A stretch of 64,000 nucleotides of DNA from Bacillota bacterium (GTDB taxonomy: Bacteria; Bacillota; Clostridia; Lachnospirales; Lachnospiraceae), in contig JAUNDN010000002.1 of NCBI GenBank assembly GCA_030526045.1, forward strand, positions 45,266 to 109,265, written 5' to 3'. Positions within the stretch are counted from its first letter, which is position 1. Each line of letters begins with the position of its first letter. Of the stretch, positions 1-64,000 are shown piece by piece. The translations under genes and the position numbers were made by a program. The notes under the pieces are model-generated. The model made no database searches and was not told the DNA's origin. It saw only the letters and a list, made by a program, of their open reading frames with translations.

Positions 1-62
1 ACCATGATTCTCTTCTGCCGTCCGTCCAGCAGCACCATCAGCTTCTTAATTATTTTCTTCAT
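1..62 (-). CDS. 5' end of a probable ABC transporter gene (partial, runs off window)
   Basis: An ATG at 62-60 follows a good ribosome site (GAGGAAAT) and opens a frame with no stop to the window edge. The visible product starts MKKIIKKLMVLL and continues DGRQKRIM. This lysine-rich start followed by a short LLDGRQKR-like stretch resembles the N-terminus of ABC exporters with fused permease and ATPase domains in glycan loci, but only about 20 residues are visible. It lies downstream of the cotH-like gene on the same strand, so it is probably the last visible member of the GT52-cotH operon. The assignment is an inference from a very short stretch. Confidence 0.4.
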   Translation of the reverse strand, partial: MKKIIKKLMVLLDGRQKRIM

Positions 63-146
63 ATTTCCTCTTTCAGGCTCTTATTTTTGAAATAAAATAT
101 CATTATATTTTATCATAATTGCAGGCTGAGCGCAAATAAAGGAGCA

Positions 147-2144
147 TTAAGGCTCAGTCAGCACCACATCCTCCACCGGCAGTTCCTGCCAGATTGCATA
201 AAAAGTCATATCCTCATAAACCGGCTTATAACGGTCATAAGGAACGCCTGCTTCCGTAACCCACCCCATGAACAGCGAACTGTATCTGACAGGAATCGGC
301 TCTTCTCCTGCGGTCAGTCCATCCTTCACACAGAAGATCTGCCAAGCCTCCTCGTCCACGACAAAGGTAACGTTGTGATAGCTTTCCTCATTAAGCCACA
401 CACTGTTTAGGAAATTAACCCTTTCCTGTATAAAATATTTTAAATATCTGACATCATTGTCATAATCCTTGTAATACTGATATCGATTTTCCAGATTTTC
501 CCACCGGATACTGTCCATTTTTGCCGACTGTCTGCTTTCTGACACCATCCGGTCGATTCCCCCTGTAAGAAGTGACTTGAGATAAGGAAGTGCCTTCTGT
601 TCATAGAGCATAACCATGTCACTGTAAAAGTCTTCCTTCTCATATAGCCTGGCAAATACTTCCGTGCCGTAGACATGATCACTCAACCTGGTGATTCCCA
701 CAGGATTGCTGGCGATCTCGTCCAAATTGCAGTTTCCAAATGCCACGTCAAAATCCCATACCGGCCCTGCAAATATTTTGTCGCTCACTGTGTCCTGCGG
801 CTTATAAAAGAAGCTGCTTGTGACACCACCGTCATAATTCTTGGATATCTCCTCTACCAAATACTTCCGGACAAAGGAATCCACATCAATATAGTCGGAA
901 TAATGCTTCCCTGTCTGTGGATGAATACCTTCCTCGGTGCTCACCGCATCCTGGAATTCCTGCATCAAATCTGCAATATAGTCCACCTGTTCCTTTGACG
1001 CATATCGCGGACTCTGCAAAACATAGCAATCCCCCTGATCGGTTATAAAGCCGGCAAGTTCCCCCGTATATCTTGCCGGGAGTTCCCGCTCGAACAGATA
1101 ACCCCCGGATATATCCTCTTCCTCGCAGACTGCCTCGGTCCATTTCCTTGTTCCTTCCGGATTCTCAATACTCTTAAGCTTTCCCAGCTCGGAATCCCCG
1201 TACGCTGCGCTCAGTGTCTCTTCCATATCCCGAATGGCAACACGTTCCCCTCCAACCTCAACTTTTTCGAAAAGATAATAGTTTCCGTAATAAACATGAT
1301 TGATGTACAAATCAACCATTTGGCTCTCCGGCACATAGCTCATGCCAAGTTCCCTGGCAAGCTCCATGGTAATCCGGTTGCGTAGCCTGGTCTCATCATA
1401 ACCGTTGGCAATCAGATTCCATGCCTTCGCCTCGCCAAAACCAAAAAGGTCTGCCTTCTTACTCAATTTAAACTGAAGTGGTTTTTTGGCAAGTCCCCAG
1501 GTTGAATTTCCCCTTCCCTGAATACTTTCTGCTGTTCCTGCATAGAGTTCGCCACCATTTAAGTCAAGGAGCTGCACCGTTCCGCTTTCCTCATTCCCCT
1601 TTTCTTCTTCGATTACGGTCATCTTCCCCGATTTTGTGGTAAGACTAAGTACCGGAAGGTCAGAAGAGTAAAGAAAAATGAGCGGCATACTGAAAACCGT
1701 TTCGCCCCTGCGGTCTAAATAAGTTATCTGATAAGTTTCTTCCTCGGCAACATCAAGGAGTACATCCCCTTCCTTCACATGCCTGCTTCCAATCTGAATA
1801 CTGCCGCCATCGGCCTTTTCAAGGACAAGCCCACGGTTTCTGGCATATCCGGGCAGGAAAAAGTATCCGGTTCCATCCTCACTCTGCCACAGCAGAACCT
1901 TGGTGTTTTCGTTTTCACCCTCTACCGACAAAAGTATTTCCGGCATTTCCTCGGTCTGCAGCTTCTGCGGTGCCCCTGCCTCACCCTGCTGCGGAGCACT
2001 TAGTTTCTGTTCTCCGGCAAGAGATATTTCTTCCTTCCTGTATTCACTTATTCTATCCATAACACCCGGATACACAATCATCATAGCAAGGATCAAAACT
2101 CCTGCAAGCGACACCCAGGTCAGTGTTTTTCTGTTTTCTTCCAT
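147..2144 (-). CDS. CotH-kinase family surface protein with C-terminal InlB-type repeat
   Basis: 665 residues. An N-terminal membrane anchor (about residues 8-28) is followed by a beta-rich region and a CotH domain (about 205-560). CotH family signs are the RGNSTW motif after the beta-rich part, NLIANGYD, YLFEKVEV and the metal-binding VWDFDVAFGN at 462-471. The last 70 residues (from about 592, VTFVVDEE to FYAIWQ) look like one Listeria-Bacteroides (Flg_new) repeat. CotH of Bacillus is an atypical protein kinase that phosphorylates spore-coat proteins; many clostridial homologues are extracellular and non-sporulation, and the anchor and repeat favour that here. ATG at 2144 follows AAGG. It lies 36 bp after the GT52 gene, likely the same transcript. 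There is no LPXTG motif. Confidence 0.85.
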   Translation of the reverse strand: MEENRKTLTWVSLAGVLILAMMIVYPGVMDRISEYRKEEISLAGEQKLSAPQQGEAGAPQKLQTEEMPEILLSVEGENENTKVLLWQSEDGTGYFFLPGYARNRGLVLEKADGGSIQIGSRHVKEGDVLLDVAEEETYQITYLDRRGETVFSMPLIFLYSSDLPVLSLTTKSGKMTVIEEEKGNEESGTVQLLDLNGGELYAGTAESIQGRGNSTWGLAKKPLQFKLSKKADLFGFGEAKAWNLIANGYDETRLRNRITMELARELGMSYVPESQMVDLYINHVYYGNYYLFEKVEVGGERVAIRDMEETLSAAYGDSELGKLKSIENPEGTRKWTEAVCEEEDISGGYLFERELPARYTGELAGFITDQGDCYVLQSPRYASKEQVDYIADLMQEFQDAVSTEEGIHPQTGKHYSDYIDVDSFVRKYLVEEISKNYDGGVTSSFFYKPQDTVSDKIFAGPVWDFDVAFGNCNLDEIASNPVGITRLSDHVYGTEVFARLYEKEDFYSDMVMLYEQKALPYLKSLLTGGIDRMVSESRQSAKMDSIRWENLENRYQYYKDYDNDVRYLKYFIQERVNFLNSVWLNEESYHNVTFVVDEEAWQIFCVKDGLTAGEEPIPVRYSSLFMGWVTEAGVPYDRYKPVYEDMTFYAIWQELPVEDVVLTEP

Positions 2145-2180
2145 ATAAACCTTACTCTCGCCTTACGTAAATTTTGCTGT

Positions 2181-3251
2181 TTATTCCAAATATTCGTTCT
2201 GGCTGTGAAGCTCTCTTGCCTCGTAGCGATCCATATAGTCCTCTCCAAGGAAGACCACTTCCTTTGCAAAGTGGATACCATCCGGCACCGTCAGAATGGA
2301 TACCACCTTATCCACCTGCAGCTCAGGGATGAAATTCATGATTTCCATAGGAAACTTCCCGAAAAGCACAATGTACTCCGAAAACAGCTTTTCATAATCC
2401 AGCACATCTCTCGGGTGCGGTTTCAGGATCACCTGGGCATTCTGTCCCTGCTCCGATATCACGTCCCTGAAAATCTTCTCCCGCACTTCCAGACTGCAGA
2501 GCGGTTCCGTCAAAATGAGAACCTTATGCTCATGATTTTCCCCGCTTATAAACTTTTCCTTCAGCTCATCAATATTTTTTATGAACAGCTTCACAATCTG
2601 ATCCTTGTCATCCTGTGAAAGATGTTCCACCAGAAGTTCTCTTCGAAGCTCCACATATTTCGGGCAGGGATAAGGGCAGACGGAAATATCATTGACCTCC
2701 ATGTCAATACAATACTTCCCATAACCGTTTTGAATGAAAATCAAATTGATAGAGGATAGAAATGCCTTCAGCCTAAAGTGACCTTTATTATCATATCTGG
2801 CCGTGTCATAATAGCGGATACAATTAAGCCCATCCTCAAGTGCATGATAACGTATTTTCTTATAGCTCAAATAATAGCCGATGGGATCCGAATCGCAGAA
2901 AACATATACATCCTCATAGCTCCTGAAATCCACCGGCACAAAGGGCTCCTGCAGCTTTCCGAGCAGCTTCGTGTAACGGATGCGGGCAAGCATATTGATC
3001 AACAAATTCCCTCTGTCCACATGGTATTTGGCAAGCTCCGGGAACTGCACATCCTCCTTCTCGTCAAACAGGAACACCTCACCAAAAAGCTTTGATTCTG
3101 CCGCCCGTTCCTTGAGATCGCCAAAGTCGTTTGACATCGTGCTGAGCACAAGATCTGCGTTCCCCCGCTCGGCTATCGGAAGATAACATTCCTTCAGGCA
3201 GGCTACATATACATGATAAAATGTGTGACACACATAGACTCTCTTTTTCAA
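2181..3251 (-). CDS. GT52-type glycosyltransferase (sialyltransferase-like)
   Basis: 356 residues from a TTG at 3251 with GGAG 10 nt upstream. No membrane segment is evident. Two hallmark motifs of bacterial sialyltransferases are visible: the acidic-acidic-Gly motif as HALEDG (residues 136-141) and the His-Pro motif as KPHPRD (277-282). These bind CMP-activated nonulosonic acids in families GT38, GT52 and GT80. The start MKKRVYVCHTFYHVYVA also matches GT52. Next door, across a divergent promoter region, lie genes for CMP-pseudaminic acid synthesis, so this enzyme is a natural candidate to transfer the nonulosonate to its acceptor. The precise donor and acceptor are inference. It is probably cotranscribed with the cotH-like gene downstream. 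Confidence 0.7.
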   Translation of the reverse strand: MKKRVYVCHTFYHVYVACLKECYLPIAERGNADLVLSTMSNDFGDLKERAAESKLFGEVFLFDEKEDVQFPELAKYHVDRGNLLINMLARIRYTKLLGKLQEPFVPVDFRSYEDVYVFCDSDPIGYYLSYKKIRYHALEDGLNCIRYYDTARYDNKGHFRLKAFLSSINLIFIQNGYGKYCIDMEVNDISVCPYPCPKYVELRRELLVEHLSQDDKDQIVKLFIKNIDELKEKFISGENHEHKVLILTEPLCSLEVREKIFRDVISEQGQNAQVILKPHPRDVLDYEKLFSEYIVLFGKFPMEIMNFIPELQVDKVVSILTVPDGIHFAKEVVFLGEDYMDRYEARELHSQNEYLE

Positions 3252-3285
3252 CTTCTGATTTCTCCGTTTCCAAACTCTCTCGTTT

Positions 3286-3314
3286 ATTTTCGCTCATAGG
3301 GAATTATCTGTCAA
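3286..3314 (-). promoter_or_regulatory. Sigma-A promoter for the GT52-cotH operon
   Basis: On the minus strand a perfect TTGACA (3314-3309) is followed after 17 bp by GAAAAT (3291-3286), 35 bp before the TTG start. It stands back to back with the promoter of the MBOAT operon. Confidence 0.55.
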
Positions 3315-3351
3315 TCCTTTCGTCCCATTGTTCACAAAGCAAACTGCAACC

Positions 3352-3380
3352 TTGATTAAGCATAGTCTTTCTGATAAAAT
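3352..3380 (+). promoter_or_regulatory. Sigma-A promoter for the acetylation/pse operon
   Basis: TTGATT (3352-3357), a 17-bp spacer and TAAAAT (3375-3380) stand about 60 bp before the MBOAT start. This is probably the promoter for the five plus-strand genes to 8854. Confidence 0.65.
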
Positions 3381-3439
3381 ATGTAGATGAAGTTACTAAA
3401 GAAAGGATATTGTTCTATCATAACAATAAGTACAGAAGA

Positions 3440-4888
3440 ATGGTTTTCAGTTCAAGCACTTTCCTTTTTTGCTTCCTGCCGGTCTGCCTGCTCGGATACT
3501 ATCTGTTGAATAATAAACTGAAAAACGGATGGCTTCTGTTTATGAGCCTTCTTTTTTATGCTTGGGGCGGAATAAAATTTTTTCCAATCATTTGTATTTC
3601 TATTCTCCTAAATTATATTGGCGGATATCTTATTGATTGCGTACAAACCCAAGGAAAAGAAGCCTTGAGGAAAAGTATTTTCTTTATGGTAATCGTGTTC
3701 AACTTACTCCTCTTAGGGTATTGGAAATACTTCATGTTTTTTGTAAACATTTTTGAGGAAATAACAGGCATTCAGTTTCATGTCCCGGAAATTGTTCTTC
3801 CCATTGGAATTTCCTTTTTTACTTTTCAAGGACTTTCTTATGTCATTGATGTTTATAGAAGGAAGGTTCCTGTTCAAAAAAAATTACTAAATGTAGGTTT
3901 ATACATAGCTCTTTTCCCACAATTGATTGCAGGTCCGATTGTTCGCTATTCAGATATTAATGAACAGATAGAATTCAGAACCCACTCCACTTCCACGTTT
4001 GTTGAAGGAATCAGGCGTTTTACCATCGGGCTTGCCAAAAAGGCAATATTGGCTAACTCGTTAGCAGTGAACGCTGACTCTATTTTTCATACACCTTATT
4101 ATAATAATACTCCTGAAGTCGCATGGATTGGTGCTGTTTCTTACAGCTTACAAATATATTTTGATTTTTCCGGATACTCAGATATGGCTATCGGTTTAGG
4201 TAAAATGTTTGGATTCCACATCCTGGATAACTTCAATTACCCCTATATTTCAAAGTCAATATCTGAATTCTGGCGAAGATGGCATATTTCGTTGGGCAGT
4301 TGGTTACGCGATTATGTATACATTCCACTCGGGGGTAACCGCAAGGGCAAAGCATATACAATTATTAATACACTAATTGTTTTTGGGATCAGTGGACTAT
4401 GGCATGGTGCTAATTGGACCTTTATTGTATGGGGAATTTATTATGGTTTTCTGATCGTTCTACCTATCATATTCGGGAAAACAATACAGAATTTCCACCA
4501 AAAATTCGCTTTCAGCAACACGCGACTTTTCAACTTTGTAAAAATTGTCTGTACAGACTTTCTGGTATTAATCGGATGGGTGCTTTTTAAATCAGATAGT
4601 CTCAGCGCAGCAATCGGTTACCTAAAGTCAATGTTCGGGCTGGTCAATCTTTACCAACCCGGATACACCTATAAATGGTATCTGACAAATTACAACATCT
4701 TCATACTCATAATCTCTTTTGTTGCCATGCTTCCGTTAGGCAAAAAGCTTTTTTATGCACTAAAAGCCAAAATAACTAATTATGTATTTGAAGTAATATG
4801 TGATGTGAGCACATTTATTTTATTGGCCGTCTCATTAATGTATGTGGTTACGTCAACCTACAATCCTTTTATTTATTTTCAATTTTAA
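3440..4888 (+). CDS. MBOAT family membrane O-acyltransferase (DltB/AlgI-like)
   Basis: About 480 residues, polytopic membrane protein. It begins MVFSSSTFLFCFLP, the usual start of this family, and carries the conserved GPIVRY, SLQIYFDFSGYSDMAIG, FWRRWHISL and GLWHGANW motifs; the catalytic His of GLWHGA is residue 322. Such proteins move an acetyl (or D-alanyl) group across the membrane for transfer to a glycan. The next gene is an AlgX/AlgJ-like SGNH protein, so the two form a typical glycan O-acetylation pair. The start is a choice: an in-frame TTG at 3410 has a better ribosome site (AAAGGA), but the ATG at 3440 fits the family. The gene is visibly richer in A+T than the pse genes that follow, hinting at separate acquisition. 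Confidence 0.88.
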   Translation: MVFSSSTFLFCFLPVCLLGYYLLNNKLKNGWLLFMSLLFYAWGGIKFFPIICISILLNYIGGYLIDCVQTQGKEALRKSIFFMVIVFNLLLLGYWKYFMFFVNIFEEITGIQFHVPEIVLPIGISFFTFQGLSYVIDVYRRKVPVQKKLLNVGLYIALFPQLIAGPIVRYSDINEQIEFRTHSTSTFVEGIRRFTIGLAKKAILANSLAVNADSIFHTPYYNNTPEVAWIGAVSYSLQIYFDFSGYSDMAIGLGKMFGFHILDNFNYPYISKSISEFWRRWHISLGSWLRDYVYIPLGGNRKGKAYTIINTLIVFGISGLWHGANWTFIVWGIYYGFLIVLPIIFGKTIQNFHQKFAFSNTRLFNFVKIVCTDFLVLIGWVLFKSDSLSAAIGYLKSMFGLVNLYQPGYTYKWYLTNYNIFILIISFVAMLPLGKKLFYALKAKITNYVFEVICDVSTFILLAVSLMYVVTSTYNPFIYFQF

Positions 4889-4909
4889 TGGTTTATGCAG
4901 AGGATTACT

Positions 4910-6058
4910 ATGAAGGGGAAAAATTTTTTAGACAAATTATTCATAAGCATATTCTTTCTTACCTTGTTTGTTCCTTTTCTGCTTGCCCATAGAAAAGAAT
5001 CAAGAATTTCCGAAATGGAAAACAGAACGTTGGCTAATCCTCCACACTTTTTTAATCAGGAAGGTAATTTCAATTGGTCTTACTCTTGTGATTTTGATTC
5101 CTGGATCAATGATAATGTCAGATTTCGAACTATCTTAATGGAAATGAATTCTACTCTTCAATATCAATTATTCGGAAAAATAGCCAATGATAACCTTCGC
5201 GAAGGACTTGACGGACATCTATTTTACATTGAAGGCAGAAAAGTTGCAGGACATCAACACACAAATTTATTGAGTGAAGAAGAATTACAACGTTATTTAT
5301 CAGCAATGCAGCGCCTGTCCACCCGGCTTTCCGAGCAGAATATTACCTTTTATTACATGCAGTGTTATGATAAAGACAGTATTTATCCTGAATACTATGT
5401 TGAAGGTGTCAGACAATTTGGTGATATGTCAAGAGCTAACCAAATTGTCGAGGGGTTACGGAAAAATACCGATGTTAATGTTATTCCAACTTATGAAGCA
5501 TTGATGGAACACAAAGATCAGAAAATGCTTTATTTTAAGGCTACGGATCCAGCTCATTGGAACGACTCCGGCGCGCATATAGGCTATACGGAACTGATGA
5601 ATTTCATCCAAAAAGACTTTCCTGAATTGCCAATCCTTGACGAGACTGATTATCATATTGAACAAACAGAAGAATGGGCAAACATATACGGCTTTACTTA
5701 TCCGTATTCGGAAATCAACTGCCATTACAGTATAAAAAACCCTAATGCAACGGAATTGGAACTAGATTATTTTGATCCTGAAAAAATTATTAAATATAGA
5801 GAACACGGTCATTACTATATTAACGAAGACGCCAGTAATGAATTAAAAATTCTTATAGTGGGAGACAGCTTTATCCGTCAATTTTTAAAAGGAGATATTG
5901 CAGAAAGCTTTCACGAAACCTTAAGCATCGATTGGATTAACTTAGAAATTCTTGACCAAGTACTTGAAATCTATGAACCGGATATACTGGTCTTAGAGAG
6001 CGCTGAATTTTGTCTGGATAATACAATTCCTTTAGTGGCAGAAATGCCCACACCATAA
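4910..6058 (+). CDS. AlgX/AlgJ-like SGNH-fold glycan O-acetyltransferase
   Basis: 382 residues. One N-terminal membrane segment (residues about 7-25) leads into an extracytoplasmic domain. It shows the catalytic serine in GDSF (318-321) and the Asp-His pair in DPAHW (213-217), the layout of AlgX/AlgJ and DHHW-type acetyltransferases; DGHLFYIEG is also typical. It would take acetyl groups delivered by the MBOAT protein just upstream and put them on a surface sugar. ATG 4910 follows AGAGGA at good spacing; an earlier ATG at 4895 has no ribosome site. Like its partner the gene is A+T-rich relative to the following pse genes. The acetylated sugar is unknown; pseudaminic acid is a reasonable guess. 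Confidence 0.8.
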   Translation: MKGKNFLDKLFISIFFLTLFVPFLLAHRKESRISEMENRTLANPPHFFNQEGNFNWSYSCDFDSWINDNVRFRTILMEMNSTLQYQLFGKIANDNLREGLDGHLFYIEGRKVAGHQHTNLLSEEELQRYLSAMQRLSTRLSEQNITFYYMQCYDKDSIYPEYYVEGVRQFGDMSRANQIVEGLRKNTDVNVIPTYEALMEHKDQKMLYFKATDPAHWNDSGAHIGYTELMNFIQKDFPELPILDETDYHIEQTEEWANIYGFTYPYSEINCHYSIKNPNATELELDYFDPEKIIKYREHGHYYINEDASNELKILIVGDSFIRQFLKGDIAESFHETLSIDWINLEILDQVLEIYEPDILVLESAEFCLDNTIPLVAEMPTP

Positions 6059-6077
6059 GAAAGGACTGGTGCAGCTC

Positions 6078-6770
6078 ATGAAAAAACATTCCCTTGCGAT
6101 CATCACTGCCCGAGGCGGCAGTAAACGGATTCCCGGAAAGAATAAGAAAGAGTTTTGCGGAAAGCCCATTCTCCTGTATTCCATTGATGCCGCTCTTCGC
6201 AGCGGGCTTTTTGATGAGGTAATGGTCTCCACGGATGATGAGGAGATTGCGCAGCTTGCCATAGAGGCAGGGGCACAGGTTCCCTTCATGAGGAGCCCCG
6301 AGACAGCCAATGATTATGCTTCCACTGACGATGTGATCCGGGAGGTTCTTGACAACTATAAGAATCGTGGACAGCAGTTTGACGCCTTCTGCTGTATTTA
6401 CCCTACAGCCCCTTTCATTACTCCCGAAAGGTTAAAAGAAGCAATGGCTTTGCTGAATGAAACCGATTCTGTCATGCCGGTGGTTGCCTTTTCCTATCCG
6501 GTGCAGCGTGCCGTTGTGATTGAAGACGGAGAACTGAAACGCAAATGGCCGGAGTATGCAAACAGTCGCTCCCAGGATTTAGAGCCCTTTTATCATGATG
6601 TGGGGCAGTTTTATGCCTGCCGCACAGAGGCATTTTACCGGGAAGGAACGACCGATACCGTCCATATGAAGCCCATGATCTTAAATGACACCGAGGTGCA
6701 GGACATTGATACCTTCGAGGACTGGGCAATTGCGGAGATGAAATATAAACTCCTTCATCCGCAGGAATAG
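6078..6770 (+). CDS. pseF: Pseudaminic acid cytidylyltransferase
   Basis: About 230 residues, cytoplasmic. The N-terminal nucleotide-binding motif (ITARGGSKRIPGKNK) and the following LLYSIDAALRSG and STDDEEIA blocks mark the CMP-sialate synthetase family. HDVGQFYA near residue 175 and the pse neighbours favour the PseF branch, which activates pseudaminic acid with CTP to CMP-Pse. An in-frame GTG at 6069 is an alternative start nearer the AAAGGA at 6060-6065; the ATG at 6078 is preferred because the product then starts like the family. It is the first pse gene after the acetylation pair, with a 19-bp gap, and is followed by pseI. Confidence 0.88.
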   Translation: MKKHSLAIITARGGSKRIPGKNKKEFCGKPILLYSIDAALRSGLFDEVMVSTDDEEIAQLAIEAGAQVPFMRSPETANDYASTDDVIREVLDNYKNRGQQFDAFCCIYPTAPFITPERLKEAMALLNETDSVMPVVAFSYPVQRAVVIEDGELKRKWPEYANSRSQDLEPFYHDVGQFYACRTEAFYREGTTDTVHMKPMILNDTEVQDIDTFEDWAIAEMKYKLLHPQE

Positions 6771-6794
6771 CACGAGAAAGGATTTTATTGCGAT

Positions 6795-7844
6795 ATGAAC
6801 AAAACGATCAAAATCGGATCAGCCACGGTGGGGGCAGCCTCACCCACCTTTATTGTTGCGGAAATGTCCGGCAATCATCTGCAGGATTATGACCGTGCCA
6901 TCCGCATCATTCACGCTGCCAAGGAAGCTGGTGCCGATGCCATCAAGCTGCAAACCTATACCGCAGACACCATTACCGTTGACGGTACCAATGATTGCTT
7001 TCACATTCACGGTTCCATCTGGGACGGCATGTCACTTCACAAGCTCTATGAGGAGGCCTATACCCCCTGGGACTGGCAGCCAAAGCTTATGGAGGAGGCC
7101 GAAAAGCTTGGTCTTATCTGCTTTTCCTCACCCTTTGACTTTACTGCTGTAGATTTTATGGAACAGATGAATATGCCGGCCTATAAGATTGCTTCCTACG
7201 AAATCAACGACATTCCCCTGATCCGTAAAATCGCAAAGCTTCATAAGCCCATTATTTTTGCAACGGGAATTGCGGAATTTGAGGATCTTGACCTGGCACT
7301 TTCCGTCTGCAGGGAAGAAGGCAACGAGGATGTGATGCTCCTGAAATGTGTATCCGCCTATCCGACTCCCTATGAGCTGATCAATCTAAACACCATTCCC
7401 ACACTTGCTGAAAAGTACAATTGTCTCATGGGGCTTTCCGATCACTCCATGGGGAGCGCAGTTGCAGTTGCTTCTGTCGCCCTGGGAGCACGCATGGTGG
7501 AAAAGCACTTAACCCTTTCCCGAGCTGACGGCGGTCCTGACGGCGCCTTTTCCATGGAGCCCGCAGAATTCAAACAGATGTGCAAGGATATCCGCATTGT
7601 GGAGAAAGCGCTTGGTTCCTCCACCTATCAGTTGACACCCCAGCAGATAGATGAGCGAAAGGAGTCTCGCTCCCTGTTTGTGGTAAAGGACATGAAACAA
7701 GGGGATACCTTCACGCCGGACAACTGTCGTTCCATCCGTCCGGGAATTGGACTTCACACCAAATATTATGAAGAGATTTTAGGGAAAACCGCCACAAAGG
7801 ATATTGAGAAAGGAACACCTCTTTCATGGGAACTGGTAAAGTGA
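6795..7844 (+). CDS. pseI: Pseudaminic acid synthase
   Basis: 349 residues. The N-terminal TIM barrel (about 10-255) belongs to the NeuB family and the C-terminal 60 residues form the SAF (antifreeze-like) domain. FIVAEMSGNH, KLQTYTADT, LYEEAYTPWDWQ, AYKIASYEI, LLKCVSAYPTP and LSDHSMG are typical; the TPWDWQ form is that of PseI rather than sialic or legionaminic acid synthases. The enzyme condenses phosphoenolpyruvate with a 2,4-diacetamido-trideoxy-altrose to give pseudaminic acid. It overlaps pseG by 19 bp, so the two are coupled in translation. Confidence 0.92.
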   Translation: MNKTIKIGSATVGAASPTFIVAEMSGNHLQDYDRAIRIIHAAKEAGADAIKLQTYTADTITVDGTNDCFHIHGSIWDGMSLHKLYEEAYTPWDWQPKLMEEAEKLGLICFSSPFDFTAVDFMEQMNMPAYKIASYEINDIPLIRKIAKLHKPIIFATGIAEFEDLDLALSVCREEGNEDVMLLKCVSAYPTPYELINLNTIPTLAEKYNCLMGLSDHSMGSAVAVASVALGARMVEKHLTLSRADGGPDGAFSMEPAEFKQMCKDIRIVEKALGSSTYQLTPQQIDERKESRSLFVVKDMKQGDTFTPDNCRSIRPGIGLHTKYYEEILGKTATKDIEKGTPLSWELVK

Positions 7845-8854
7845 TCTTTATTCGGGCTGATGCCAATGAACAAATTGCATCCGGACATATTATGCGCTGC
7901 CTTACCATTGCCGGTGCGCTCCGCAGGCAGGGACACTCTGTCACCTTTCTGGTATCCGATCACGACAGCGGGAACGCACTGACTATACGTGGTGAAGCTT
8001 CTTTTCTATGTCTTGGGAGCAATTATAGGTGCCTGGAGGAAGAGCTTCCTATGCTTCTTCCCCTTCTTTCCGAAAGAAAGCCCGACGTCTTTCTTCTGGA
8101 TTCCTACTTTGCTTCTGCCCGCTACATGAAGGCAATAAGAGAGCAGTGCAGACTGGTCTATCTGGATGACCTTCAGCAGTTTTCCTATCCGGTGGATCTG
8201 GTCATCAACTATGATCTCACTGCGGATGCTTCCTTCTACAGCGATACGCCCGCACTGCTGGGAGCTGCCTACACACCGCTTCGGGAACAGTTCCTTTCCG
8301 TTCCTTACTCTGTAAAAGAAAGGGTTTCCACCGTACTGATCTCCACCGGAGGCTCTGATATTTACAACGCTGCTTCCCGCATCTTTGAAGTGCTGGCAGG
8401 CTCTGACTATTTTTCAAAATGCAAAGCCACCTTTCATGTCTTAACCGGAAACATGAATTCCAACAAAGCCTCCCTGTATCAGCTTGCAGAGAAATATCCC
8501 CGGATGATCCTGCATGAAAATGTGACGGAAATGGCTGGACTGATCTCTTCCTGTGATCTTGCATTTTCTGCCGGAGGAACCACTCTGTTTGAGCTTTGCG
8601 CTGTTGGCGTTCCCGCTGTCAGCTTTTCGATTTCCGATGTTCAGTATCCTTGCGTCCATGCCTTCGAGAGGGCAGGTATTATCCCCTATGCCGGAGATGT
8701 CCGAGAGGGAGAACCCTTTTATGAAAAGCTTCTTTCCATGGGCATAGAAATAGCGGAAAATCCCACCCGCAGGAAGGAGCTTTCCGCTTACATGAGACAA
8801 TTTGTGGACGGCCGGGGCGCTGACCGCATTGCAAGGGCAATCACCGACCTTTAA
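7826..8854 (+). CDS. pseG: UDP-2,4-diacetamido-2,4,6-trideoxy-altropyranose hydrolase
   Basis: 342 residues with a GT-B-like fold. The start FIRADANEQIASGHIMRCL carries the IRAD and GHIMRC motifs of PseG; the C-terminal UDP-binding half has FSAGGTTLFELCAVGVP (about residue 247 on). The enzyme removes UDP from the sugar nucleotide to free the substrate of PseI. The ATG at 7826 lies inside pseI; an in-frame GTG at 7841 overlapping the pseI stop is a possible alternative. It ends the plus operon, with its stop inside a perfect 14-bp palindrome at 8846-8859, 22 bp from the end of the convergent ATP-grasp gene. Confidence 0.92.
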   Translation: MGTGKVIFIRADANEQIASGHIMRCLTIAGALRRQGHSVTFLVSDHDSGNALTIRGEASFLCLGSNYRCLEEELPMLLPLLSERKPDVFLLDSYFASARYMKAIREQCRLVYLDDLQQFSYPVDLVINYDLTADASFYSDTPALLGAAYTPLREQFLSVPYSVKERVSTVLISTGGSDIYNAASRIFEVLAGSDYFSKCKATFHVLTGNMNSNKASLYQLAEKYPRMILHENVTEMAGLISSCDLAFSAGGTTLFELCAVGVPAVSFSISDVQYPCVHAFERAGIIPYAGDVREGEPFYEKLLSMGIEIAENPTRRKELSAYMRQFVDGRGADRIARAITDL

Positions 8855-8876
8855 AGGTCCGGCCTTATCACAGAGC

Positions 8877-9842
8877 TTATTGTAAGAAACGCTGTACTTT
8901 GATATCAGAGTATTTCAGCACATAAACTCCTTCCTCATAGGCTCCGATTCTCACCTCATTCTCCGTGCCCTCTAAATTCGCTAATATATTCTGTGGAAAG
9001 CTGACGTCACAGGCATAAGCATGGGGGTATCCCCCACCAAATCTGGGATTGATCTCCGACACAAAAAAAGTACCGTTGCTTTCAAAAATATCCATGTCAA
9101 CAGGACCACGCAGTGAAAGCTGCTGCAGGGTTCTTAGTATCAATTCAAATATCTCGGGCTTCTTTACGGATACCGATTTCTCTGTTTCTCCTGCTCTCAT
9201 CCGAAGCTTTTCCTTCAGGAAGATATCCGTAACCCTTCCGGTCAGCAAATCTGCATAGATGTCAGCACCATATTCCTTTCCATGGGAAAACCTCTGAATC
9301 ATCAAGGGTTCTTCACTATCCTTCATCAGCGCTGTCAAAAGCTCTATGCTGTTTACCTTCATGGCACCGATACTCCCGGCTCCTGCAATCGGTTTCACGA
9401 AAACCGGAAAGCACTCCTCTCCGCCTTCATATGCCTTCTGAAACTCCTCCAGACTATCATAAGAGGGGAGTACCGGAATTCCGGCATTCTTCAAATGGTG
9501 ATAAAACTTCATCTTGTCGCGGCAAAGATCAATACTGCCCACCTCCGAGACAATGGGAACGATCCGGTTTTCCAGAAAGAGCGCCTTCTTCTGTGCGATC
9601 AGATGAAGCTCATCCTCCTGCAGAGGCAAAACCGCATGGATCTTTTCCTTTTTGCAGATGGAAAGTATTTCATCAAGATAGCCTGGCTCACCCATCCTCG
9701 GCACGAGATAATAAGCATCCGCTTCATACAGCGCCGGTGCAAGGCTGCTGCAATCTGTCCCCACGACTTTATCAAATCCGCTTTCCTTGAAAAAGCGCAC
9801 CAGCATATTTCTGGTTCCACAGCTTAAAATCAGAAGGTTCAT
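8877..9842 (-). CDS. ATP-grasp ligase, CarB-like
   Basis: 321 residues. An N-terminal Rossmann-like part (MNLLILSCGTRNMLVRFF) precedes an ATP-grasp core: DKMKFYHHLKNAGIPVLPSY, VFVKPIAGAGSIGAMKVNS, MIQRFSHGKEYGADIYAD and the metal-binding VSEINPRFGGGYP near residue 262. Such stand-alone relatives of the carbamoyl-phosphate synthase large chain in glycan loci are thought to join an amino acid or carboxylate to an amine or carboxyl group. It is the last gene of the minus operon led by pseC, after the PLP decarboxylase; that pairing suggests the two make and attach a decarboxylated or amino-acid-derived group on the glycan. Substrates are unknown. Whether pseudaminic acid is the target is inference. 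Confidence 0.78.
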   Translation of the reverse strand: MNLLILSCGTRNMLVRFFKESGFDKVVGTDCSSLAPALYEADAYYLVPRMGEPGYLDEILSICKKEKIHAVLPLQEDELHLIAQKKALFLENRIVPIVSEVGSIDLCRDKMKFYHHLKNAGIPVLPSYDSLEEFQKAYEGGEECFPVFVKPIAGAGSIGAMKVNSIELLTALMKDSEEPLMIQRFSHGKEYGADIYADLLTGRVTDIFLKEKLRMRAGETEKSVSVKKPEIFELILRTLQQLSLRGPVDMDIFESNGTFFVSEINPRFGGGYPHAYACDVSFPQNILANLEGTENEVRIGAYEEGVYVLKYSDIKVQRFLQ

Positions 9843-9863
9843 TTCGTTTTCACACCTCTCACA

Positions 9864-11063
9864 CTACTTCTGCTCCCACACACAATTCTGCACATACTCT
9901 TTGGGCGTCCACTTTTCTCTGACCTTTACGGTCTCCTCACCCTTATTTACATACACATCCGGGAAATACTGGATAAAAAGCGGATTCAGGCTTAGGGTAT
10001 AGCCACCCACATTTTCATATATAATCTGATCTCCCACAAACAGCTCCGGCAGATCTTTCATTTCAAACAAACGATCGCATTCCATACAGGTATATCCTGT
10101 GATGGTCTGATTTTCCATTATTTTCCGCTCTTTTCCCGGCTGAAGCTCGGTATGATAAAGATAGGAGTTTTTGATCATCGTTGCGTCGATGTTAAACCGG
10201 CTTCCGTCCGAGATCAGATATCTGCTGCCTCTGATATCCCGTACATCAATGATGCTTGTGGTAAAGGTGGTTGCACTTGACAAAAGAGAAATACCGGGTT
10301 CTACTACAAGGGTTGTCTCCTCCGGCTTAAACTCTTCAGAAAGCACCTCGGCAACCACGGGAAAATAATCTGGAAACTCCGGTCTTCCCTTCAATCCCCC
10401 GCAATAGCCACCGCCGATATCTACATAATCAAGGTGCAATTGAAACTCCCTTTTCAGCCTGCAGGCCATATCGGCAATGCTCTTAAAAATAGCCACGCTT
10501 CTGGATTTGGAGCTGGAATGCAGGTGAATGCCGTTTACTCTTACATTGGGAATCGCCCGCACCTGCTTAAGTACCTTTGCAAATGTTCCATCCTCATAGG
10601 AATAGCCAAATCTACCGCTTTCCTCTCCCATGGTGGTCTCTCCCGGACACATGGCCTCCAGATTAAAGTTTACACGGATTCCAACATTTAAGGTCTTCGC
10701 CGGGTACTCTTTTGAAAGCTCCGTAAGCCAGTCAAGTTCAAACTGCGAATCCATATTGACGATTCCGCCTGCCAGCACGACGTCCCGAAAGGATTGTCTG
10801 CTCTTATAGGGACCGTTATAGATAATCTCATCGTCCCGAAACTCCATGTATCTGGCAAGGCTGTATTCATCCTGGGATACTACCTCTGCACTGACTCCCT
10901 GCTTCTGATAAAAGCGGACAAGCCAGGGGAGCGAATTGGTCTTAAAGGAGTAACCAATCCTGTAATTACTCCAGTTTTCTTTCAGTGAGGTTGTTAGTTT
11001 ATCAAAATCTCTTTGCAGCTTACTTTCATTAATCTCAAAATAAGGAGTAGGTCTTTTCTTCAT
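9864..11063 (-). CDS. PLP-dependent decarboxylase, Orn/DAP/Arg decarboxylase 2 (LysA-like) family
   Basis: 399 residues from the ATG at 11063, which has AGAGGA upstream; the longer reading from 11117 would overlap the preceding gene. The fold type III barrel is shown by GYSFKTNS (Schiff-base lysine at residue 41), GIHLHSSSKSRS, VDIGGGYCGG and the phosphate-binding EPGISLLSS. CMECDRLFE corresponds to the Cys-Glu-Ser-Asp active-site segment given by the partner subunit. Substrate could be diaminopimelate, another basic amino acid or a carboxylated condensation product; the family cannot be split further by eye. It stands between a GT2 gene and an ATP-grasp gene, so a role in modifying surface glycan is more likely than lysine synthesis. 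Confidence 0.8.
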   Translation of the reverse strand: MKKRPTPYFEINESKLQRDFDKLTTSLKENWSNYRIGYSFKTNSLPWLVRFYQKQGVSAEVVSQDEYSLARYMEFRDDEIIYNGPYKSRQSFRDVVLAGGIVNMDSQFELDWLTELSKEYPAKTLNVGIRVNFNLEAMCPGETTMGEESGRFGYSYEDGTFAKVLKQVRAIPNVRVNGIHLHSSSKSRSVAIFKSIADMACRLKREFQLHLDYVDIGGGYCGGLKGRPEFPDYFPVVAEVLSEEFKPEETTLVVEPGISLLSSATTFTTSIIDVRDIRGSRYLISDGSRFNIDATMIKNSYLYHTELQPGKERKIMENQTITGYTCMECDRLFEMKDLPELFVGDQIIYENVGGYTLSLNPLFIQYFPDVYVNKGEETVKVREKWTPKEYVQNCVWEQK

Positions 11064-11077
11064 ACATTCCTCTTTCT

Positions 11078-12124
11078 TTAGCGGCTCATTTTCTTCCTCA
11101 GGTTCCGGTAGCTCCACAGCAATTTATAATACAACATAAAGTAGATCGTGGATCTCTGCTGCATCCTGATCAGCTTCCGTTCCTCCTCATGAACCCGCTG
11201 TATATAATATTTGTTCTCCATGAAGCCGGGAAAGGTCTCTTTCATTTCTTTGCCCAGCGCCTTCACGAAGCGATAGCTCTTATTCTTCACCCCTGCCATG
11301 TAGGAAAAAAGGGTATTTACGTAAAACAAAGTGGTAAAGCTGCTCTCGATCTCCGGATAGTAATCCTTTAGGAAATCAAACTGCCTTGCCTCCCGAACCA
11401 TCACTCTCGCTGCTTCCATCCTGTCCTCACACCTTGTCTTCGTGATGGTGTGGACCGTAGAAGTATCATGCTGATAATAATAGTAAAGAGGTTCTTCGAT
11501 ATACTCAAAATGCTTTGCCCTGAGCATCCAGGAATTACTGATGGCGTTATCCTCATAAAAAATGTGCTCCGGGAAACGATTGGGGTAATCCAGAATGATA
11601 TGACGCCGATAGATCTTCACCACCAGGCTACCACCATCCAGTATCAGGGAACGATACTGTTCCACAGTCAGTTCTCCCGACTGTTCCGGTGTATTGTTGT
11701 GCACGATCTGACCGATCTTCATACTGTGCTCGCCTGTGAGATGATAATCACAGCCGACCATATCTGCCCCTGTCTCTTCCGCCCTTGCAAGGAGCTTTTC
11801 ATAAAAGTCCGGTGTGATCCAGTCATCACTGTCAATAAAGCCAATCCACTCCCCTTTTGCAACAGCAAGTCCCAGGTTCTTCGCCCCGCCCTGCTTCCTG
11901 TTATCGGGCGATGCGATCACCTTAAACTTGTCCGGATAATTCTTTTCATATTCTCTTAGAATGGTAAGGGAATTGTCCGTAGAATGGTCATCCACCGCTA
12001 TGATCTCATAATCGGAAATCGTCTGTCCCACCAGGGAATTCAGGCACCAGGTCAGCTTGTCATCTGCTGCCATATTGTAAACCGGTACGATCACACTTAA
12101 CTTCATCTGCCGTTCTCCATTCAT
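11078..12124 (-). CDS. Family 2 glycosyltransferase
   Basis: 348 residues. The N-terminal GT-A domain is plain: LSVIVPVYNMA, IIAVDDHSTDNS, GGAKNLGLAVAKGEWIGF and the metal-binding IDSDDW near residue 100. The C-terminal third is rich in aromatic and basic residues, without a clear membrane span. It probably transfers a sugar to a growing surface glycan; donor and acceptor are unknown. Its ATG overlaps the stop of the deacetylase gene as ATGA, so the two are translationally coupled. A second ATG, six codons in (12106), is an alternative start. Confidence 0.88.
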   Translation of the reverse strand: MNGERQMKLSVIVPVYNMAADDKLTWCLNSLVGQTISDYEIIAVDDHSTDNSLTILREYEKNYPDKFKVIASPDNRKQGGAKNLGLAVAKGEWIGFIDSDDWITPDFYEKLLARAEETGADMVGCDYHLTGEHSMKIGQIVHNNTPEQSGELTVEQYRSLILDGGSLVVKIYRRHIILDYPNRFPEHIFYEDNAISNSWMLRAKHFEYIEEPLYYYYQHDTSTVHTITKTRCEDRMEAARVMVREARQFDFLKDYYPEIESSFTTLFYVNTLFSYMAGVKNKSYRFVKALGKEMKETFPGFMENKYYIQRVHEEERKLIRMQQRSTIYFMLYYKLLWSYRNLRKKMSR

Positions 12125-12918
12125 TCAAACCGCGTCAGCTCTCCGCCCTTTGCCTCCACGATCCTGTCATTCACACTTAAAAACACAGAAGCCACATAGG
12201 GATTATATACAAAAGTATTGTCCGCACCGAACTGCAGACCTTTTGCCCGCTCCATGTAATCCACAAAGCCTATATTAGTGGTATACCAGATATCGTCTCT
12301 TCCGCCCACCAGCCGGCAGAACTGCTCCATGACCTCCCAGTTGTCATCCCTGGAAAATTCATAGCTGTGCCCCCAGACATACATCAGATATAAATACTGC
12401 TTCTTGTTCAGTTCCACAAAGCGCTTCCCGTCCTCCAAAAGGTTATTGTTGTGATGGCAGGTCGCCTTCCACTCATAATAATCCGTGGGAAGCTTAAAGT
12501 CATGGGTATCTCCCACAATTCTGGAATATCGGATGCCCAGTGCCGGGAGAAGCCTTTTGATCTCCTCATTATAGGAACCGTTGGGATAGGAAAGACCTCT
12601 GACAGGCATTCCGGTTAGCTTCTCAAGACGCTTCCTGTCCTCCAAAACCTCGTAGACCACCTTCTCAAGCGGACATCGTTCAATGGTAGGATGGGTCAGG
12701 GTATGACAGGCAATCTCATGCCCTTCATACAGACCAGCATATTCCTCAAAAGGAATCCGAACCTGATCCCTGATCCCGGAATTGATGTGAAAGGTTCCCT
12801 TAATTCCGTTTTGATTAAAAATTTTAACAAGCCTTCTGTCTTCTTCCTTACCATCGTCATAGCTCATGGTAAGGGCTTTATGCTTTCCCTGCGGAAAGCA
12901 GATATATACCTTATTCAT
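12121..12918 (-). CDS. Polysaccharide deacetylase (NodB/CE4-like)
   Basis: 265 residues without signal peptide. NodB-fold motifs are TMSYDDGKEED with the catalytic Asp pair at 21-22, the zinc-ligand motif HEIACHTLTHP (His 72 and 76) and LSYPNGSYN. The family removes N-acetyl groups from sugars. Without an export signal it probably acts in the cytoplasm on a nucleotide- or lipid-linked sugar. It lies 9 bp after pseC and overlaps the GT2 gene. Confidence 0.85.
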   Translation of the reverse strand: MNKVYICFPQGKHKALTMSYDDGKEEDRRLVKIFNQNGIKGTFHINSGIRDQVRIPFEEYAGLYEGHEIACHTLTHPTIERCPLEKVVYEVLEDRKRLEKLTGMPVRGLSYPNGSYNEEIKRLLPALGIRYSRIVGDTHDFKLPTDYYEWKATCHHNNNLLEDGKRFVELNKKQYLYLMYVWGHSYEFSRDDNWEVMEQFCRLVGGRDDIWYTTNIGFVDYMERAKGLQFGADNTFVYNPYVASVFLSVNDRIVEAKGGELTRFE

Positions 12919-12927
12919 TCCGAACCT

Positions 12928-14121
12928 CTACGCCTTATAGTATTCTGCTATTTTCGTTACCGCTTCTATCACATCCTGCACATCCTGATCACTCATCGCA
13001 TAATAAAGCGGCAGACTGATGATCTCCTCATACAGCTTCTCCGCCTTCGGGCAAAGCCCTCTGTGATATCCAAGTTTCTCATAATAGGGGAAACAATAGG
13101 TTGGTATATAATGTACATTGCAACATACATTTTCGGCAGCCAGTGCATCAAAAAATTCTTTCCTTCCGATCGTGAGCCTGTCCGAATTCAGCCGTAAAAT
13201 ATAAAGATGTCTTGTCGTATCCGATTCCGGGATTTCCTTCTGAACCACGAGCTGCGGAAGCTTCGAAAAGGCCTCATTATAAGCCTTTACAATTTCCTTG
13301 CGTCTCTTTGAAAAGGCAGGGAGCTTATCAAGCTGGCTGATCAAAAGAGCCGCCTGCATATCCGTCATGCGGTAATTATAGCCCAGCGCGATCTGCTCAT
13401 AATACCAGGATCCATCCGGTTCATGCTCCATCTGTGTCTCATCTCTGGTAATTCCATGTGAACGGTACAAAAGCAGTTTCTTGTAAAACGCTTCGCTGTT
13501 CGTCAGGACTGCACCGCCTTCACCGCAGGTTACTGTCTTGACCGGATGAAAGCTCAGTGTCGTCATATCTGCTATGGAACCGTTAAACTTTCCATTGTAA
13601 CGGGTTCCGATCACGTGTGCTCCATCCTCAATAAGAACAATATTATTTTTGTGGCAATGCGCAAGAAGTCTGTCAAGCTCCACTGACTGTCCGGTATAAT
13701 CTACTGCAACCACTGCCTTCGTCTTCTTCGTGGTAAGTGCCTCCACACAGGCAGGATCAATGTTATAGGTTTCCTCATTGATATCTGCAAATACCGGTTT
13801 GGCTCCGCAGTAAAGGGCACAGTTTGCTGATGCCGCAAAGGTAATGGGTGTGGTGATCACTTCATCCCCCGGCTGTACCCCTGCTGCCAGTGCCGCAATA
13901 TGAAGAGCAGCCGTACCATTACTGCAGACCACCGCATATTTAGCACCCGTCACCCGGCATAGCTTCTGTTCCAGCTCAGCGATCTTTGGTCCGCAGGTCA
14001 GATAATCGCTTTTCATGACATCGACCACTGCCTTGATGTCATCGTCATCAATATATTGATGTCCGTAAAAAATTTTCGTATCACGGACAGGAGTTCCTCC
14101 GCATATTGCAGGTTTCTTCAT
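12928..14121 (-). CDS. pseC: UDP-4-amino-4,6-dideoxy-N-acetyl-altrosamine transaminase
   Basis: 397 residues, PLP aminotransferase of the DegT/DnrJ/EryC1 family. The start PAICGGTPVRDTKIFYGHQYID, SNGTAALHIAALAAGV, IEDGAHVIGT and SFHPVKTVTCGEGG (PLP lysine at about residue 195) match PseC. The enzyme aminates UDP-4-keto-6-deoxy-AltNAc, the second step of pseudaminic acid synthesis. ATG 14121 is chosen because GGAGG stands five bases before it; the upstream in-frame ATG at 14133 overlaps that ribosome site. It leads the minus-strand glycan operon and lies 43 bp after the stand-alone Spo0A-C gene. The PseB dehydratase and PseH acetyltransferase are not in the window. Confidence 0.9.
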   Translation of the reverse strand: MKKPAICGGTPVRDTKIFYGHQYIDDDDIKAVVDVMKSDYLTCGPKIAELEQKLCRVTGAKYAVVCSNGTAALHIAALAAGVQPGDEVITTPITFAASANCALYCGAKPVFADINEETYNIDPACVEALTTKKTKAVVAVDYTGQSVELDRLLAHCHKNNIVLIEDGAHVIGTRYNGKFNGSIADMTTLSFHPVKTVTCGEGGAVLTNSEAFYKKLLLYRSHGITRDETQMEHEPDGSWYYEQIALGYNYRMTDMQAALLISQLDKLPAFSKRRKEIVKAYNEAFSKLPQLVVQKEIPESDTTRHLYILRLNSDRLTIGRKEFFDALAAENVCCNVHYIPTYCFPYYEKLGYHRGLCPKAEKLYEEIISLPLYYAMSDQDVQDVIEAVTKIAEYYKA

Positions 14122-14164
14122 AATGTCCTCCATTCTGAAATGCCCACCGGTTCCCGTAAGGCAT

Positions 14165-14533
14165 CTATTGATTCATCTGTATTCTGACAGCATCCGCAAC
14201 AGCTGCTATGTATTCACTATTGGTCGGCCTTCCCATACCATTCTCCGCGCAGTACCCGAAAAGCCTTTCAAAGGTATCCCTGTTTCCTCTTTCCCATGAC
14301 ACTTCTATTGCATTGCGAATGGCTCTCTCGACCTTGCCGTCAGTTGTATTATAACGCTTTGCCACCTCCGGGTAAAGAAGCTTCGTCACACTGCTGACAA
14401 TTCTCATATCTTCTTCTGCCATGATTACTGCTGTCCTCACATAACGATAGCCCTTCAAGTGCGCAGGCACCCCCATATCAAGCAGCATTCCGGTAGTTAA
14501 CTGCTCCTTTTTTCTCGACATTTCATCCTGCAT
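14165..14533 (-). CDS. Stand-alone Spo0A C-terminal DNA-binding domain protein
   Basis: 122 residues that match only the effector domain of Spo0A: MGVPAHLKGYRYVRTAV, LYPEVAKRYNTTDGKVERAIRNAIEVSWERG and the closing GRPTNSEYIAAVAD. No receiver domain precedes it: the frame starts at an ATG after GGGAG. In Spo0A this domain binds 0A boxes (TGTCGAA) and touches sigma-A and sigma-H polymerase. Without a phosphoacceptor, this protein could bind DNA constitutively or be controlled by abundance. It is 97 bp after the Ham1-like gene and directly before pseC, so it may be cotranscribed with the glycan operon. Regulation of that operon is a guess from position. Confidence 0.85.
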   Translation of the reverse strand: MQDEMSRKKEQLTTGMLLDMGVPAHLKGYRYVRTAVIMAEEDMRIVSSVTKLLYPEVAKRYNTTDGKVERAIRNAIEVSWERGNRDTFERLFGYCAENGMGRPTNSEYIAAVADAVRIQMNQ

Positions 14534-14630
14534 ACCAAAACTCTCCCAAATCTGTTTTTGTCACGCCTTCCTTCAGTATAGAGGATGCTCTTTTCCGTGA
14601 ACAGTTGTTATTCACCGCACAAAATGTCCA

Positions 14631-15284
14631 TCACTCCCGCAAAAAAGGATATTTTTCCAGAAAACGACAGAAAAACCCCTTGAAGCCATTATTCGACACA
14701 ATTTGATCCTGAGAATTGCTCTCAAGATCATAAAAGTAATTTCCGGTTTTGATATCTATGGAGATTCCGTCAAGCGGGAATCCCGGAACCTTTTTCGTAT
14801 GGGGCACATCTGTGAGAAGAAAAGGCTCCCCCCACAAGTTCTCTTCCATGCTTTCCTGCCTAATCTCCTCATTAAAGATCAGACAGATCGCATTTTGGTA
14901 TCTGGCGCGGATCCTGCCATATTTCTTCACCAGTTTGATGTAATGTGCGAGCAGTTCCTCATCAGACAGGCGCTTTGCTCCCCGTCCTCTGACCTGAATA
15001 CCGGGTTGAACCTCCCCCGGGAGCAGTTCTCCCGTCAGATGATCATACAGATACAAACCACTGTCACAGGAAAAAACAGGACTGTGAAACAAGGCAAAGT
15101 AAGCCTCTGCCTTCTGCCTGGCATTTTCAAGCGGAGTGTTTCCGGTCTCCTCCACCTTGGGAAGCTCTATCCCTCTCATTGCCGCAGCGTCTGTCAGCCC
15201 TGTAATCTGAAATGGCAGGCCAAGAAGTGCCCGCCTCATATAGGAAAGCTTTGCCTCATTTCCGGTTCCGTAAATAAGCTCCAT
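14631..15284 (-). CDS. Ham1/RdgB-like nucleoside triphosphate pyrophosphatase
   Basis: 217 residues from the ATG at 15284, which has GGGGGA just upstream; a TTG at 15296 is a poorer start. The beginning IYGTGNEAKLSYM corresponds to the SGN-x-KL motif of the Ham1 family, and PVFSCDSGLYLY to its catalytic Asp-Ser-Gly. The C-terminal half, with VPGFPLDGISID, diverges from the housekeeping enzyme that clears dITP and XTP, and the protein is longer than the usual 190-200 residues. It follows the 3-methyladenine glycosylase gene closely, so both may serve removal of damaged purines. Its exact substrate is uncertain. Confidence 0.75.
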   Translation of the reverse strand: MELIYGTGNEAKLSYMRRALLGLPFQITGLTDAAAMRGIELPKVEETGNTPLENARQKAEAYFALFHSPVFSCDSGLYLYDHLTGELLPGEVQPGIQVRGRGAKRLSDEELLAHYIKLVKKYGRIRARYQNAICLIFNEEIRQESMEENLWGEPFLLTDVPHTKKVPGFPLDGISIDIKTGNYFYDLESNSQDQIVSNNGFKGFFCRFLEKYPFLRE

Positions 15285-15298
15285 AAAATCCCCCAATA

Positions 15299-15832
15299 TT
15301 ATTTCACCGGTTTATAGCTTCCGTCCGCTATGATATACCGCCATAGAATATCTCTGTACTCCTGTGTTGCGTAATCGATTCCTACCCTTTTGGCACACGT
15401 ATAGGCCGGAGTACATCCATCGTCCTCCAGCCACAATTTGCGGGAATTTACCAAGTCCTCTCCGTTCAGTTCCCGGTCAATCTTCATGGCACGCGTCAAC
15501 TTCCCTGGACCGTTATACCCTGTAATTCCCCTGATCAAAACCGCTTCCGGATGACCCTTCTTGCCTGTGACCACATTAAACAGAGAGTGCATTCCATAAC
15601 AAAGATATACATAGGCAGTACCACCCTGTTCGTACAGCACCTTCGTCCGCTCTGCCTTCCCCTTACTGGCGTGGCAGGCAGTATCCTCCTGTCCAAAGTA
15701 ACACTCTGTTTCCGTAATCCGGTATTTGAAAACTTCTTCTCCGATTCTCCGGCAAAGAAGCTTACCTACAAGTGCCGGGGCAAGCTCCGTGGCCGGCCGA
15801 CATAAATCTTTCCGTCCCAGTCGTTTTCCCAT
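15299..15832 (-). CDS. DNA-3-methyladenine glycosylase (AAG/MPG type)
   Basis: 177 residues, slightly shorter than the usual 190-200. Conserved family segments are ATELAPALVGKLLCR, ITETECYFGQEDTACHASKGKAERT with the catalytic Glu in TETE, YVYLCYGMHSLFNVVT and EAVLIRGI. The enzyme cuts the N-glycosidic bond of alkylated or deaminated purines in base excision repair. It starts at 15832, only 2 bp from the end of the serine hydrolase gene, with GAGGA as ribosome site, and is followed by the Ham1-like gene. A repair-related pair inside an otherwise unrelated transcript is likely. Confidence 0.9.
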   Translation of the reverse strand: MGKRLGRKDLCRPATELAPALVGKLLCRRIGEEVFKYRITETECYFGQEDTACHASKGKAERTKVLYEQGGTAYVYLCYGMHSLFNVVTGKKGHPEAVLIRGITGYNGPGKLTRAMKIDRELNGEDLVNSRKLWLEDDGCTPAYTCAKRVGIDYATQEYRDILWRYIIADGSYKPVK

Positions 15833-15834
15833 GC

Positions 15835-16998
15835 TCAGTCCTCAATTGCACCGTAAACAATCTGGCGCATCTTTCGACGAAGTGCAAGGTCGGCTCCCTG
15901 CTCAATCTGCTGCATATAAACCAAAATCAGTTCTTCCTTCGGATCTACCATAAAATAGGTTCCGGGTAATCCATCCCATCCGTATTCGCCCACACTGCCG
16001 TTGCTTCCCGCCATCTGTGGCTTAAGCATAATACGCATAAAGTTCCCATACCCGTAGCCCTCAATACTGTCAAAATCAATCCAGCTCATCTGTAGATCAT
16101 TAAGCTGGTTCTTCCTGATATATTCCATAGTCTTTCTGCCAAGGAAACGTTTCCCCTGATAGCAGCCATCCGCTGCAAGCATTCTGACAAAATGGGTATA
16201 ATCCTCTAACGTAGAGTAAAGTCCTCCACCGCCGGACTCAATATAAGGCGGCTTCGTTGGCGCATACAGGTTCAGCCATTCAAGCGCCCTCTCATCTGAC
16301 TCACGAAGATGCCCCTGGGCGTCAATTCTCGAATACATCGTGGCAAGCCTTCCAATCTGACCTTCCTCTACAAAAAAGCCCGTATCCTTCATATCAAGTG
16401 GCTCAAAAACAGTCTTTTTCAAATATTCCCCATAGGGAACCCCTGTCACAACCTCAACAATCGCTGCTGCAACATCCGCAGAAATACCGTACTTCCATCC
16501 TTCCCCAGGATGAAACAAAAGCGGAGCCTTGCCCAGTTCATTGCAAATATCCACATTGCTGAACTTCTCACCGCTGACCGCACGCTCATGCAGCTCGATC
16601 CGAATCTCCTCCATGATCCGCTCCGGTTCTGACATCTCTCCCGGGTATACCAGTCCTGAGGTCATATTCAGGAGCTGGCGGATCGTGATTTTGGATTTGG
16701 CATCCACAAGCCCCTTTGTCGTAGCCACTTTCATATTTGCAAAGCCCTTTAAATATTGATCAACCGGATCATACAGGTCGATCAAGCCCTGTTCATAAAG
16801 CATCATAACCGCAATCGTGGTGATCGGCTTGGTCATGGAATAAATCTTGTAAATACTGTCCTCCCGGTCGCTTCCGTAAACATTGCGGAATTCTACTTTT
16901 CCCTTATGCTCCACCAGAAGGGAAGCACCCTTTATTCTTTCCGCCTTCATCTCCTGCTCAAACAGGTTGTTCAGTTTATTTAACTTTTCCTGATTCAT
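15835..16998 (-). CDS. Serine hydrolase, class C beta-lactamase/EstB family
   Basis: 387 residues from ATG 16998, which has GGAGG six bases upstream; the longer in-frame start at 17046 adds residues without family similarity. The SxxK motif is SMTK (Ser 54, Lys 57) and the Tyr motif is in KYGISADV. The third (KTG-like) motif is not obvious; GWDG near the C-terminus may take its place, as in EstB-like esterases. There is no signal peptide, so a cytoplasmic esterase or transacylase is more likely than a cell-wall enzyme or true beta-lactamase. A candidate promoter at 17049-17077 serves it. Confidence 0.8.
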   Translation of the reverse strand: MNQEKLNKLNNLFEQEMKAERIKGASLLVEHKGKVEFRNVYGSDREDSIYKIYSMTKPITTIAVMMLYEQGLIDLYDPVDQYLKGFANMKVATTKGLVDAKSKITIRQLLNMTSGLVYPGEMSEPERIMEEIRIELHERAVSGEKFSNVDICNELGKAPLLFHPGEGWKYGISADVAAAIVEVVTGVPYGEYLKKTVFEPLDMKDTGFFVEEGQIGRLATMYSRIDAQGHLRESDERALEWLNLYAPTKPPYIESGGGGLYSTLEDYTHFVRMLAADGCYQGKRFLGRKTMEYIRKNQLNDLQMSWIDFDSIEGYGYGNFMRIMLKPQMAGSNGSVGEYGWDGLPGTYFMVDPKEELILVYMQQIEQGADLALRRKMRQIVYGAIED

Positions 16999-17048
16999 AC
17001 CATACCTCCGTTGCGGAATCGCTGCTTTAAATGAATCCCGCATCAATC

Positions 17049-17077
17049 AGTATACACCTGTCCGCATTAATTTTCCA
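17049..17077 (-). promoter_or_regulatory. Candidate sigma-A promoter for the serine hydrolase operon
   Basis: On the minus strand TGGAAA (17077-17072), 17 bp, then TATACT (17054-17049), about 50 bp before the chosen start. It overlaps the end of the small 33-codon gene. Confidence 0.4.
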
Positions 17078-17168
17078 GATAATCCAGATAATCCTCTTCA
17101 CTTGCGAACAACATATATCTTCCCTCAACCATTCCCATATATCCGTTATTAACAAAATATCCTTTCAT
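17067..17168 (-). CDS. Small protein of 33 residues, unknown function
   Basis: An ATG at 17168 follows a perfect AGGAGG at eight bases and opens 33 codons ending in TAA. The product starts MKGYFVNNGYMGMVEG, continues RYMLFASEEDY and ends LDYLEN: aromatic and Gly/Asn-rich, then an acidic tail. The xGYMGxVxGxYMLFxSExxY pattern has the look of a conserved small protein rather than a chance frame. It sits 78 bp after the phoR-like gene on the same strand, at the end of the phosphate operon. An in-frame upstream ATG (17208) lacks a ribosome site. Function unknown; it is too short for a membrane protein or a known domain. Confidence 0.6.
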   Translation of the reverse strand: MKGYFVNNGYMGMVEGRYMLFASEEDYLDYLEN

Positions 17169-17245
17169 GTAGGCTGCCTCCTGACTTCTGATCTGTTTCT
17201 TATCTATCATCAGAATACCATTCGGTCAGTCCCATAAAACGGACT

Positions 17246-18598
17246 TTATTTAAACTGTGCTCCCCGCACCGCCTGAAAGGTAACGGTTATCTCCGTCCCC
17301 ACTCCCGGCTCGCTTTCAAGGGCAATTTCCGCTCCCAGATGAAGCAGGATGTGCTTGACTATGGCAAGTCCCAATCCCGTTCCGCCGGTAGACTTGCTCC
17401 TTCCCTTATCCACACGATAAAACCGTTCAAAGATACGGTCCTGATGCTCCCCCGGAATACCGATTCCCGTGTCCTTCACAGTAAGAACTGCCTTATCCAG
17501 CCTGTCTCTTACCGTAACCAGAACCGTTCCTCCCTCCCGGTTATAGCGGATTGCGTTATCACATAAATTATACAGTACCTCCTCCGCCATCTGCCTGGTT
17601 GCCATGATGATCACATTTTCCCCCTCAAAGCTGACGGAAACATGATGCATTTCCGCATTCATCTGCAGCATATTCACACAGGTCTGTGCTATCTCCCTCA
17701 GATTCACCGGTTCCAGCTGTTCCTCCGCTTCCCCGTTGTCAAGCTCCGAAAGACGAATCACATCATTGATCAGGGTAAGGAGACGGTTCGCATTGGTATG
17801 AATTTCTTTCGCAAAGCGTCTTGTCTCAGCCTCCGAGGATGCCATCCCGTTTTCAATCAGCTCCGAATAACCGGATATTGCCGCAAGCGGTGTTTTCAGC
17901 TCATGGGACACATTGGCAGTAAACTCCTGACGCATTCTGGCATTCTGCATTACATCCTCATGCTGACTTTTGATTGCTTTAATATAGGGCTTTAATTCCT
18001 CATAGGCTTCTGTTTTTCCGATATTATCAACATCCTGTGCAATCAGTCTGATCGGTCTTATCAGCCCCTCAGAAAGGAAATGCGACCACACACAGCATAT
18101 GACCAGAAGAACTGCCACAAACACAAGGATGTACGGGACCGCCATCTCCATAATCCTGTATATACTGTCTGCATCCTTGGCCACTCTGAGCACCTGACCG
18201 TCTTCCAGCAGCAGCGCATAATAGTAGGTGCTTTGTCCCATCGTATCCGACTGGCGAATCGTGCTTCCTTCTCCCTGTGCATAAGCCTTTTCCACTTCCG
18301 GCCGGTCTTTATGATTTTCCATATCCCGGGCATTTGCACTGGTATCTAAAAGAACCGTTCCATCCGGGGCAATCAGGGTAACACGGATATGATTTTGTGC
18401 AAGCTCTTCCCTCTCTTTTTCGGAAAACCCTTTTGCTTCTTCCGTCACGATATGCTTTACGATTCCGGCATAGCTCCTAAGGTCATCCAAAACCTGTTTT
18501 TCCAAAATATGATAACAGACAGCCACCGTGAGCAATAATGTTGCCAAAATTGCCAGGGCAGCTGTCTGAATAAATCTGATATTGATTTTTCTTCTCAT
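17246..18598 (-). CDS. phoR: PhoR-type sensor histidine kinase
   Basis: About 450 residues from ATG 18598, which has AGAGGA upstream; the in-frame TTG at 18622 would overlap the regulator gene. Two membrane segments (about residues 11-30 and 154-173) bracket an extracellular sensor. A HAMP-like linker follows, then the H-box VSHELKTPLAAISGYSEL (phosphorylated His near 232), the N box NLCDNAIRYN, and DTGIGIPGEHQDRIFERF with GGTGLGLAIVKHI. It phosphorylates the response regulator encoded just upstream. As last large gene of the pst operon it most likely senses phosphate status. Confidence 0.9.
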   Translation of the reverse strand: MRRKINIRFIQTAALAILATLLLTVAVCYHILEKQVLDDLRSYAGIVKHIVTEEAKGFSEKEREELAQNHIRVTLIAPDGTVLLDTSANARDMENHKDRPEVEKAYAQGEGSTIRQSDTMGQSTYYYALLLEDGQVLRVAKDADSIYRIMEMAVPYILVFVAVLLVICCVWSHFLSEGLIRPIRLIAQDVDNIGKTEAYEELKPYIKAIKSQHEDVMQNARMRQEFTANVSHELKTPLAAISGYSELIENGMASSEAETRRFAKEIHTNANRLLTLINDVIRLSELDNGEAEEQLEPVNLREIAQTCVNMLQMNAEMHHVSVSFEGENVIIMATRQMAEEVLYNLCDNAIRYNREGGTVLVTVRDRLDKAVLTVKDTGIGIPGEHQDRIFERFYRVDKGRSKSTGGTGLGLAIVKHILLHLGAEIALESEPGVGTEITVTFQAVRGAQFK

Positions 18599-18611
18599 AA
18601 AACTGTTCCTC

Positions 18612-19286
18612 TTATGAGTCAAAAATGTAGCCTACATTCCTGACTGTCTTGATCATACTGCCGGATTCTCCAAGCTTCTGCCGTAGTGTCTTGATGTGCA
18701 TATCCAGCGTTCTGGATTCTCCCTCAAAGTTCGTTCCCCATACCTTTTCCAGAATATCTTCCCTGGATGTTACAATTCCGGCGTTCATCATCAAAAGCTT
18801 CAAAAGCTCGTATTCCTTATAGGTGAGCTCGCAGTTTTCTCCCCGAACGGTAACCTTATGCTTTTCCTCATCCAGACATACAGCACCAATCGAAAGTACC
18901 TTTTCTGTCTGTCCTTCGTCTGTTCTTCTAAGAAGTGCCTTCACTCTGGAAATCAGCTCCATGATTCCAAAAGGCTTGGCCAGATAATCATCTGCCCCCA
19001 TATCAAGACCTTTTACCTTATCAATTTCCGTCGTCTTGGCTGTCACCATAATGATCGGAAGCTTTCTTGTAGAAGGCTGGCTTCGAAGCTTTTCAAGTAC
19101 ACTTAAGCCATCCGTATCCGGAAGCATGATATCAAGCAATAAAAGCTGTGGCAGCTGCTTTTCCATTTCATCCCAAAAATCTTTTGCACATCCGAATACT
19201 TCCACCTGATAGCCGGAGTTTTTCAGGGCAATTGTCTCTATCTCCTGAATATTTTTATCATCCTCCACTACATAAATTAATGCCAT
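18612..19286 (-). CDS. phoP: PhoP/PhoB-type response regulator (OmpR family)
   Basis: 224 residues: receiver domain (1-118) with acidic pocket E8/D9 and phosphoacceptor D52 (LLLLDIMLPDTDG), then an OmpR winged helix (about 130-222) with LTYKEYELLKLLM and SRTLDMHIKTLRQKLG. It should bind the Pho box in front of pstS (25531-25558) and thereby control its own operon. Ribosome site GGAAGG; the kinase gene begins 14 bp after its stop. The link to phosphate is from gene context: the genes between here and the Pho box are all for phosphate transport. Confidence 0.9.
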   Translation of the reverse strand: MALIYVVEDDKNIQEIETIALKNSGYQVEVFGCAKDFWDEMEKQLPQLLLLDIMLPDTDGLSVLEKLRSQPSTRKLPIIMVTAKTTEIDKVKGLDMGADDYLAKPFGIMELISRVKALLRRTDEGQTEKVLSIGAVCLDEEKHKVTVRGENCELTYKEYELLKLLMMNAGIVTSREDILEKVWGTNFEGESRTLDMHIKTLRQKLGESGSMIKTVRNVGYIFDS

Positions 19287-19321
19287 GTTAAGACACCTTC
19301 CATCACTTTCTCATCTGCCCG

Positions 19322-21094
19322 TTAAGGGAGCTGATAATGCTCCTTCAGTCTCTTTACTTCCGCCACAAATGTCACGTTATCCTTGCTTGACAGGTTATCC
19401 TGATATTCATGGGTATCAAAATTCTCTTCATTCAGCTGCAATAGACAAAGCGCAATGTTAGAGCAATGATCTGATACTCTCTCATAATTGGTTGTGATAT
19501 CTGAGAGAACAAATCCCATTTCAATGGTGCATTTGCCCTTGCGAAGCCGCTTAATATGACGCTTCTTAATCTCTGAATTAAGATAGTCAATGACCTCCTC
19601 CATAGGCTCTACCATAGCAGCCAGCTTGAGGTCCTCCTCCTGGAACACCAGAATAGATGTATTTACGATATCTTTTACCGCACCGGTAAATATCGCCAGT
19701 TCCTCCTGTGCCTTCTTCGAGAAGGAAAGCTCTTTTTCAGCCATTTCTCTTGCAGATTCCATGATATTGATCGCATGATCCGAAATTCTCTCAAAATCAC
19801 CGATACAGTGAAGCAGAACCGACAATTCCTGACTGTCCTTTTCCGACAAATGCTTACTGCTGAGTTTTACCAGATAAGAACCAATCTCATCTTCATAATG
19901 ATCTACCAGTTCTTCCAGCCAAATGACCTTTTCTGCCGCCTTCTCATCATATTTGTCGATTAAATGTATTGCAAGAAACAAGCCTTCCTTGGCAAATCCT
20001 GCCATGTCAATTGCCGCATTCTTACATTGTTCCAAAGCTAGACCGGGCGTATCCAAGAATCTTGCATCCAGAATCTGTATTTCTTTTTTCCCGGTTTCCT
20101 CCTGCCCAGTCTCCTCGGGGCTTTCCGGTATCGTCATAAATGCCAGTTTTTCCAAAATAAAGGTAACAGGGAAGATTAAAACAACTGCCGCCACATTAAA
20201 GGCTGTATGAATAACAGCAACCCCCAGAGCGCTTGCTGCCTCTTCCAAAAAGGTAAAATGCATGACCGCATTCAGGGCATAGAAAACCGCCATGAAGGTT
20301 ACCGTTTTGATAATATTATAATACAAATGAATTAACGCTGCTCTTTTTGCATTCTTGCTTGCACCGGTACAGGAGATCAGCGCGGTCACGCAGGTGCCCA
20401 CGTTCTGTCCCATAATAATCGGAATCGCAGTGGAATAGCTGACTGCACCCGAAATACAAAGCGCCTGCAAGATACCGATCGAGGCAGAAGAAGATTGAAT
20501 GACTGCCGTGAGTACAAGCCCTACGAGCATACCCAGTACAGGGTTTGAAAACATCAGCAGAACCTGTTGGAATTCAGGCATGTCCGCCAGCGGCTTTACC
20601 GCATTTGACATGGTATCCATTCCGAACATCAGAACCGCAAAGCCAATCATGATCGTAGCAATATTTTTGTGCTTTTCTTTCTTTCCCGTCATCAGCATTG
20701 CTACACCGATGATTGCCAAAACGGGAGAAAAGGAGGTTGGCTTCAGCAGCCTTAAGATGAATCCGGTTCCCTCTACTTCCGTAAGACTGAGCAGCCATGC
20801 CGTAATTGTCGTACCGACATTGGCTCCCAGAATAACGCCTACTGCCTGAGACAGCTTCATGATCCCGGAATTGACAAATCCCACCACCATAACTGTCGTA
20901 GCTGAGGAGGACTGAATCACGGCCGTAACGCCTGCACCCAGAAGTACTGCCATCAGCTTATTGCTTGTAAGCTTCTCCAGAATCATTTCCAGCTTACCGC
21001 CGGAAGCTTTCTTAAGTCCGTCTCCCAGCACTTCCATTCCATATAAGAACAATGCCAGGCCGCCTATCATCGTCAGTATACTAAAGATATCCAT
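19322..21094 (-). CDS. Na/Pi cotransporter (NptA type) with C-terminal PhoU domain
   Basis: 590 residues. The N-terminal half has eight or more membrane segments with two inverted Na_Pi_cotrans repeats, each marked by a QSSS motif (QSSSATTVMVVG and QSSSASIGIL). The C-terminal 220 residues form a soluble PhoU-like helical bundle (LHCIGDFERISDHAINIME, YERVSDHCSNIAL). It imports phosphate with sodium. A separate phoU lies directly upstream, so the operon codes for two PhoU modules and two phosphate uptake systems. ATG 21094 follows GGAGGGC. The 88-bp gap after phoU holds a small hairpin (AATGAAC...GTTCATT). Confidence 0.9.
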   Translation of the reverse strand: MDIFSILTMIGGLALFLYGMEVLGDGLKKASGGKLEMILEKLTSNKLMAVLLGAGVTAVIQSSSATTVMVVGFVNSGIMKLSQAVGVILGANVGTTITAWLLSLTEVEGTGFILRLLKPTSFSPVLAIIGVAMLMTGKKEKHKNIATIMIGFAVLMFGMDTMSNAVKPLADMPEFQQVLLMFSNPVLGMLVGLVLTAVIQSSSASIGILQALCISGAVSYSTAIPIIMGQNVGTCVTALISCTGASKNAKRAALIHLYYNIIKTVTFMAVFYALNAVMHFTFLEEAASALGVAVIHTAFNVAAVVLIFPVTFILEKLAFMTIPESPEETGQEETGKKEIQILDARFLDTPGLALEQCKNAAIDMAGFAKEGLFLAIHLIDKYDEKAAEKVIWLEELVDHYEDEIGSYLVKLSSKHLSEKDSQELSVLLHCIGDFERISDHAINIMESAREMAEKELSFSKKAQEELAIFTGAVKDIVNTSILVFQEEDLKLAAMVEPMEEVIDYLNSEIKKRHIKRLRKGKCTIEMGFVLSDITTNYERVSDHCSNIALCLLQLNEENFDTHEYQDNLSSKDNVTFVAEVKRLKEHYQLP

Positions 21095-21182
21095 TTCCTG
21101 CCCTCCGGATGATGTAAAAATGCAAATGAACCTATATGTTCATTATTTTACACTATTTCATCCTTTTTGGGTATAGGGAATT

Positions 21183-21845
21183 TCACAATAATCTCATATC
21201 ACTGATATTTCCGGTTTCCTGAAAGACCTCCCATTCACAGATGTTAACTGCATGATCCCCGATTTTTTCAAGATATTTGGCAAGCATCAGGACATCCACA
21301 CACTCATCGGCATCCTTTACTTCCTTCTTAAGTGATTCAATCAGATCCTTTTTGACCTTATTGAAGCATTCATCTACCACGTCATCCGATTTGATCACTT
21401 CTCTTGCGCCTTCCATGTCTCTTTCAACAAACGCTTCCACCGCATTGTGGACCATTTCCCTGGTTGCCAGGATCATCGTCTTTACATGGACGGAATACAA
21501 GGATAAATCCTTCATTTTAAGGCGAAGCAGCAGTTCTGCCATATCTGAAACATGGTCTCCGACCCGTTCAATGTCCGTAACGACCTTGAGGCTTGCTGTT
21601 ACTACACGCAGATCACCCACAATAGGCTGTTGTTTGGTGATCAGGAAAAGGCACTGCGATTCAATTTCTCTCTGCCTTTTGCTGAATGCTTTGCTGTTAT
21701 TTTTCAGCTTGACGATAGCCTCTTCAGACTGGCTTTCCAGTGCCTCAAAAAGAGTCACATAGCTTTCTTCCACCTTCTGTGCCATCTCAGAGACATTCCC
21801 ACGTAATACCTTCAGTTCGTTTTCAAATGTAATTCTTGGTGACAT
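21183..21845 (-). CDS. phoU: Phosphate signalling complex accessory protein PhoU
   Basis: 220 residues, all-helical, with two PhoU repeats; VVTDIERVGDHVSDMAE and AKYLEKIGDHAVNICEW carry the metal-binding E-x-x-x-D-H signatures. It dampens the Pho response and Pst uptake when phosphate is plentiful, by bridging the transporter and the kinase. It lies 13 bp after pstB, with AGGAGG as ribosome site. Confidence 0.95.
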   Translation of the reverse strand: MSPRITFENELKVLRGNVSEMAQKVEESYVTLFEALESQSEEAIVKLKNNSKAFSKRQREIESQCLFLITKQQPIVGDLRVVTASLKVVTDIERVGDHVSDMAELLLRLKMKDLSLYSVHVKTMILATREMVHNAVEAFVERDMEGAREVIKSDDVVDECFNKVKKDLIESLKKEVKDADECVDVLMLAKYLEKIGDHAVNICEWEVFQETGNISDMRLL

Positions 21846-21858
21846 TTTTTACCTCCTG

Positions 21859-22623
21859 TTAACCGAACCGCCCTGTAATATAGTCCTCAGTCCTCTTATC
21901 CTTCGGGCGCGAAAAAATATTGTCGGTGGTATCGAACTCTACCATTTCTCCAACAAGGAAAAAGGCTGTATAATCAGAAACTCTGGCTGCCTGCTGCATG
22001 TTGTGGGTCACCACAACTACAGTATACTTTTTCTTCAGCTCTTCCATCAGTTCTTCAATCTTCAGGGTGGAAATCGGGTCTAAGGCTGAAGTAGGTTCAT
22101 CCATCAAAAGAATCTCCGGTTCAACGGCAAGTGCCCTTGCGATACACAGTCTCTGCTGCTGACCGCCGGACAAGCCAAGTGCGGACTTTTTCAGTCTGTC
22201 CTTCACCTCATCAAAAATAGCCGCACCGCGCAGGGAGTTCTCCACAATCTCATCCAATTTCGCCTTGTTCTTAATGCCGTGGATCCTTGGTCCGTATGCA
22301 ATATTGTCATAAATGCTCATAGGAAAGGGATTGGGCTGCTGGAACACCATTCCCATCTTCTTGCGAAGCAGAGTGGTATCCACCTTAGGATCGTAGATAT
22401 CTTCCCCATCCAGCATAACCTTTCCGTCTATCTTGACGCACTCCACCAGGTCATTCATTCTGTTTAAGGTCTTTAGGAACGTGGATTTCCCGCAGCCGGA
22501 AGGCCCAATGAAGGCAGTCACTGCCCCGGGAGAGATATTCATATTGATATCTTTCAGTGCATGATTGTCGCCATAGTGGAGGTTCAGATGCTCTGTTACG
22601 ATTTTATAATTATTTTCACTCAT
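21859..22623 (-). CDS. pstB: Phosphate ABC transporter ATP-binding protein
   Basis: 254 residues. Walker [10 protein letters not shown], the PstB-typical LNRMNDL, signature [15 protein letters not shown] and Walker [13 protein letters not shown] are intact, and the C-terminal [11 protein letters not shown] is the usual PstB end. It powers the PstA/PstC channel at the inner face of the membrane. Confidence 0.97.
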
Positions 22624-22651
22624 TTGATTGCTCCTATCTCATTTGCAACTA

Positions 22652-23521
22652 TTAATTTCTACCGTTCACGTCCAGCTTTTTCGCCAGAATTTTAGTCAGC
22701 GCGTTGATGCAAAGCACAATGAGAAGAAGTATCACCGCAATTCCAAACGCGGTAGAATATTCTGCCTTTGCCATGCTAAGATACAGCTGAATCGTGAGCG
22801 TTCCGCCTGATTCCATGATCTTTTTCAGAAGTCCCATTCCTGCCTTGGGGAGCAGATATCCGCTTCCTGCCGTAAACAACAGTGCTGCCGATTCCCCCAC
22901 AATTCTTCCGATTGCCAAAATCACACCGGTAATAATTCCCGGCATTGCTGAAGGCAGCAAAATCGTCCGGATCATGTACCACTTTGTCGCTCCCATCCCA
23001 AGGGCCCCACTGCGATAGCTGTCAGGAACTGTTTTGAGTGCTTCCTGCGTATTTCTTGTAATAAGCGGAAGTACCATCAGGGTAAGGGCAAGAGAGCCTG
23101 TCAGGATGGAATAACCCAGTCTCAGCGCATTTCCGAAGAATACCATGCCAAACAATCCAAATATAATAGATGGAATTCCCGAAAGAGTCTCTGTCGTAAA
23201 CTCGATTGCACGGACCAGTCTGCCCGGCTTTGCATATTCATTCAGATAAATGGCTGAACCGATTCCCACAGGCGTTGCAATGAGCAGCGTAATCACAATA
23301 ATATACAGTGTATTAATAATGTTTCCTGCGATTCCCACCGTGTTATTCAGGGTGCTGGTAACCGTCGTCAGAAATCTCCAGTTCACGCTTCCGATTCCCT
23401 TTACAAAAACATATACCAGAATGCCCACCAGAAGCAGTACGGATATGCCTGCTGCCATATTAATCAGAGCCTTGATAACAAAATCGGAAATTTTTTTCTT
23501 TTCGTTCATAATACTGCTCAT
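22652..23521 (-). CDS. pstA: Phosphate ABC transporter permease PstA
   Basis: 289 residues, six membrane segments, with the EAA loop as GALGMGATKWYMIRTILLPSAMPGIITG. Its ATG overlaps the pstC stop (ATGA). Forms the channel with PstC. Confidence 0.95.
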   Translation of the reverse strand: MSSIMNEKKKISDFVIKALINMAAGISVLLLVGILVYVFVKGIGSVNWRFLTTVTSTLNNTVGIAGNIINTLYIIVITLLIATPVGIGSAIYLNEYAKPGRLVRAIEFTTETLSGIPSIIFGLFGMVFFGNALRLGYSILTGSLALTLMVLPLITRNTQEALKTVPDSYRSGALGMGATKWYMIRTILLPSAMPGIITGVILAIGRIVGESAALLFTAGSGYLLPKAGMGLLKKIMESGGTLTIQLYLSMAKAEYSTAFGIAVILLLIVLCINALTKILAKKLDVNGRN

Positions 23522-24453
23522 GATTCCCGATCTCCCTTCTTCAAAATCCTGCTCAGAGTAATATTGATGACCATAATAAATACAAAGAGCACCAGACCTA
23601 TGGTAAACAGCACCTGCCTGTGCAGACCGGCCGCATATCCCATTTCGCTGACGATTGCAGTGGTCAGGAACCTGACAGAATTAAACGGAAGAGGCATATT
23701 TACCGAGCTTCCGGACACCAGCGTGATCGCCATAGCCTCACCGATGGCACGTCCCACACCCAGAACAATGGCTGTAATGATACCGGATTTTGCAGCCGGG
23801 AGAATTACCTTGAAAATCGTCTGGACATGTGAAGCGCCAAGCGCCAATGATGCTGATTTTAATTGGGGAGGCACTGCCCTGATCGCAGATTCACTGATAT
23901 TGATCACAGTAGGCAGTATCATCACCGCCAGCACGATCACCGCTGAAAGAAGATTCGCTCCTCCGGTAAACTGGTGAGTGTCTGAGCCCTTAAAAATTGC
24001 CATTTCCAGTTTATACATCAGCGGATTTAATACCATAAGTCCCAAAAGGCCATAGATGACAGAGGGAATTCCAGCCAGCAGCTCCACTGCAGGCTTAACC
24101 AGCGTTGCCAGCTTCCTTGGGGCTGTTTCGGCAAGAAATACCGCCGTGAGAAGACCGATCGGAACTCCAAGCAATACTGCCAGTGTCGTTCCCACAATAG
24201 AGGTCAGAATGACATACAGGATACCAAAGGAAGGATCCTCCGCTGCCGGTTTCCACACTGTGCCAAACAGAATCTCTTTGATCCCCACGCTAAAAAGTGC
24301 CGGCATCCCGTTAATGATCATATATACTGTGATTGAAATGACCGCCAGTATCGCAATAAACGCGCACAGGGTAAAAATACCCTGTGCCGTTTTTTCCACT
24401 GCGGACTTATTTTTATGATTGCCTATGATTGAAAAGCTTTCCTGTCCGTTCAA
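23518..24453 (-). CDS. pstC: Phosphate ABC transporter permease PstC
   Basis: 311 residues, six membrane segments; SALALGASHV-type EAA loop (SLALGASHVQTIFKVILPAA) and GIPSVIYGLLGL are family signatures. Starts with TTG at 24453 preceded by GAGG; no better in-frame ATG is near. Partner of PstA. Confidence 0.94.
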   Translation of the reverse strand: MNGQESFSIIGNHKNKSAVEKTAQGIFTLCAFIAILAVISITVYMIINGMPALFSVGIKEILFGTVWKPAAEDPSFGILYVILTSIVGTTLAVLLGVPIGLLTAVFLAETAPRKLATLVKPAVELLAGIPSVIYGLLGLMVLNPLMYKLEMAIFKGSDTHQFTGGANLLSAVIVLAVMILPTVINISESAIRAVPPQLKSASLALGASHVQTIFKVILPAAKSGIITAIVLGVGRAIGEAMAITLVSGSSVNMPLPFNSVRFLTTAIVSEMGYAAGLHRQVLFTIGLVLFVFIMVINITLSRILKKGDRES

Positions 24454-24484
24454 AATTAACCTCGTTTCTGTATGGACCGATTGA

Positions 24485-25420
24485 TTAATCTACTGTGATC
24501 AGTCCTACCCCTTTGATTACTTCCTTACCTTCATCAGACCCAAGGTATGCAAACAGCTCCTGAACTGCTGCGCTCTGTCCTGAAATCTCACCCTTGGTAG
24601 CCATAACGAAAGGTCTGCTCAGGAAATAATTTCCGGCTTTGATGTTTTCCACTGTAGGCTCCACGCCCTCAAGTGCAACTGCGGCAACTGTCTCGTTTAC
24701 CGCATCCAGAGAAGCATAGCCGATTGCTCCGGGAGCGGAAGCCACCTTTGCGATTACTGCACCGGTGCTGTCAAGCTCGCTTGCATAAGCGCATGCGTCT
24801 TCAATCTTAAGGAGTTCTTCAAAAGCGCCTCTGGTGCCTGAGCCTGCCTCACGTCCTACAACTACGATCGGTGCATCTGCTCCGCCAAGCTCACTCCAGT
24901 TCTTTGTTTCACCCTTATAAATACTGATCAGCTGATCCTTGGTCAAATCCTTAACCGTGTTTGCAGGGTCTACGATGACAGCAATTCCGTCAATTGCTAC
25001 AACATTCTCTACAACCCCTGCTGCTTTTTCCTCATCCTTCAGTGCTCTTGAGGAATTGCCGATATCTACGCTTCCTGCAGTTACTGCTTCAATTCCTGCG
25101 GAAGAACCAGTAAACTCTGCTGTTACAGTCACATCAGGATACTTTGCCATAAAGCTTTCTGCTACAGCGTTTGCAAGCTTCTCCATAGATGTGCTTCCTG
25201 CCATGGAAACTGTTCCGCTGATGGCTGCGCTCTCAGCTTCCTTTGCTTCCTCTGCCTTTGTCTCTTCTGCTTTTGTTTCTTCTGTCTTAGTCTCAGCTGC
25301 TGTGCTTTCGGTTGTTTGTGCCGCATCTGTATTTCCGGTCTCCTTAGAGCCGCATGCCATCAATCCGGCTGTCATTGTTACTGCACATACCAGTGCAAGA
25401 ATTTTCTTACTCTTAATCAT
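24485..25420 (-). CDS. pstS: Phosphate-binding lipoprotein PstS
   Basis: 311 residues. Signal peptide with lipobox LMAC (Cys 22), then a Thr/Glu/Ala-rich linker of about 40 residues (KTEETKAEETKAEEAKEAE) and the PstS fold: AGSTSMEKLANAVAESF, TAEFTGSSAGIEAV, GNSSRALKDEE and REAGSGTRGAFEELL, which supply phosphate-binding Ser/Thr/Arg. Captures phosphate outside the membrane for PstCAB. First gene of the operon and directly behind the Pho box. Confidence 0.96.
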   Translation of the reverse strand: MIKSKKILALVCAVTMTAGLMACGSKETGNTDAAQTTESTAAETKTEETKAEETKAEEAKEAESAAISGTVSMAGSTSMEKLANAVAESFMAKYPDVTVTAEFTGSSAGIEAVTAGSVDIGNSSRALKDEEKAAGVVENVVAIDGIAVIVDPANTVKDLTKDQLISIYKGETKNWSELGGADAPIVVVGREAGSGTRGAFEELLKIEDACAYASELDSTGAVIAKVASAPGAIGYASLDAVNETVAAVALEGVEPTVENIKAGNYFLSRPFVMATKGEISGQSAAVQELFAYLGSDEGKEVIKGVGLITVD

Positions 25421-25515
25421 TTTTCATTTCTCCTCTTATCTAAAATGTTTTGATAGGTCGGCTAATGTTTTTCCTTCCTCATCTCTTTGCTCATGTTAGC
25501 ATTTGCTGAGGAAAG

Positions 25516-25558
25516 AAAATATCACAATTGAGTAAGTTATTTGTAAGATTTATGTAAA
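25516..25558 (-). promoter_or_regulatory. Pho box and promoter of the pst operon
   Basis: On the minus strand three hexamers recur every 11 bp: TTTACA (25558-25553), CTTACA (25547-25542) and CTTACT (25536-25531), the direct-repeat pattern of PhoP boxes (TTAACA-like, N5). Nine bases further is TATTTT (25521-25516) as a likely -10, with the box taking the place of a -35. Confidence 0.75.
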
Positions 25559-25586
25559 AAAAGAACTGCCTTTTACAGCAGTTCTT
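25554..25586 (-). terminator. Intrinsic terminator of mfd
   Basis: Minus strand: AAGAACTGC (25586-25578), a short loop and GCAGTTCTT (25569-25561) followed by a T run. It overlaps the mfd stop codon, and its T run borders the Pho box. Confidence 0.85.
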
Positions 25587-28500
25587 CCTTCATTGCCTCA
25601 AGCAATTCTTCTGTTAAATTCAATAGCTTCTGTGCATCCTTCTCTACCATGCCGCATTTTTTATAGCGTTTCAAAAAGCACAGCATTTTATAATTAAATG
25701 TAAGCTTCTCCTGCTTCTTTAGAAGCTCCGGAATTTGCTGGGCCCGGATCTTTGCATCCGGCTTTAAGGTAAATCTGATTTCTCCGTTCTTTCCCTTCAC
25801 CTCTGTAATAAAAAGCTTATGTGCCTGCACACGGATCATGGAAATACGGAACAAATTCTGTACCGCCGCCGGTATTTCTCCAAAACGATCCAGAAGCTCA
25901 TCCTTCATATCATCACATTCTACCTGATTTTCCAGTCCTGCAATACGCTTGTAAATATCCAGCTTCTGAATTTCATTTACAATATAAGAAGGAGGAATAA
26001 ATGCGTCCACATCCAGATCTACCGTCGTGCCAAAGTCCTCGATGGTGCTGATTCCCTTCAGATTCTTCACCGCTTCGTTCAGCATTTTGCAGTACAAATC
26101 ATAGCCCACAGCCTGCATATGTCCATGCTGCTTTACACCCAGAAGATTACCTGCCCCGCGGATTTCAAGATCCCGCATGGCGATCTTAAATCCGCTTCCC
26201 AAATCCGTAAATTCCTTAATCGCAGAAAGGCGCTTTTCCGCAACCTCCTTCAGCATTTTATCTCTCTTGTACATCAAAAAAGCATAGGCTGTCCGGTTGC
26301 TTCTTCCCACCCGGCCTCTTAACTGATACAACTGGGAAAGTCCCATACTGTCTGAATCGTGAATGATCATGGTATTTACATTAGAGATATCCAGCCCCGT
26401 TTCAATGATCGTGGTAGATACAAGCACATCAATTTCTCCGTTGATGAAGTCATACATGATCCGCTCCAGTTCTCTCTCCTGCATCTGCCCATGCGCGAAA
26501 GCCACATTCGCCTCCGGTACCAATGCCTGAATAGAAGCTGCTACATCCGCAATATGATTCACTCTGTTATAGACATAGTAAACCTGACCATTCCTGGACA
26601 GCTCTCTGACAATTGCTTCCCGCACCATTTCTTCATTGTATTCCAGCACATAGGTCTGGATTGGCATCCTGTCACCGGGTGCTTCCTCAAGCACACTCAT
26701 ATCCCGAATTCCGATCAGGCTCATGTGAAGGGTTCTGGGAATGGGCGTTGCTGTCAATGTCAGTACATCGACATCCTCTTTCATTTTCTTGATCTTTTCT
26801 TTATGAGCAACCCCGAATCTCTGCTCCTCGTCAATGATCAACAGGCCCAGGTCCTTAAATACCACATCCTTTGAGAGAACCCTGTGCGTACCGATCACAA
26901 TATCCACAAATCCCTTTTTCAGGTCCTCCACAGTCTTCTTCTGTTCTGCACTTGTTCGGAACCGACAAAGCAGGTCCACTCTCACCGGAAAATCCTTCAT
27001 CCTCTGCACAAAGGTATTATAGTGCTGCTGCGCCAGAATCGTGGTAGGAACCAGATAAACGACCTGCTTTCCCTCCTGCACCGCTTTGAAGGCAGCTCTG
27101 ATGGCAATTTCCGTCTTGCCGTATCCCACATCACCGCAGATCAGGCGATCCATAATCTTGCTGCTCTCCATATCCTGCTTAGTAGCCGCAATTGCAGCAA
27201 GCTGATCCTCCGTCTCCTCAAAGGGAAACATTTCCTCAAATTCCTTTTGCCAGACTGTGTCCTTTCCGTACTGGAAACCATTTTTCTGCTGACGGATGGC
27301 ATAAAGCTCCACCAGATCCTTTGCCACTTCTCCTGTTGCCTCCCGGACCTTACTCTTGGTTTTATTCCATTCCTGAGTTCCAAGCTTGTTCAGTTTGGGA
27401 CGTTTTGCGTCTGCAGATGCATATTTCTGAATCACATCAAGACCGGTTGCCAGAACATAGAGATTCCCTCCATCCCGATATTCTATCTTGATATAATCCT
27501 TGACAACCTTCTCCACCTCTACCTTTTCAATTCCCCGGTAGATTCCAAGCCCATGGTTTTCATGAACCACATAATCCCCGATCTGCAGTTCATTGAAATC
27601 ATTAATCTTTCTCCCTTCATAGGTTTTTTTCTTTTTCTTCTTCTTTTTATCGGAACCGAAAATATCGCTTTCGGAGATCACTGCAAATTTAAGAAGGGGA
27701 TACTCGAAGCCCCTTAATACTCTTCCGTAAAAGGTCATGATCTCACCCGGTGCCACCTCTCTGTCCGGATCCTCGGAATAAAAGGCCGTAAGCTCATGAT
27801 CCCGCAGATCGGCGGCAAGTCTCTGTGCTCTGGTTCTCGAACCGGATAGCAGAAGTACCCGGAAGCCATTTTTCCGATAGCGTTTCAGATCCTGTACCAA
27901 TGCCTCAAAGCTATTATTATAAGAAGAAATGCTTTTTACCGAAATATCTGCTTTCTTCTCCGGCTTAAAAAGCGTGTTTTTCAATTCCAGCGCCGCAATT
28001 GTTACAACACGGCAGGTCTCCAGCTTAGCGGCTATCTGCTGCGTAGTATACAAAAGCTCCATCTGTCCCGGCAGGATATAGCCCTTTTCTACCCGGTGCA
28101 TCATGCTTTCCCTAAATTCCAGTTCCACCGCCTGCGCATGCTCCCGCACCCTCGCCGGTTCATCCACAAAAACGCACGTCTTATCCTTGTCAAACAGTTC
28201 CGTAAAGGACACGGTATCCTCATAAAAATAGTGTACATAGGCATCCAGATTGACCAGATTACGATACTCAAAAACCTGCTCCCCCAGTTCCTTCATCTGC
28301 ACATCTACCCTATGCGCTTCCTCGGTATGGAAATCCTTGCGCAGCTTTTCGGAAAAGCTCTCTGCCTCTTTTCTAATTTTCTCCATCCCTTTTTGCATCT
28401 GACTGTCTGAAAGCAGCATTTCACTTGCGGGATAGATCGTAATGCCGGAAAGCTTTTCCACCGACCGCTGGCTTAATACATCAAAACTGCGGATAGATTC

Positions 28501-29094
28501 CACTTCATCTCCCCACAGTTCAATACGATAAGGATTTTCCTCCGTCAGATCGAAGATATCCACAATGCCACCACGGATACTGAACTGTCCCGGTGCTTCC
28601 ACCTGATAGTTCTTTTCATATCCCATTTCCACTAATTTTTCTGCCAGTTTCCGCTCATCCACAGAAGTTTTTCCATCAATTTTGAGCAGGTGCTGCTGCC
28701 ACGTGGAAAGTGGAATCTGGGGCGTCATCAGACCGCTGAAGGTAGTGATCACCGTAACCGGCTTTCCCTCCAGCATGCGGCGCAGGCATTTGATTCTTTC
28801 TTTTACCAGCTGGTTACCGTGAATATCTGCCTGATAAAAAATTAAATCCTTGGACGGATAAGCCATTACATTTCTGTCATAGAAGCGGTAATCCTCCATA
28901 AGCTCCTTCACGCGAAGGTCACTGAAGGTCACAATCAGCTTATTTTGAAAACCTTCTCCCACCCCATAGATCATGTGGAGTTTCTGCGATTCCACGCAAC
29001 CTGTAAGGCTGACACAGGTGTGTTCCTTTTTCAGCTGCTTTTTTAGTTCTTCAAGCTCTCCCAGTTCCTCAAGGGGTGCCGTCAATGCCCTCAT
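25573..29094 (-). CDS. mfd: Transcription-repair coupling factor
   Basis: 1173 residues, full length. UvrB-like N-terminal domains (VSLTGCVESQKLHMIYG, FSIRGGIVDIFD), the RNA-polymerase-interacting domain (GDYVVHENHGLGIYRGIEK), and an SF2 translocase with Walker A GDVGYGKTEIAIRA, DEEQRFG box and STTIIETGLDI, then the C-terminal TRCF domain. It removes stalled RNA polymerase at lesions and recruits UvrA. Between the second and third parts is a run of eight lysines (codons around 27624-27647), a low-complexity linker. The start overlaps the end of pth by 26 bp, so the two are coupled. Confidence 0.96.
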   Translation of the reverse strand: MRALTAPLEELGELEELKKQLKKEHTCVSLTGCVESQKLHMIYGVGEGFQNKLIVTFSDLRVKELMEDYRFYDRNVMAYPSKDLIFYQADIHGNQLVKERIKCLRRMLEGKPVTVITTFSGLMTPQIPLSTWQQHLLKIDGKTSVDERKLAEKLVEMGYEKNYQVEAPGQFSIRGGIVDIFDLTEENPYRIELWGDEVESIRSFDVLSQRSVEKLSGITIYPASEMLLSDSQMQKGMEKIRKEAESFSEKLRKDFHTEEAHRVDVQMKELGEQVFEYRNLVNLDAYVHYFYEDTVSFTELFDKDKTCVFVDEPARVREHAQAVELEFRESMMHRVEKGYILPGQMELLYTTQQIAAKLETCRVVTIAALELKNTLFKPEKKADISVKSISSYNNSFEALVQDLKRYRKNGFRVLLLSGSRTRAQRLAADLRDHELTAFYSEDPDREVAPGEIMTFYGRVLRGFEYPLLKFAVISESDIFGSDKKKKKKKKTYEGRKINDFNELQIGDYVVHENHGLGIYRGIEKVEVEKVVKDYIKIEYRDGGNLYVLATGLDVIQKYASADAKRPKLNKLGTQEWNKTKSKVREATGEVAKDLVELYAIRQQKNGFQYGKDTVWQKEFEEMFPFEETEDQLAAIAATKQDMESSKIMDRLICGDVGYGKTEIAIRAAFKAVQEGKQVVYLVPTTILAQQHYNTFVQRMKDFPVRVDLLCRFRTSAEQKKTVEDLKKGFVDIVIGTHRVLSKDVVFKDLGLLIIDEEQRFGVAHKEKIKKMKEDVDVLTLTATPIPRTLHMSLIGIRDMSVLEEAPGDRMPIQTYVLEYNEEMVREAIVRELSRNGQVYYVYNRVNHIADVAASIQALVPEANVAFAHGQMQERELERIMYDFINGEIDVLVSTTIIETGLDISNVNTMIIHDSDSMGLSQLYQLRGRVGRSNRTAYAFLMYKRDKMLKEVAEKRLSAIKEFTDLGSGFKIAMRDLEIRGAGNLLGVKQHGHMQAVGYDLYCKMLNEAVKNLKGISTIEDFGTTVDLDVDAFIPPSYIVNEIQKLDIYKRIAGLENQVECDDMKDELLDRFGEIPAAVQNLFRISMIRVQAHKLFITEVKGKNGEIRFTLKPDAKIRAQQIPELLKKQEKLTFNYKMLCFLKRYKKCGMVEKDAQKLLNLTEELLEAMKEELL

Positions 29095-29686
29095 GTGAAA
29101 TATCCCTTTCCTGAATCATTTTCTTACGGTTGAATTCATTCATCGCCCGATCAACATCGCCCTCCAGCATCATTGTGGCGGCTTTCATTGCCTTTTCAAC
29201 ACCTTCCCTGATAAGAGGCTGTTCCTCTTTTGAAAAATGCCCCAGAACATAATCTGCAAGATCATAGCCCGCCGGCTTTTCGCCTACGCCGATCCGGATC
29301 CTCTGAAATTCTTCACTTCCCAAATGTTGAATAATATTTTTAAGACCGTTGTGTCCGCCGGCACTTCCCTTCTTCCTTACCCGTATCTGTCCCGGCGGCA
29401 GACTGATATCATCTGAAATTACAATCAGCTCCGTGCTCACATCAATTTTATAATAATCAACGATCGGTCTGATACTTTCTCCACTCAAATTCATAAATGT
29501 AAGCGGCTTTACCAAAATAACCTTCTGCCCGTTTATCATGCCCTTTCCCGTAAGCGCCTTATGCTTCATGTCCATAACCGAGATATTGTATTGATCCGCC
29601 AATGCATCAATCAATGCAAATCCGATATTATGTCTTGTATTATCATATTCCCTTTTGGGATTTCCAAGTCCTGCTATAATATACAT
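29069..29686 (-). CDS. pth: Peptidyl-tRNA hydrolase
   Basis: 205 residues. IAGLGNPKREYDNTRHNIGF holds the catalytic His; VKPLTFMNLSG and SDDISLPPG, RKKGSAGGHNGLKNII complete the active site. It frees tRNA from peptidyl-tRNA that has dropped off ribosomes. The pth-mfd order is common in Firmicutes. Confidence 0.96.
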   Translation of the reverse strand: MYIIAGLGNPKREYDNTRHNIGFALIDALADQYNISVMDMKHKALTGKGMINGQKVILVKPLTFMNLSGESIRPIVDYYKIDVSTELIVISDDISLPPGQIRVRKKGSAGGHNGLKNIIQHLGSEEFQRIRIGVGEKPAGYDLADYVLGHFSKEEQPLIREGVEKAMKAATMMLEGDVDRAMNEFNRKKMIQERDISHEGIDGTP

Positions 29687-29731
29687 TTTTAAGCCCTGAT
29701 CTTTCTAAAAAATTTACAGAATCATCATACT

Positions 29732-29765
29732 AAAAAAGAGACTGCTTTTCAAGTAAAGCAGCCTC
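29732..29765 (-). terminator. Intrinsic terminator of spoVG
   Basis: Minus strand GAGGCTGCTTT (29765-29755), loop, AAAGCAGTCTC (29748-29738) and six T. It separates spoVG from pth. Confidence 0.85.
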
Positions 29766-29778
29766 TTCCTCATGATTC

Positions 29779-30051
29779 CTATTCTTCATCCGGCTCAAGG
29801 AGCGCTTTCCGGTAGCTATTAAGAATCGTGTCCTGTATCCGTTCTCTTGTGGATGAATTGATGGGATGGGCAATGTCCCTGTACTCTCCGTCAGTTGCCT
29901 TTTTGCTCGGCATCGCGATGAATAACCCCTTATCGCCTTCTATAACCTTAATGTCATGAATGACGAATTCATCGTCAAGCGTGATGGAGACAATTGCTCT
30001 CATCTTTCCCTCTTTTGTGATTTTCCTCACCCGTACATCCGTAATTTGCAT
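29779..30051 (-). CDS. spoVG: Septation/sporulation regulator SpoVG
   Basis: 90 residues from ATG 30051, which has GGGGGA at eight bases; the track-long reading from the ATG at 30057 would put the start on the ribosome site. [36 protein letters not shown] and [18 protein letters not shown] match SpoVG throughout. It is a small RNA/DNA-binding protein that affects asymmetric septation and many virulence and stationary-phase genes. It lies 27 bp downstream of glgD. Confidence 0.95.
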
Positions 30052-30078
30052 TTTCATTCCCCCTTAGTTGTATTCCGC

Positions 30079-31197
30079 TTAAATCACATATCTGTCATTT
30101 CTTTCTACTACAATCTTGATGCCATCCGTACCCGCATGATAGGAGTTTGCACGGATCGTATCCCGGCTCTCTACAATACAATTCTCAATATGTGTATTAT
30201 CACCGATATAAACATCATTCAAAATAATAGAATTCTTAATATAACAGTTATTTCCGATGTATGTTTTCTTGAAGATCACAGAATCCTCTACCGTACCGTT
30301 AACAATACATCCGCTGGAAATCAGGCTGTTTTTGATATGTGCCCCCACATTATACTTAGCAGGAGGAAGATCATCCACCTTGGAATAAATGTCCGGATAC
30401 TGTTTAAAGAAGTAATTTCTGATATCTGCATTGAGGAAATCCATGTTGGTGCTGAAGTAATCCTCCACCGTAGCAATATTTCTCCAGTAATCCTGAAGCT
30501 TATAGCCATAAATTCTCTTCATATTCTTGTAACGGATAAGGATGTCCTTAACGAAATCGTATCTGTCTTCTTCCGCACACTTCTCAATCATCTCAATGAG
30601 CTGCCTTCTTCTGACAACATAGATACCACATGAAATGGTATTGGATTTTGCCACTACAGGCTTCTCTTCAAATTCCTCTATACGGCTGTCCTCATTCATC
30701 TTAATGGTACCGAAACGGTCTACATTTACCTCCGGTCCCATATCCTTGCACACAACCGTAATGTCAGCTTTCTTGGCGATATGATACTCCAGCACCTTAT
30801 TGTAATCCATCTTATAAACGCAGTCACCGGAAGCAATTACCACATAAGGTTCATGGCTGTTCTTCAGGAAAGACAGGTTCTGGGCAATGGCGTCTGCCGT
30901 TCCTCTGTACCAGAAGTTGCTCTCTGCGGTCACTGCCGGTGTAAATACATAAAGACCACCCTGCTTACGTCCGAAATCCCACCACTTGGAGGAACTTAAA
31001 TGTTCATTCAGGCTTCTTGCATTATACTGTGTAAATACAGCCACCTTCTGAATATGAGAATTGGACATGTTACTGAGTGCAAAGTCAATGCTGCGATAGC
31101 TTCCTGCAATAGGCATTGCACATACGGCCCTCTTTTGGGAGAGTTCCTTCATTCTGAAACTGTTTCCACCTGCTAATACTATACCGATTGCTCTCAC
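30079..31197 (-). CDS. glgD: Glucose-1-phosphate adenylyltransferase subunit GlgD
   Basis: 372 residues: nucleotidyltransferase domain (1-230) followed by left-handed beta-helix repeats ([18 protein letters not shown]). The signature of GlgC at the start (GGxGxRL) is degenerate here: [16 protein letters not shown], consistent with the regulatory subunit of Firmicute GlgC/GlgD heteromers. Starts with GTG overlapping the glgC stop (GTGA). Confidence 0.93.
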
Positions 31198-32468
31198 TTG
31201 TCGTCACCTGCCTTAATTAATGTTTTTCCGCTTGCAAGATATTTATCCTTAAAGTCATCTTCTGTTGTAATGCCGAATATGCAGGAGTTCTTACCTACCG
31301 TAATACCGTCAGGGATCACGCTTCTTTCACCGATTGTGACAATACCGTTATTATAGATATTAGGATCTGTCTCATTGGGAGCCTCTTCCCCGATACCCAG
31401 CTTCACATAATTTCCGATATTCACGTTTTCTGCAACAATTGCCTTATAAAGCTCACAATTATCGCCAATCACCGTATTATTCATAATAATGGAATCACGC
31501 ACTATGGTATCTTTACCGATCGTAACACCGCAGCCAATGACAGAATTGTAAACCTTGCCGTAAACCTCGGAGCCTTCTCCGATAATGCTGCGTTCCACAA
31601 CCGTATTATCAGCAATGTACTGTGGCGGAAGGATCTCGCTCCTTGTATAGATCTTCCAATATTCTTCATACAGGTTAAATTCAGGAACAATGTCAATCAG
31701 TTCCATGTTTGCCTGCCAGTAGGAATTCAAGGTTCCTACATCCTTCCAGTAGCCTGTGAACTCATATGCATAAAGAGGTTCTCCCTTGCTGTGACAATAA
31801 GGAATGACATGTTTACCAAAATCAAGTCCCGGCTGCTCTGCATTTGCCAAAAGTGCTTCCTTAAGCGATTTCCAATTGAATATGTAAATTCCCATAGATG
31901 CCAGATTGCTTCTGGGATTTGCCGGTTTTTCTTCAAAATCCGTTATCTTTCTGTTTTCATCGGTAATCATAATACCGAAACGCTTTGCTTCCTCCATCGG
32001 AACAGGCATAACCGCAATTGTCACATCAGCGCCTTTTTCCTTATGGAAATCAAGCATAACTTCATAATCCATCTTATAGATATGATCTCCCGAAAGGATC
32101 AGAACATATTCCGGATTAAAGCTCTCCATATAGTCCAGATTCTGATAAATTGCATTCGCAGTACCCGTGTACCACTCACTGTTTGTACTCTTTTCATAGG
32201 GAGGAAGTACTGTCACACCGCCGATATTTCTATCCAGATCCCACGGAATACCGATACCGATATGCGTATTCAGTCTGAGCGGCTGATACTGTGTCAGCAC
32301 GCCCACCGTATCAACTCCCGAGTTGATACAGTTGCTTAACGGGAAATCAATAATGCGGTACTTTCCCCCAAAAGATACCGCCGGCTTAGCTACCTTGGAT
32401 GTAAGCACTCCAAGTCTGCTTCCCTGACCACCTGCCAGCAACATGGCAATCATTTCCTTCTTAATCAT
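31194..32468 (-). CDS. glgC: Glucose-1-phosphate adenylyltransferase GlgC
   Basis: 424 residues. [20 protein letters not shown] is the intact active-site loop; [11 protein letters not shown] and [11 protein letters not shown] follow and the C-terminal beta-helix covers about 290-400. Makes ADP-glucose for glycogen. ATG 32468 has AGAGGTGA upstream. Glycogen phosphorylase is encoded 25 kb away at 57.9-60.4 kb. Confidence 0.96.
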
Positions 32469-32537
32469 GTCATCACCTCTTACAAGTAATTTTGTACTTT
32501 ATTTTTGATACAGGTACCAATCATAAAATGTATGAAT

Positions 32538-32566
32538 AGTATACCATATATTTACCGAAAAGTGAA
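32538..32566 (-). promoter_or_regulatory. Sigma-A promoter of glgC-glgD
   Basis: Minus strand TTCACT (32566-32561), 17 bp, TATACT (32543-32538), 70 bp before glgC. Confidence 0.65.
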
Positions 32567-32571
32567 TATTT

Positions 32572-32661
32572 TTTACAATTTTATTCATACTTTTTATTAG
32601 TTTTATGTAAATTTTTTACAATATTTTACATTTGTAAAGTAATTTGCATCGGCAATTTACA
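32572..32661. promoter_or_regulatory. TTTACA-rich region between glgC and murC
   Basis: The 328-bp divergent gap (32469-32796) is very A+T-rich. Between the two promoters, TTTACA occurs at 32572, 32615, 32625 and 32656, and TTTACATTTGTAAA (32625-32638) is a perfect palindrome. It may be a regulator site; spacing is not the 11 bp of a Pho box. No gene is seen in this gap. Confidence 0.3.
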
Positions 32662-32712
32662 ACATTTTGTGTGTGTACTTTTTCGATGCTGCTTATTTTG
32701 TTTAAAAAGCCA

Positions 32713-32741
32713 TTGGTTTTTATTGTGTAATTATATATAAT
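32713..32741 (+). promoter_or_regulatory. Sigma-A promoter of murC
   Basis: TTGGTT (32713-32718), 17 bp, TATAAT (32736-32741), 55 bp before murC. Confidence 0.7.
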
Positions 32742-32796
32742 TATGCTAAGACTGTATTAAGAAAAATATTATCAAAATGATTATGCGGAGGTTTCC

Positions 32797-34176
32797 ATGT
32801 ACCAGATTGACTTTGATCATCCTATTCACATACATTTTATCGGGATCGGCGGCATCAGTATGAGCGGACTTGCCGAAATTCTTCTCGAGGAAGGCTTTCG
32901 TGTATCCGGTTCCGATGCAAAGGTTTCCCCGCTGACTGAGCACTTGAGCCAAAAGGGTGCCGTTATTTACTATGGGCAGAAAGCCGAAAATATAAAGTCT
33001 GATGTGGATCTGGTAGTTTACACCAGTGCCATTCATCCCGACAACCCGGAATATGCTGCCATGTGTGAAAAAGGCATCCCGTCCCTCTCAAGAGCACAGC
33101 TCTTAGGTCAGATCATGAAAAATTATAAGCTTCCTGTTGCGGTTGCTGGAACTCACGGGAAAACTACAACCACCTCCATGATTTCCGAAATTCTCTTAAA
33201 GGCCGAAGCTGATCCCACACTATCCGTAGGAGGCATATTAAAATCTATCGGCGGAAATATCCGTATCGGTCATTCGGACTACTTCGTCACAGAGGCCTGT
33301 GAATACACCAACAGCTTTTTAAGCTTTTTCCCCAAAATCGGTATTATCCTAAATGTGGAGGAAGATCATCTGGATTTTTTCAAGGACATTCATGATATCC
33401 GCAATTCCTTCCATCGCTTTGCCGCACTCCTTCCCGCTGACGGTACTCTGATCGTTAACGGTGAAATTCCGGAGCTTCATACCATCACGGACTGTCTTAA
33501 TTGCCGTGTTATCACCTACGGTGGCTGCGCCCTTTATGATTATTATGCCGAAGACATCACCTACTCTGATACAGGTTGCGCCAGCTTCCGCCTGTGTCGG
33601 AAGGACGGAACAGACCTTCCTGTCACCTTAGGGGTTCCCGGTGAGCACAATATCTATAACGCTATGGCAGCCATCGCCCTTGCCGATCTTTTTGCCATTG
33701 ATTCTTCAAAGATACAAGGAGCACTTGCGGATTTTCACGGAACAGACCGTCGTTTTGAATACAAAGGTGAAGTGAACGGATTTACCATAATAGATGATTA
33801 TGCACATCACCCCACGGAAATTACCGCAACCTTACACGCTGCAGCAAATTATCCTCATAAGACGTTATGGTGCGTCTTCCAGCCGCATACCTTTACCCGC
33901 ACCAAAGCGTTTATGACCGAATTTGCCAATGCGCTGTCACTTGCTGACAATGTTATTCTTGCGGATATCTATCCTGCAAGAGAAACAGATAATCTTGGAA
34001 TCAGCTCCGAAACTCTTCAGGGAGAAATACAAAAGCTCGGAAAAACCTGCTACTACTTTCCCTCTTTTGATGAAATAGAAAAATTTATTTTGAAAAATTG
34101 TCAGCCCGGTGACTTGTTGATAACTATGGGAGCCGGAGATATTGTAAATATCGGAGAAAATCTACTTAAGAAATAA
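32797..34176 (+). CDS. murC: UDP-N-acetylmuramate-L-alanine ligase
   Basis: 459 residues. HFIGIGGISMSGLAEIL is the N-terminal UDP-sugar domain, AGTHGKTTTTSMIS the ATP P-loop, and EACEYTNSFLSFFPKIGIILN and DDYAHHPTEI are MurC signatures. Adds the first residue of the peptidoglycan stem peptide. GGAGG ribosome site. Confidence 0.97.
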   Translation: MYQIDFDHPIHIHFIGIGGISMSGLAEILLEEGFRVSGSDAKVSPLTEHLSQKGAVIYYGQKAENIKSDVDLVVYTSAIHPDNPEYAAMCEKGIPSLSRAQLLGQIMKNYKLPVAVAGTHGKTTTTSMISEILLKAEADPTLSVGGILKSIGGNIRIGHSDYFVTEACEYTNSFLSFFPKIGIILNVEEDHLDFFKDIHDIRNSFHRFAALLPADGTLIVNGEIPELHTITDCLNCRVITYGGCALYDYYAEDITYSDTGCASFRLCRKDGTDLPVTLGVPGEHNIYNAMAAIALADLFAIDSSKIQGALADFHGTDRRFEYKGEVNGFTIIDDYAHHPTEITATLHAAANYPHKTLWCVFQPHTFTRTKAFMTEFANALSLADNVILADIYPARETDNLGISSETLQGEIQKLGKTCYYFPSFDEIEKFILKNCQPGDLLITMGAGDIVNIGENLLKK

Positions 34177-34335
34177 TTATCCACAATATCCACATTTTTT
34201 ATGCGAAAGGACGCACACAAAATATGTGGATATTTTTTTCGCAAAGCGCATACCATTTTTCCAGTATTTTGCAGTTGATCCCTGCTCCGGATGCTTTTGA
34301 AAAAGAAAATATCCACATTATCCACACTATCCACA
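34177..34335. promoter_or_regulatory. DnaA-box cluster upstream of the helicase-loader genes
   Basis: Six 9-mers match TTATCCACA with at most one change. Plus strand: TTATCCACA 34177-34185 and ATATCCACA 34186-34194, then ATATCCACA 34309-34317, TTATCCACA 34318-34326 and CTATCCACA 34327-34335; minus strand: ATATCCACA at 34233-34225. Two and three of them abut head to tail without spacer. The next two genes code for DnaD- and DnaI-type replication initiation proteins. This gap (34177-34459) holds no gene. Autoregulation by DnaA or DnaA titration is inferred. Confidence 0.75.
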
Positions 34336-34402
34336 AATACCGCAAACCCTTGTAAATACTGGACTTGTAGGAATTTTTCCTATTTCATTTTGAGAATCCT
34401 TG

Positions 34403-34411
34403 TGTTATAAT
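34403..34411 (+). promoter_or_regulatory. Extended -10 promoter of the DnaD-like gene
   Basis: TGTTATAAT (34403-34411), a TGn-TATAAT element with a poor -35, 49 bp before the gene and 68 bp after the last DnaA box. Confidence 0.55.
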
Positions 34412-34459
34412 TCATTTTGCTTTGATTCGTGTAAATAAGATAAGGTCAGGTGAAATTCC

Positions 34460-35503
34460 ATGGGTAGCTTCAAGATTTATCAGCGCAATTGTGCTGATGT
34501 TACGGTTGTGTCCAATTTATTTATTGATGAACATATGAAGGATGCAAACGATGCGCAGCTTAAAATCTATCTGTATCTGCTCCGTATGATGAGTGCAGGT
34601 CTTACTACGAGCATTTCTGATATTGCGGACAAGTTTAACCATACAGAGAAGGATGTTGTGCGTGCACTGAAATACTGGGAGAAATGTCGTCTTCTTTCTT
34701 TGGAATATGATGATGCCAAAAACCTCTCCGGTATCCAGCTTCTTGATCCTTCCCGAAAAGCAGGCGGAGAAATTGTGTCCCTTGCTCCCGTTGTGCAGCT
34801 TCCTGCAAAGACAGAGGCTCCTGCGGCTAAGAACGACTTCTCCAAGCCTTCTTATACCTTAGACCAATTAAAGGAATTCAAGAATAATGAGGAAACCTCT
34901 CAAATTCTTTTTGTTGCGGAGCAGTATATCGGCAGACCTTTAAGTGCTTCCGAAATTAAGACAATTCTTTTCTTTACAGACAAGCTTGGTTTTTCGGAGG
35001 ATCTTATCGACTATCTGATTCAATACTGTGTAGACAGAGGGAAAAAGGATTTCCGGTACATAGAAAAGGTGGCAATCAGCTGGGCAGAAGCCGGAATCAC
35101 CACTCCGAAACAGGCCGCAAAGGCAGCCACCAAATATGATAAAAATGTCTATGATATCATGAAAGCACTTGGCAAATCGGGTACTCCCACCAAGGCAGAG
35201 GCTGATTATGCCATTAAGTGGATCAAGGAATACGGATTTGCACAGGATATTATTTTAGAAGCCTGCAACCGCACCGTTATGGCCACAGACAAGCATCGCT
35301 TTGAGTATGCCGACAGCATTCTTACAAGCTGGCACAAAAAGCAGGTGCGTCACAAAAATGATATCCTCGCGCTGGACGAAGCCTATGCCCACAGTAAGAA
35401 CACTGCCCCCAAGACAGTTTCCACAGCAGCCAGGGCATTCAATCAGTTCCCTCAGCGCAGTTACGATTTTGATGCACTTGAAAAAGAAATTCTAAGTAAT
35501 TAG
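34460..35503 (+). CDS. DnaD-domain replication protein
   Basis: 347 residues. The N-terminal third is a winged helix (KIYLYLLRMMSAGLTTSISDIADKFNHTEKDVVRALKYWE). Two DnaD/DnaB_2 helical domains follow (about 140-205 and 228-290); the repeat is visible in FVAEQYIGRPLSASEIKTILFFTDKLGFSEDLI...YIEKVAISWAEAGI and ...TKAEADYAIKWIKEYGFAQDII...ADSILTSWHKKQV. Two domains resemble DnaB of Bacillus more than DnaD. The protein would help load replicative helicase at origin or restart sites with the ATPase coded next. Confidence 0.88.
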   Translation: MGSFKIYQRNCADVTVVSNLFIDEHMKDANDAQLKIYLYLLRMMSAGLTTSISDIADKFNHTEKDVVRALKYWEKCRLLSLEYDDAKNLSGIQLLDPSRKAGGEIVSLAPVVQLPAKTEAPAAKNDFSKPSYTLDQLKEFKNNEETSQILFVAEQYIGRPLSASEIKTILFFTDKLGFSEDLIDYLIQYCVDRGKKDFRYIEKVAISWAEAGITTPKQAAKAATKYDKNVYDIMKALGKSGTPTKAEADYAIKWIKEYGFAQDIILEACNRTVMATDKHRFEYADSILTSWHKKQVRHKNDILALDEAYAHSKNTAPKTVSTAARAFNQFPQRSYDFDALEKEILSN

Positions 35504-35526
35504 GAAGCAAATAAAGGAGACATACC

Positions 35527-36483
35527 GTGGCATTAAGCAACTCTCAATATAACGCAATCATGCGTGTCTACGAAGAAAGACAGACAAGGAACCGACACTC
35601 TCTGGAGGAACGGACTGCCCGGGTAAATCAGCAGGTAGAAGGTTACCGGGAGCTTTCCGATTCCATTGCCGCCATTTCCGTCACCCAGGGTAAAAAGCTG
35701 CTGGAAGGCGATGAAAATGCGCTTTCGGAGTTAAAGAGCACGCTTAGGCGACTCTCTGCCATGAAGCAGGAGCTTCTTTCCGGTGCAGGCTTTCCCGAAG
35801 ACTACCTTTCTCCGGTCTATGATTGCCCGGACTGCAAGGATACCGGTTATATTGGCAGTGAAAAATGTCACTGCTTCAAGCAGGCGATCATTGATCTGCT
35901 CTACGAACAGTCAGGCATCCGCAGTATGCTGGAAAAGGAAAACTTTTCTTCCCTCTCCTATGATTACTATCAGGGTGAAGATCTGGAACGCTTCAAGAAA
36001 AATGTTACCACTGCGAAAAATTTCATAAAAACTTTCGATTCAGACTACCATAATCTATTCTTTTATGGTACAGTGGGTACGGGCAAATCTTTTTTATCCG
36101 GTTGTATAGCAAAAGAACTTATTGAGAAGGGGTTTTCAGTAATTTATTTCAGTGCTGCCGGGCTCTTTGAAACTTTATCCAGAAATATGTTCGATTATAA
36201 GAATACAGAAGAGCTTCGCAGTCTTCACGAGGATTTATATGGCTGCGATCTGCTGATCATTGACGATCTGGGAACCGAATGTATAAATAACGCAACTGCA
36301 TCTATGTTTTTCTCATTACTGAATGAGCGGCATCTGAACCAAAAGGCAACGATCATTTCCACGAACCTTTTTCTGGAAGATATTCAAAACCGCTATTCAG
36401 AACGAATTTTTTCCAGAATTATGAATCAGTATATCAGCCTGAAATTTACCGGACCTGATATTCGAAGGTTAAAAAGACTTTAA
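35527..36483 (+). CDS. dnaI: DnaI/DnaC-type helicase loader ATPase
   Basis: 318 residues from a GTG with AAGGAG upstream. The N-terminal region has a four-Cys/His zinc motif (CPDCKDTGYIGSEKCHC), as in DnaI; the AAA+ domain (about 150-315) has Walker A GTVGTGKSF, Walker B LLIIDDLGTE and sensor/arginine-finger region SERIFSRIM. It loads the replicative helicase onto DNA. Separated from the DnaD-like gene by 23 bp. Confidence 0.9.
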   Translation: MALSNSQYNAIMRVYEERQTRNRHSLEERTARVNQQVEGYRELSDSIAAISVTQGKKLLEGDENALSELKSTLRRLSAMKQELLSGAGFPEDYLSPVYDCPDCKDTGYIGSEKCHCFKQAIIDLLYEQSGIRSMLEKENFSSLSYDYYQGEDLERFKKNVTTAKNFIKTFDSDYHNLFFYGTVGTGKSFLSGCIAKELIEKGFSVIYFSAAGLFETLSRNMFDYKNTEELRSLHEDLYGCDLLIIDDLGTECINNATASMFFSLLNERHLNQKATIISTNLFLEDIQNRYSERIFSRIMNQYISLKFTGPDIRRLKRL

Positions 36484-36522
36484 AGCTAATAAGACTTTAA
36501 AAATAGAAAGCGAGGTATCTTC

Positions 36523-37713
36523 ATGGGACAGCGTGAGGAAACAAGAAATTTGGAAACAATCCCCGTAGGTTCTTTGGGAATCATCCCGTTAGAGGGATGT
36601 AAGGCATTAGGTCAAAAGGTAGACGATTATCTGGTCAAGTGGCGTACCGTTCGTGAAAGCGAGCATAAGGACAGCCTGGCTTTTGCCGGATACCAACGGG
36701 ATTCCTATATTTTGAAGGCAAAGGTGCCGCGTTTTGGATCAGGTGAAGCCAAAGGCATGATTCTTGAATCTGTCCGCGGAACCGATCTGTATCTTCTTGT
36801 AGATGTAGCAAACTACAGTCTGACATATTCTCTGTGCGGACATGAAAACCACATGTCTCCCGATGACCATTATCAGGATTTGAAAAGGATCATTGCTGCC
36901 GTAGGCGGAAAAGCAAGACGCATCACAGTTATCATGCCCTTCCTTTATGAGAGCAGGCAGCATAAGAGAACCGCCCGTGAATCTCTTGACTGTGCACTGG
37001 CACTTCAGGAAATGGTTCGAATGGGTGTAGATAATATTATTACCTTTGACGCTCATGATCCCAGAGTGCAAAATGCAATCCCGCTGCACGGCTTCGAAAC
37101 CGTACAGCCCACCTACCAGTTCATTAAGGGTCTGCTCAAGCATGTACCCAATCTTTCACTGGATTCCGAGCATATGATGGTTATCAGCCCGGATGAAGGA
37201 GGCATGAGCCGTGCAATCTACATGGCTAATGTGCTTGGCCTTGATATGGGTATGTTCTACAAAAGAAGAGATTACACCCGTGTCGTAAACGGCAGAAATC
37301 CCATTGTTGCCCATGAATTCCTGGGGTCCTCCGTGGAAGGAAAGGATATGATCATCATCGATGATATGATTTCTTCCGGAGAGAGTGTTCTTGAAGTGGC
37401 AACCGCACTAAAGGAAAGAAAAGCCCGCAAGATCTTCATCTGTTCCACCTTCGGTCTGTTTACAAACGGTCTTGACCGTTTTGACAAGGCATATGAAAGC
37501 GGAATCATTGACAGGGTTCTTACTACAAATCTGATTTATCAGACACCTGAGCTCCTTGGTCGTGAATGGTATATTAACTGCGATATGAGTAAGTATATCG
37601 CTTACCTGATCGACACATTAAACCATGACGCATCCATCAGCGATCTGCTCAATCCCAACGAGCGTATCCAGAATGTAGTTGCCAAGTACAAAGCCGGAGT
37701 AACTATAGATTAA
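36523..37713 (+). CDS. prs: Ribose-phosphate pyrophosphokinase, long form
   Basis: 396 residues, about 80 longer than the usual Prs of about 315. VIMPFLYESRQHKRTARESL corresponds to the flexible catalytic loop, ITFDAHD to the ATP/Mg site and IIIDDMISSGESVLEVA to the PRPP loop. The extra length is an N-terminal extension (about 1-60) and insertions. Makes PRPP for nucleotide, His and Trp synthesis. The stop is only four bases before palindrome copy A, which likely ends its transcript. Confidence 0.9.
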   Translation: MGQREETRNLETIPVGSLGIIPLEGCKALGQKVDDYLVKWRTVRESEHKDSLAFAGYQRDSYILKAKVPRFGSGEAKGMILESVRGTDLYLLVDVANYSLTYSLCGHENHMSPDDHYQDLKRIIAAVGGKARRITVIMPFLYESRQHKRTARESLDCALALQEMVRMGVDNIITFDAHDPRVQNAIPLHGFETVQPTYQFIKGLLKHVPNLSLDSEHMMVISPDEGGMSRAIYMANVLGLDMGMFYKRRDYTRVVNGRNPIVAHEFLGSSVEGKDMIIIDDMISSGESVLEVATALKERKARKIFICSTFGLFTNGLDRFDKAYESGIIDRVLTTNLIYQTPELLGREWYINCDMSKYIAYLIDTLNHDASISDLLNPNERIQNVVAKYKAGVTID

Positions 37714-37716
37714 ACC

Positions 37717-38072
37717 AGCAGCCGGTACAATAATGCCATTGTCCGGATGACTGTCCGAAAAGCCGATGGTGGATCTATGTGTTCGTCACAAGTAAAAGCG
37801 GGGCAGAAAAATCTAATCCGCGCATGAAAAATAAAAACAGCTCTCAGACTTTAAACTCGCTTCGCTTCGAACAGGTAAAGTCTGAGAGCTTTATTTTTCA
37901 TTGCGCGGGTTGATTTTTTACGCCCCGTTTTTGAATTGTTCCTTACACATAGATTCCACCACCGGCTTTGAGTTTCATCCGGACAGTGTAATAAGCATTT
38001 GTACCGGCTGGGTTCGCCAAATCCCGAAATCGTTTATAGTCTGGCTGAGAAGGGATGCATGCCCTTTTAGCA
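37717..38072. repeat. Long palindromic intergenic element, copy A
   Basis: About 350 bp, nearly identical to the reverse complement of 53294-53653 (copy B). The core is AGCTCTCAGACTTTA (37839-37853) and TAAAGTCTGAGAGCT (37876-37890) around a 22-nt loop, with T-rich tracts on both outer sides. Outer arms (CCGGATGA, GATGGTGGATCTATGTG, GCGGGGC, CCGCGC) also pair across the axis. The left arm is cut short at the prs stop. It fills the 418-bp gap between two convergent genes; no open frame or transposase. Confidence 0.85.
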
Positions 38073-38131
38073 GATAATCGATCTACGCAACAGTTCTTTT
38101 AATCTATAATTGTTCTCCGGATGTATACTCG

Positions 38132-41100
38132 TTACTCGTCCAGCAGGATATCGGCGGTTTCCTGGGCAATCTTCTTCGGCACACCTTTCTCAAAGATGTC
38201 CCTGAGTCCCACCCACTCTACAGCACTGCAATATGGCATATTGGAAGGAAGGGTGGTAAGCTCCATGTAAGTCTCCACTGCTTCATGTCGATTCTCCTGT
38301 GCCATTGACAAAAGATCAAGGCTTGAAAATGCCGAGGTCATATAAGATACATAATAGCAGGGACTTTCAAAAATATGACTGATCTCCATCCATGTATAAA
38401 GCTCAGTTATTTCATCTGCATAATAGCTTCCATATTTTTCCGAAAGGTTCAGATAAAGTTTATTCATGTCTTCCAGAGTCATATCGGGATTCCGGTAGAC
38501 CTCTATCTCAAACTCCGATACAAGTGCAGCACTCACAATCGCATCAAGCAGTTCATAAATCTGGACAAAGCTTACTTCCTCTCCCAGCTCCTGCGTAAAG
38601 TAATCATAATAAAGTGCTTCCAGCCCCTGCGAATGAATTTCACACAAATCAATATTATTCTGCTGTGTCAGAACGTTTTCCGTACTGCGATGGCTCCAGT
38701 TATAATGACCGAACTCATGAACCGCCGTAGAGTAATCCCGGAAGTTTTCAAGCGGTGAATCAAAAATGAATGCAGTATTATAATAAAATAGGTCTGTCGT
38801 AAAGCCCACATTTCCCTTTACAGGGGATGCATCCATATCATACAGATTATGGGTAAGCATATATTCCATTCCCTCTGCCAGTTCCGGATCGATTTCATTC
38901 ATGTACGGATACACCAGCTCCAGGATCTGCTGCGCACTCACTTCAGGGTCCGTCATATAGCAGGTATAATAATCCTTTTCCAGCATTGTCTGAGTAACTT
39001 TATTGAAAATGGGAACGATCTTCTTTTTAATCTCTTTAAGAAGCTCCTCCATTTCTTCCAGCGTATAATCCCGGATATAAAGTTCCTCATAAGCATATTC
39101 AGCATAGTTATCGTAGCCCTTGATCTTTGCCTCCTCATCACGAAGTACTACAAGCTCCAGGAAAATTTCTCCAAGCACACTGTTTCTCTCTTTGTTGATT
39201 GCCTGATACAGCTCTATATATTCTTCACGCTCCAGCTGATCTCCTTCCTGGTAAAACCGCTCTAAATTCCATTCCTGCCCTTTGTATTCAACCGTATAAT
39301 CCTCCGCTGCGGCCTGATTGTATTCCTGAGTCAGACTGTTCTCCTCAATCGTAATTTCCTTTTCACGATCTGTCTGTTCCTCGTACTCTATGTAGGATTC
39401 CACCAACTTCGGATGCATAACCGTCTCCATGGTTTCCTTATAAGGAGAGTCACAGATTTCTCTGATTGCAACAGATGCATCATCCCAGATTTCCACCAAA
39501 TCTGCCAAAATTTCTTCCTTTTTCTCCCAGCTTACATCTACCGTCACATCCTGATAGCATACAATGTCCGCAATGGAATTACAGGTACTGATTATGGTAA
39601 GCTGCTTCACAAGGGCCTGATACGTCTCCAGTACTTTCTCAGGTTCCTGCGCAATTCCGCTTTCCTTTGCCTGCTCCGCCAGCTCCTTAAGAAGATCAAT
39701 CTGGCTCCTGATTTCCTCTGCATCATAGATAAGAGGTTTCATTTCCTCAAAGGACAGATCTGTATGTTCCTTCGTCTTATATCTGGACGCAGTCTGGTAC
39801 ACGTACAGAGTGTAAGGGGAATCCTCATGAGTATAGGTTCCCGCCAAAACAAGTCCGGTCTCCTTCGCATTCGTTAGTTCAATGGACGAAAAGATATAAC
39901 GCCCCCCCAATGACTTAAACGCATCAAGGTCAATATAAATATCCTGATCGGTAATCTGCACATTCCTTGAGGGACTTACAATTGAGAGGTCCGTTCCCGA
40001 ATAAAGATATGCCCTTGCCCCCCACTCATCGTAATACTGCCGTGTAGCTTCCACACGTTCAAGCGCAGGCGCAATCACTTTTCGGAATTCATCCTTATAA
40101 TACTGCGAATAAAAGCCCAGATAACCATCCACGGTGGAGATTCCGTTATATTCAAGAACAGCCGGATAAAAGCCGTAAGCAGCTGACCACTGCCCGCAAT
40201 ATTCAAGATCCTCCTTAGCCTGTTCAAACAGCTCCTCTGCATAAAATTCTTTATAACTAAGCTGGTCTGTCGGCTTTCCCTTCACCACTTGGTAAAGCTC
40301 ATTATAGCAGGTATGATAAAGATCATTGTATCTGCTTCCCGTAAATACGATCAGCAAAATCGCCGCTACAGCCAGGGCGTTTGCAAAAAGCCGCATTTTC
40401 TTTCCCTTCCCGGCATCATAAAGGCGTACCAGCACAAGGAAAAACGCAGCATACCATACAAAAGGACTGAAAAACACGGTCCGGTTAAACTGCCATCCGG
40501 TAAGGGGCGGACAAATGGTTTCCACCAGATTCCGAAAGCCTTCCCAATAGTAAATTCCATAAATCACACTGTTGAATACCAGGATCAACATCAACAGATT
40601 ATAAACATCGTGAAAAATCCCTTTCACATTCTTATTCCTAATATAAGAAATATTTAAAAAGAAAAAATAGACGACACATACCGGAAGCACCAGATAAGTG
40701 TGAACACTCTCCGCATGAAACATTCCCCGGAAGAATACATCAGATATGGTCTTCATAATTTCTCCGGCAGACATGCTTCCTGCCACAATGGTAGACCGGA
40801 TTGTCTCCTCTTCACTAAAAAGCATGGTTCCGAATAAACGGTATTCAAACAAAATACAGCCTGCTGACAGTACTACAATCGCAATCAGAATTCTGAGCGG
40901 AAATTTTTTATCCCTGATCCACAGCCACAAAAAAGCCACTGCCATATAAGCCAGAATGAACAAACCGAAATAGGAAAAGTATGACAGTATGGGATAAAAA
41001 AACAACGCCACATACCACCAGATGGAAGGCTTTTGGTAAATCTTCCGTATCAGATAAATGACAAGGGGAATCGACGCAAAAGGAATGCCAAAGGCCGGGA

Positions 41101-41521
41101 ACAGATTTAGTATCCCATAGGCAAGTCCTGTCAGATAAACCAGCGGTTTATACTTCTGATAGGCCTCGCCGCAGAAATCCTTTGCAAGAAGGGTGCAGGA
41201 TATCAGTGCGATGATTATTTTCAGCAAATATCCCACAATATAAGCCGGATATGCCGGAAGTATCATATAGAGTATGGTATAGAGAGAAAATTCAGAAGGG
41301 AGGACATCCCTGCTGATTCCACCAAGAAACGGAACATACGCATCCTGCGCCCAGAAGGTTCCTGTGTCCTTCATCATCTGAAACTGCGGAATAAACAGAT
41401 CCAGATTATCGTGAACCGCTATGATACTGTCCTCTCCGCAGATGAGAAACACTAGTCCGGCAAAGATCAGAAATCCAAATACTATGACCAGATACCAGTT
41501 TGAGAGCAGTTTTTTAATCAT
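38132..41521 (-). CDS. Fusion of a polytopic membrane protein (DUF6044/YkoS-like) with an M3 zinc oligopeptidase domain
   Basis: 1129 residues in one open frame, GGGAGG ribosome site. Residues 1-400 hold about ten membrane segments, beginning IIAVHDNLDLFIPQFQMMKD, like DUF6044/YfhO-type proteins of glycan loci; 400-600 is soluble (probably outside). From about 605 the M3B oligoendopeptidase fold follows: RDEEAKIKGYDNYAEYAYEEL, the zinc site HEFGH (935-939), third ligand Glu 961 in CEIHSQGLE, and HIFESPCYYVSY (1049-1060) matching the substrate-binding His/Tyr block. All catalytic residues look intact. M3 peptidases are usually soluble and cytoplasmic; this one would be membrane-tethered, perhaps extracellular. 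The GT2 gene upstream is likely cotranscribed. The name of the N-terminal family is by eye. Confidence 0.75.
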   Translation of the reverse strand: MIKKLLSNWYLVIVFGFLIFAGLVFLICGEDSIIAVHDNLDLFIPQFQMMKDTGTFWAQDAYVPFLGGISRDVLPSEFSLYTILYMILPAYPAYIVGYLLKIIIALISCTLLAKDFCGEAYQKYKPLVYLTGLAYGILNLFPAFGIPFASIPLVIYLIRKIYQKPSIWWYVALFFYPILSYFSYFGLFILAYMAVAFLWLWIRDKKFPLRILIAIVVLSAGCILFEYRLFGTMLFSEEETIRSTIVAGSMSAGEIMKTISDVFFRGMFHAESVHTYLVLPVCVVYFFFLNISYIRNKNVKGIFHDVYNLLMLILVFNSVIYGIYYWEGFRNLVETICPPLTGWQFNRTVFFSPFVWYAAFFLVLVRLYDAGKGKKMRLFANALAVAAILLIVFTGSRYNDLYHTCYNELYQVVKGKPTDQLSYKEFYAEELFEQAKEDLEYCGQWSAAYGFYPAVLEYNGISTVDGYLGFYSQYYKDEFRKVIAPALERVEATRQYYDEWGARAYLYSGTDLSIVSPSRNVQITDQDIYIDLDAFKSLGGRYIFSSIELTNAKETGLVLAGTYTHEDSPYTLYVYQTASRYKTKEHTDLSFEEMKPLIYDAEEIRSQIDLLKELAEQAKESGIAQEPEKVLETYQALVKQLTIISTCNSIADIVCYQDVTVDVSWEKKEEILADLVEIWDDASVAIREICDSPYKETMETVMHPKLVESYIEYEEQTDREKEITIEENSLTQEYNQAAAEDYTVEYKGQEWNLERFYQEGDQLEREEYIELYQAINKERNSVLGEIFLELVVLRDEEAKIKGYDNYAEYAYEELYIRDYTLEEMEELLKEIKKKIVPIFNKVTQTMLEKDYYTCYMTDPEVSAQQILELVYPYMNEIDPELAEGMEYMLTHNLYDMDASPVKGNVGFTTDLFYYNTAFIFDSPLENFRDYSTAVHEFGHYNWSHRSTENVLTQQNNIDLCEIHSQGLEALYYDYFTQELGEEVSFVQIYELLDAIVSAALVSEFEIEVYRNPDMTLEDMNKLYLNLSEKYGSYYADEITELYTWMEISHIFESPCYYVSYMTSAFSSLDLLSMAQENRHEAVETYMELTTLPSNMPYCSAVEWVGLRDIFEKGVPKKIAQETADILLDE

Positions 41522-41542
41522 TTTTTCCTCCCTTATTGTCTT

Positions 41543-42499
41543 TTACACTTCTTCCTTTACTTCCGGCCCTTGACGTCTTTCTTTTTCACAGACCAGATTA
41601 AAGCGATATTCAAAGTCTCTTCGGTTCTTCATTGCCATATTGGAGAGCACCAGCCCCGCAAAGAAGGATTGGATTGCCGCCATCACCACAAATCCGCAAA
41701 CGATAAGGGTCGGAAATTTCAGAACCAGTCCGGTTCTTAGAAATTCCAAAAGCACAGGAATAAAGAAGAGCGCTGCAATGACAAAAAGGAAAGCCGCAAA
41801 CAGACTGAAAAAACCGAAGGGCTTGTAATCCCGGTAAAGCCGGAAGATCGTTCCAAGAACCCGGAATCCGTCAGAATAGGTGTTCAGCTTGGAAACGCTT
41901 CCCTCCGGGCGGTCTCTGTACTCCACCACCACATTGTCAATCTGCATATGATTATAGACGGCATGGATTGTCATCTCCGTCTCAATCTCAAAGCCCTTGG
42001 ACAAAACCGGAAAGGTCTTCACAAAACCATAGCTGAAGGCACGGAAACCGGTCATAATATCCTTGATCTCACTGCCAAACAAATGATTAATGCTTGCACG
42101 CACCAGGGAATTCCCCATATTGTGGAAGGGGCGCTTATTCTCTTCAAAATAAGTAGAAGAAAGCCTGTCCCCCACTACCATATCTGCATTATGGTGAAGA
42201 ACCTTGTCCACCATTTCCGGCGCAAATTCCATAGGATAAGTATCATCCCCGTCTACCATCACATAGCACCTGGCTTCAATTTCCCGGAACATTCTGCGAA
42301 TCACGTTTCCCTTTCCCTGCATGTACTCATGCCGGATCACTGCTCCTGCTTCTTTGGCAAGCTCTACCGTACGGTCCGTGGAATTATTATCATATACGTA
42401 AATCACTGCCTCCGGCAATGCCGCCTTCGCATCTGCCACCACCTTGGCTATGGTCTTTTCTTCGTTATAGCATGGGATCAAAACTGCAATCTTATCCAT
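41543..42499 (-). CDS. Family 2 glycosyltransferase with C-terminal membrane hairpin (DPM1/GtrB-like)
   Basis: 318 residues. Catalytic domain 1-220: VLIPCYNEEKTIAKVV, YVYDNNSTDRT, VMVDGDDTYP (metal-binding DGDD), MTGFRAFSYGFVKTFP. Two membrane helices follow (about 231-254 and 265-290). Such enzymes charge undecaprenyl phosphate with a sugar for a membrane glycosyltransferase. The next gene begins with a multispan membrane part of the kind that uses such donors, so the two may form a glycosylation pair. Confidence 0.88.
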   Translation of the reverse strand: MDKIAVLIPCYNEEKTIAKVVADAKAALPEAVIYVYDNNSTDRTVELAKEAGAVIRHEYMQGKGNVIRRMFREIEARCYVMVDGDDTYPMEFAPEMVDKVLHHNADMVVGDRLSSTYFEENKRPFHNMGNSLVRASINHLFGSEIKDIMTGFRAFSYGFVKTFPVLSKGFEIETEMTIHAVYNHMQIDNVVVEYRDRPEGSVSKLNTYSDGFRVLGTIFRLYRDYKPFGFFSLFAAFLFVIAALFFIPVLLEFLRTGLVLKFPTLIVCGFVVMAAIQSFFAGLVLSNMAMKNRRDFEYRFNLVCEKERRQGPEVKEEV

Positions 42500-42548
42500 T
42501 TATTAATTCCTCTTTCCCTAAAATATCATATAGAACACTTACTTGTTT

Positions 42549-42577
42549 ATTTTATCAAAGTTTATAGGGGAAGTCCA
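42549..42577 (-). promoter_or_regulatory. Sigma-A promoter of the GT2/M3-fusion operon
   Basis: Minus strand TGGACT (42577-42572), 17 bp, TAAAAT (42554-42549) with a TG just before the -10. Confidence 0.6.
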
Positions 42578-42646
42578 GATATACCTGGCGGGTAATTCCA
42601 GCCCTCATGTGTCCCATAAAAAATCTACATATTCCCTTTACAGGCA

Positions 42647-42675
42647 TTGCCAAAATAATTGCTGTAGGCTATACT
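42647..42675 (+). promoter_or_regulatory. Sigma-A promoter of plsC
   Basis: TTGCCA (42647-42652), 17 bp, TATACT (42670-42675), 40 bp before plsC. Confidence 0.65.
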
Positions 42676-42714
42676 TATAGGCGTTAATGAATTAAATTTG
42701 GAGAGAGATAAAAG

Positions 42715-43455
42715 ATGATTCGATTTATTATTGTAGCTACCTTTGTTTTCTTATTTCTTGTACTGAGCATTCCTCTTCTGATTGCCGAATGGATCATCGG
42801 TAAATTCAATATGGATGTCAAGAACAGAAGCTCCCTTGCCATTGTAAACTGGGCGTTCCGGGTCTGTCTTTTCCTTTCCGGAGTCAAGGTTACCGTTAGA
42901 GGCGAGGAAAATGTGCCAAAGGATACGCCTGTACTGTACATCGGCAATCACAGAAGCTATTTCGACATTCTGATCACCTATGTGCGGGTTCCAAGACCTA
43001 CCGGTTACATTGCCAAAAAGGAGATGCTTCGCTATCCTCTTTTAGTGAACTGGATGAAAAATCTGCACTGCCTGTTCCTGGATCGAACCGACATCAAGCA
43101 AGGGCTGCAGACTATCCTTACTGCTATTGATAAAGTCAAATCCGGTATTTCCATCTGTATCTTTCCGGAAGGAACAAGAAACAGGGTTAACCACACCTTT
43201 ATGGAATTTCATGAAGGAAGCTTTAAGATTGCTGCAAAGACAGGTTGCCCCATCATTCCCATGACGATCTATAACTCAGCCGGCATCTTTGAGGACCATT
43301 TGCCCAAAATCAAAAAGGCGCATGTCATTCTGGACTACGGCAAACCCTTCTACATAAAGGATCTGCCGAAGGAAGATCAAAAGCGTGTTGGAATATATGC
43401 ACAGAATCTGATTAAAGAAACCTATTTTAAGATTAAAGAAGAAGCAGGCGAATAA
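42715..43455 (+). CDS. plsC: 1-acyl-sn-glycerol-3-phosphate acyltransferase
   Basis: 246 residues, N-terminal membrane anchor (1-22). NHRSYFD is the catalytic NHx4D block, FPEGTRNR block III and CPIIPMTIYN block IV. Makes phosphatidic acid from lysophosphatidate at the membrane. Single-gene unit ending in a terminator shared with murF. Confidence 0.93.
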   Translation: MIRFIIVATFVFLFLVLSIPLLIAEWIIGKFNMDVKNRSSLAIVNWAFRVCLFLSGVKVTVRGEENVPKDTPVLYIGNHRSYFDILITYVRVPRPTGYIAKKEMLRYPLLVNWMKNLHCLFLDRTDIKQGLQTILTAIDKVKSGISICIFPEGTRNRVNHTFMEFHEGSFKIAAKTGCPIIPMTIYNSAGIFEDHLPKIKKAHVILDYGKPFYIKDLPKEDQKRVGIYAQNLIKETYFKIKEEAGE

Positions 43456-43468
43456 CCGCCTGCTTCTT
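43439..43468. terminator. Bidirectional terminator between plsC and murF
   Basis: GAAGCAGGCG (43441-43450) pairs with CGCCTGCTTC (43457-43466), with A/T tracts on both sides; it includes the plsC stop and abuts the murF stop. Confidence 0.85.
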
Positions 43469-44865
43469 TAATGCTTCGTCAAGCTTTCCACTACCTTCTC
43501 AAACTGCATCCCATGAGATGCTTTTACCAATATGTTATCTCCCGGCTTTAAGATTTCAGGAAGCTTATCAAGCATCTCATCTCTTGTCTCAAAGTAGTAA
43601 ACCTCCCTCTTTTCCGCTGCTGTAAGCATCTCCCCGTTTACAGAAAGTGCTCCCTCATACATATGCCTTGAAAGCTTTCCGGCACAAATAATGACATCAA
43701 TCCCCTTTTGGGCAGCGTAGACACCCACCTCCCGGTGGAGCTGCGCCTCATTCTGCCCCAGTTCAAACATATCTCCAAGAACTGCCACCTTTCTTCCAAG
43801 TGCTGTGGTGAGCAGATTGATTGCCGCCTTCACGGAAACCGGATTGGCATTATAGCAGTCATCAATGACTGTCTTTCCCGGCAGAGCGATCACATGACTC
43901 CTTCCCCCTACCGCCTGTACGTTTGCAATCCCCTGCCTGATTTCTTCTACCGTAAGCCCCAGCTGCATTCCTACGCCTGCTGCCGCAAGCGCATTCAGTA
44001 CCATGTGGGCACCCGGAAGAGGAATTTCTACCGGAAATACCCGAAGGGCAGCGTGAATTACGGCATGAGAACCAAGAAGCCCTTTATTCAATACCTCCGA
44101 GGCAAAAATGTCATTGGAAGGATCCAGTCCGAAAGAAACCGGTTTATGGCTTCCCTTCTGTTCTATACGATTAAGAAGGTCATCATCCCCATTTACAAAC
44201 ACATAGCCATCCGGATTCATAAAATCGAAAATTTCCGATTTTGCTTTCAGGATTCCCTCTCTGGTTCCCAGATTTTCCAGATGGCATTGCCCGATATTTG
44301 TCATCACACAGATATCCGGTCTTGCAATCTTACTTAAACGGTGCATCTCACCGAAATCGCTGATTCCCATTTCCAAAACCGCAATCTCATGCTCCTCGCG
44401 GATCGAAAGCACGGTAAGGGGAAGTCCGATCTCATTGTTAAAGTTTCCCTGGGTTTTCAGCACATTAAATTTGGTGGAAAGTACGGAAGCAATCATTTCC
44501 TTGGTACTGGTCTTTCCTACGCTTCCCGTAATCCCTACCACCTGAATTGTAAGCTGTTTGCGGTAAAATTCCGCCAGACTTTTAAGCGCCACAAAGGAGT
44601 CCTCCACCAGAATGTAAGGAATCCTGCATTCTTCCGGTGCTCTTTCACAGACAACTCCCATTGCTCCGGCTTTTTCCACTGCCGGGATAAAGCTGTGCCC
44701 ATCCACTTTTTCTCCCCTGGTTGCAATAAAAACTCCACCCTGCTCAATTTTACGGGAGTCTATCACCACGCATGTGGCTTCTTTTCTTCCTGCCTCTCCA
44801 TTATCCGGCAGAACAAGCTTTCCTGCGCAAGCCTTCGCTATATTTTCCAGTGTCAGATTCTTCAT
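43468..44865 (-). CDS. murF: UDP-MurNAc-tripeptide-D-alanyl-D-alanine ligase
   Basis: 465 residues from ATG 44865 (GGAG at seven bases; an ATG four codons earlier at 44877 is possible). GITGSVGKTSTKEMIASVL is the ATP loop; VLEMGISDFGEMHRLS, NIGQCHLENLGTREGILKAKSEI and DDCYNANPVSVKAAI are MurF signatures. Completes the peptidoglycan precursor with the dipeptide made by Ddl, whose gene is 15 bp upstream. Confidence 0.95.
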   Translation of the reverse strand: MKNLTLENIAKACAGKLVLPDNGEAGRKEATCVVIDSRKIEQGGVFIATRGEKVDGHSFIPAVEKAGAMGVVCERAPEECRIPYILVEDSFVALKSLAEFYRKQLTIQVVGITGSVGKTSTKEMIASVLSTKFNVLKTQGNFNNEIGLPLTVLSIREEHEIAVLEMGISDFGEMHRLSKIARPDICVMTNIGQCHLENLGTREGILKAKSEIFDFMNPDGYVFVNGDDDLLNRIEQKGSHKPVSFGLDPSNDIFASEVLNKGLLGSHAVIHAALRVFPVEIPLPGAHMVLNALAAAGVGMQLGLTVEEIRQGIANVQAVGGRSHVIALPGKTVIDDCYNANPVSVKAAINLLTTALGRKVAVLGDMFELGQNEAQLHREVGVYAAQKGIDVIICAGKLSRHMYEGALSVNGEMLTAAEKREVYYFETRDEMLDKLPEILKPGDNILVKASHGMQFEKVVESLTKH

Positions 44866-44880
44866 GGCAATCTCCATTTC

Positions 44881-45927
44881 CTACTTTGTAAGCGCTGTGC
44901 TCATAATTCTTTCACAGAGTTCTTCGAAGCTGACTCCCTCTGCCGCAGCCTCCTGCGGAAGAAGCGAGGTAGGCGTCATGCCGGGAAGGGTGTTAGCTTC
45001 CAGGCAGAAAACCTCTCCTTCCTTATTCATCATAAAATCCATTCTTGCGTAATTCTTAAGCCGCAAAACACGGAAGGCCTGCTCGGCATAGGCCTGTATT
45101 TCCTTTGTCTTTTCTTCTGAAAGCAGTGCCGGGCAGGTCTCTATTGTTGATCCCGGCTGATATTTGTTTTTATAATCATAAAATCCCTGAAGAGGTGCAA
45201 TTTCAATGATTGGCAGGGCTCTTCCGTCCATCACACCCACTGAAAACTCCCGTCCTTCAATATACTGTTCCACTATGACCTCGTCGTCGTACAAAAAGGC
45301 TTCCTGCAGGGCTTTCTCATATTCTTCTTCTTTAAGAGCAATGCTTACCCCTACACTGGAGCCTCCGCAGCATGCCTTAACAATACAGGGAAAAGGAACC
45401 GCCTTCTCCTGCTTTTGTCCCTTTCTAAGCCGGATTCCGGCAGGTGTGGGAACCCCGTGATAAGCAAACAATTCCTTAGACAGTCCTTTGTCCATGGAAA
45501 GGGCTGAGCTTACGTAGTCCGTTCCGGTATAGGTAATGCCCATCAGATCAAAGCATGCCTGAATTTTCCCGTTTTCTCCGTTCTCCCCGTGGAGTGCCAT
45601 AAACACTACATCAGCCGCCTGGCAAATAGCAATGACATTGGGGCCGAAGAAATTTTTCTCTCCGTCCGGACGCATTGCTTTGATCAGTTCAATATCCGGG
45701 TTTTCTTCAGAAATGTTCCCAAGAGATTCTGCCCAATCTTTGTCCTTATCAAAAATGTTGTCTATCACTTCTCCTTCCGAAGAAGGTATCCACTCATAGC
45801 CCAAATATACATCCAGAAGAATTGCCTGATGTCCTCTTTTCTTTAGCGCCCGGTATATCATTGTGCCCGAGCTTAATGATACATCTCTTTCTGTGCTGAT
45901 CCCTCCGGCCAGTACCACAACTTTCAT
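44881..45927 (-). CDS. ddl: D-alanine-D-alanine ligase
   Basis: 348 residues, ATP-grasp. GGISTERDVSLSSG, FMALHGENGENGKIQ, FPCIVKACCGGSSVGVSIA and EANTLPGMTPTSLLPQEAAAEG match Ddl; the position after EGREFSVGVMDG and the active-site Tyr-type loop suggest a D-Ala-D-Ala rather than a D-lactate enzyme, with moderate certainty. AAGGAGG ribosome site; heads the ddl-murF pair. Confidence 0.94.
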   Translation of the reverse strand: MKVVVLAGGISTERDVSLSSGTMIYRALKKRGHQAILLDVYLGYEWIPSSEGEVIDNIFDKDKDWAESLGNISEENPDIELIKAMRPDGEKNFFGPNVIAICQAADVVFMALHGENGENGKIQACFDLMGITYTGTDYVSSALSMDKGLSKELFAYHGVPTPAGIRLRKGQKQEKAVPFPCIVKACCGGSSVGVSIALKEEEYEKALQEAFLYDDEVIVEQYIEGREFSVGVMDGRALPIIEIAPLQGFYDYKNKYQPGSTIETCPALLSEEKTKEIQAYAEQAFRVLRLKNYARMDFMMNKEGEVFCLEANTLPGMTPTSLLPQEAAAEGVSFEELCERIMSTALTK

Positions 45928-46029
45928 TTTACTTCCTCCTTACAGCCTGCCTGATTCTACTTTACAACCTTATATTCCTCAGTAAAAGAGAATATGATGC
46001 CTCACACCTTGCAAAAGATGCTGTCCTTG

Positions 46030-47577
46030 CTATCTTCTGTGACTGCTCACAATTTCGCTGAGCATAAAGATCAGCTTACTGTCCGCATCAAACCCCTTCA
46101 TAATACCGAGATTCTCATCGATCAGCCTATAATTGTTCTCCCCCACGCGGTCTATATAACTGATGGATTGTCTGTTTCTTCCCATAAAATAGTGAAGGTG
46201 ATTTTCAATCACATTCTCATACTCATGATTGGCTATCACATAATCCACCATCGTCAAAATCATCATATTCTGAAGCAGCTTTTGATTATGATCCTTCTGC
46301 TCGCCTTCCTCCACAAGATATACGGAATTCCTTGCCTCATTAGAAATCTCTTCTGCCCTCGTCATAAGTTTTTCTGCAATCTTACTGCACAGCTCCACAT
46401 CCACCTGTTGCTTGGTTGAAATATAGGTTACATATCCAAGGAAGGTTACCTCATCCAGTTCCCCCTCTTCCTGCTCCTGCATAAGATACTCCTTAATATA
46501 TCTGTCACAGCTCTTAAGACCCGAAGCGCGATACAATTCAGCTGCTGCTGCAAATTTCCATTCATCCGTAATTCCGTCATCATTTAATTCCGTATACTTC
46601 CATGCGCGGTCTGCTGCCTTCAGGCAGTTTGTCGCATACTCAGTGTCATAATTCTGATAAAGGTAGCTGAATTTGGCAAGTACCATTGCAAACGCTTTTG
46701 CTGACTGCATCGTTCCGGGCTCTACATAAGAGACGGTACCTTTTCCGTTTTCCTGCTCACAGACAGTCACCCCCTCGTATACCGCACCTGTAACCGGATC
46801 CTGCATTTTTAAGAGCCATTCTATTTCATACTTTATCTCATCCAAAATATCGGGAACCCCATTCCCACTTTCCGGAATTCCCATGTCGTCTCCAAAAGAT
46901 TCTTCGTACAATTCATATCCCAGCAGCATTATTCCGATATTTCTGGCTGCCTTTTCTACATTTTTGGAGCCCATCTCATCCTGATGCCAGCCGCCGCTTA
47001 CATCCAGCGTAACAGAAATATCTTCCCTAAGCACGGTCTTTCCGGTATGGCAGGCATTATGTGCCATTTCCCCGGCATATTCACTGGTAAGGGTAATTCC
47101 GCATCGGTTATAGTAATACTGCTTGCAGGCCTCATTAAAAATCTCATCATACAGGCCATCTCCTATGAGGAAGGAATAAGACTGTCCCATCAACGGAGCC
47201 TCTATATAGTATAGACCCGGCACCTCAAAGTCCGAAAAATCCCCATACCATATAGATTCCTGATTTTTCGACTGATAATCCCTTTTCTCCGGATAGCCGA
47301 CATAAACAGTTGTGCCTGTCTCTTTGTCTATAATATTAAATTTTTCCGGCATTTCTTCACCGCAAAAAATAGCCACCTTCGAGCTTTTCGTTATGTATCC
47401 GAGCTGGTCCACCAAAATATTAGGAGAACTCTCCGGCACCTCGTAATTAAGCTCCGGTTCCTCCTCCATACTGGTCATTTCATTTACTTCTCCCTGCGTG
47501 CTCTCCCCTGCCGGCAGTGCACACCCAGCCGGCAGAAGCAGTAAGCAGATTGCCGCTATCACCAAAATCCTACGCAA
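46030..47577 (-). CDS. GH9-like lipoprotein with cellulase N-terminal Ig-like domain, probably catalytically degenerate
   Basis: 515 residues from a TTG with GGGAG upstream. Lipobox LPAGC (Cys 19), an acidic linker, an Ig-like cellulase N-domain (about 52-140: ILVDQLGYITKSSKVAIF, GLYYIEAP) and a GH9 alpha-barrel. GH9 landmarks remain (SGGWH, GIPESGNGVPDILDEIKYEIEWLLKMQD, FMGRNRQSISYIDRVG) but the DAGD base motif after GGW reads HQDEM (198-202), and the C-terminal NE acid block reads as MKGFDADSK. So it probably binds but does not cut beta-glucan. Surface carbohydrate binding is inferred. It follows the amidohydrolase gene by 45 bp. Confidence 0.75.
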   Translation of the reverse strand: MRRILVIAAICLLLLPAGCALPAGESTQGEVNEMTSMEEEPELNYEVPESSPNILVDQLGYITKSSKVAIFCGEEMPEKFNIIDKETGTTVYVGYPEKRDYQSKNQESIWYGDFSDFEVPGLYYIEAPLMGQSYSFLIGDGLYDEIFNEACKQYYYNRCGITLTSEYAGEMAHNACHTGKTVLREDISVTLDVSGGWHQDEMGSKNVEKAARNIGIMLLGYELYEESFGDDMGIPESGNGVPDILDEIKYEIEWLLKMQDPVTGAVYEGVTVCEQENGKGTVSYVEPGTMQSAKAFAMVLAKFSYLYQNYDTEYATNCLKAADRAWKYTELNDDGITDEWKFAAAAELYRASGLKSCDRYIKEYLMQEQEEGELDEVTFLGYVTYISTKQQVDVELCSKIAEKLMTRAEEISNEARNSVYLVEEGEQKDHNQKLLQNMMILTMVDYVIANHEYENVIENHLHYFMGRNRQSISYIDRVGENNYRLIDENLGIMKGFDADSKLIFMLSEIVSSHRR

Positions 47578-47622
47578 ATCGCTTGCTCCCTGTTATCCTT
47601 TTCCACATTGTTATCCCTGTCA

Positions 47623-48825
47623 TTATACCTTTTTTTCAAAGACAGGTAAAGAAAAGCTTTCATCCGCATAAACGATTCTTCCCTCGATCATGGTACACAG
47701 TGTTTTGGTTTCCACCTTTAAGGGAGAACCGTCAAAAATTGCGATATCCGCATCCTTCCCCTGCTCTAAAGAACCAACCCTCTGATCTACCTTACAGATT
47801 TCGGCAGGATAAATGGTAATTGACTTAAGCGCTTCCATTTCGTCCATTCCGGACTTCACGGCCAGTCCCGCACAAATCGGCAGGGACTGAATCAGTGATA
47901 CCGGATGATCGGTAGTAATCGCCGTTTTTACCCCTGCGCGGTTTAGAATTCCCACAGTCTTAAAGGCCATATTCTGTACTTCAATTTTATTTCTGCTTGT
48001 CAGATCCGGCCCTACGATGGCAGGAAATCCGGATTCTACCACCTTTTCCGTAATCAGATGTCCTTCACTGCAGTGATCCAGTGTCATGGAAAGTCCGAAT
48101 TCGGTGGCGATCCGGATTGCTGTCTGAATGTCATCTGCCCTGTGCACATGTGCTTTCATCGGGATTTTCTTTTCAAATACCGGAATCCACGATTCCATCC
48201 GGAAATCCTCTTCTTCCCTTTTTATCCCGGCACATTTCTTTTCATAATATCTTTGCGCTTTAAAAAGCTCCTCCCGCAGCATAGCGGCAATTGCCATCCG
48301 TGTAACAGGCGACTTCTCCTGATCCGAATAGTTTACCTTGGGATTCTCTCCGAAGGCAATCTTCATCGCTGCAGGTGAGCGCACTACCATTTCATCAATA
48401 CATCTTCCAAAGGTCTTCACAAAAGCAAAGGTTCCGCCCACCACATTAGAACTGCCCGGTCCGATCATGGCAGAGGTGATTCCTGCCCTGACTGCGTTCC
48501 CGAATGCCGCGTCCATTGGGTTGATCGCATCTATTGCTCGAAGATACGGTGTGACCGGACTTACAGACTCGTTACAATCGTCTCCTTCCATGCCCTTTTT
48601 CTCCTCCGTGATTCCCATATGACAGTGTGCCTCAATCAATCCCGGCATAACAAGGCAGCCCAAGGCATTTATTACCGTCACATTGCTGCCCGCAGGCAGA
48701 GGAAAAGGGGCTCCATTTTTCATAGGCCCCAGCTCCTTAATCTTTCCTTTATCGATACAAAGATATCCTTTATCCCAGATATCTCCCGCCATTGTCAGTA
48801 TTTTCCCGCCAACAATAATAATCAT
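47623..48825 (-). CDS. Metal-dependent amidohydrolase (imidazolonepropionase-like)
   Basis: 400 residues. MPGLIEAHCHMG carries the HxH metal motif, MKAHVHRADDI and LDHCSEG further His ligands, and TTDHPVS the metal-binding Asp; KDADIAIFDGSPL is the C-terminal strand of the composite domain. The start IIIVGGKILTMAGD is typical. Imidazolonepropionase and prolidase-like relatives act on cyclic amides; substrate unknown. Nothing nearby points to histidine degradation. Between spoIIQ and the GH9-like gene. Confidence 0.85.
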   Translation of the reverse strand: MIIIVGGKILTMAGDIWDKGYLCIDKGKIKELGPMKNGAPFPLPAGSNVTVINALGCLVMPGLIEAHCHMGITEEKKGMEGDDCNESVSPVTPYLRAIDAINPMDAAFGNAVRAGITSAMIGPGSSNVVGGTFAFVKTFGRCIDEMVVRSPAAMKIAFGENPKVNYSDQEKSPVTRMAIAAMLREELFKAQRYYEKKCAGIKREEEDFRMESWIPVFEKKIPMKAHVHRADDIQTAIRIATEFGLSMTLDHCSEGHLITEKVVESGFPAIVGPDLTSRNKIEVQNMAFKTVGILNRAGVKTAITTDHPVSLIQSLPICAGLAVKSGMDEMEALKSITIYPAEICKVDQRVGSLEQGKDADIAIFDGSPLKVETKTLCTMIEGRIVYADESFSLPVFEKKV

Positions 48826-48844
48826 CTGCTTATTCCTTTCCGAG

Positions 48845-49750
48845 TCAGTTCAGCTTGGTCATGGGATTGACCGGTTCTCCGTCCTTCGTCAGCTTAAAGT
48901 AAACATTTGTCCCTTCAATACTATAGTATTTGGTCGGCGGTGCAACCTCTCCAATAATATCACCTGCCGCCACATAGCTTCCCTCTGACACCAGAATATT
49001 GGCAAGCTGTCCGTAGGTCACCTCGTATCCGCCACCCAGCTCCATCGTAATTCCGTTGCCGATCTGTGGATCGTTAAACACACTAATCACTTTTCCGGCA
49101 GATGCCGCTGTAATCATATCACCTTCATTTGCCTGAATTACAATTGCAGGGTTATATTTATACTGTTGTAAGGTCGGGAAATAAACAGTCTTGTCCATGC
49201 TGTAATTGATCAGAACATTTCCTACAATCGGCCATACCAGCGTATCGGAATCACTGAAGGTCAATGCCGGCTGCATGGCAGTTGAGATTGCAGGAGTGTC
49301 TTCATTTGCCACTGCTGCCTCCCTGGTAACTGCTTTGCCTGTTTCGGTTTTTTCTTTTTCCGCATCTTCCAAATCCCCGAAATTTCCTGATTCTTCCTGA
49401 CTTTCAGTGTCCATATCGGCTCCATCTGTCATACTTTCGCTTTCAGACAAGTCAGGATTCTCTACCTTTTGTGAATTAGTCTCCTGGAAATAAGGATCAT
49501 AATCAAGGTCGTCCGACAGACTTGCTTCCCTCCCGATATTTTCGGCAGTCTTTATCTCACTGCTTTCTGCCTGCCCGGTGGCTGTATTATTTTCAATGGC
49601 ACTTAAATCCACCACATAACCTTCGTCCTGATTACGTTCATCTCCTCCCAGCCATAGTCCCGTTGCTGTCAGGGAACCCAGTACCAGTACGGATGAGGCA
49701 ACCATAAGAATGCGTTCCTTAGAAATATTTCCTCTGCGTCTTTTTCTCAT
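48845..49750 (-). CDS. spoIIQ: SpoIIQ-like LytM (M23) domain protein
   Basis: 301 residues. One membrane segment (about 13-33), a long acidic low-complexity linker (35-150) and a LytM fold at the C-terminus (about 165-301: IVIQANEGDMITAASAGKVISVFNDPQIGNG, SYVAAGDIIGEVAPP, VYFKL). The zinc ligands of active M23 peptidases are missing: the first His-Asp region reads KYNPAIV and the HxH is replaced by NVYF. This matches a structural role like SpoIIQ of Bacillus, which in the forespore binds SpoIIIAH across the septum. SpoIID lies next to it, as in other Clostridia, and supports the name. Confidence 0.8.
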   Translation of the reverse strand: MRKRRRGNISKERILMVASSVLVLGSLTATGLWLGGDERNQDEGYVVDLSAIENNTATGQAESSEIKTAENIGREASLSDDLDYDPYFQETNSQKVENPDLSESESMTDGADMDTESQEESGNFGDLEDAEKEKTETGKAVTREAAVANEDTPAISTAMQPALTFSDSDTLVWPIVGNVLINYSMDKTVYFPTLQQYKYNPAIVIQANEGDMITAASAGKVISVFNDPQIGNGITMELGGGYEVTYGQLANILVSEGSYVAAGDIIGEVAPPTKYYSIEGTNVYFKLTKDGEPVNPMTKLN

Positions 49751-49859
49751 CTTACTATTTCTGCTCCTTTCAATCTTTCCTCTCTGTCAACCGCTTTTGC
49801 GGTGTAAATTCAATTGGAACTTTCTGTTCTTATGGTTAGTTTTGCCCCTTTTTCCTTCT

Positions 49860-50864
49860 TTATTCAAATTTTGTAATTGTTACATCCTGAAAAAAATATT
49901 TTAAAATTTCAACATAATCCTTTTCCTCTTTTGCCATTTCATTTGCACCAAACTGGCTCAGTCCCAATCCGTGTCCCACCCCCCGGACACTGACCTTCAC
50001 CCTGTCATTTTCCAGACTTATACTGAAACAGGAAGACGGAATATGAAATTCTGTCCGAATCTGCTCACCGGATGCGTATTCTCCTTCCTTTTTCACATAC
50101 AGCACATAGTCTGCACTGTCACGGTACAGGGTAATTCCCTTCGGTCCTGTTTCTTTTGTCATAGCATCGCAATCGGCAAGCTCCTGCTCTGACATGGCTT
50201 CCTTCGGAAGTTCATCCCATTTTTTTTCAAATTCCTGCTCTTCATAAAGATAAATCTTCATATAGTCCTCAGACAAAAAATCACGTTCACAGGGAACCGT
50301 TTTTAAATAAGTACAATCCGACAGTCCAACCTCCGTTCCGTTTCTGGTAGTTCCGTTGCTAACCTCAAAATATGCCCCGTTGATCGGTTCCTTTTCATAT
50401 GCAAGATATACTCCCTTCGTCTGTACAACCGCCTTCAGCACTTTGTCTGTGATCATCCCCTCACCATAGCCTTTATCTTCAAGTGCAATATCCTCCTGAA
50501 AGCCCATTTTCTTCCCTTCGGCAAGGATTGCTGAGCGGAGCAGTACCGCCTGAGCCTTTAGGGCTTCCGGTTCATAATTACAGTCAATGCTCCTTGCCAG
50601 TTTATCCGCCACATATATTTCCATTGGAATCCGCTCTGTTCCAAAAGGCGTTGTGTTTAGGACAAACACACTCCCTTCCTCCAGACAGCTCATGGCACTT
50701 CCCCATGCTGCTTTTGTATTTTCCGCAGATGTATTTCCAAACAAGAATGTAATAAGATAGGGCAAAAGCAACAAAAATAAAAGAATCGTACCAAGATTTC
50801 TTAAGGAAAGCCCCGGTACGATTCTTCTTTGTTTGACAGTTTGAAAGACTCTAAGTTTTTTCAT
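49860..50864 (-). CDS. spoIID: Stage II sporulation protein D (SpoIID)
   Basis: 334 residues. N-terminal membrane anchor (about 25-43), then the SpoIID/LytB domain: EALKAQAVLLRSA includes the catalytic Glu, GTTRNGTEVG and VGHGLGLSQFGANEMA are conserved ends. A lytic transglycosylase that thins septal peptidoglycan during engulfment. Ribosome site AGAGGTG. 109 bp separate it from spoIIQ, with a small GC hairpin (ACCGC...GCGGT) at about 49790. Confidence 0.92.
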   Translation of the reverse strand: MKKLRVFQTVKQRRIVPGLSLRNLGTILLFLLLLPYLITFLFGNTSAENTKAAWGSAMSCLEEGSVFVLNTTPFGTERIPMEIYVADKLARSIDCNYEPEALKAQAVLLRSAILAEGKKMGFQEDIALEDKGYGEGMITDKVLKAVVQTKGVYLAYEKEPINGAYFEVSNGTTRNGTEVGLSDCTYLKTVPCERDFLSEDYMKIYLYEEQEFEKKWDELPKEAMSEQELADCDAMTKETGPKGITLYRDSADYVLYVKKEGEYASGEQIRTEFHIPSSCFSISLENDRVKVSVRGVGHGLGLSQFGANEMAKEEKDYVEILKYFFQDVTITKFE

Positions 50865-50910
50865 AGGACACCTCTATGACAGTTTATGTAAAAGTGTCCC
50901 TACAATATAC

Positions 50911-52068
50911 CTATACTACCATATTCAGTTGTTGGTCCTCCTGACCCTGCAGCGCCAGATCCACATGCTGGATGCTGCCTACGGCCCCATTCTCATACAG
51001 AAAAAATCCGGTATTCCTGATCTGACCGTTTGTCCGGTTGTTTCCCCCGGTCAGTGTAAAATCAGTAGCTGCATTTTGAAGACAGATTGCACCCACTCCC
51101 TTTTCTGCCAAAGAATAAAGCTGTTTGTTTCCCTGCTCGTCCATAATCCAGATTTTCAGTTTACTGAAGATCTCATCCCCCTCATCAATAAAGCCATTAT
51201 GATCCGTATCATAGGCGGAAAGATCCTTGAAACCGTTTCCTGATTCGGTACCGAACAGCTCGGTTCCATCATTAATGATGCCGTCACCGTTGCGATCCAG
51301 GGCAAGAAATCCACTTTTTGCCGACAATTCGCTGATCTCATCCATTTCGCCGTCCCCGTCAATATCAAAGAGGAAGGTCTGGTCGGAAAGCTCTGCAATG
51401 TTGCCGTCTAAGTTGATCACCAGAGGATCACACATAGATATCTGTTTTGTGGTCACAACCTCCTCATAGTATTCCTGAAAGCTGCGGCTCATCTCCAGAT
51501 TCAGATTAAAGCTGATTTCTCTGCCGTCTTGGCACTTCACGGTTCCCTTTGTGGAGAAGGTGGTGTTTTCCGTCTCCTCAAAATAATACTGCCTGCTGTA
51601 CTGAAAGGTCTTTACATTAACGCCTAAGGATGAGATTAGCTGGTCTGATGTAGAGCCCCCTGCGTTTATGCCGGTTTCCTGGCCGGATTGTTCTTCCTCC
51701 CAGATACTTTTTCTTCTTTCCGGAAAGAGAATTCTCATCAGAAAATTTAAGCACTGCTGGCGAATATCCTGAAGCTGCTTTTTGATATCCTCCGTATCCA
51801 TCTGCTTCACACTTTCAGAACGAAGAGAACTTGCTTTGCTTTTCATCTCTGCAAGTGTATCCTGCAGATTCTGCATAGGCTCTTCCTTTTCCCTTGTCTG
51901 TTTCTCCTCTCCTTCCACATCGGCTCCGAGCATGTTTCCAAACAGAGCACCGGTTCCGTCCGCATGGCTCTGTCTCCCATTTGTAATTGTAAATCTGCTT
52001 ATTCTTCGTGAGACAGAAGAATAAGCTCTGGCGGATTCCATTCCTATACTGCCGGAATCAATTCGCAT
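50911..52068 (-). CDS. Protein with tandem calcium-binding DxDxDG motifs, sigma-D controlled
   Basis: 385 residues, no signal peptide. N-terminal 160 residues are charged and helical. The C-terminal part carries loops of EF-hand/dockerin kind: FDIDGDGEMDEIS, LDRNGDGIINDGTELFG and YDTDHNGFIDEGDEIF, in a spacing typical of a family of clostridial proteins with this triple repeat and a following FSKLKIWIMDEQGN. Function unknown. The gene is preceded by a strong AAGGAGG and by a sigma-D promoter with an attenuator-like leader, so it is likely part of the flagellar/motility regulon. A secreted or surface role is possible but no export signal is visible. Confidence 0.72.
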   Translation of the reverse strand: MRIDSGSIGMESARAYSSVSRRISRFTITNGRQSHADGTGALFGNMLGADVEGEEKQTREKEEPMQNLQDTLAEMKSKASSLRSESVKQMDTEDIKKQLQDIRQQCLNFLMRILFPERRKSIWEEEQSGQETGINAGGSTSDQLISSLGVNVKTFQYSRQYYFEETENTTFSTKGTVKCQDGREISFNLNLEMSRSFQEYYEEVVTTKQISMCDPLVINLDGNIAELSDQTFLFDIDGDGEMDEISELSAKSGFLALDRNGDGIINDGTELFGTESGNGFKDLSAYDTDHNGFIDEGDEIFSKLKIWIMDEQGNKQLYSLAEKGVGAICLQNAATDFTLTGGNNRTNGQIRNTGFFLYENGAVGSIQHVDLALQGQEDQQLNMVV

Positions 52069-52115
52069 ACTACCTCCTTTTTTAGTCCCTTGCTTTTATT
52101 CTCCCCTCCTTGCTC

Positions 52116-52221
52116 GAAAAAAACAAAAATGATATACAAGAAGGCTGTCCCTTTCCTTCTGTATACCATCCGTGGCGACTGAATTCTTATAGTGCCTGTG
52201 TCATGGCCATTGACACCTGCA
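52116..52221 (-). ncRNA. Candidate sigma-D-driven leader RNA or small RNA ending in an intrinsic terminator
   Basis: From the sigma-D promoter a transcript of about 105 nt would start near 52221. It would hold a hairpin at 52216-52198 (GTGTCA, 7-nt loop, TGACAC) and end in the hairpin 52165-52133 (TATACAGAAGG with CCTTCTTGTATA) plus a U-rich tract (52130-52117). The calcium-binding-protein gene begins 48 nt beyond. It could be an attenuator or an independent sRNA; no known riboswitch class was recognised. Confidence 0.5.
52117..52165 (-). terminator. Terminator-like hairpin inside the leader of the DxDxDG gene
   Basis: 12-bp stem with one bulge followed by TTTTTGTTTTTTT, between the sigma-D promoter and the gene. 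Confidence 0.7.
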
Positions 52222-52227
52222 ATGTAT

Positions 52228-52254
52228 TTATCGGTCAGATTTTAAAAATTTTTA
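52228..52254 (-). promoter_or_regulatory. Sigma-D (flagellar) promoter
   Basis: Minus strand TAAA (52254-52251), exactly 15 bp, then ACCGATAA (52235-52228): one base off the TAAA-N15-GCCGATAA consensus of SigD/FliA. It reads towards the gene at 50911-52068. The rest of the 332-bp gap (52069-52400) holds no gene. Confidence 0.8.
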
Positions 52255-52400
52255 GCCGGTGTTGTACAGATTCTGTGAAGATTGCAGATCAAAAAAAGAC
52301 AAATGCTTCCATGTACTTTAATATAGTATAGTCATAAACAGGACATCAGGAAAATAAATAATAAATGTGCAGATACTGCGCAGAAATGAGGTAATCCCAG

Positions 52401-53249
52401 ATGAATGTACAAAACAACAGACGGTTTTCTCCCGGCAGACTTCTGCTCCAGTTGCTCCAGGGCGCATTAATCGGTCTTGGTTCCGTCCTTCCCGGTATAT
52501 CCGGCGGCGTTCTGAGCGTAGTATTCGGCATCTATAAGCCCCTTATGGAGCTTCTTGCCAATCCCTTTGGCCGGCTAAAGACACACGTGCCCAGGCTTCT
52601 TCCCTACATTGCCGGAGCCGCCATCGGTTTTATGGGTGTCGCCAATCTCCTTGCTTTTGTACTGGAAAAATATCCTGCACCTTCTGTCTGCCTGTTTGTC
52701 GGATTGATTGCAGGAATGCTCCCTTCCCTGTGGCGGGAAGCAGGAGGGCAGGGACGAAGCAAGGGCTCCTATTATTCCCTTACGATGGCAATGGCGCTTG
52801 TATTTGCACTTTTGATCTGGCTAAATACCTCTTCCATCGTCATTACTCCCAACTTTATCTGGTATCTTTTTTGCGGCTTCTGTCTTGCCTTAAGCGTAAT
52901 TGCTCCCGGAATGAGCTTTTCGACCCTTCTGATGCCGTTAGGGCTTTATACCCCCTTTGTGGATGGCATCGGCCATTTGTCTATGAAGGTTTTGATCCCT
53001 GCCGGAATAGGCGGTCTAGTCACGATCATCTGCCTGTCCAGGGCTGTCAATATGCTGTTTGACAAGTATTACTCCTTTGCCTTTCATGCAATCTTAGGAA
53101 TCGTCATTGCAGCAACCGTCATGATTATTCCTTTTGAGAGCTTCACCGTATCCCTTACCAGCGCTCTTATCAATGTTTTCTTCCTTGCTACGGGCATCTT
53201 TGCTGCTACCGTACTTGACCAATTCAACAGTAAGGTGGAAGTTGCCTGA
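52401..53249 (+). CDS. DUF368 membrane protein (undecaprenyl-phosphate flippase family)
   Basis: 282 residues, eight or so membrane segments. The start LLQGALIGLGSVLPGISGGVLSVVFG and the inverted counterpart LALSVIAPGMSFSTLLMPLGLY are the two PGxS(G) re-entrant motifs of DUF368. Members (PopT) return the C55 carrier lipid to the cytoplasmic face for reuse in wall and surface-glycan synthesis. That fits a genome segment rich in MurC/F, Ddl and glycan genes. GAGGT ribosome site. Monocistronic; its transcript would run into palindrome copy B. Confidence 0.9.
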   Translation: MNVQNNRRFSPGRLLLQLLQGALIGLGSVLPGISGGVLSVVFGIYKPLMELLANPFGRLKTHVPRLLPYIAGAAIGFMGVANLLAFVLEKYPAPSVCLFVGLIAGMLPSLWREAGGQGRSKGSYYSLTMAMALVFALLIWLNTSSIVITPNFIWYLFCGFCLALSVIAPGMSFSTLLMPLGLYTPFVDGIGHLSMKVLIPAGIGGLVTIICLSRAVNMLFDKYYSFAFHAILGIVIAATVMIIPFESFTVSLTSALINVFFLATGIFAATVLDQFNSKVEVA

Positions 53250-53262
53250 CCATACACCCCCG

Positions 53263-53746
53263 ATAAAAGCATCCCTTGCATAAATCATTTTTTTGCTAAG
53301 GGGCATGCATCCTCTCGCGTAGGACTATAAACGATTTCGGGATTTGGCGAACCCAGCCAGTACAAATGCTTATTACACTGTCCGGATGAAACTCAAAGCC
53401 GATGGTGGAATCTATGTGTAAGGAACAATTCAAAAACGGGGCGTAAAAAATCAACCCGCGCAATGAAAAATAAAGCTCTCAGACTTTACCTGTTCGAAGC
53501 GAAGCGAGTTTAAAGTCTGAGAGCTGTTTTTATTTTTCATGCGCGGATTAGATTTTTCTGCCCCGCTTTTACTTGTGACGAACACATAGATCCACCATCG
53601 ACTTTTCGAACAGTCATCCGGACAATGGCATTATTGTACTGGCTGTTTCTGCCAAATCTATCGAAATCGTTTAGAAGCCTTACGCAAAAGGAATGCATGC
53701 CTACTATAACAGCACAAAATTCAATTTATGCAAGGGATGCTTTTAT
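53263..53746. repeat. Long palindromic element, copy B, with 23-bp terminal inverted repeats (MITE-like)
   Basis: The 23-mers at 53263-53285 and 53724-53746 are perfect reverse complements. Between them lies one large imperfect palindrome (about 53294-53712): both arms share GGCATGCAT, AAACGATTTCG, CAGCCAGTACAA, TGTCCGGATGA, GATGGTGG, CTATGTG and CGCGCAATGAAAAAT-like blocks and meet in AGCTCTCAGACTTTA / TAAAGTCTGAGAGCT near 53474-53525. The 23-mer can be read as TA plus a 21-bp repeat, i.e. TA on both sides. It reaches three bases into the hydratase gene end (stop at 53745-53743). No open frame of note. Confidence 0.85.
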
Positions 53747-56031
53747 ACTCTGTTGTAATTGATCAGGCATCCTTTTAGGATAATCTGGCGTTCTTCGTCG
53801 GTCATTTCTCCAAGCTTAACGGTAAACTCGGTCAGGTCCTTTTCTCCCACTTTATAGGCCTTGATCTCTTCAGCCTTGTTCATCACTGCCTGACGGATTC
53901 CGGGGAAGAACAGATAATCCTTATTTTGGAAGGGAAGGTCACCCTCCTTAATCAGGAACGGAAGCATACCCCAGTTAATCAGGTTAGAACGATATCTCTT
54001 GGTTGCATACTCATTAGCAATATTCGCCCAGCCGCCAAGCACCTTCTGGCAAGAGGCTGCCTGTTCTCTTGCAGAGCCGTCACCCGGCTTCACTGCAAAA
54101 ATTGTGGATCCGAAGCCTACATTTCCTTCTCCGACTTCAGGATAGCTGGTATGAATAACCTCCATCACCTGCTTCAGTTCCGGCTTTACTGTAAGCGGAC
54201 ATTTCCCTTCCATCACTGCCTTCTGGGCAACCTGAATATCCTTTGCAAGTCCCACATAAGCGGGATCCTTTCTGGAAAGGGTAAATTCCGCAAGTCCCAA
54301 AGGGTTGGAACGATAGGAAGAGGTTTCCCCTGAAGGAATCAGCTCATCTGTCGTAGTCACCGGATCATGGATCTCAGATACAACACGCAGCACAAGATTT
54401 TCGGGAAGCTCTGTCATTGCCGGCCAGTCCTTAATGTTGGGGCCCAACTGAATTTCCACCGTGGTATCAGCCACTCCCTTGGAATCGAAAACTCTGTTTG
54501 CATAAATATTCGCATCAAAATGGTACTGATACTTATTAACAGGACCATCAAAATCTGTTGCTGCCGTAAGCACTCCCTTGTTTGCTGCGGTTGCGGCAAT
54601 GGAACGGGCATCCATAAGTGCCACGGAAGCAATCTGTCCGCTCTGCAGCTTAGAGCCTTCTCTGTTCGGGAAGTTTCTGGTAGAGTGTCTGATACTAAAG
54701 GCATTGTTTGCAGGGGTATCTCCCGCGCCAAAGCAGGGACCGCAAAAGGCTGTCTTCATCACCGCGCCGGTCTCAAGAAGGGTTGCTGCGCAACCATTTT
54801 TGATCAGTTCCATATATACGGGCATGGATGCCGGATACACACTTAAGGTAAATCCGTCAGAACCGATATAGCTGCCCTTCATGATATCAGCTGCTGCACA
54901 GATATTCTCGAAACCACCACCGGCACAACCGGCGATGATCCCCTGGTCTACCATCAGCTTTCCGTTCTTCACCTTGTTCTTTAAGGTAAAGTCCACTGCT
55001 CCGTCAAGGGAAACAGCTGCCTTCTTTTCTACATCATCCAAAATGTCCATGAGGTTTGCATTCAGTTCCTCAATGGTATAGGTATTACTGGGGTGGAAAG
55101 GCATGGCAATCATAGGCCTGATCGTAGCAAGGTCTATAGTGATCATGCCGTCATAATATGCGATCTCACCCGGGTTTAATTCCTTGTACTCTTCCTTTCT
55201 GCCGTGAATCTCATAGAATTCCTTGATCTCATCATCTGTCCTCCAGATGGAAGAAAGGCAGGTCGTCTCTGTGGTCATGACATCGATACCGATACGGAAA
55301 TCGGCACTCAAAGAAGCTACGCCGGGACCGACAAATTCCATCACTTTATTCTTAACATAGCCGGAAGCAAACACCTCTCCGATGATTGCAAGTGCCACGT
55401 CCTGAGGACCTACCCCCTTCACGGGCTCTCCTGTCAGATAAATACCTACCACACCGGGCATATTAATATCATAGGTCTGGTTCAGGAGCTGCTTTACAAG
55501 CTCGGGACCACCCTCTCCCATTGCCATGGTACCAAGGGCACCATACCGGGTATGGGAATCTGAGCCAAGAATCATTTTTCCGCCCCCTGCAAGCATTTCC
55601 CTTGCAAACTGATGGATAACAGCTTGATGAGGAGGCACATAAATGCCGCCGTACTTCTTTGCACAGCTAAGACCAAACATGTGATCATCCTCATTGATGG
55701 TTCCTCCCACCGCACAGAGAGAGTTATGGCAGTTGGTCAGTACATAAGGTACCGGAAACTTTTCAAGACCTGATGCTCTTGCAGTCTGAATAATTCCAAC
55801 AAAGGTAATATCATGAGAGGTGAGCTTGTCAAATTTGATCTTCAGCTTCTCCATGTTACCGGAAGTGTTGTGATCCTTTAAGATTCCATATGCGATCGTC
55901 TGCTGCCTTGCAGCATCCTTTGTCATTTCCTTTCCTGTCTTTGCCTTCACTGCTGCAAGCGCTTTGGGGCTATCGGGAATCACTTCCGTGCCGTTTACAA
56001 GATAAGCGCCGCCTTCAAGTACTGATACCAT
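53743..56031 (-). CDS. Aconitase-family hydratase (YbhJ-like)
   Basis: 762 residues. Iron-sulphur aconitase fold: [20 protein letters not shown], a Cys in [13 protein letters not shown] and the Cys pair [32 protein letters not shown]-terminal swivel domain with [19 protein letters not shown], carrying the substrate-binding arginines. By length and layout it resembles E. coli YbhJ rather than AcnA/B or isopropylmalate isomerase; substrate not known. ATG 56031 follows GAGGAGG. Confidence 0.88.
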
Positions 56032-56089
56032 ATGCCTGTCCTCCTCAAGTTAATAAAATGTAATTTATTGCATATTTATAACTTTTTAC

Positions 56090-56118
56090 ATTATAAAATA
56101 AAAGGAAACGGTTTGCAA
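56090..56118 (-). promoter_or_regulatory. Sigma-A promoter of the hydratase
   Basis: Minus strand TTGCAA (56118-56113), 17 bp, TATAAT (56095-56090). Confidence 0.75.
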
Positions 56119-56153
56119 TTACCAAAGGTCAAAAGCTGTTTTTCCAAGCTTTC

Positions 56154-57623
56154 TTACTTCAATGCTCTTTCCAATTCCTCGATGACGATCTTTAGGGCCT
56201 TGATGCGGGCATACTTTTTGTCAGTTGACTCCAGAATATGCCAGGGCGCATAGGTGGTACTGGTCTTCTTTATCATCTCATCCACTGCAACCTCATAGGC
56301 ATCCCACTTCTCCCGATTTCTCCAGTCCTCATCCGTAATCTTCCACTGTTTTTCCGGTGTGTTCTGCCTATCGGTAAAACGGGCAAGCTGGGTTTCCTTG
56401 TCAATCTGAACCCAGAACTTGATAATCACTGCTCCCCAGTCATGAAGCTCCTTCTCAAATTCATTCATCTCATTGTAAGCACGCTTCCAGTCGTTCTCGC
56501 TGCAGAAGCCCTCCAGACGCTCCACCATCACACGCCCGTACCAGCTTCTGTCAAAAATGGCAATATGCCCCGTCTTTGGAAGTCTTGTCCAGAAACGCCA
56601 CAGATAATGCCTTGCCTTTTCATGGGGCTCAGGGCTGGCAATCGGATGGACCTCAAAGCCTCTGGGATCCAGAGCTTCCGTAATCCGCTTAATGTTTCCA
56701 CCCTTTCCGGCAGCATCCCAGCCTTCGTAAACAATAACCACGGGAACCTTCTTCCGATATAATCGATTATGGAGATCACTCAGCTTCTTTTGCAGTGTGT
56801 TAAGCTCTTCCTTATACTCTTCTTCCCCAATGCTCTTATCCAATTGGATTTCCGCAAGCTTGGGCATTTTTTCAAGCGGAAATACATTTTGAAGCAGTGG
56901 CACCGCAAGGCTTTGATTCTGCAGCGCAACATCAATACCCTGTGTCAGCGTTTCCAGTGCCTGCAGCTCTGCCCATTTGGCAGATTTTGCATCAATCACA
57001 TACCAGGGAGCTGAAGGTGCATTGGTATCCTCCATATATCTTCCGAATACCTCCACACATTTATCGTAATTTTTATTCTGCCACTTATCACCCTTCCCTA
57101 CCCGCCAGCGGGTATCAATATCCTCCTCCAGCGCCAGAATCCTCTTTTTCTGCTCCTTCTCACTGATATGACAGAAAAGCTTAATCAGAAGGTAACCGTT
57201 ATCTGTAAGCTGCCTCTCAAATCTTCTGATACTTCCGATTCTCTGCTCATAGGTCTTCTGATCCATCTCTCCCTGAAGAATGCTTCCGGTTATCTCATCC
57301 ATCCACCCCGAATCCAGGAACATAAACTTACCTGCCTCCGGTATCTTGGTAAAATATCTGCACAGGAAGGGCTTTCTTCTCTCCTCCTCCGTAGGCCTGT
57401 CCATCGGTGCAACTTTGAAAAATCGTGGATCAATATTCCGGATAATCTGTCCGATCAGGTGTCCCTTTCCTGCGGTTCCCCAGCCCTCCACGAGAACCAG
57501 CACCGGAATTTTATGTTCCTTTAAGAGCATCTGCTGTGCGCTCAGCTTTTCTCTTGCCGCCTTTACGCGTTCCTTTAATTCATTCTCCTCCGGTTTTTCT
57601 GTAAATTGTATATTTTTCAGCAT
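56154..57623 (-). CDS. pap: Polyphosphate:AMP phosphotransferase (tandem PPK2)
   Basis: 489 residues, two PPK2 domains in a row. Walker A is LVEGWGTAGKGHLIG (about 44-58) in the first and VYEGWDAAGKGGNIKR (near 300) in the second; lid-type arginines and the Walker B FDRSWYGRVMVER are in the second, while the first has LDSGWMDEI instead, so the N-terminal domain may be structural. Makes ADP from AMP with polyphosphate. ATG 57623 has GGGGTG upstream. An in-frame mini-ORF with a UAG stop three bases before the ATG precedes it. Confidence 0.9.
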   Translation of the reverse strand: MLKNIQFTEKPEENELKERVKAAREKLSAQQMLLKEHKIPVLVLVEGWGTAGKGHLIGQIIRNIDPRFFKVAPMDRPTEEERRKPFLCRYFTKIPEAGKFMFLDSGWMDEITGSILQGEMDQKTYEQRIGSIRRFERQLTDNGYLLIKLFCHISEKEQKKRILALEEDIDTRWRVGKGDKWQNKNYDKCVEVFGRYMEDTNAPSAPWYVIDAKSAKWAELQALETLTQGIDVALQNQSLAVPLLQNVFPLEKMPKLAEIQLDKSIGEEEYKEELNTLQKKLSDLHNRLYRKKVPVVIVYEGWDAAGKGGNIKRITEALDPRGFEVHPIASPEPHEKARHYLWRFWTRLPKTGHIAIFDRSWYGRVMVERLEGFCSENDWKRAYNEMNEFEKELHDWGAVIIKFWVQIDKETQLARFTDRQNTPEKQWKITDEDWRNREKWDAYEVAVDEMIKKTSTTYAPWHILESTDKKYARIKALKIVIEELERALK

Positions 57624-57626
57624 CTT

Positions 57627-57677
57627 CTACACCCCTTTCCCGTAAATCTTGTCTTTATTTTGTACCCCGTATCCCAT
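57627..57677 (-). CDS. Candidate 16-codon leader ORF in front of pap
   Basis: An ATG at 57677 follows AGAAGGAGGA and reads 16 codons (MGYGVQNKDKIYGKGV) to a TAG at 57629-57627, three bases before the pap ATG and in the same frame. It may be a leader peptide for translational coupling. Low certainty. Confidence 0.35.
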   Translation of the reverse strand: MGYGVQNKDKIYGKGV

Positions 57678-57690
57678 TTTTCCTCCTTCT

Positions 57691-57743
57691 GACCAATTGG
57701 TCTTTTATATCTTTATCATACTCTACTTAGCTATTTTATACAA
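57691..57743 (-). promoter_or_regulatory. Promoter and operator-like palindrome of pap
   Basis: Minus strand TTGTAT (57743-57738), 17 bp, TATGAT (57720-57715); 12 bases on is the perfect palindrome GACCAATTGGTC (57691-57702), placed like a repressor site. The gap 57624-57940 holds otherwise only the glgP end hairpin (57893-57924). Confidence 0.5.
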
Positions 57744-57892
57744 TGAATTTACAGAAGTACCTGTATTTTGCATTTCATGTCTGCTCATCTGCCTTTATCA
57801 TCTGGTTATTCTTTTATCTGCACAACTGCAAGGAAGCCAGGCAATTGAACGAAAAACTGGAAAAAATGAATTAATTCCCCTGGAAAAGAATA

Positions 57893-57924
57893 CGCCCACG
57901 GCCTCCCGGCTGTGAGCGTATCAT
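57893..57924 (-). terminator. Possible terminator of glgP
   Basis: Imperfect stem ATACGC-CCACGG / CTGTGA-GCGTAT shortly after the glgP stop on the minus strand, followed by TTCTTTTCC; a weak U tract. Confidence 0.4.
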
Positions 57925-57940
57925 TTTATCCTTTATTATT

Positions 57941-60433
57941 TTATCTGATCGTCTTTTTGGGTAAAACCACCTTATCCAGATGCCAGATCTCATCCACATA
58001 TTCCTGAATCGTTCTGTCAGAGGTAAACTTACCGCAGCATGCTACATTTAAGATGGCGCTCTTTGCCCATCTTCTCTCATCACGGTATGCTTCCTCTACC
58101 TTCTTCTGCGCTTCTGCATATGCCTTGAAGTCCTTCAGAATGAAATAAGTGTCTGCTTTTGCGGTGCTGATCGTATTCAGAAGAGAATTGTAAAGCGTTC
58201 TGAATCTGTCGGGATCATTGGGAGCGAAGGTTCCGTTGATCAGCTGCATCAGAACTCTTCTCACATCAGGATCATTGTTAAAGATCTCGGTAGGATCATA
58301 CCCGCCATGGTTTTCATAATTGATGACTTCGTCAGAGGAAAGACCGAAGATAAACGCATTTTCTTCTCCTACTTCCTCCACGATCTCCACATTTGCACCA
58401 TCCATGGTTCCAATGGTAAGTGCACCGTTAAGCATGAACTTCATATTACCGGTACCGGATGCTTCCTTGCTGGCTGTAGAAATCTGTTCGGAGACATCTG
58501 CTGCCGCGAAAATCATTTCCGCATTGGAAACTCTGTAATTCTCGATAAATACCACCTTGATCTTTCCGTTAATCGCAGGATCGTTATTGACAACATCAGC
58601 CACGGAATTGATCAGCTTAATGGTCATCTTGGCATTATAGTAACCGGCTGCTGCCTTCGCGCCAAAAATGAAGGTTCTTGGATAGAAATCCATCTCCGGA
58701 TTATCCTTCAGCTGGTTATATAAATACATTACATGCAAAATGTTAAGCAGCTGACGTTTATACTCATGCAGTCTCTTAACCTGTACATCAAAGATGGAAC
58801 GAGGGTCAACCTCAATGCCGTTGTGCTCCAAAATGTATTCTGCAAGACGCACCTTATTCTGGTATTTGATGTTCATGAACTCCTGCTGTGCCTTCTCATC
58901 GTCGGCATAAACCTTCAGCTTGTTGATCTTCGGAAGGTCTGTAATCCAGTCACTGCCCACATGTGCAGTTACCCAGTCTGCAAGGAGCGGGTTGCCGTGA
59001 AGGAGGAAACGTCTCTGAGTGATACCGTTTGTCTTGTTGTTGAACTTCTCGGGCATCATCTCATAGAAGTCCTTCAGTTCCTGCTTCTTCAGGATTTCCG
59101 TGTGAAGTCTCGCAACACCGTTTACGGAATAACCGGCGGCAATTGCAAGATGTGCCATCTTCACCTGACCATCATAGATGATTGCCATTTTGCGGATCTT
59201 CTCCTGATTGCCGGGATACATTTCCTGTATCTTAATGATGAATCTTCGGTTAATCTCTTCAATGATCTGATAAATTCTGGGAAGCAGCCTTGAGAACAGC
59301 TCGATGGGCCATTTTTCAAGTGCCTCTGCCATAATGGTATGGTTGGTATAAGCACAGGTCTTTGTCGTAACTTCCCATGCCTCATCCCATGTCAGGTAAT
59401 ATTCGTCCATGAGAATTCTCATAAGCTCTGCTACAGCTACGGTCGGATGCGTATCATTGAGCTGGAAGGTTACCTTCTCATAGAACTTTCTGATATCACT
59501 GTGCTTACGCATATACTTGGCAACTGCCTCCTGCACGGAAGCGGAAATAAAGAAGTACTGCTGTTTTAAGCGCAGCTCCTTTCCGGCATAATGATTATCA
59601 TTGGGATAAAGAACTTCTACAATATTTCTTGCAAGGTTTTCCTGCTCTACTGCCTTCCGATAATCACCTTTGTCAAAGGAGTCCAGCTGGAAGCACTCTA
59701 CCGCTTCCGCATCCCAGATACGAAGCGTGTTTACGATACCATTGCCATAGCCTACAATGGGAAGGTCATAGGGAATTGCCCTTACGCTCTGATACCCCTC
59801 CTGTACAAAATGACTTCTGCCGTTTTCATCTACTCTCACATTCACATAACCGCCAAACTTAACTTCCTTGGCGTATTCCGGTCTTCTCAGTTCAAAAGGA
59901 TTCCCGTCCACAAGCCAGTTATCCGGAACCTCCACCTGGTAGCCGTCTCTGATTTCCTGTTTGAACATACCATAGCGATACCGGATACCACATCCATACG
60001 CTGCATAACCTAATGTGGCAAGAGAATCCAGGAAGCATGCCGCAAGACGTCCCAGACCACCATTACCAAGCGCCGCATCCGGCTCCTGATCTTCTACAAT
60101 ATTTAAGTCTACTCCCAGTTCATCCAATGCTTCCTTCACCGGTTTGTATGCCTGAAGGTTGATAATGTTGTTTCCAAGTGCGCGCCCCATCAGGAACTCC
60201 ATGGACAGATAATAAACCATCTTGGGATCCTGCTTATCATATTCCTTCTGGGTGGTCAGCCAGTTATCAACCACAACATCCTTAATCGCATAAGCAACTG
60301 CCTGGAAGATCTGCTGTGAGCTGGCCTCCTCAAGAGTTTTTCTATATAAAGTTTTTACATTGTAAAGCACGCTTCTTTTAAACAACTCCTTGTCAAAGGT
60401 AAGCGATGTGGGTACAGCTGTCTTTTTTGCCAT
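57941..60433 (-). CDS. glgP: Glycogen/starch phosphorylase
   Basis: 830 residues from ATG 60433 (GGAGGA eight bases upstream; the frame extends 13 codons without ribosome site). AALGNGGLGRLAACFLDS, FQLNDTHPTVAVAELMR, VQVKRLHEYKRQLLN and EASGTGNMKFMLNGALTIGTMDGANVEI (PLP-lysine block in this region) are canonical. Releases glucose-1-phosphate from glycogen. It lies 55 bp after ileS on the same strand. Confidence 0.96.
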   Translation of the reverse strand: MAKKTAVPTSLTFDKELFKRSVLYNVKTLYRKTLEEASSQQIFQAVAYAIKDVVVDNWLTTQKEYDKQDPKMVYYLSMEFLMGRALGNNIINLQAYKPVKEALDELGVDLNIVEDQEPDAALGNGGLGRLAACFLDSLATLGYAAYGCGIRYRYGMFKQEIRDGYQVEVPDNWLVDGNPFELRRPEYAKEVKFGGYVNVRVDENGRSHFVQEGYQSVRAIPYDLPIVGYGNGIVNTLRIWDAEAVECFQLDSFDKGDYRKAVEQENLARNIVEVLYPNDNHYAGKELRLKQQYFFISASVQEAVAKYMRKHSDIRKFYEKVTFQLNDTHPTVAVAELMRILMDEYYLTWDEAWEVTTKTCAYTNHTIMAEALEKWPIELFSRLLPRIYQIIEEINRRFIIKIQEMYPGNQEKIRKMAIIYDGQVKMAHLAIAAGYSVNGVARLHTEILKKQELKDFYEMMPEKFNNKTNGITQRRFLLHGNPLLADWVTAHVGSDWITDLPKINKLKVYADDEKAQQEFMNIKYQNKVRLAEYILEHNGIEVDPRSIFDVQVKRLHEYKRQLLNILHVMYLYNQLKDNPEMDFYPRTFIFGAKAAAGYYNAKMTIKLINSVADVVNNDPAINGKIKVVFIENYRVSNAEMIFAAADVSEQISTASKEASGTGNMKFMLNGALTIGTMDGANVEIVEEVGEENAFIFGLSSDEVINYENHGGYDPTEIFNNDPDVRRVLMQLINGTFAPNDPDRFRTLYNSLLNTISTAKADTYFILKDFKAYAEAQKKVEEAYRDERRWAKSAILNVACCGKFTSDRTIQEYVDEIWHLDKVVLPKKTIR

Positions 60434-60488
60434 AATAGTCTCCTCCGCTTCTTTTGCTAAATACCTGCGCATAATTATACAACAAAAT

Positions 60489-63400
60489 TTACCATTTTTC
60501 TACACCAATCGAAACCTTTTCCCCGTTTACATTCCATTCCTTGGTGATAGCAAGTTCTGCATCAACCAAAATCTCATCAGCAAGAACCTTTTCGGCAATT
60601 GCGTTCTTATTGGCTGTTACAATTTCTGCAAGCTTTGCATTCCCGTTTACTGCTACCCTGATATGATCCATTACTTCAAAATCTGCTTCTTTACGCATGG
60701 TCTGGATCTTGCTGATCACTTCATATACAAAGCCTTCCTCAATCAGTTCCGGAGAAAGATTGGTGTCAAGGACAACCGTCACATAGTTATCGGCTTCTGT
60801 CACAAAGCCTGCCTTCTGTGCCACATCAATAAGCAGGTCTTCCTCAGCAAGGGAAACCGTAGCGCCATCCACATCAAATTTAAGAGCCCCCTCTGCCTTC
60901 AGCTGCTTCATAGCTGCCGTGCCGTCAACCTCTTCCAGATATTTCCTGATGCCGCCAAGCTGTTTGCCGTATTTGGGGCCTACAGTACGAAGCTGAGGCT
61001 TGAAGCTGTAGCTGGTAAGATCGCTGATATCGTCCTTAAATACAACTTCCTTTACGTTCAGTTCATCCTCGATAATATCCTTAAAATAATCACTTAAGGT
61101 ATGAGGTGCCTTTACATACATGGTTCCGATAGGCTGACGGTTCTTAATATTGGCTGCATTACGTGCCGCACGACCCATAACGACAATGCCGAGAACCTCC
61201 TCCATGCTCTCCTCCAGCTGCTTATCGATCATTTTCTCATCCGCTACGGGGAAATCACAAAGATGAATACTTTCCGGTGCATTCTTGTCATTGGTTCTTA
61301 CCAGATTCTGATAAATCTCCTCTGTCATAAAAGGAACCATTGGAGCTGCTGCCTTACAGATTTCAACCAATGCTGTATAAAGCGTCATATAGGCATTGAT
61401 CTTATCCTGTTCCATTCCCTTTGCCCAGAAACGCTCACGGCAGCGACGTACATACCAGTTACTCATCTCATCCACAAAGTTATCGAGAACCCTTGCCGCT
61501 TCCGGGATTCTGTAATTATTCAGGTTATCATCCACTTCCTTCACAGCGGTGTTCAGCTTGGAAAGCAGCCACTTATCCATAACCGGAAGCTGATCATAAT
61601 TTAAGGTATATTTAGTTGCGTCGAAATCATCAATATTAGCATACAGGATAAAGAACGCATACGTGTTCCACAAGGTTCCTAAGAATTTACGCTGTCCTTC
61701 CTGCACTGCCTTACCATGGAATCTGTTGGGAAGCCATGGTGCGGAGTTGATGTAGAAATACCAGCGGATCGCATCTGCGCCGTAGGTAGCCAGCGCATCA
61801 AAGGGATCAACAGCATTTCCTTTGGATTTACTCATCTTCTGTCCGTTTTCATCCTGAACATGCCCCAGAACGATAACATTTTCGTAAGGAGCCTTATTGA
61901 ACAGCAGTGTTGACTCTGCCATCAGGGAGTAGAACCAGCCTCTTGTCTGATCCACCGCCTCAGAGATAAACTGTGCGGGGAACTGTGCTTCAAACAACTC
62001 CTTGTTCTCAAACGGATAATGATGCTGTGCAAACGGCATAGCGCCTGAGTCAAACCAGCAGTCAATAACCTCCGGCACTCTCTTCATGGTTTTACCGCAC
62101 TTAGGGCAGGTGCAGGTGATCTCATCAATATACGGTCTGTGCAGCTCGACTGTTCTGGCTGCAGGATTATTGCTAAGCTTCTCTAATTCTTCTCTGGAAC
62201 CGATTGCTTCCTGATGTCCGCAATCCTCACATTCCCAGATATTTAAGGGAGTACCCCAGTAACGGTTACGGGAAACACCCCAGTCCTGAATATTTTCAAG
62301 CCAGTTCCCAAAACGTCCTTCGCCGATGGACTCCGGGATCCAGTTAACCGTCTTGTTATTGCGAACCAGATCATCTCTTACTGCCGTCATCTTAATGAAC
62401 CAGGATTCTCTTGCATAGTAGATAAGTGGTGTATCGCATCTCCAGCAGAAAGGATAATCATGCTCAAACTTCGGTGCATCAAACAGCTTTCCTTCCTGAT
62501 CCAGATCTTTTAATACGTCAGGGTCCGCATCCTTAACAAACTTACCGGCATAGGGTGTTTCCTGTGTCATCTCACCCTTTCCGTCAACAAACTGTACAAA
62601 AGGAAGATCATACTTGCGTCCCACCTGCGCATCATCCTCACCAAATGCAGGAGCAATGTGTACGATACCGGTACCATCTGTCATGGTAACATAGCTGTCA
62701 CAGGTCACAAAATGTCCCTTTTTGTGCTGCTTTGCCGCTGCCTCACCGGTACATGCAAACAGAGGCTCATATTCCTTGTATTCCAAATCCTTTCCGACAT
62801 AAGTCTCAAGGATCTCATAGGCAGGCTTCCCATCCTGTGCAAGCTTGCCAAGCACATTGTCAAGAAGTGCCTGCGCCATATAATAGGTATATCCGTCTGC
62901 TGCTTTTACCTTTACATAGGTCTCATCCGGGTTTACGCAAAGAGCAACGTTGGAAGGCAGCGTCCAGGGTGTTGTTGTCCATGCAAGGAAATAAGCATCC
63001 TCACCTACCACTTTGAAACGTACCACTGCAGAACGCTCCTTGACGGACTTATACCCCTGTGCTACTTCATGGGAAGAAAGCGGGGTTCCGCAGCGAGGGC
63101 AGTATGGCACGATCTTAAAGCCCTTATACAGGAGCTTTTTGTCCCAGATCTGCTTCAAAGCCCACCATTCGGATTCAATAAAGTCATCATGATAGGTTAC
63201 GTAAGGATCATCCATATCGGCCCAGAAACCAACCGTACCGGAGAAATCCTCCCACATCCCTTTATATTTCCAGACACTTTCCTTACACTTGGTGATAAAA
63301 GGATCCAAACCATACTCCTCAATCTGTTCCTTACCATCCAGTCCCAGCAGCTTTTCCACTTCCAGTTCTACCGGAAGTCCATGGGTATCCCAGCCTGCCT

Positions 63401-63644
63401 TTCTCGGAACCATATATCCTTTCATTGTACGGTACCTGGGGATCATATCCTTGATGACACGGGTAAGCACGTGACCAATATGGGGCTTACCGTTTGCAGT
63501 GGGAGGTCCGTCATAAAAAGTGTAGGTAGGTCCTTCCTTTCTGTTTTCCATGCTTTTCTTGAAAATGTCATTTTCGCGCCAGAACTTTTCAACTTCTTTC
63601 TCGCGATCTACAAAATTTAAGTCGGTAGATACTTTTTGATACAT
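60489..63644 (-). CDS. ileS: Isoleucyl-tRNA synthetase
   Basis: 1051 residues from ATG 63644 (AGGA upstream; an ATG ten codons earlier is less likely). HIGH motif in ANGKPHIGHVLTRVIKDM, KMSKS in GQKMSKSKGNAVDPFDAL, two zinc-type Cys pairs in CEDCGHQE and CTCPKCGKTM, the editing (CP1) domain between, and an anticodon-binding domain after. Length and start (YQKVSTDLNFVDREKEVEKFW) fit the eukaryotic-like type-2 IleS found in clostridia, which tend to resist mupirocin; that is family knowledge, not shown here. Controlled by the T-box upstream. Confidence 0.96.
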   Translation of the reverse strand: MYQKVSTDLNFVDREKEVEKFWRENDIFKKSMENRKEGPTYTFYDGPPTANGKPHIGHVLTRVIKDMIPRYRTMKGYMVPRKAGWDTHGLPVELEVEKLLGLDGKEQIEEYGLDPFITKCKESVWKYKGMWEDFSGTVGFWADMDDPYVTYHDDFIESEWWALKQIWDKKLLYKGFKIVPYCPRCGTPLSSHEVAQGYKSVKERSAVVRFKVVGEDAYFLAWTTTPWTLPSNVALCVNPDETYVKVKAADGYTYYMAQALLDNVLGKLAQDGKPAYEILETYVGKDLEYKEYEPLFACTGEAAAKQHKKGHFVTCDSYVTMTDGTGIVHIAPAFGEDDAQVGRKYDLPFVQFVDGKGEMTQETPYAGKFVKDADPDVLKDLDQEGKLFDAPKFEHDYPFCWRCDTPLIYYARESWFIKMTAVRDDLVRNNKTVNWIPESIGEGRFGNWLENIQDWGVSRNRYWGTPLNIWECEDCGHQEAIGSREELEKLSNNPAARTVELHRPYIDEITCTCPKCGKTMKRVPEVIDCWFDSGAMPFAQHHYPFENKELFEAQFPAQFISEAVDQTRGWFYSLMAESTLLFNKAPYENVIVLGHVQDENGQKMSKSKGNAVDPFDALATYGADAIRWYFYINSAPWLPNRFHGKAVQEGQRKFLGTLWNTYAFFILYANIDDFDATKYTLNYDQLPVMDKWLLSKLNTAVKEVDDNLNNYRIPEAARVLDNFVDEMSNWYVRRCRERFWAKGMEQDKINAYMTLYTALVEICKAAAPMVPFMTEEIYQNLVRTNDKNAPESIHLCDFPVADEKMIDKQLEESMEEVLGIVVMGRAARNAANIKNRQPIGTMYVKAPHTLSDYFKDIIEDELNVKEVVFKDDISDLTSYSFKPQLRTVGPKYGKQLGGIRKYLEEVDGTAAMKQLKAEGALKFDVDGATVSLAEEDLLIDVAQKAGFVTEADNYVTVVLDTNLSPELIEEGFVYEVISKIQTMRKEADFEVMDHIRVAVNGNAKLAEIVTANKNAIAEKVLADEILVDAELAITKEWNVNGEKVSIGVEKW

Positions 63645-63724
63645 TGCTTTCTTCCTTTCCATGTTGTGATACATCTACAGTTAAGCAGACTCAAAATGCT
63701 CTTGACCTGACTCTTGCTTAACTG

Positions 63725-63760
63725 CGAAAAAAAGCCCCGTCCTGTAAAAAGGACGGGGCT
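63725..63760 (-). terminator. T-box terminator of ileS leader
   Basis: AGCCCCGTCCT / AGGACGGGGCT (63760-63733) followed by seven T on the minus strand. Confidence 0.9.
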
Positions 63761-63982
63761 ATAACTGCCACGTTAACCACCTGTTTACCCATACGCACCG
63801 ATTCAAACGGCTTAATATGCTTTCCCTTAACGGAGGATTCCGGCAAGACCTACTCTACTGGGATAACCATTTTCAGTCCGCAGCTCGGAAGTGATTTTCA
63901 CTGTTTCTCTACTGATACCGGCTTTCACCCGACCCGGCTCGCTGAGATGTTTGAAAAGCAGCTACTGTCTTCGTCATTGCTT
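63725..63982 (-). promoter_or_regulatory. T-box riboswitch leader of ileS
   Basis: Minus strand. Stem I begins GACGAAGACAGTAG (about 63976); the region GAGCCGGGT...GTGAAAATCACTTCC GAGC gives the specifier codon AUC (63895-63893), for Ile, followed by A. The T-box core reads AGGTGGTTAACGTGG (about 63783-63769), a variant of AGGGTGGNACCGCG. The transcript's promoter lies outside the window. Uncharged tRNA-Ile would favour the antiterminator. Confidence 0.85.
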
Positions 63983-64000
63983 TGAATCAAAAGTACACCA

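Follow-up and report, generated by a model that had tools for sequence, protein, structure and literature searches.

The window analysed here is a 64,000-nucleotide stretch of a Lachnospiraceae genome (G000; throughout, G-numbers denote genomes, C-numbers contigs and L-numbers loci). In it, two convergent genes are separated by a 484-bp palindrome, which begins 13 nt past the stop codon of a PF04018 gene and overlaps the stop codon of an aconitase-family gene (Table 1). Its terminal 23-mers are exact reverse complements with 438 nt between them, and inside them lie four more arm blocks, 84-93% complementary, plus a central stem, all nested. The sequence folds into a single rod at -246.4 kcal/mol, compared with a mean of -112.8 (sd 6.1) for 100 dinucleotide shuffles (z -21.9), none of which folded as well. 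The original prediction of a near-complete palindrome with perfect 23-bp inverted ends is therefore borne out, as is the perfect 15-bp central stem (53474-53488 with 53511-53525).

Table 1. Features of the window that bear on the palindrome and its relatives.
Feature	Positions	Strand	Basis or remark
Giant hairpin repeat, full-length copy	53263..53746	+	strand set by central covariance model: + 127 bits, - 40.9 bits
Left terminal arm, 23 bp, perfect inverse of right arm	53263..53285	+	inverted-repeat comparison
Right terminal arm; end overlaps stop codon 53743-53745 of aconitase-family gene	53724..53746	-	
Left conserved motif region (..CGATTTCGGGATTT..GAACCC..)	53321..53365	+	two inverted blocks; pattern again in 30/52 loci
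Right partner of left conserved motif region	53634..53680	-	inverted-repeat comparison
Central module, match to covariance model R1	53443..53562	+	E 5.6e-29; window copy itself in training set
A-tract AAAAAATC; putative U-tract of minus-strand terminator	53445..53452	+	conserved columns; predicted function
T-tract GATTTTTC; putative U-tract of plus-strand terminator	53551..53558	+	conserved columns; predicted function
Central 15-bp stem with conserved loop around GTTCGAAGCGAAGCGAG	53474..53525	+	fold and alignment
Left convergent gene, PF04018 (undecaprenyl phosphate translocase-like)	52401..53249	+	
Right convergent gene, aconitase family	53743..56031	-	
Second window copy, right arm shorter	37719..38090	-	95% identical over 372 bases; convergent genes either side
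19 bp identical to outer-arm part of G018 element at corresponding place	3336..3354	-	possible remnant

The palindrome is one copy of a multi-copy repeat family of some gut Lachnospiraceae, about 470 bp when complete, with a patchy distribution within one genus. Its own genome has 24 DNA matches to it, both orientations counted, and a covariance model with 38 pairs, built from 16 sequences over the central 122 positions, matches 12 of the 37 genomes of the genus, one of them (G020) through two partial matches alone. The palindrome had been proposed to be a MITE-like repeat with recent spread; these matches bear out its dispersed, MITE-like nature, and it is clearly not confined to this one site. 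Near-identical cores also occur at different sites, as in G022:C22 and G025:C9, where the cores are 94% identical and the flanks do not match. Contigs terminate inside or beside copies (G017:C8, C40, C9 and C2; G022:C5 and C57; G018:C60 and C74), so the draft assemblies break there and the copy numbers are lower bounds.

Across 397 genomes drawn from the Lachnospiraceae, scanned with stricter filters than the genus so that weak matches were lost, the model matches G000 and four genomes of three other genera. The modules in G420 are recognisably those of the present family (e.g. L133), and G420:C24 (L140) also scores with the model, while matches in G073, G122 and G335 are weaker and have mainly the central loop in common with the family. 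At the weak match in G335:C10 (L136), in another genus, a long direct duplication is followed by its inverse, giving an odd hairpin. A 23-letter pattern occurs in the GTDB genome collection on 13 contigs, 12 of them labelled Lachnospiraceae; when 10 of the 13 were folded, the Family XIII contig had no such palindrome. The pattern has no match among viral contigs, the 484-bp query has none in plasmids or phages, and neither the whole window nor six loci match Rfam at the curated gathering threshold. A literature search of open-licence PMC papers found no such repeat family in Lachnospiraceae among the titles and abstract openings listed.

The genus scan returned 122 rows, which we reduced to 83 places by omitting 39 rows that were opposite-strand images, weak or partial matches; 12 places had no 300 bp of flank, leaving 71 usable, and the palindrome was aligned in 63 of these. 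Both arms reach at least 200 nt in 39 copies, whose total length is 416-534 (median 471). At the centre is a loop close to TGTTCGAAGCGAAGCAAGTTT, then a variable stem, then an A-tract opposite a T-tract, and this central module is the best-kept part of the element. Outside the tracts, variable stems are interrupted by conserved asymmetric loops and followed by the motif TTTCGGRATTT...GAACCC. Outermost are arms, each about 50 nt long, whose sequences vary from copy to copy but pair within a copy: the left arm and the inverted right arm of the same copy have a mean identity of 0.77, versus 0.40 for shuffled arms (38 copies). Among 25 listed of the 62 copy pairs with core identity above 0.8, 23 are at different sites; their cores are 0.87-0.96 identical and their left outer arms have 0.18-0.74 in common, whereas the values for the left arm in the two shared-site pairs are 0.86 and 0.96. 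The window copy's 23-bp ends are similar to those of other G000 and G018 copies, with changes in both arms, and they are not a fixed terminus of the family.

At G000:C82:47481 the aligned palindrome extends beyond both called stop codons. One of the two genes there encodes an ABC-transporter-type ATPase whose C-terminal domain model reaches the last residue, and the overlap is compatible with arm extension into host sequence. Comparing window positions 2675-6670 with G018:C1 (L167), we found an element in G018 where G000 has two genes, of 387 and 492 aa; 19 bp of the G018 outer arm persist in G000, or alternatively these are ancestral host sequence. This comparison suggested that the outer arms are inverted target duplications formed at insertion. 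We rejected that idea and treated the arms as parts of the element, because the 19 bp may be the remnant of an outer arm and similar motifs are found at the outer ends of several copies.

Genes were called on both sides of 70 copies (one further copy has a gene on one side only), and the placement is convergent for 39, co-directional for 27 and divergent for 4, counts that come from crude ORF calls, with the types at G000:C18, C52 and C53 disagreeing with their sister sites. By genome, convergent placement holds for 14/17 copies in G018, 9/14 in G000 and 16/39 in all others together. The window itself, a small background, has 46 adjacent gene pairs, of which 4 are convergent; where the gap exceeds 50 bp, the figure is 2 of 16. 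Copies are over-represented between convergent gene ends.

Every one of the 37 genomes of the genus has an aconitase match; of the 30 loci taken from them, 18, our own included, keep the PF04018 neighbour. The element is present in G000 and G018, another hairpin is present in G030, and the other 15 are without the element, with gaps of 8-251 bp, several of which contain a short hairpin. Relatives thus do provide empty sites, as envisaged in the original prediction. The G030 hairpin (L074) is about 390 bp, looks unrelated, has IS4-type ends and lies between the same convergent gene pair, and it looks as if sites of this kind repeatedly attract or tolerate such elements. In the empty-site comparisons at G022:C22 and G013:C50 the other flank was rearranged. 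Beside the element at G000:C28 (L158) there is an extra insert of about 150 bp, hairpin-like by eye, that is absent from G018:C43 (L163).

The A-tract and T-tract flanking the central hairpin are near-invariant in 84 sequences, and a T-run right after the innermost stem is absent from some subfamilies. At G000:C19 the central hairpin alone is kept where G018 has a full element. A simple terminator scan with a loop limit of 3-8 nt called no terminator at the window element, and no promoter-like site was found in 53200-53800. Based on the convergent placement, the short hairpins in relatives and the lone central hairpin at G000:C19, we infer that the central module is a terminator of both genes; the family elements probably stop transcription from both sides.

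The family is dispersed and non-coding and has inverted terminal arms, which are general characteristics of MITEs, and the window copy is MITE-like. An IS630/Tc1-mariner origin, earlier read from the TA at the ends, is not supported by the counts of TA and of target duplications. The TA is there, but it is uninformative: the dinucleotide reads the same on both strands, so any perfect inverted repeat opening with TA will also close with it. In the 39 copies with arms of at least 200 nt, a TA was located no more than 3 nt from both ends in 10, from a single end in 9 and from neither end in 20, so there is no TA signal. There is also no clear target duplication in these 39 copies, since the best direct repeat is 6 bp in 6 of them (1.9 expected) and 7 bp or more in none, and the sole linked transposase is of the IS4 family. 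No mobilising enzyme for the window family was found in G000 or G018. The end motif of the G000 and G018 copies has 8 matches in G000 and 13 in G018 (controls 0 and 5); among the matches listed, no two face each other at a distance typical of an IS. We also considered RAYT/Y1 mobilisation (PF01797, REP/REPIN type) and rejected it, as Y1 transposases are found in 6 of the 12 genomes that bear the element and in 15 of the 25 that do not, and in G000 there is none.

The IS4-family link comes from G010, where a gene for a 434-aa IS4-family transposase (NF033592, 176 bits against a cut-off of 115; PF01609) lies between the ends AAATTAACGTTTAGCT and AAGTTAACGTTTAGCT. The insertion sequence occupies 754-2493 of L226 (G010:C15:41000-44300), and its ends match those of a second, highly abundant giant-hairpin family of G010 and G030. 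With up to 2 mismatches, the AAATTAACGTTTAGCT-type end motif has at least 97 sites in G010 and at least 87 in G030, versus at least 30 and at least 25 for the reversed control. Among the matches listed, these sites often form facing pairs about 370-450 bp apart, and three such pairs, when folded, were giant hairpins of a different kind. Composites of about 640 bp (L032 and L036 in G030, L029 and L034 in G010) have two hairpins abreast, and their IS4-type ends enclose modules of the present family. We nevertheless rejected IS4 mobilisation of the window copy: the G010 transposase has relatives in 12 of the 37 genomes, but just 2 of these (G010 and G022) are among the 12 bearing genomes, and neither G000 nor G018 has one.

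By flank comparison, G000 and G018 have nine element sites in common (one with a single flank), or ten with the aconitase site, and at five of the ten the core is opposite relative to the flanks. Three of the five inverted sites were aligned, and at G000:C53/G018:C91 the outer arms are unmoved and the core is reversed. Judged by identity, the core is clearly the same at three of the five (G000 contig given first): C18/C97, 92.8% with rivals at 84.6 and 84.8% over similar length; C52/C44, 93.8% with rivals at 76.2% and, over just 132 bases, 89.4%; and C53/C91, 92.9% with rivals at 83-84% across about half the length. At C80:83067/C17 the partner is narrowly best (93.8 vs 93.2%), and at C67/C102 it is third by score, at 96.2%, as just 132 bases align. 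Opposite orientations were also observed in more distant pairs, G012:C103:68751/G017:C34 and G012:C33/G017:C28 (both flanks) and G012:C39/G013:C21 (one flank). In only one of six distant shared-site pairs was the partner the best core match, which suggests that copies exchange cores as well.

In the ten copies that occupy the five inverted sites, the longest perfectly matching arm block measures 11-23 bp, which seems short for an assembly artefact, though every genome involved is a draft and there may be errors in some orientation or gene calls. In three sister copies that share one orientation, one-sided changes number 66 and co-changed pairs 6 (1.4 expected); 5 pairs changed on both sides and are not paired in both. 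Given that one-sided changes dominate, arm re-matching does not appear to be fast.

Covarying pairs had been proposed as a check on the hairpin, and the covariation is strong: across 84 distinct sequences, 35 of the 38 central pairs changed on both sides, doubly changed cells number 593 versus 169 in shuffles, and 90% of cells pair versus 37-52% for slid structures, on an alignment that was fitted to the model and hence leans towards the structure, and with relatedness uncorrected. Selection on one RNA strand is expected to leave more G.U than A.C on that strand. Over 63 whole palindromes, in which cells are not independent, we counted 228 G.U and 258 A.C (p 0.19). By part, the counts are 80 and 62 for the outer (p 0.15), 77 and 145 for the middle (p 6e-6, towards the opposite strand) and 71 and 51 for the inner (p 0.08). 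The central model alone has 187 G.U and 91 A.C, with five positions giving 116 of the 187. We read these counts as no clear strand preference, and not as proof of DNA-level pairing. Selection on the RNA hairpin, as suggested earlier, is favoured by the excess in the central model and disfavoured by the whole palindromes.

Our preferred explanation, towards which we lean without great confidence, is that these are MITE-like giant hairpin repeats that serve as terminators in both directions, and that template switching at replication has shaped their arms and orientation. The element would insert or survive best at gene 3' ends, and its central hairpin, bounded by the A-tract and T-tract, would be the intrinsic terminator of both neighbouring genes, a role that short hairpins would fill in several relatives. 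As the DNA is one long inverted repeat, we propose that template switching between the arms is possible; at replication it would re-match both arms and invert the core between them. Such a process would explain why arms are unlike between copies yet paired within a copy, why covariation is strong although wobble pairs show no overall preference for a strand, and why the cores at one site can point in opposite directions in sister genomes. Both signatures of template switching, homogenised arms and an inverted spacer, are seen in the family. Counting against this explanation, perfect arm blocks of the length given above are little homology for recombination, and the G.U excess of the central model is as expected of RNA. 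More tentatively, and with rather more doubt than belief, we suggest that these giant palindromes evolve as DNA, with template switching re-matching the arms and flipping the core so often that orientation is approximately random between sister species, and with covariation that mimics selection on RNA.

That same covariation, with two-sided changes in nearly all central pairs, could instead reflect a structured non-coding RNA, about 480 nt long and transcribed from a single strand, with selection acting on the rod, on its conserved internal loops and on the central loop. The conserved asymmetric loops, the much higher model score of one strand (Table 1) and the central G.U excess would all fit. 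We consider such an RNA unlikely, since the whole palindromes have no G.U bias and their middle part favours the opposite strand, the Rfam and promoter searches were negative, and copies reduced to the centre alone exist. The conserved loops amid variable stems, together with the lack of overall strand bias in wobble pairs, would also suit a single-stranded-DNA recombination site, integron attC-like or IS200/IS605-like, with a protein reading the bulges; the distribution of Y1 transposases described above argues against this, and we regard it as very improbable. Finally, these could be plain selfish MITE-type repeats with no host role, for which convergent sites are least harmful and palindromy is needed for transposition. 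PMC3049150 reports that pneumococcal SPRITE, BOX, RUP and IS elements are also enriched between convergent genes, with tolerance as one explanation offered, and the sister hairpin family has the ends of an IS4-family element. A purely selfish repeat fits less well with a central module that is best kept and stands alone at G000:C19, with near-invariant A- and T-tracts, and with a mover that was not found in G000 or G018, and we think it quite unlikely.

In bacteria, very long palindromes are usually regarded as unstable, and single genomes here hold a dozen or more giant palindromes at gene ends. If template switching at the DNA level does maintain these palindromes, covariation alone would be no proof of a functional RNA, and the family would offer many natural replicates for measuring arm matching and core inversion. 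If the terminator role is also correct, repeats would here have been co-opted as common terminators of convergent genes.

Several known systems resemble parts of this picture. ERIC/RU-1, YAPL/RU-2, NEMIS and the Rickettsia palindromic elements are likewise dispersed, palindromic, non-autonomous and form long stem-loops, but as described in PMC2229807 and PMC10969869 they are about 100-170 bp with fixed ends, and the Rickettsia elements are located in reading frames. A survey of stem-loop repeats in 40 genomes includes clostridial families (PMC2267715). The IS4-end hairpins of G010 and G030 are similar in size (about 400 bp), come from related genomes and contribute to composites that carry modules of the family, but they have the AAATTAACGTTTAGCT ends of an IS4-family element, which differ from those of the window copy, and a transposase of that kind is absent from G000. 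For the proposed process, PMC8604942 describes arm homogenisation and spacer inversion by template switching between inverted-repeat arms, and PMC8794818 describes template switching that can create and maintain stems, with compensatory multi-base changes; those studies concern short yeast repeats and stems of RNA genes, whereas the present repeats, about 470 bp long, form a dispersed bacterial family. Among known kinds the closest is SPRITE from Streptococcus pneumoniae, for which PMC3049150 describes a terminator-like element with an 18-bp duplex and a U-rich tract, typically <200 bp, near gene 3' ends, with 15 of 30 counted insertions between convergent genes and target duplication not established. 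The present family shares with SPRITE, so described, a putative terminator-like character, the enrichment between convergent genes, the proximity to 3' ends and the lack of an established target duplication. It differs in being longer, in having conserved loops nested within it and outer arms specific to each copy, and in the inversion of its core.
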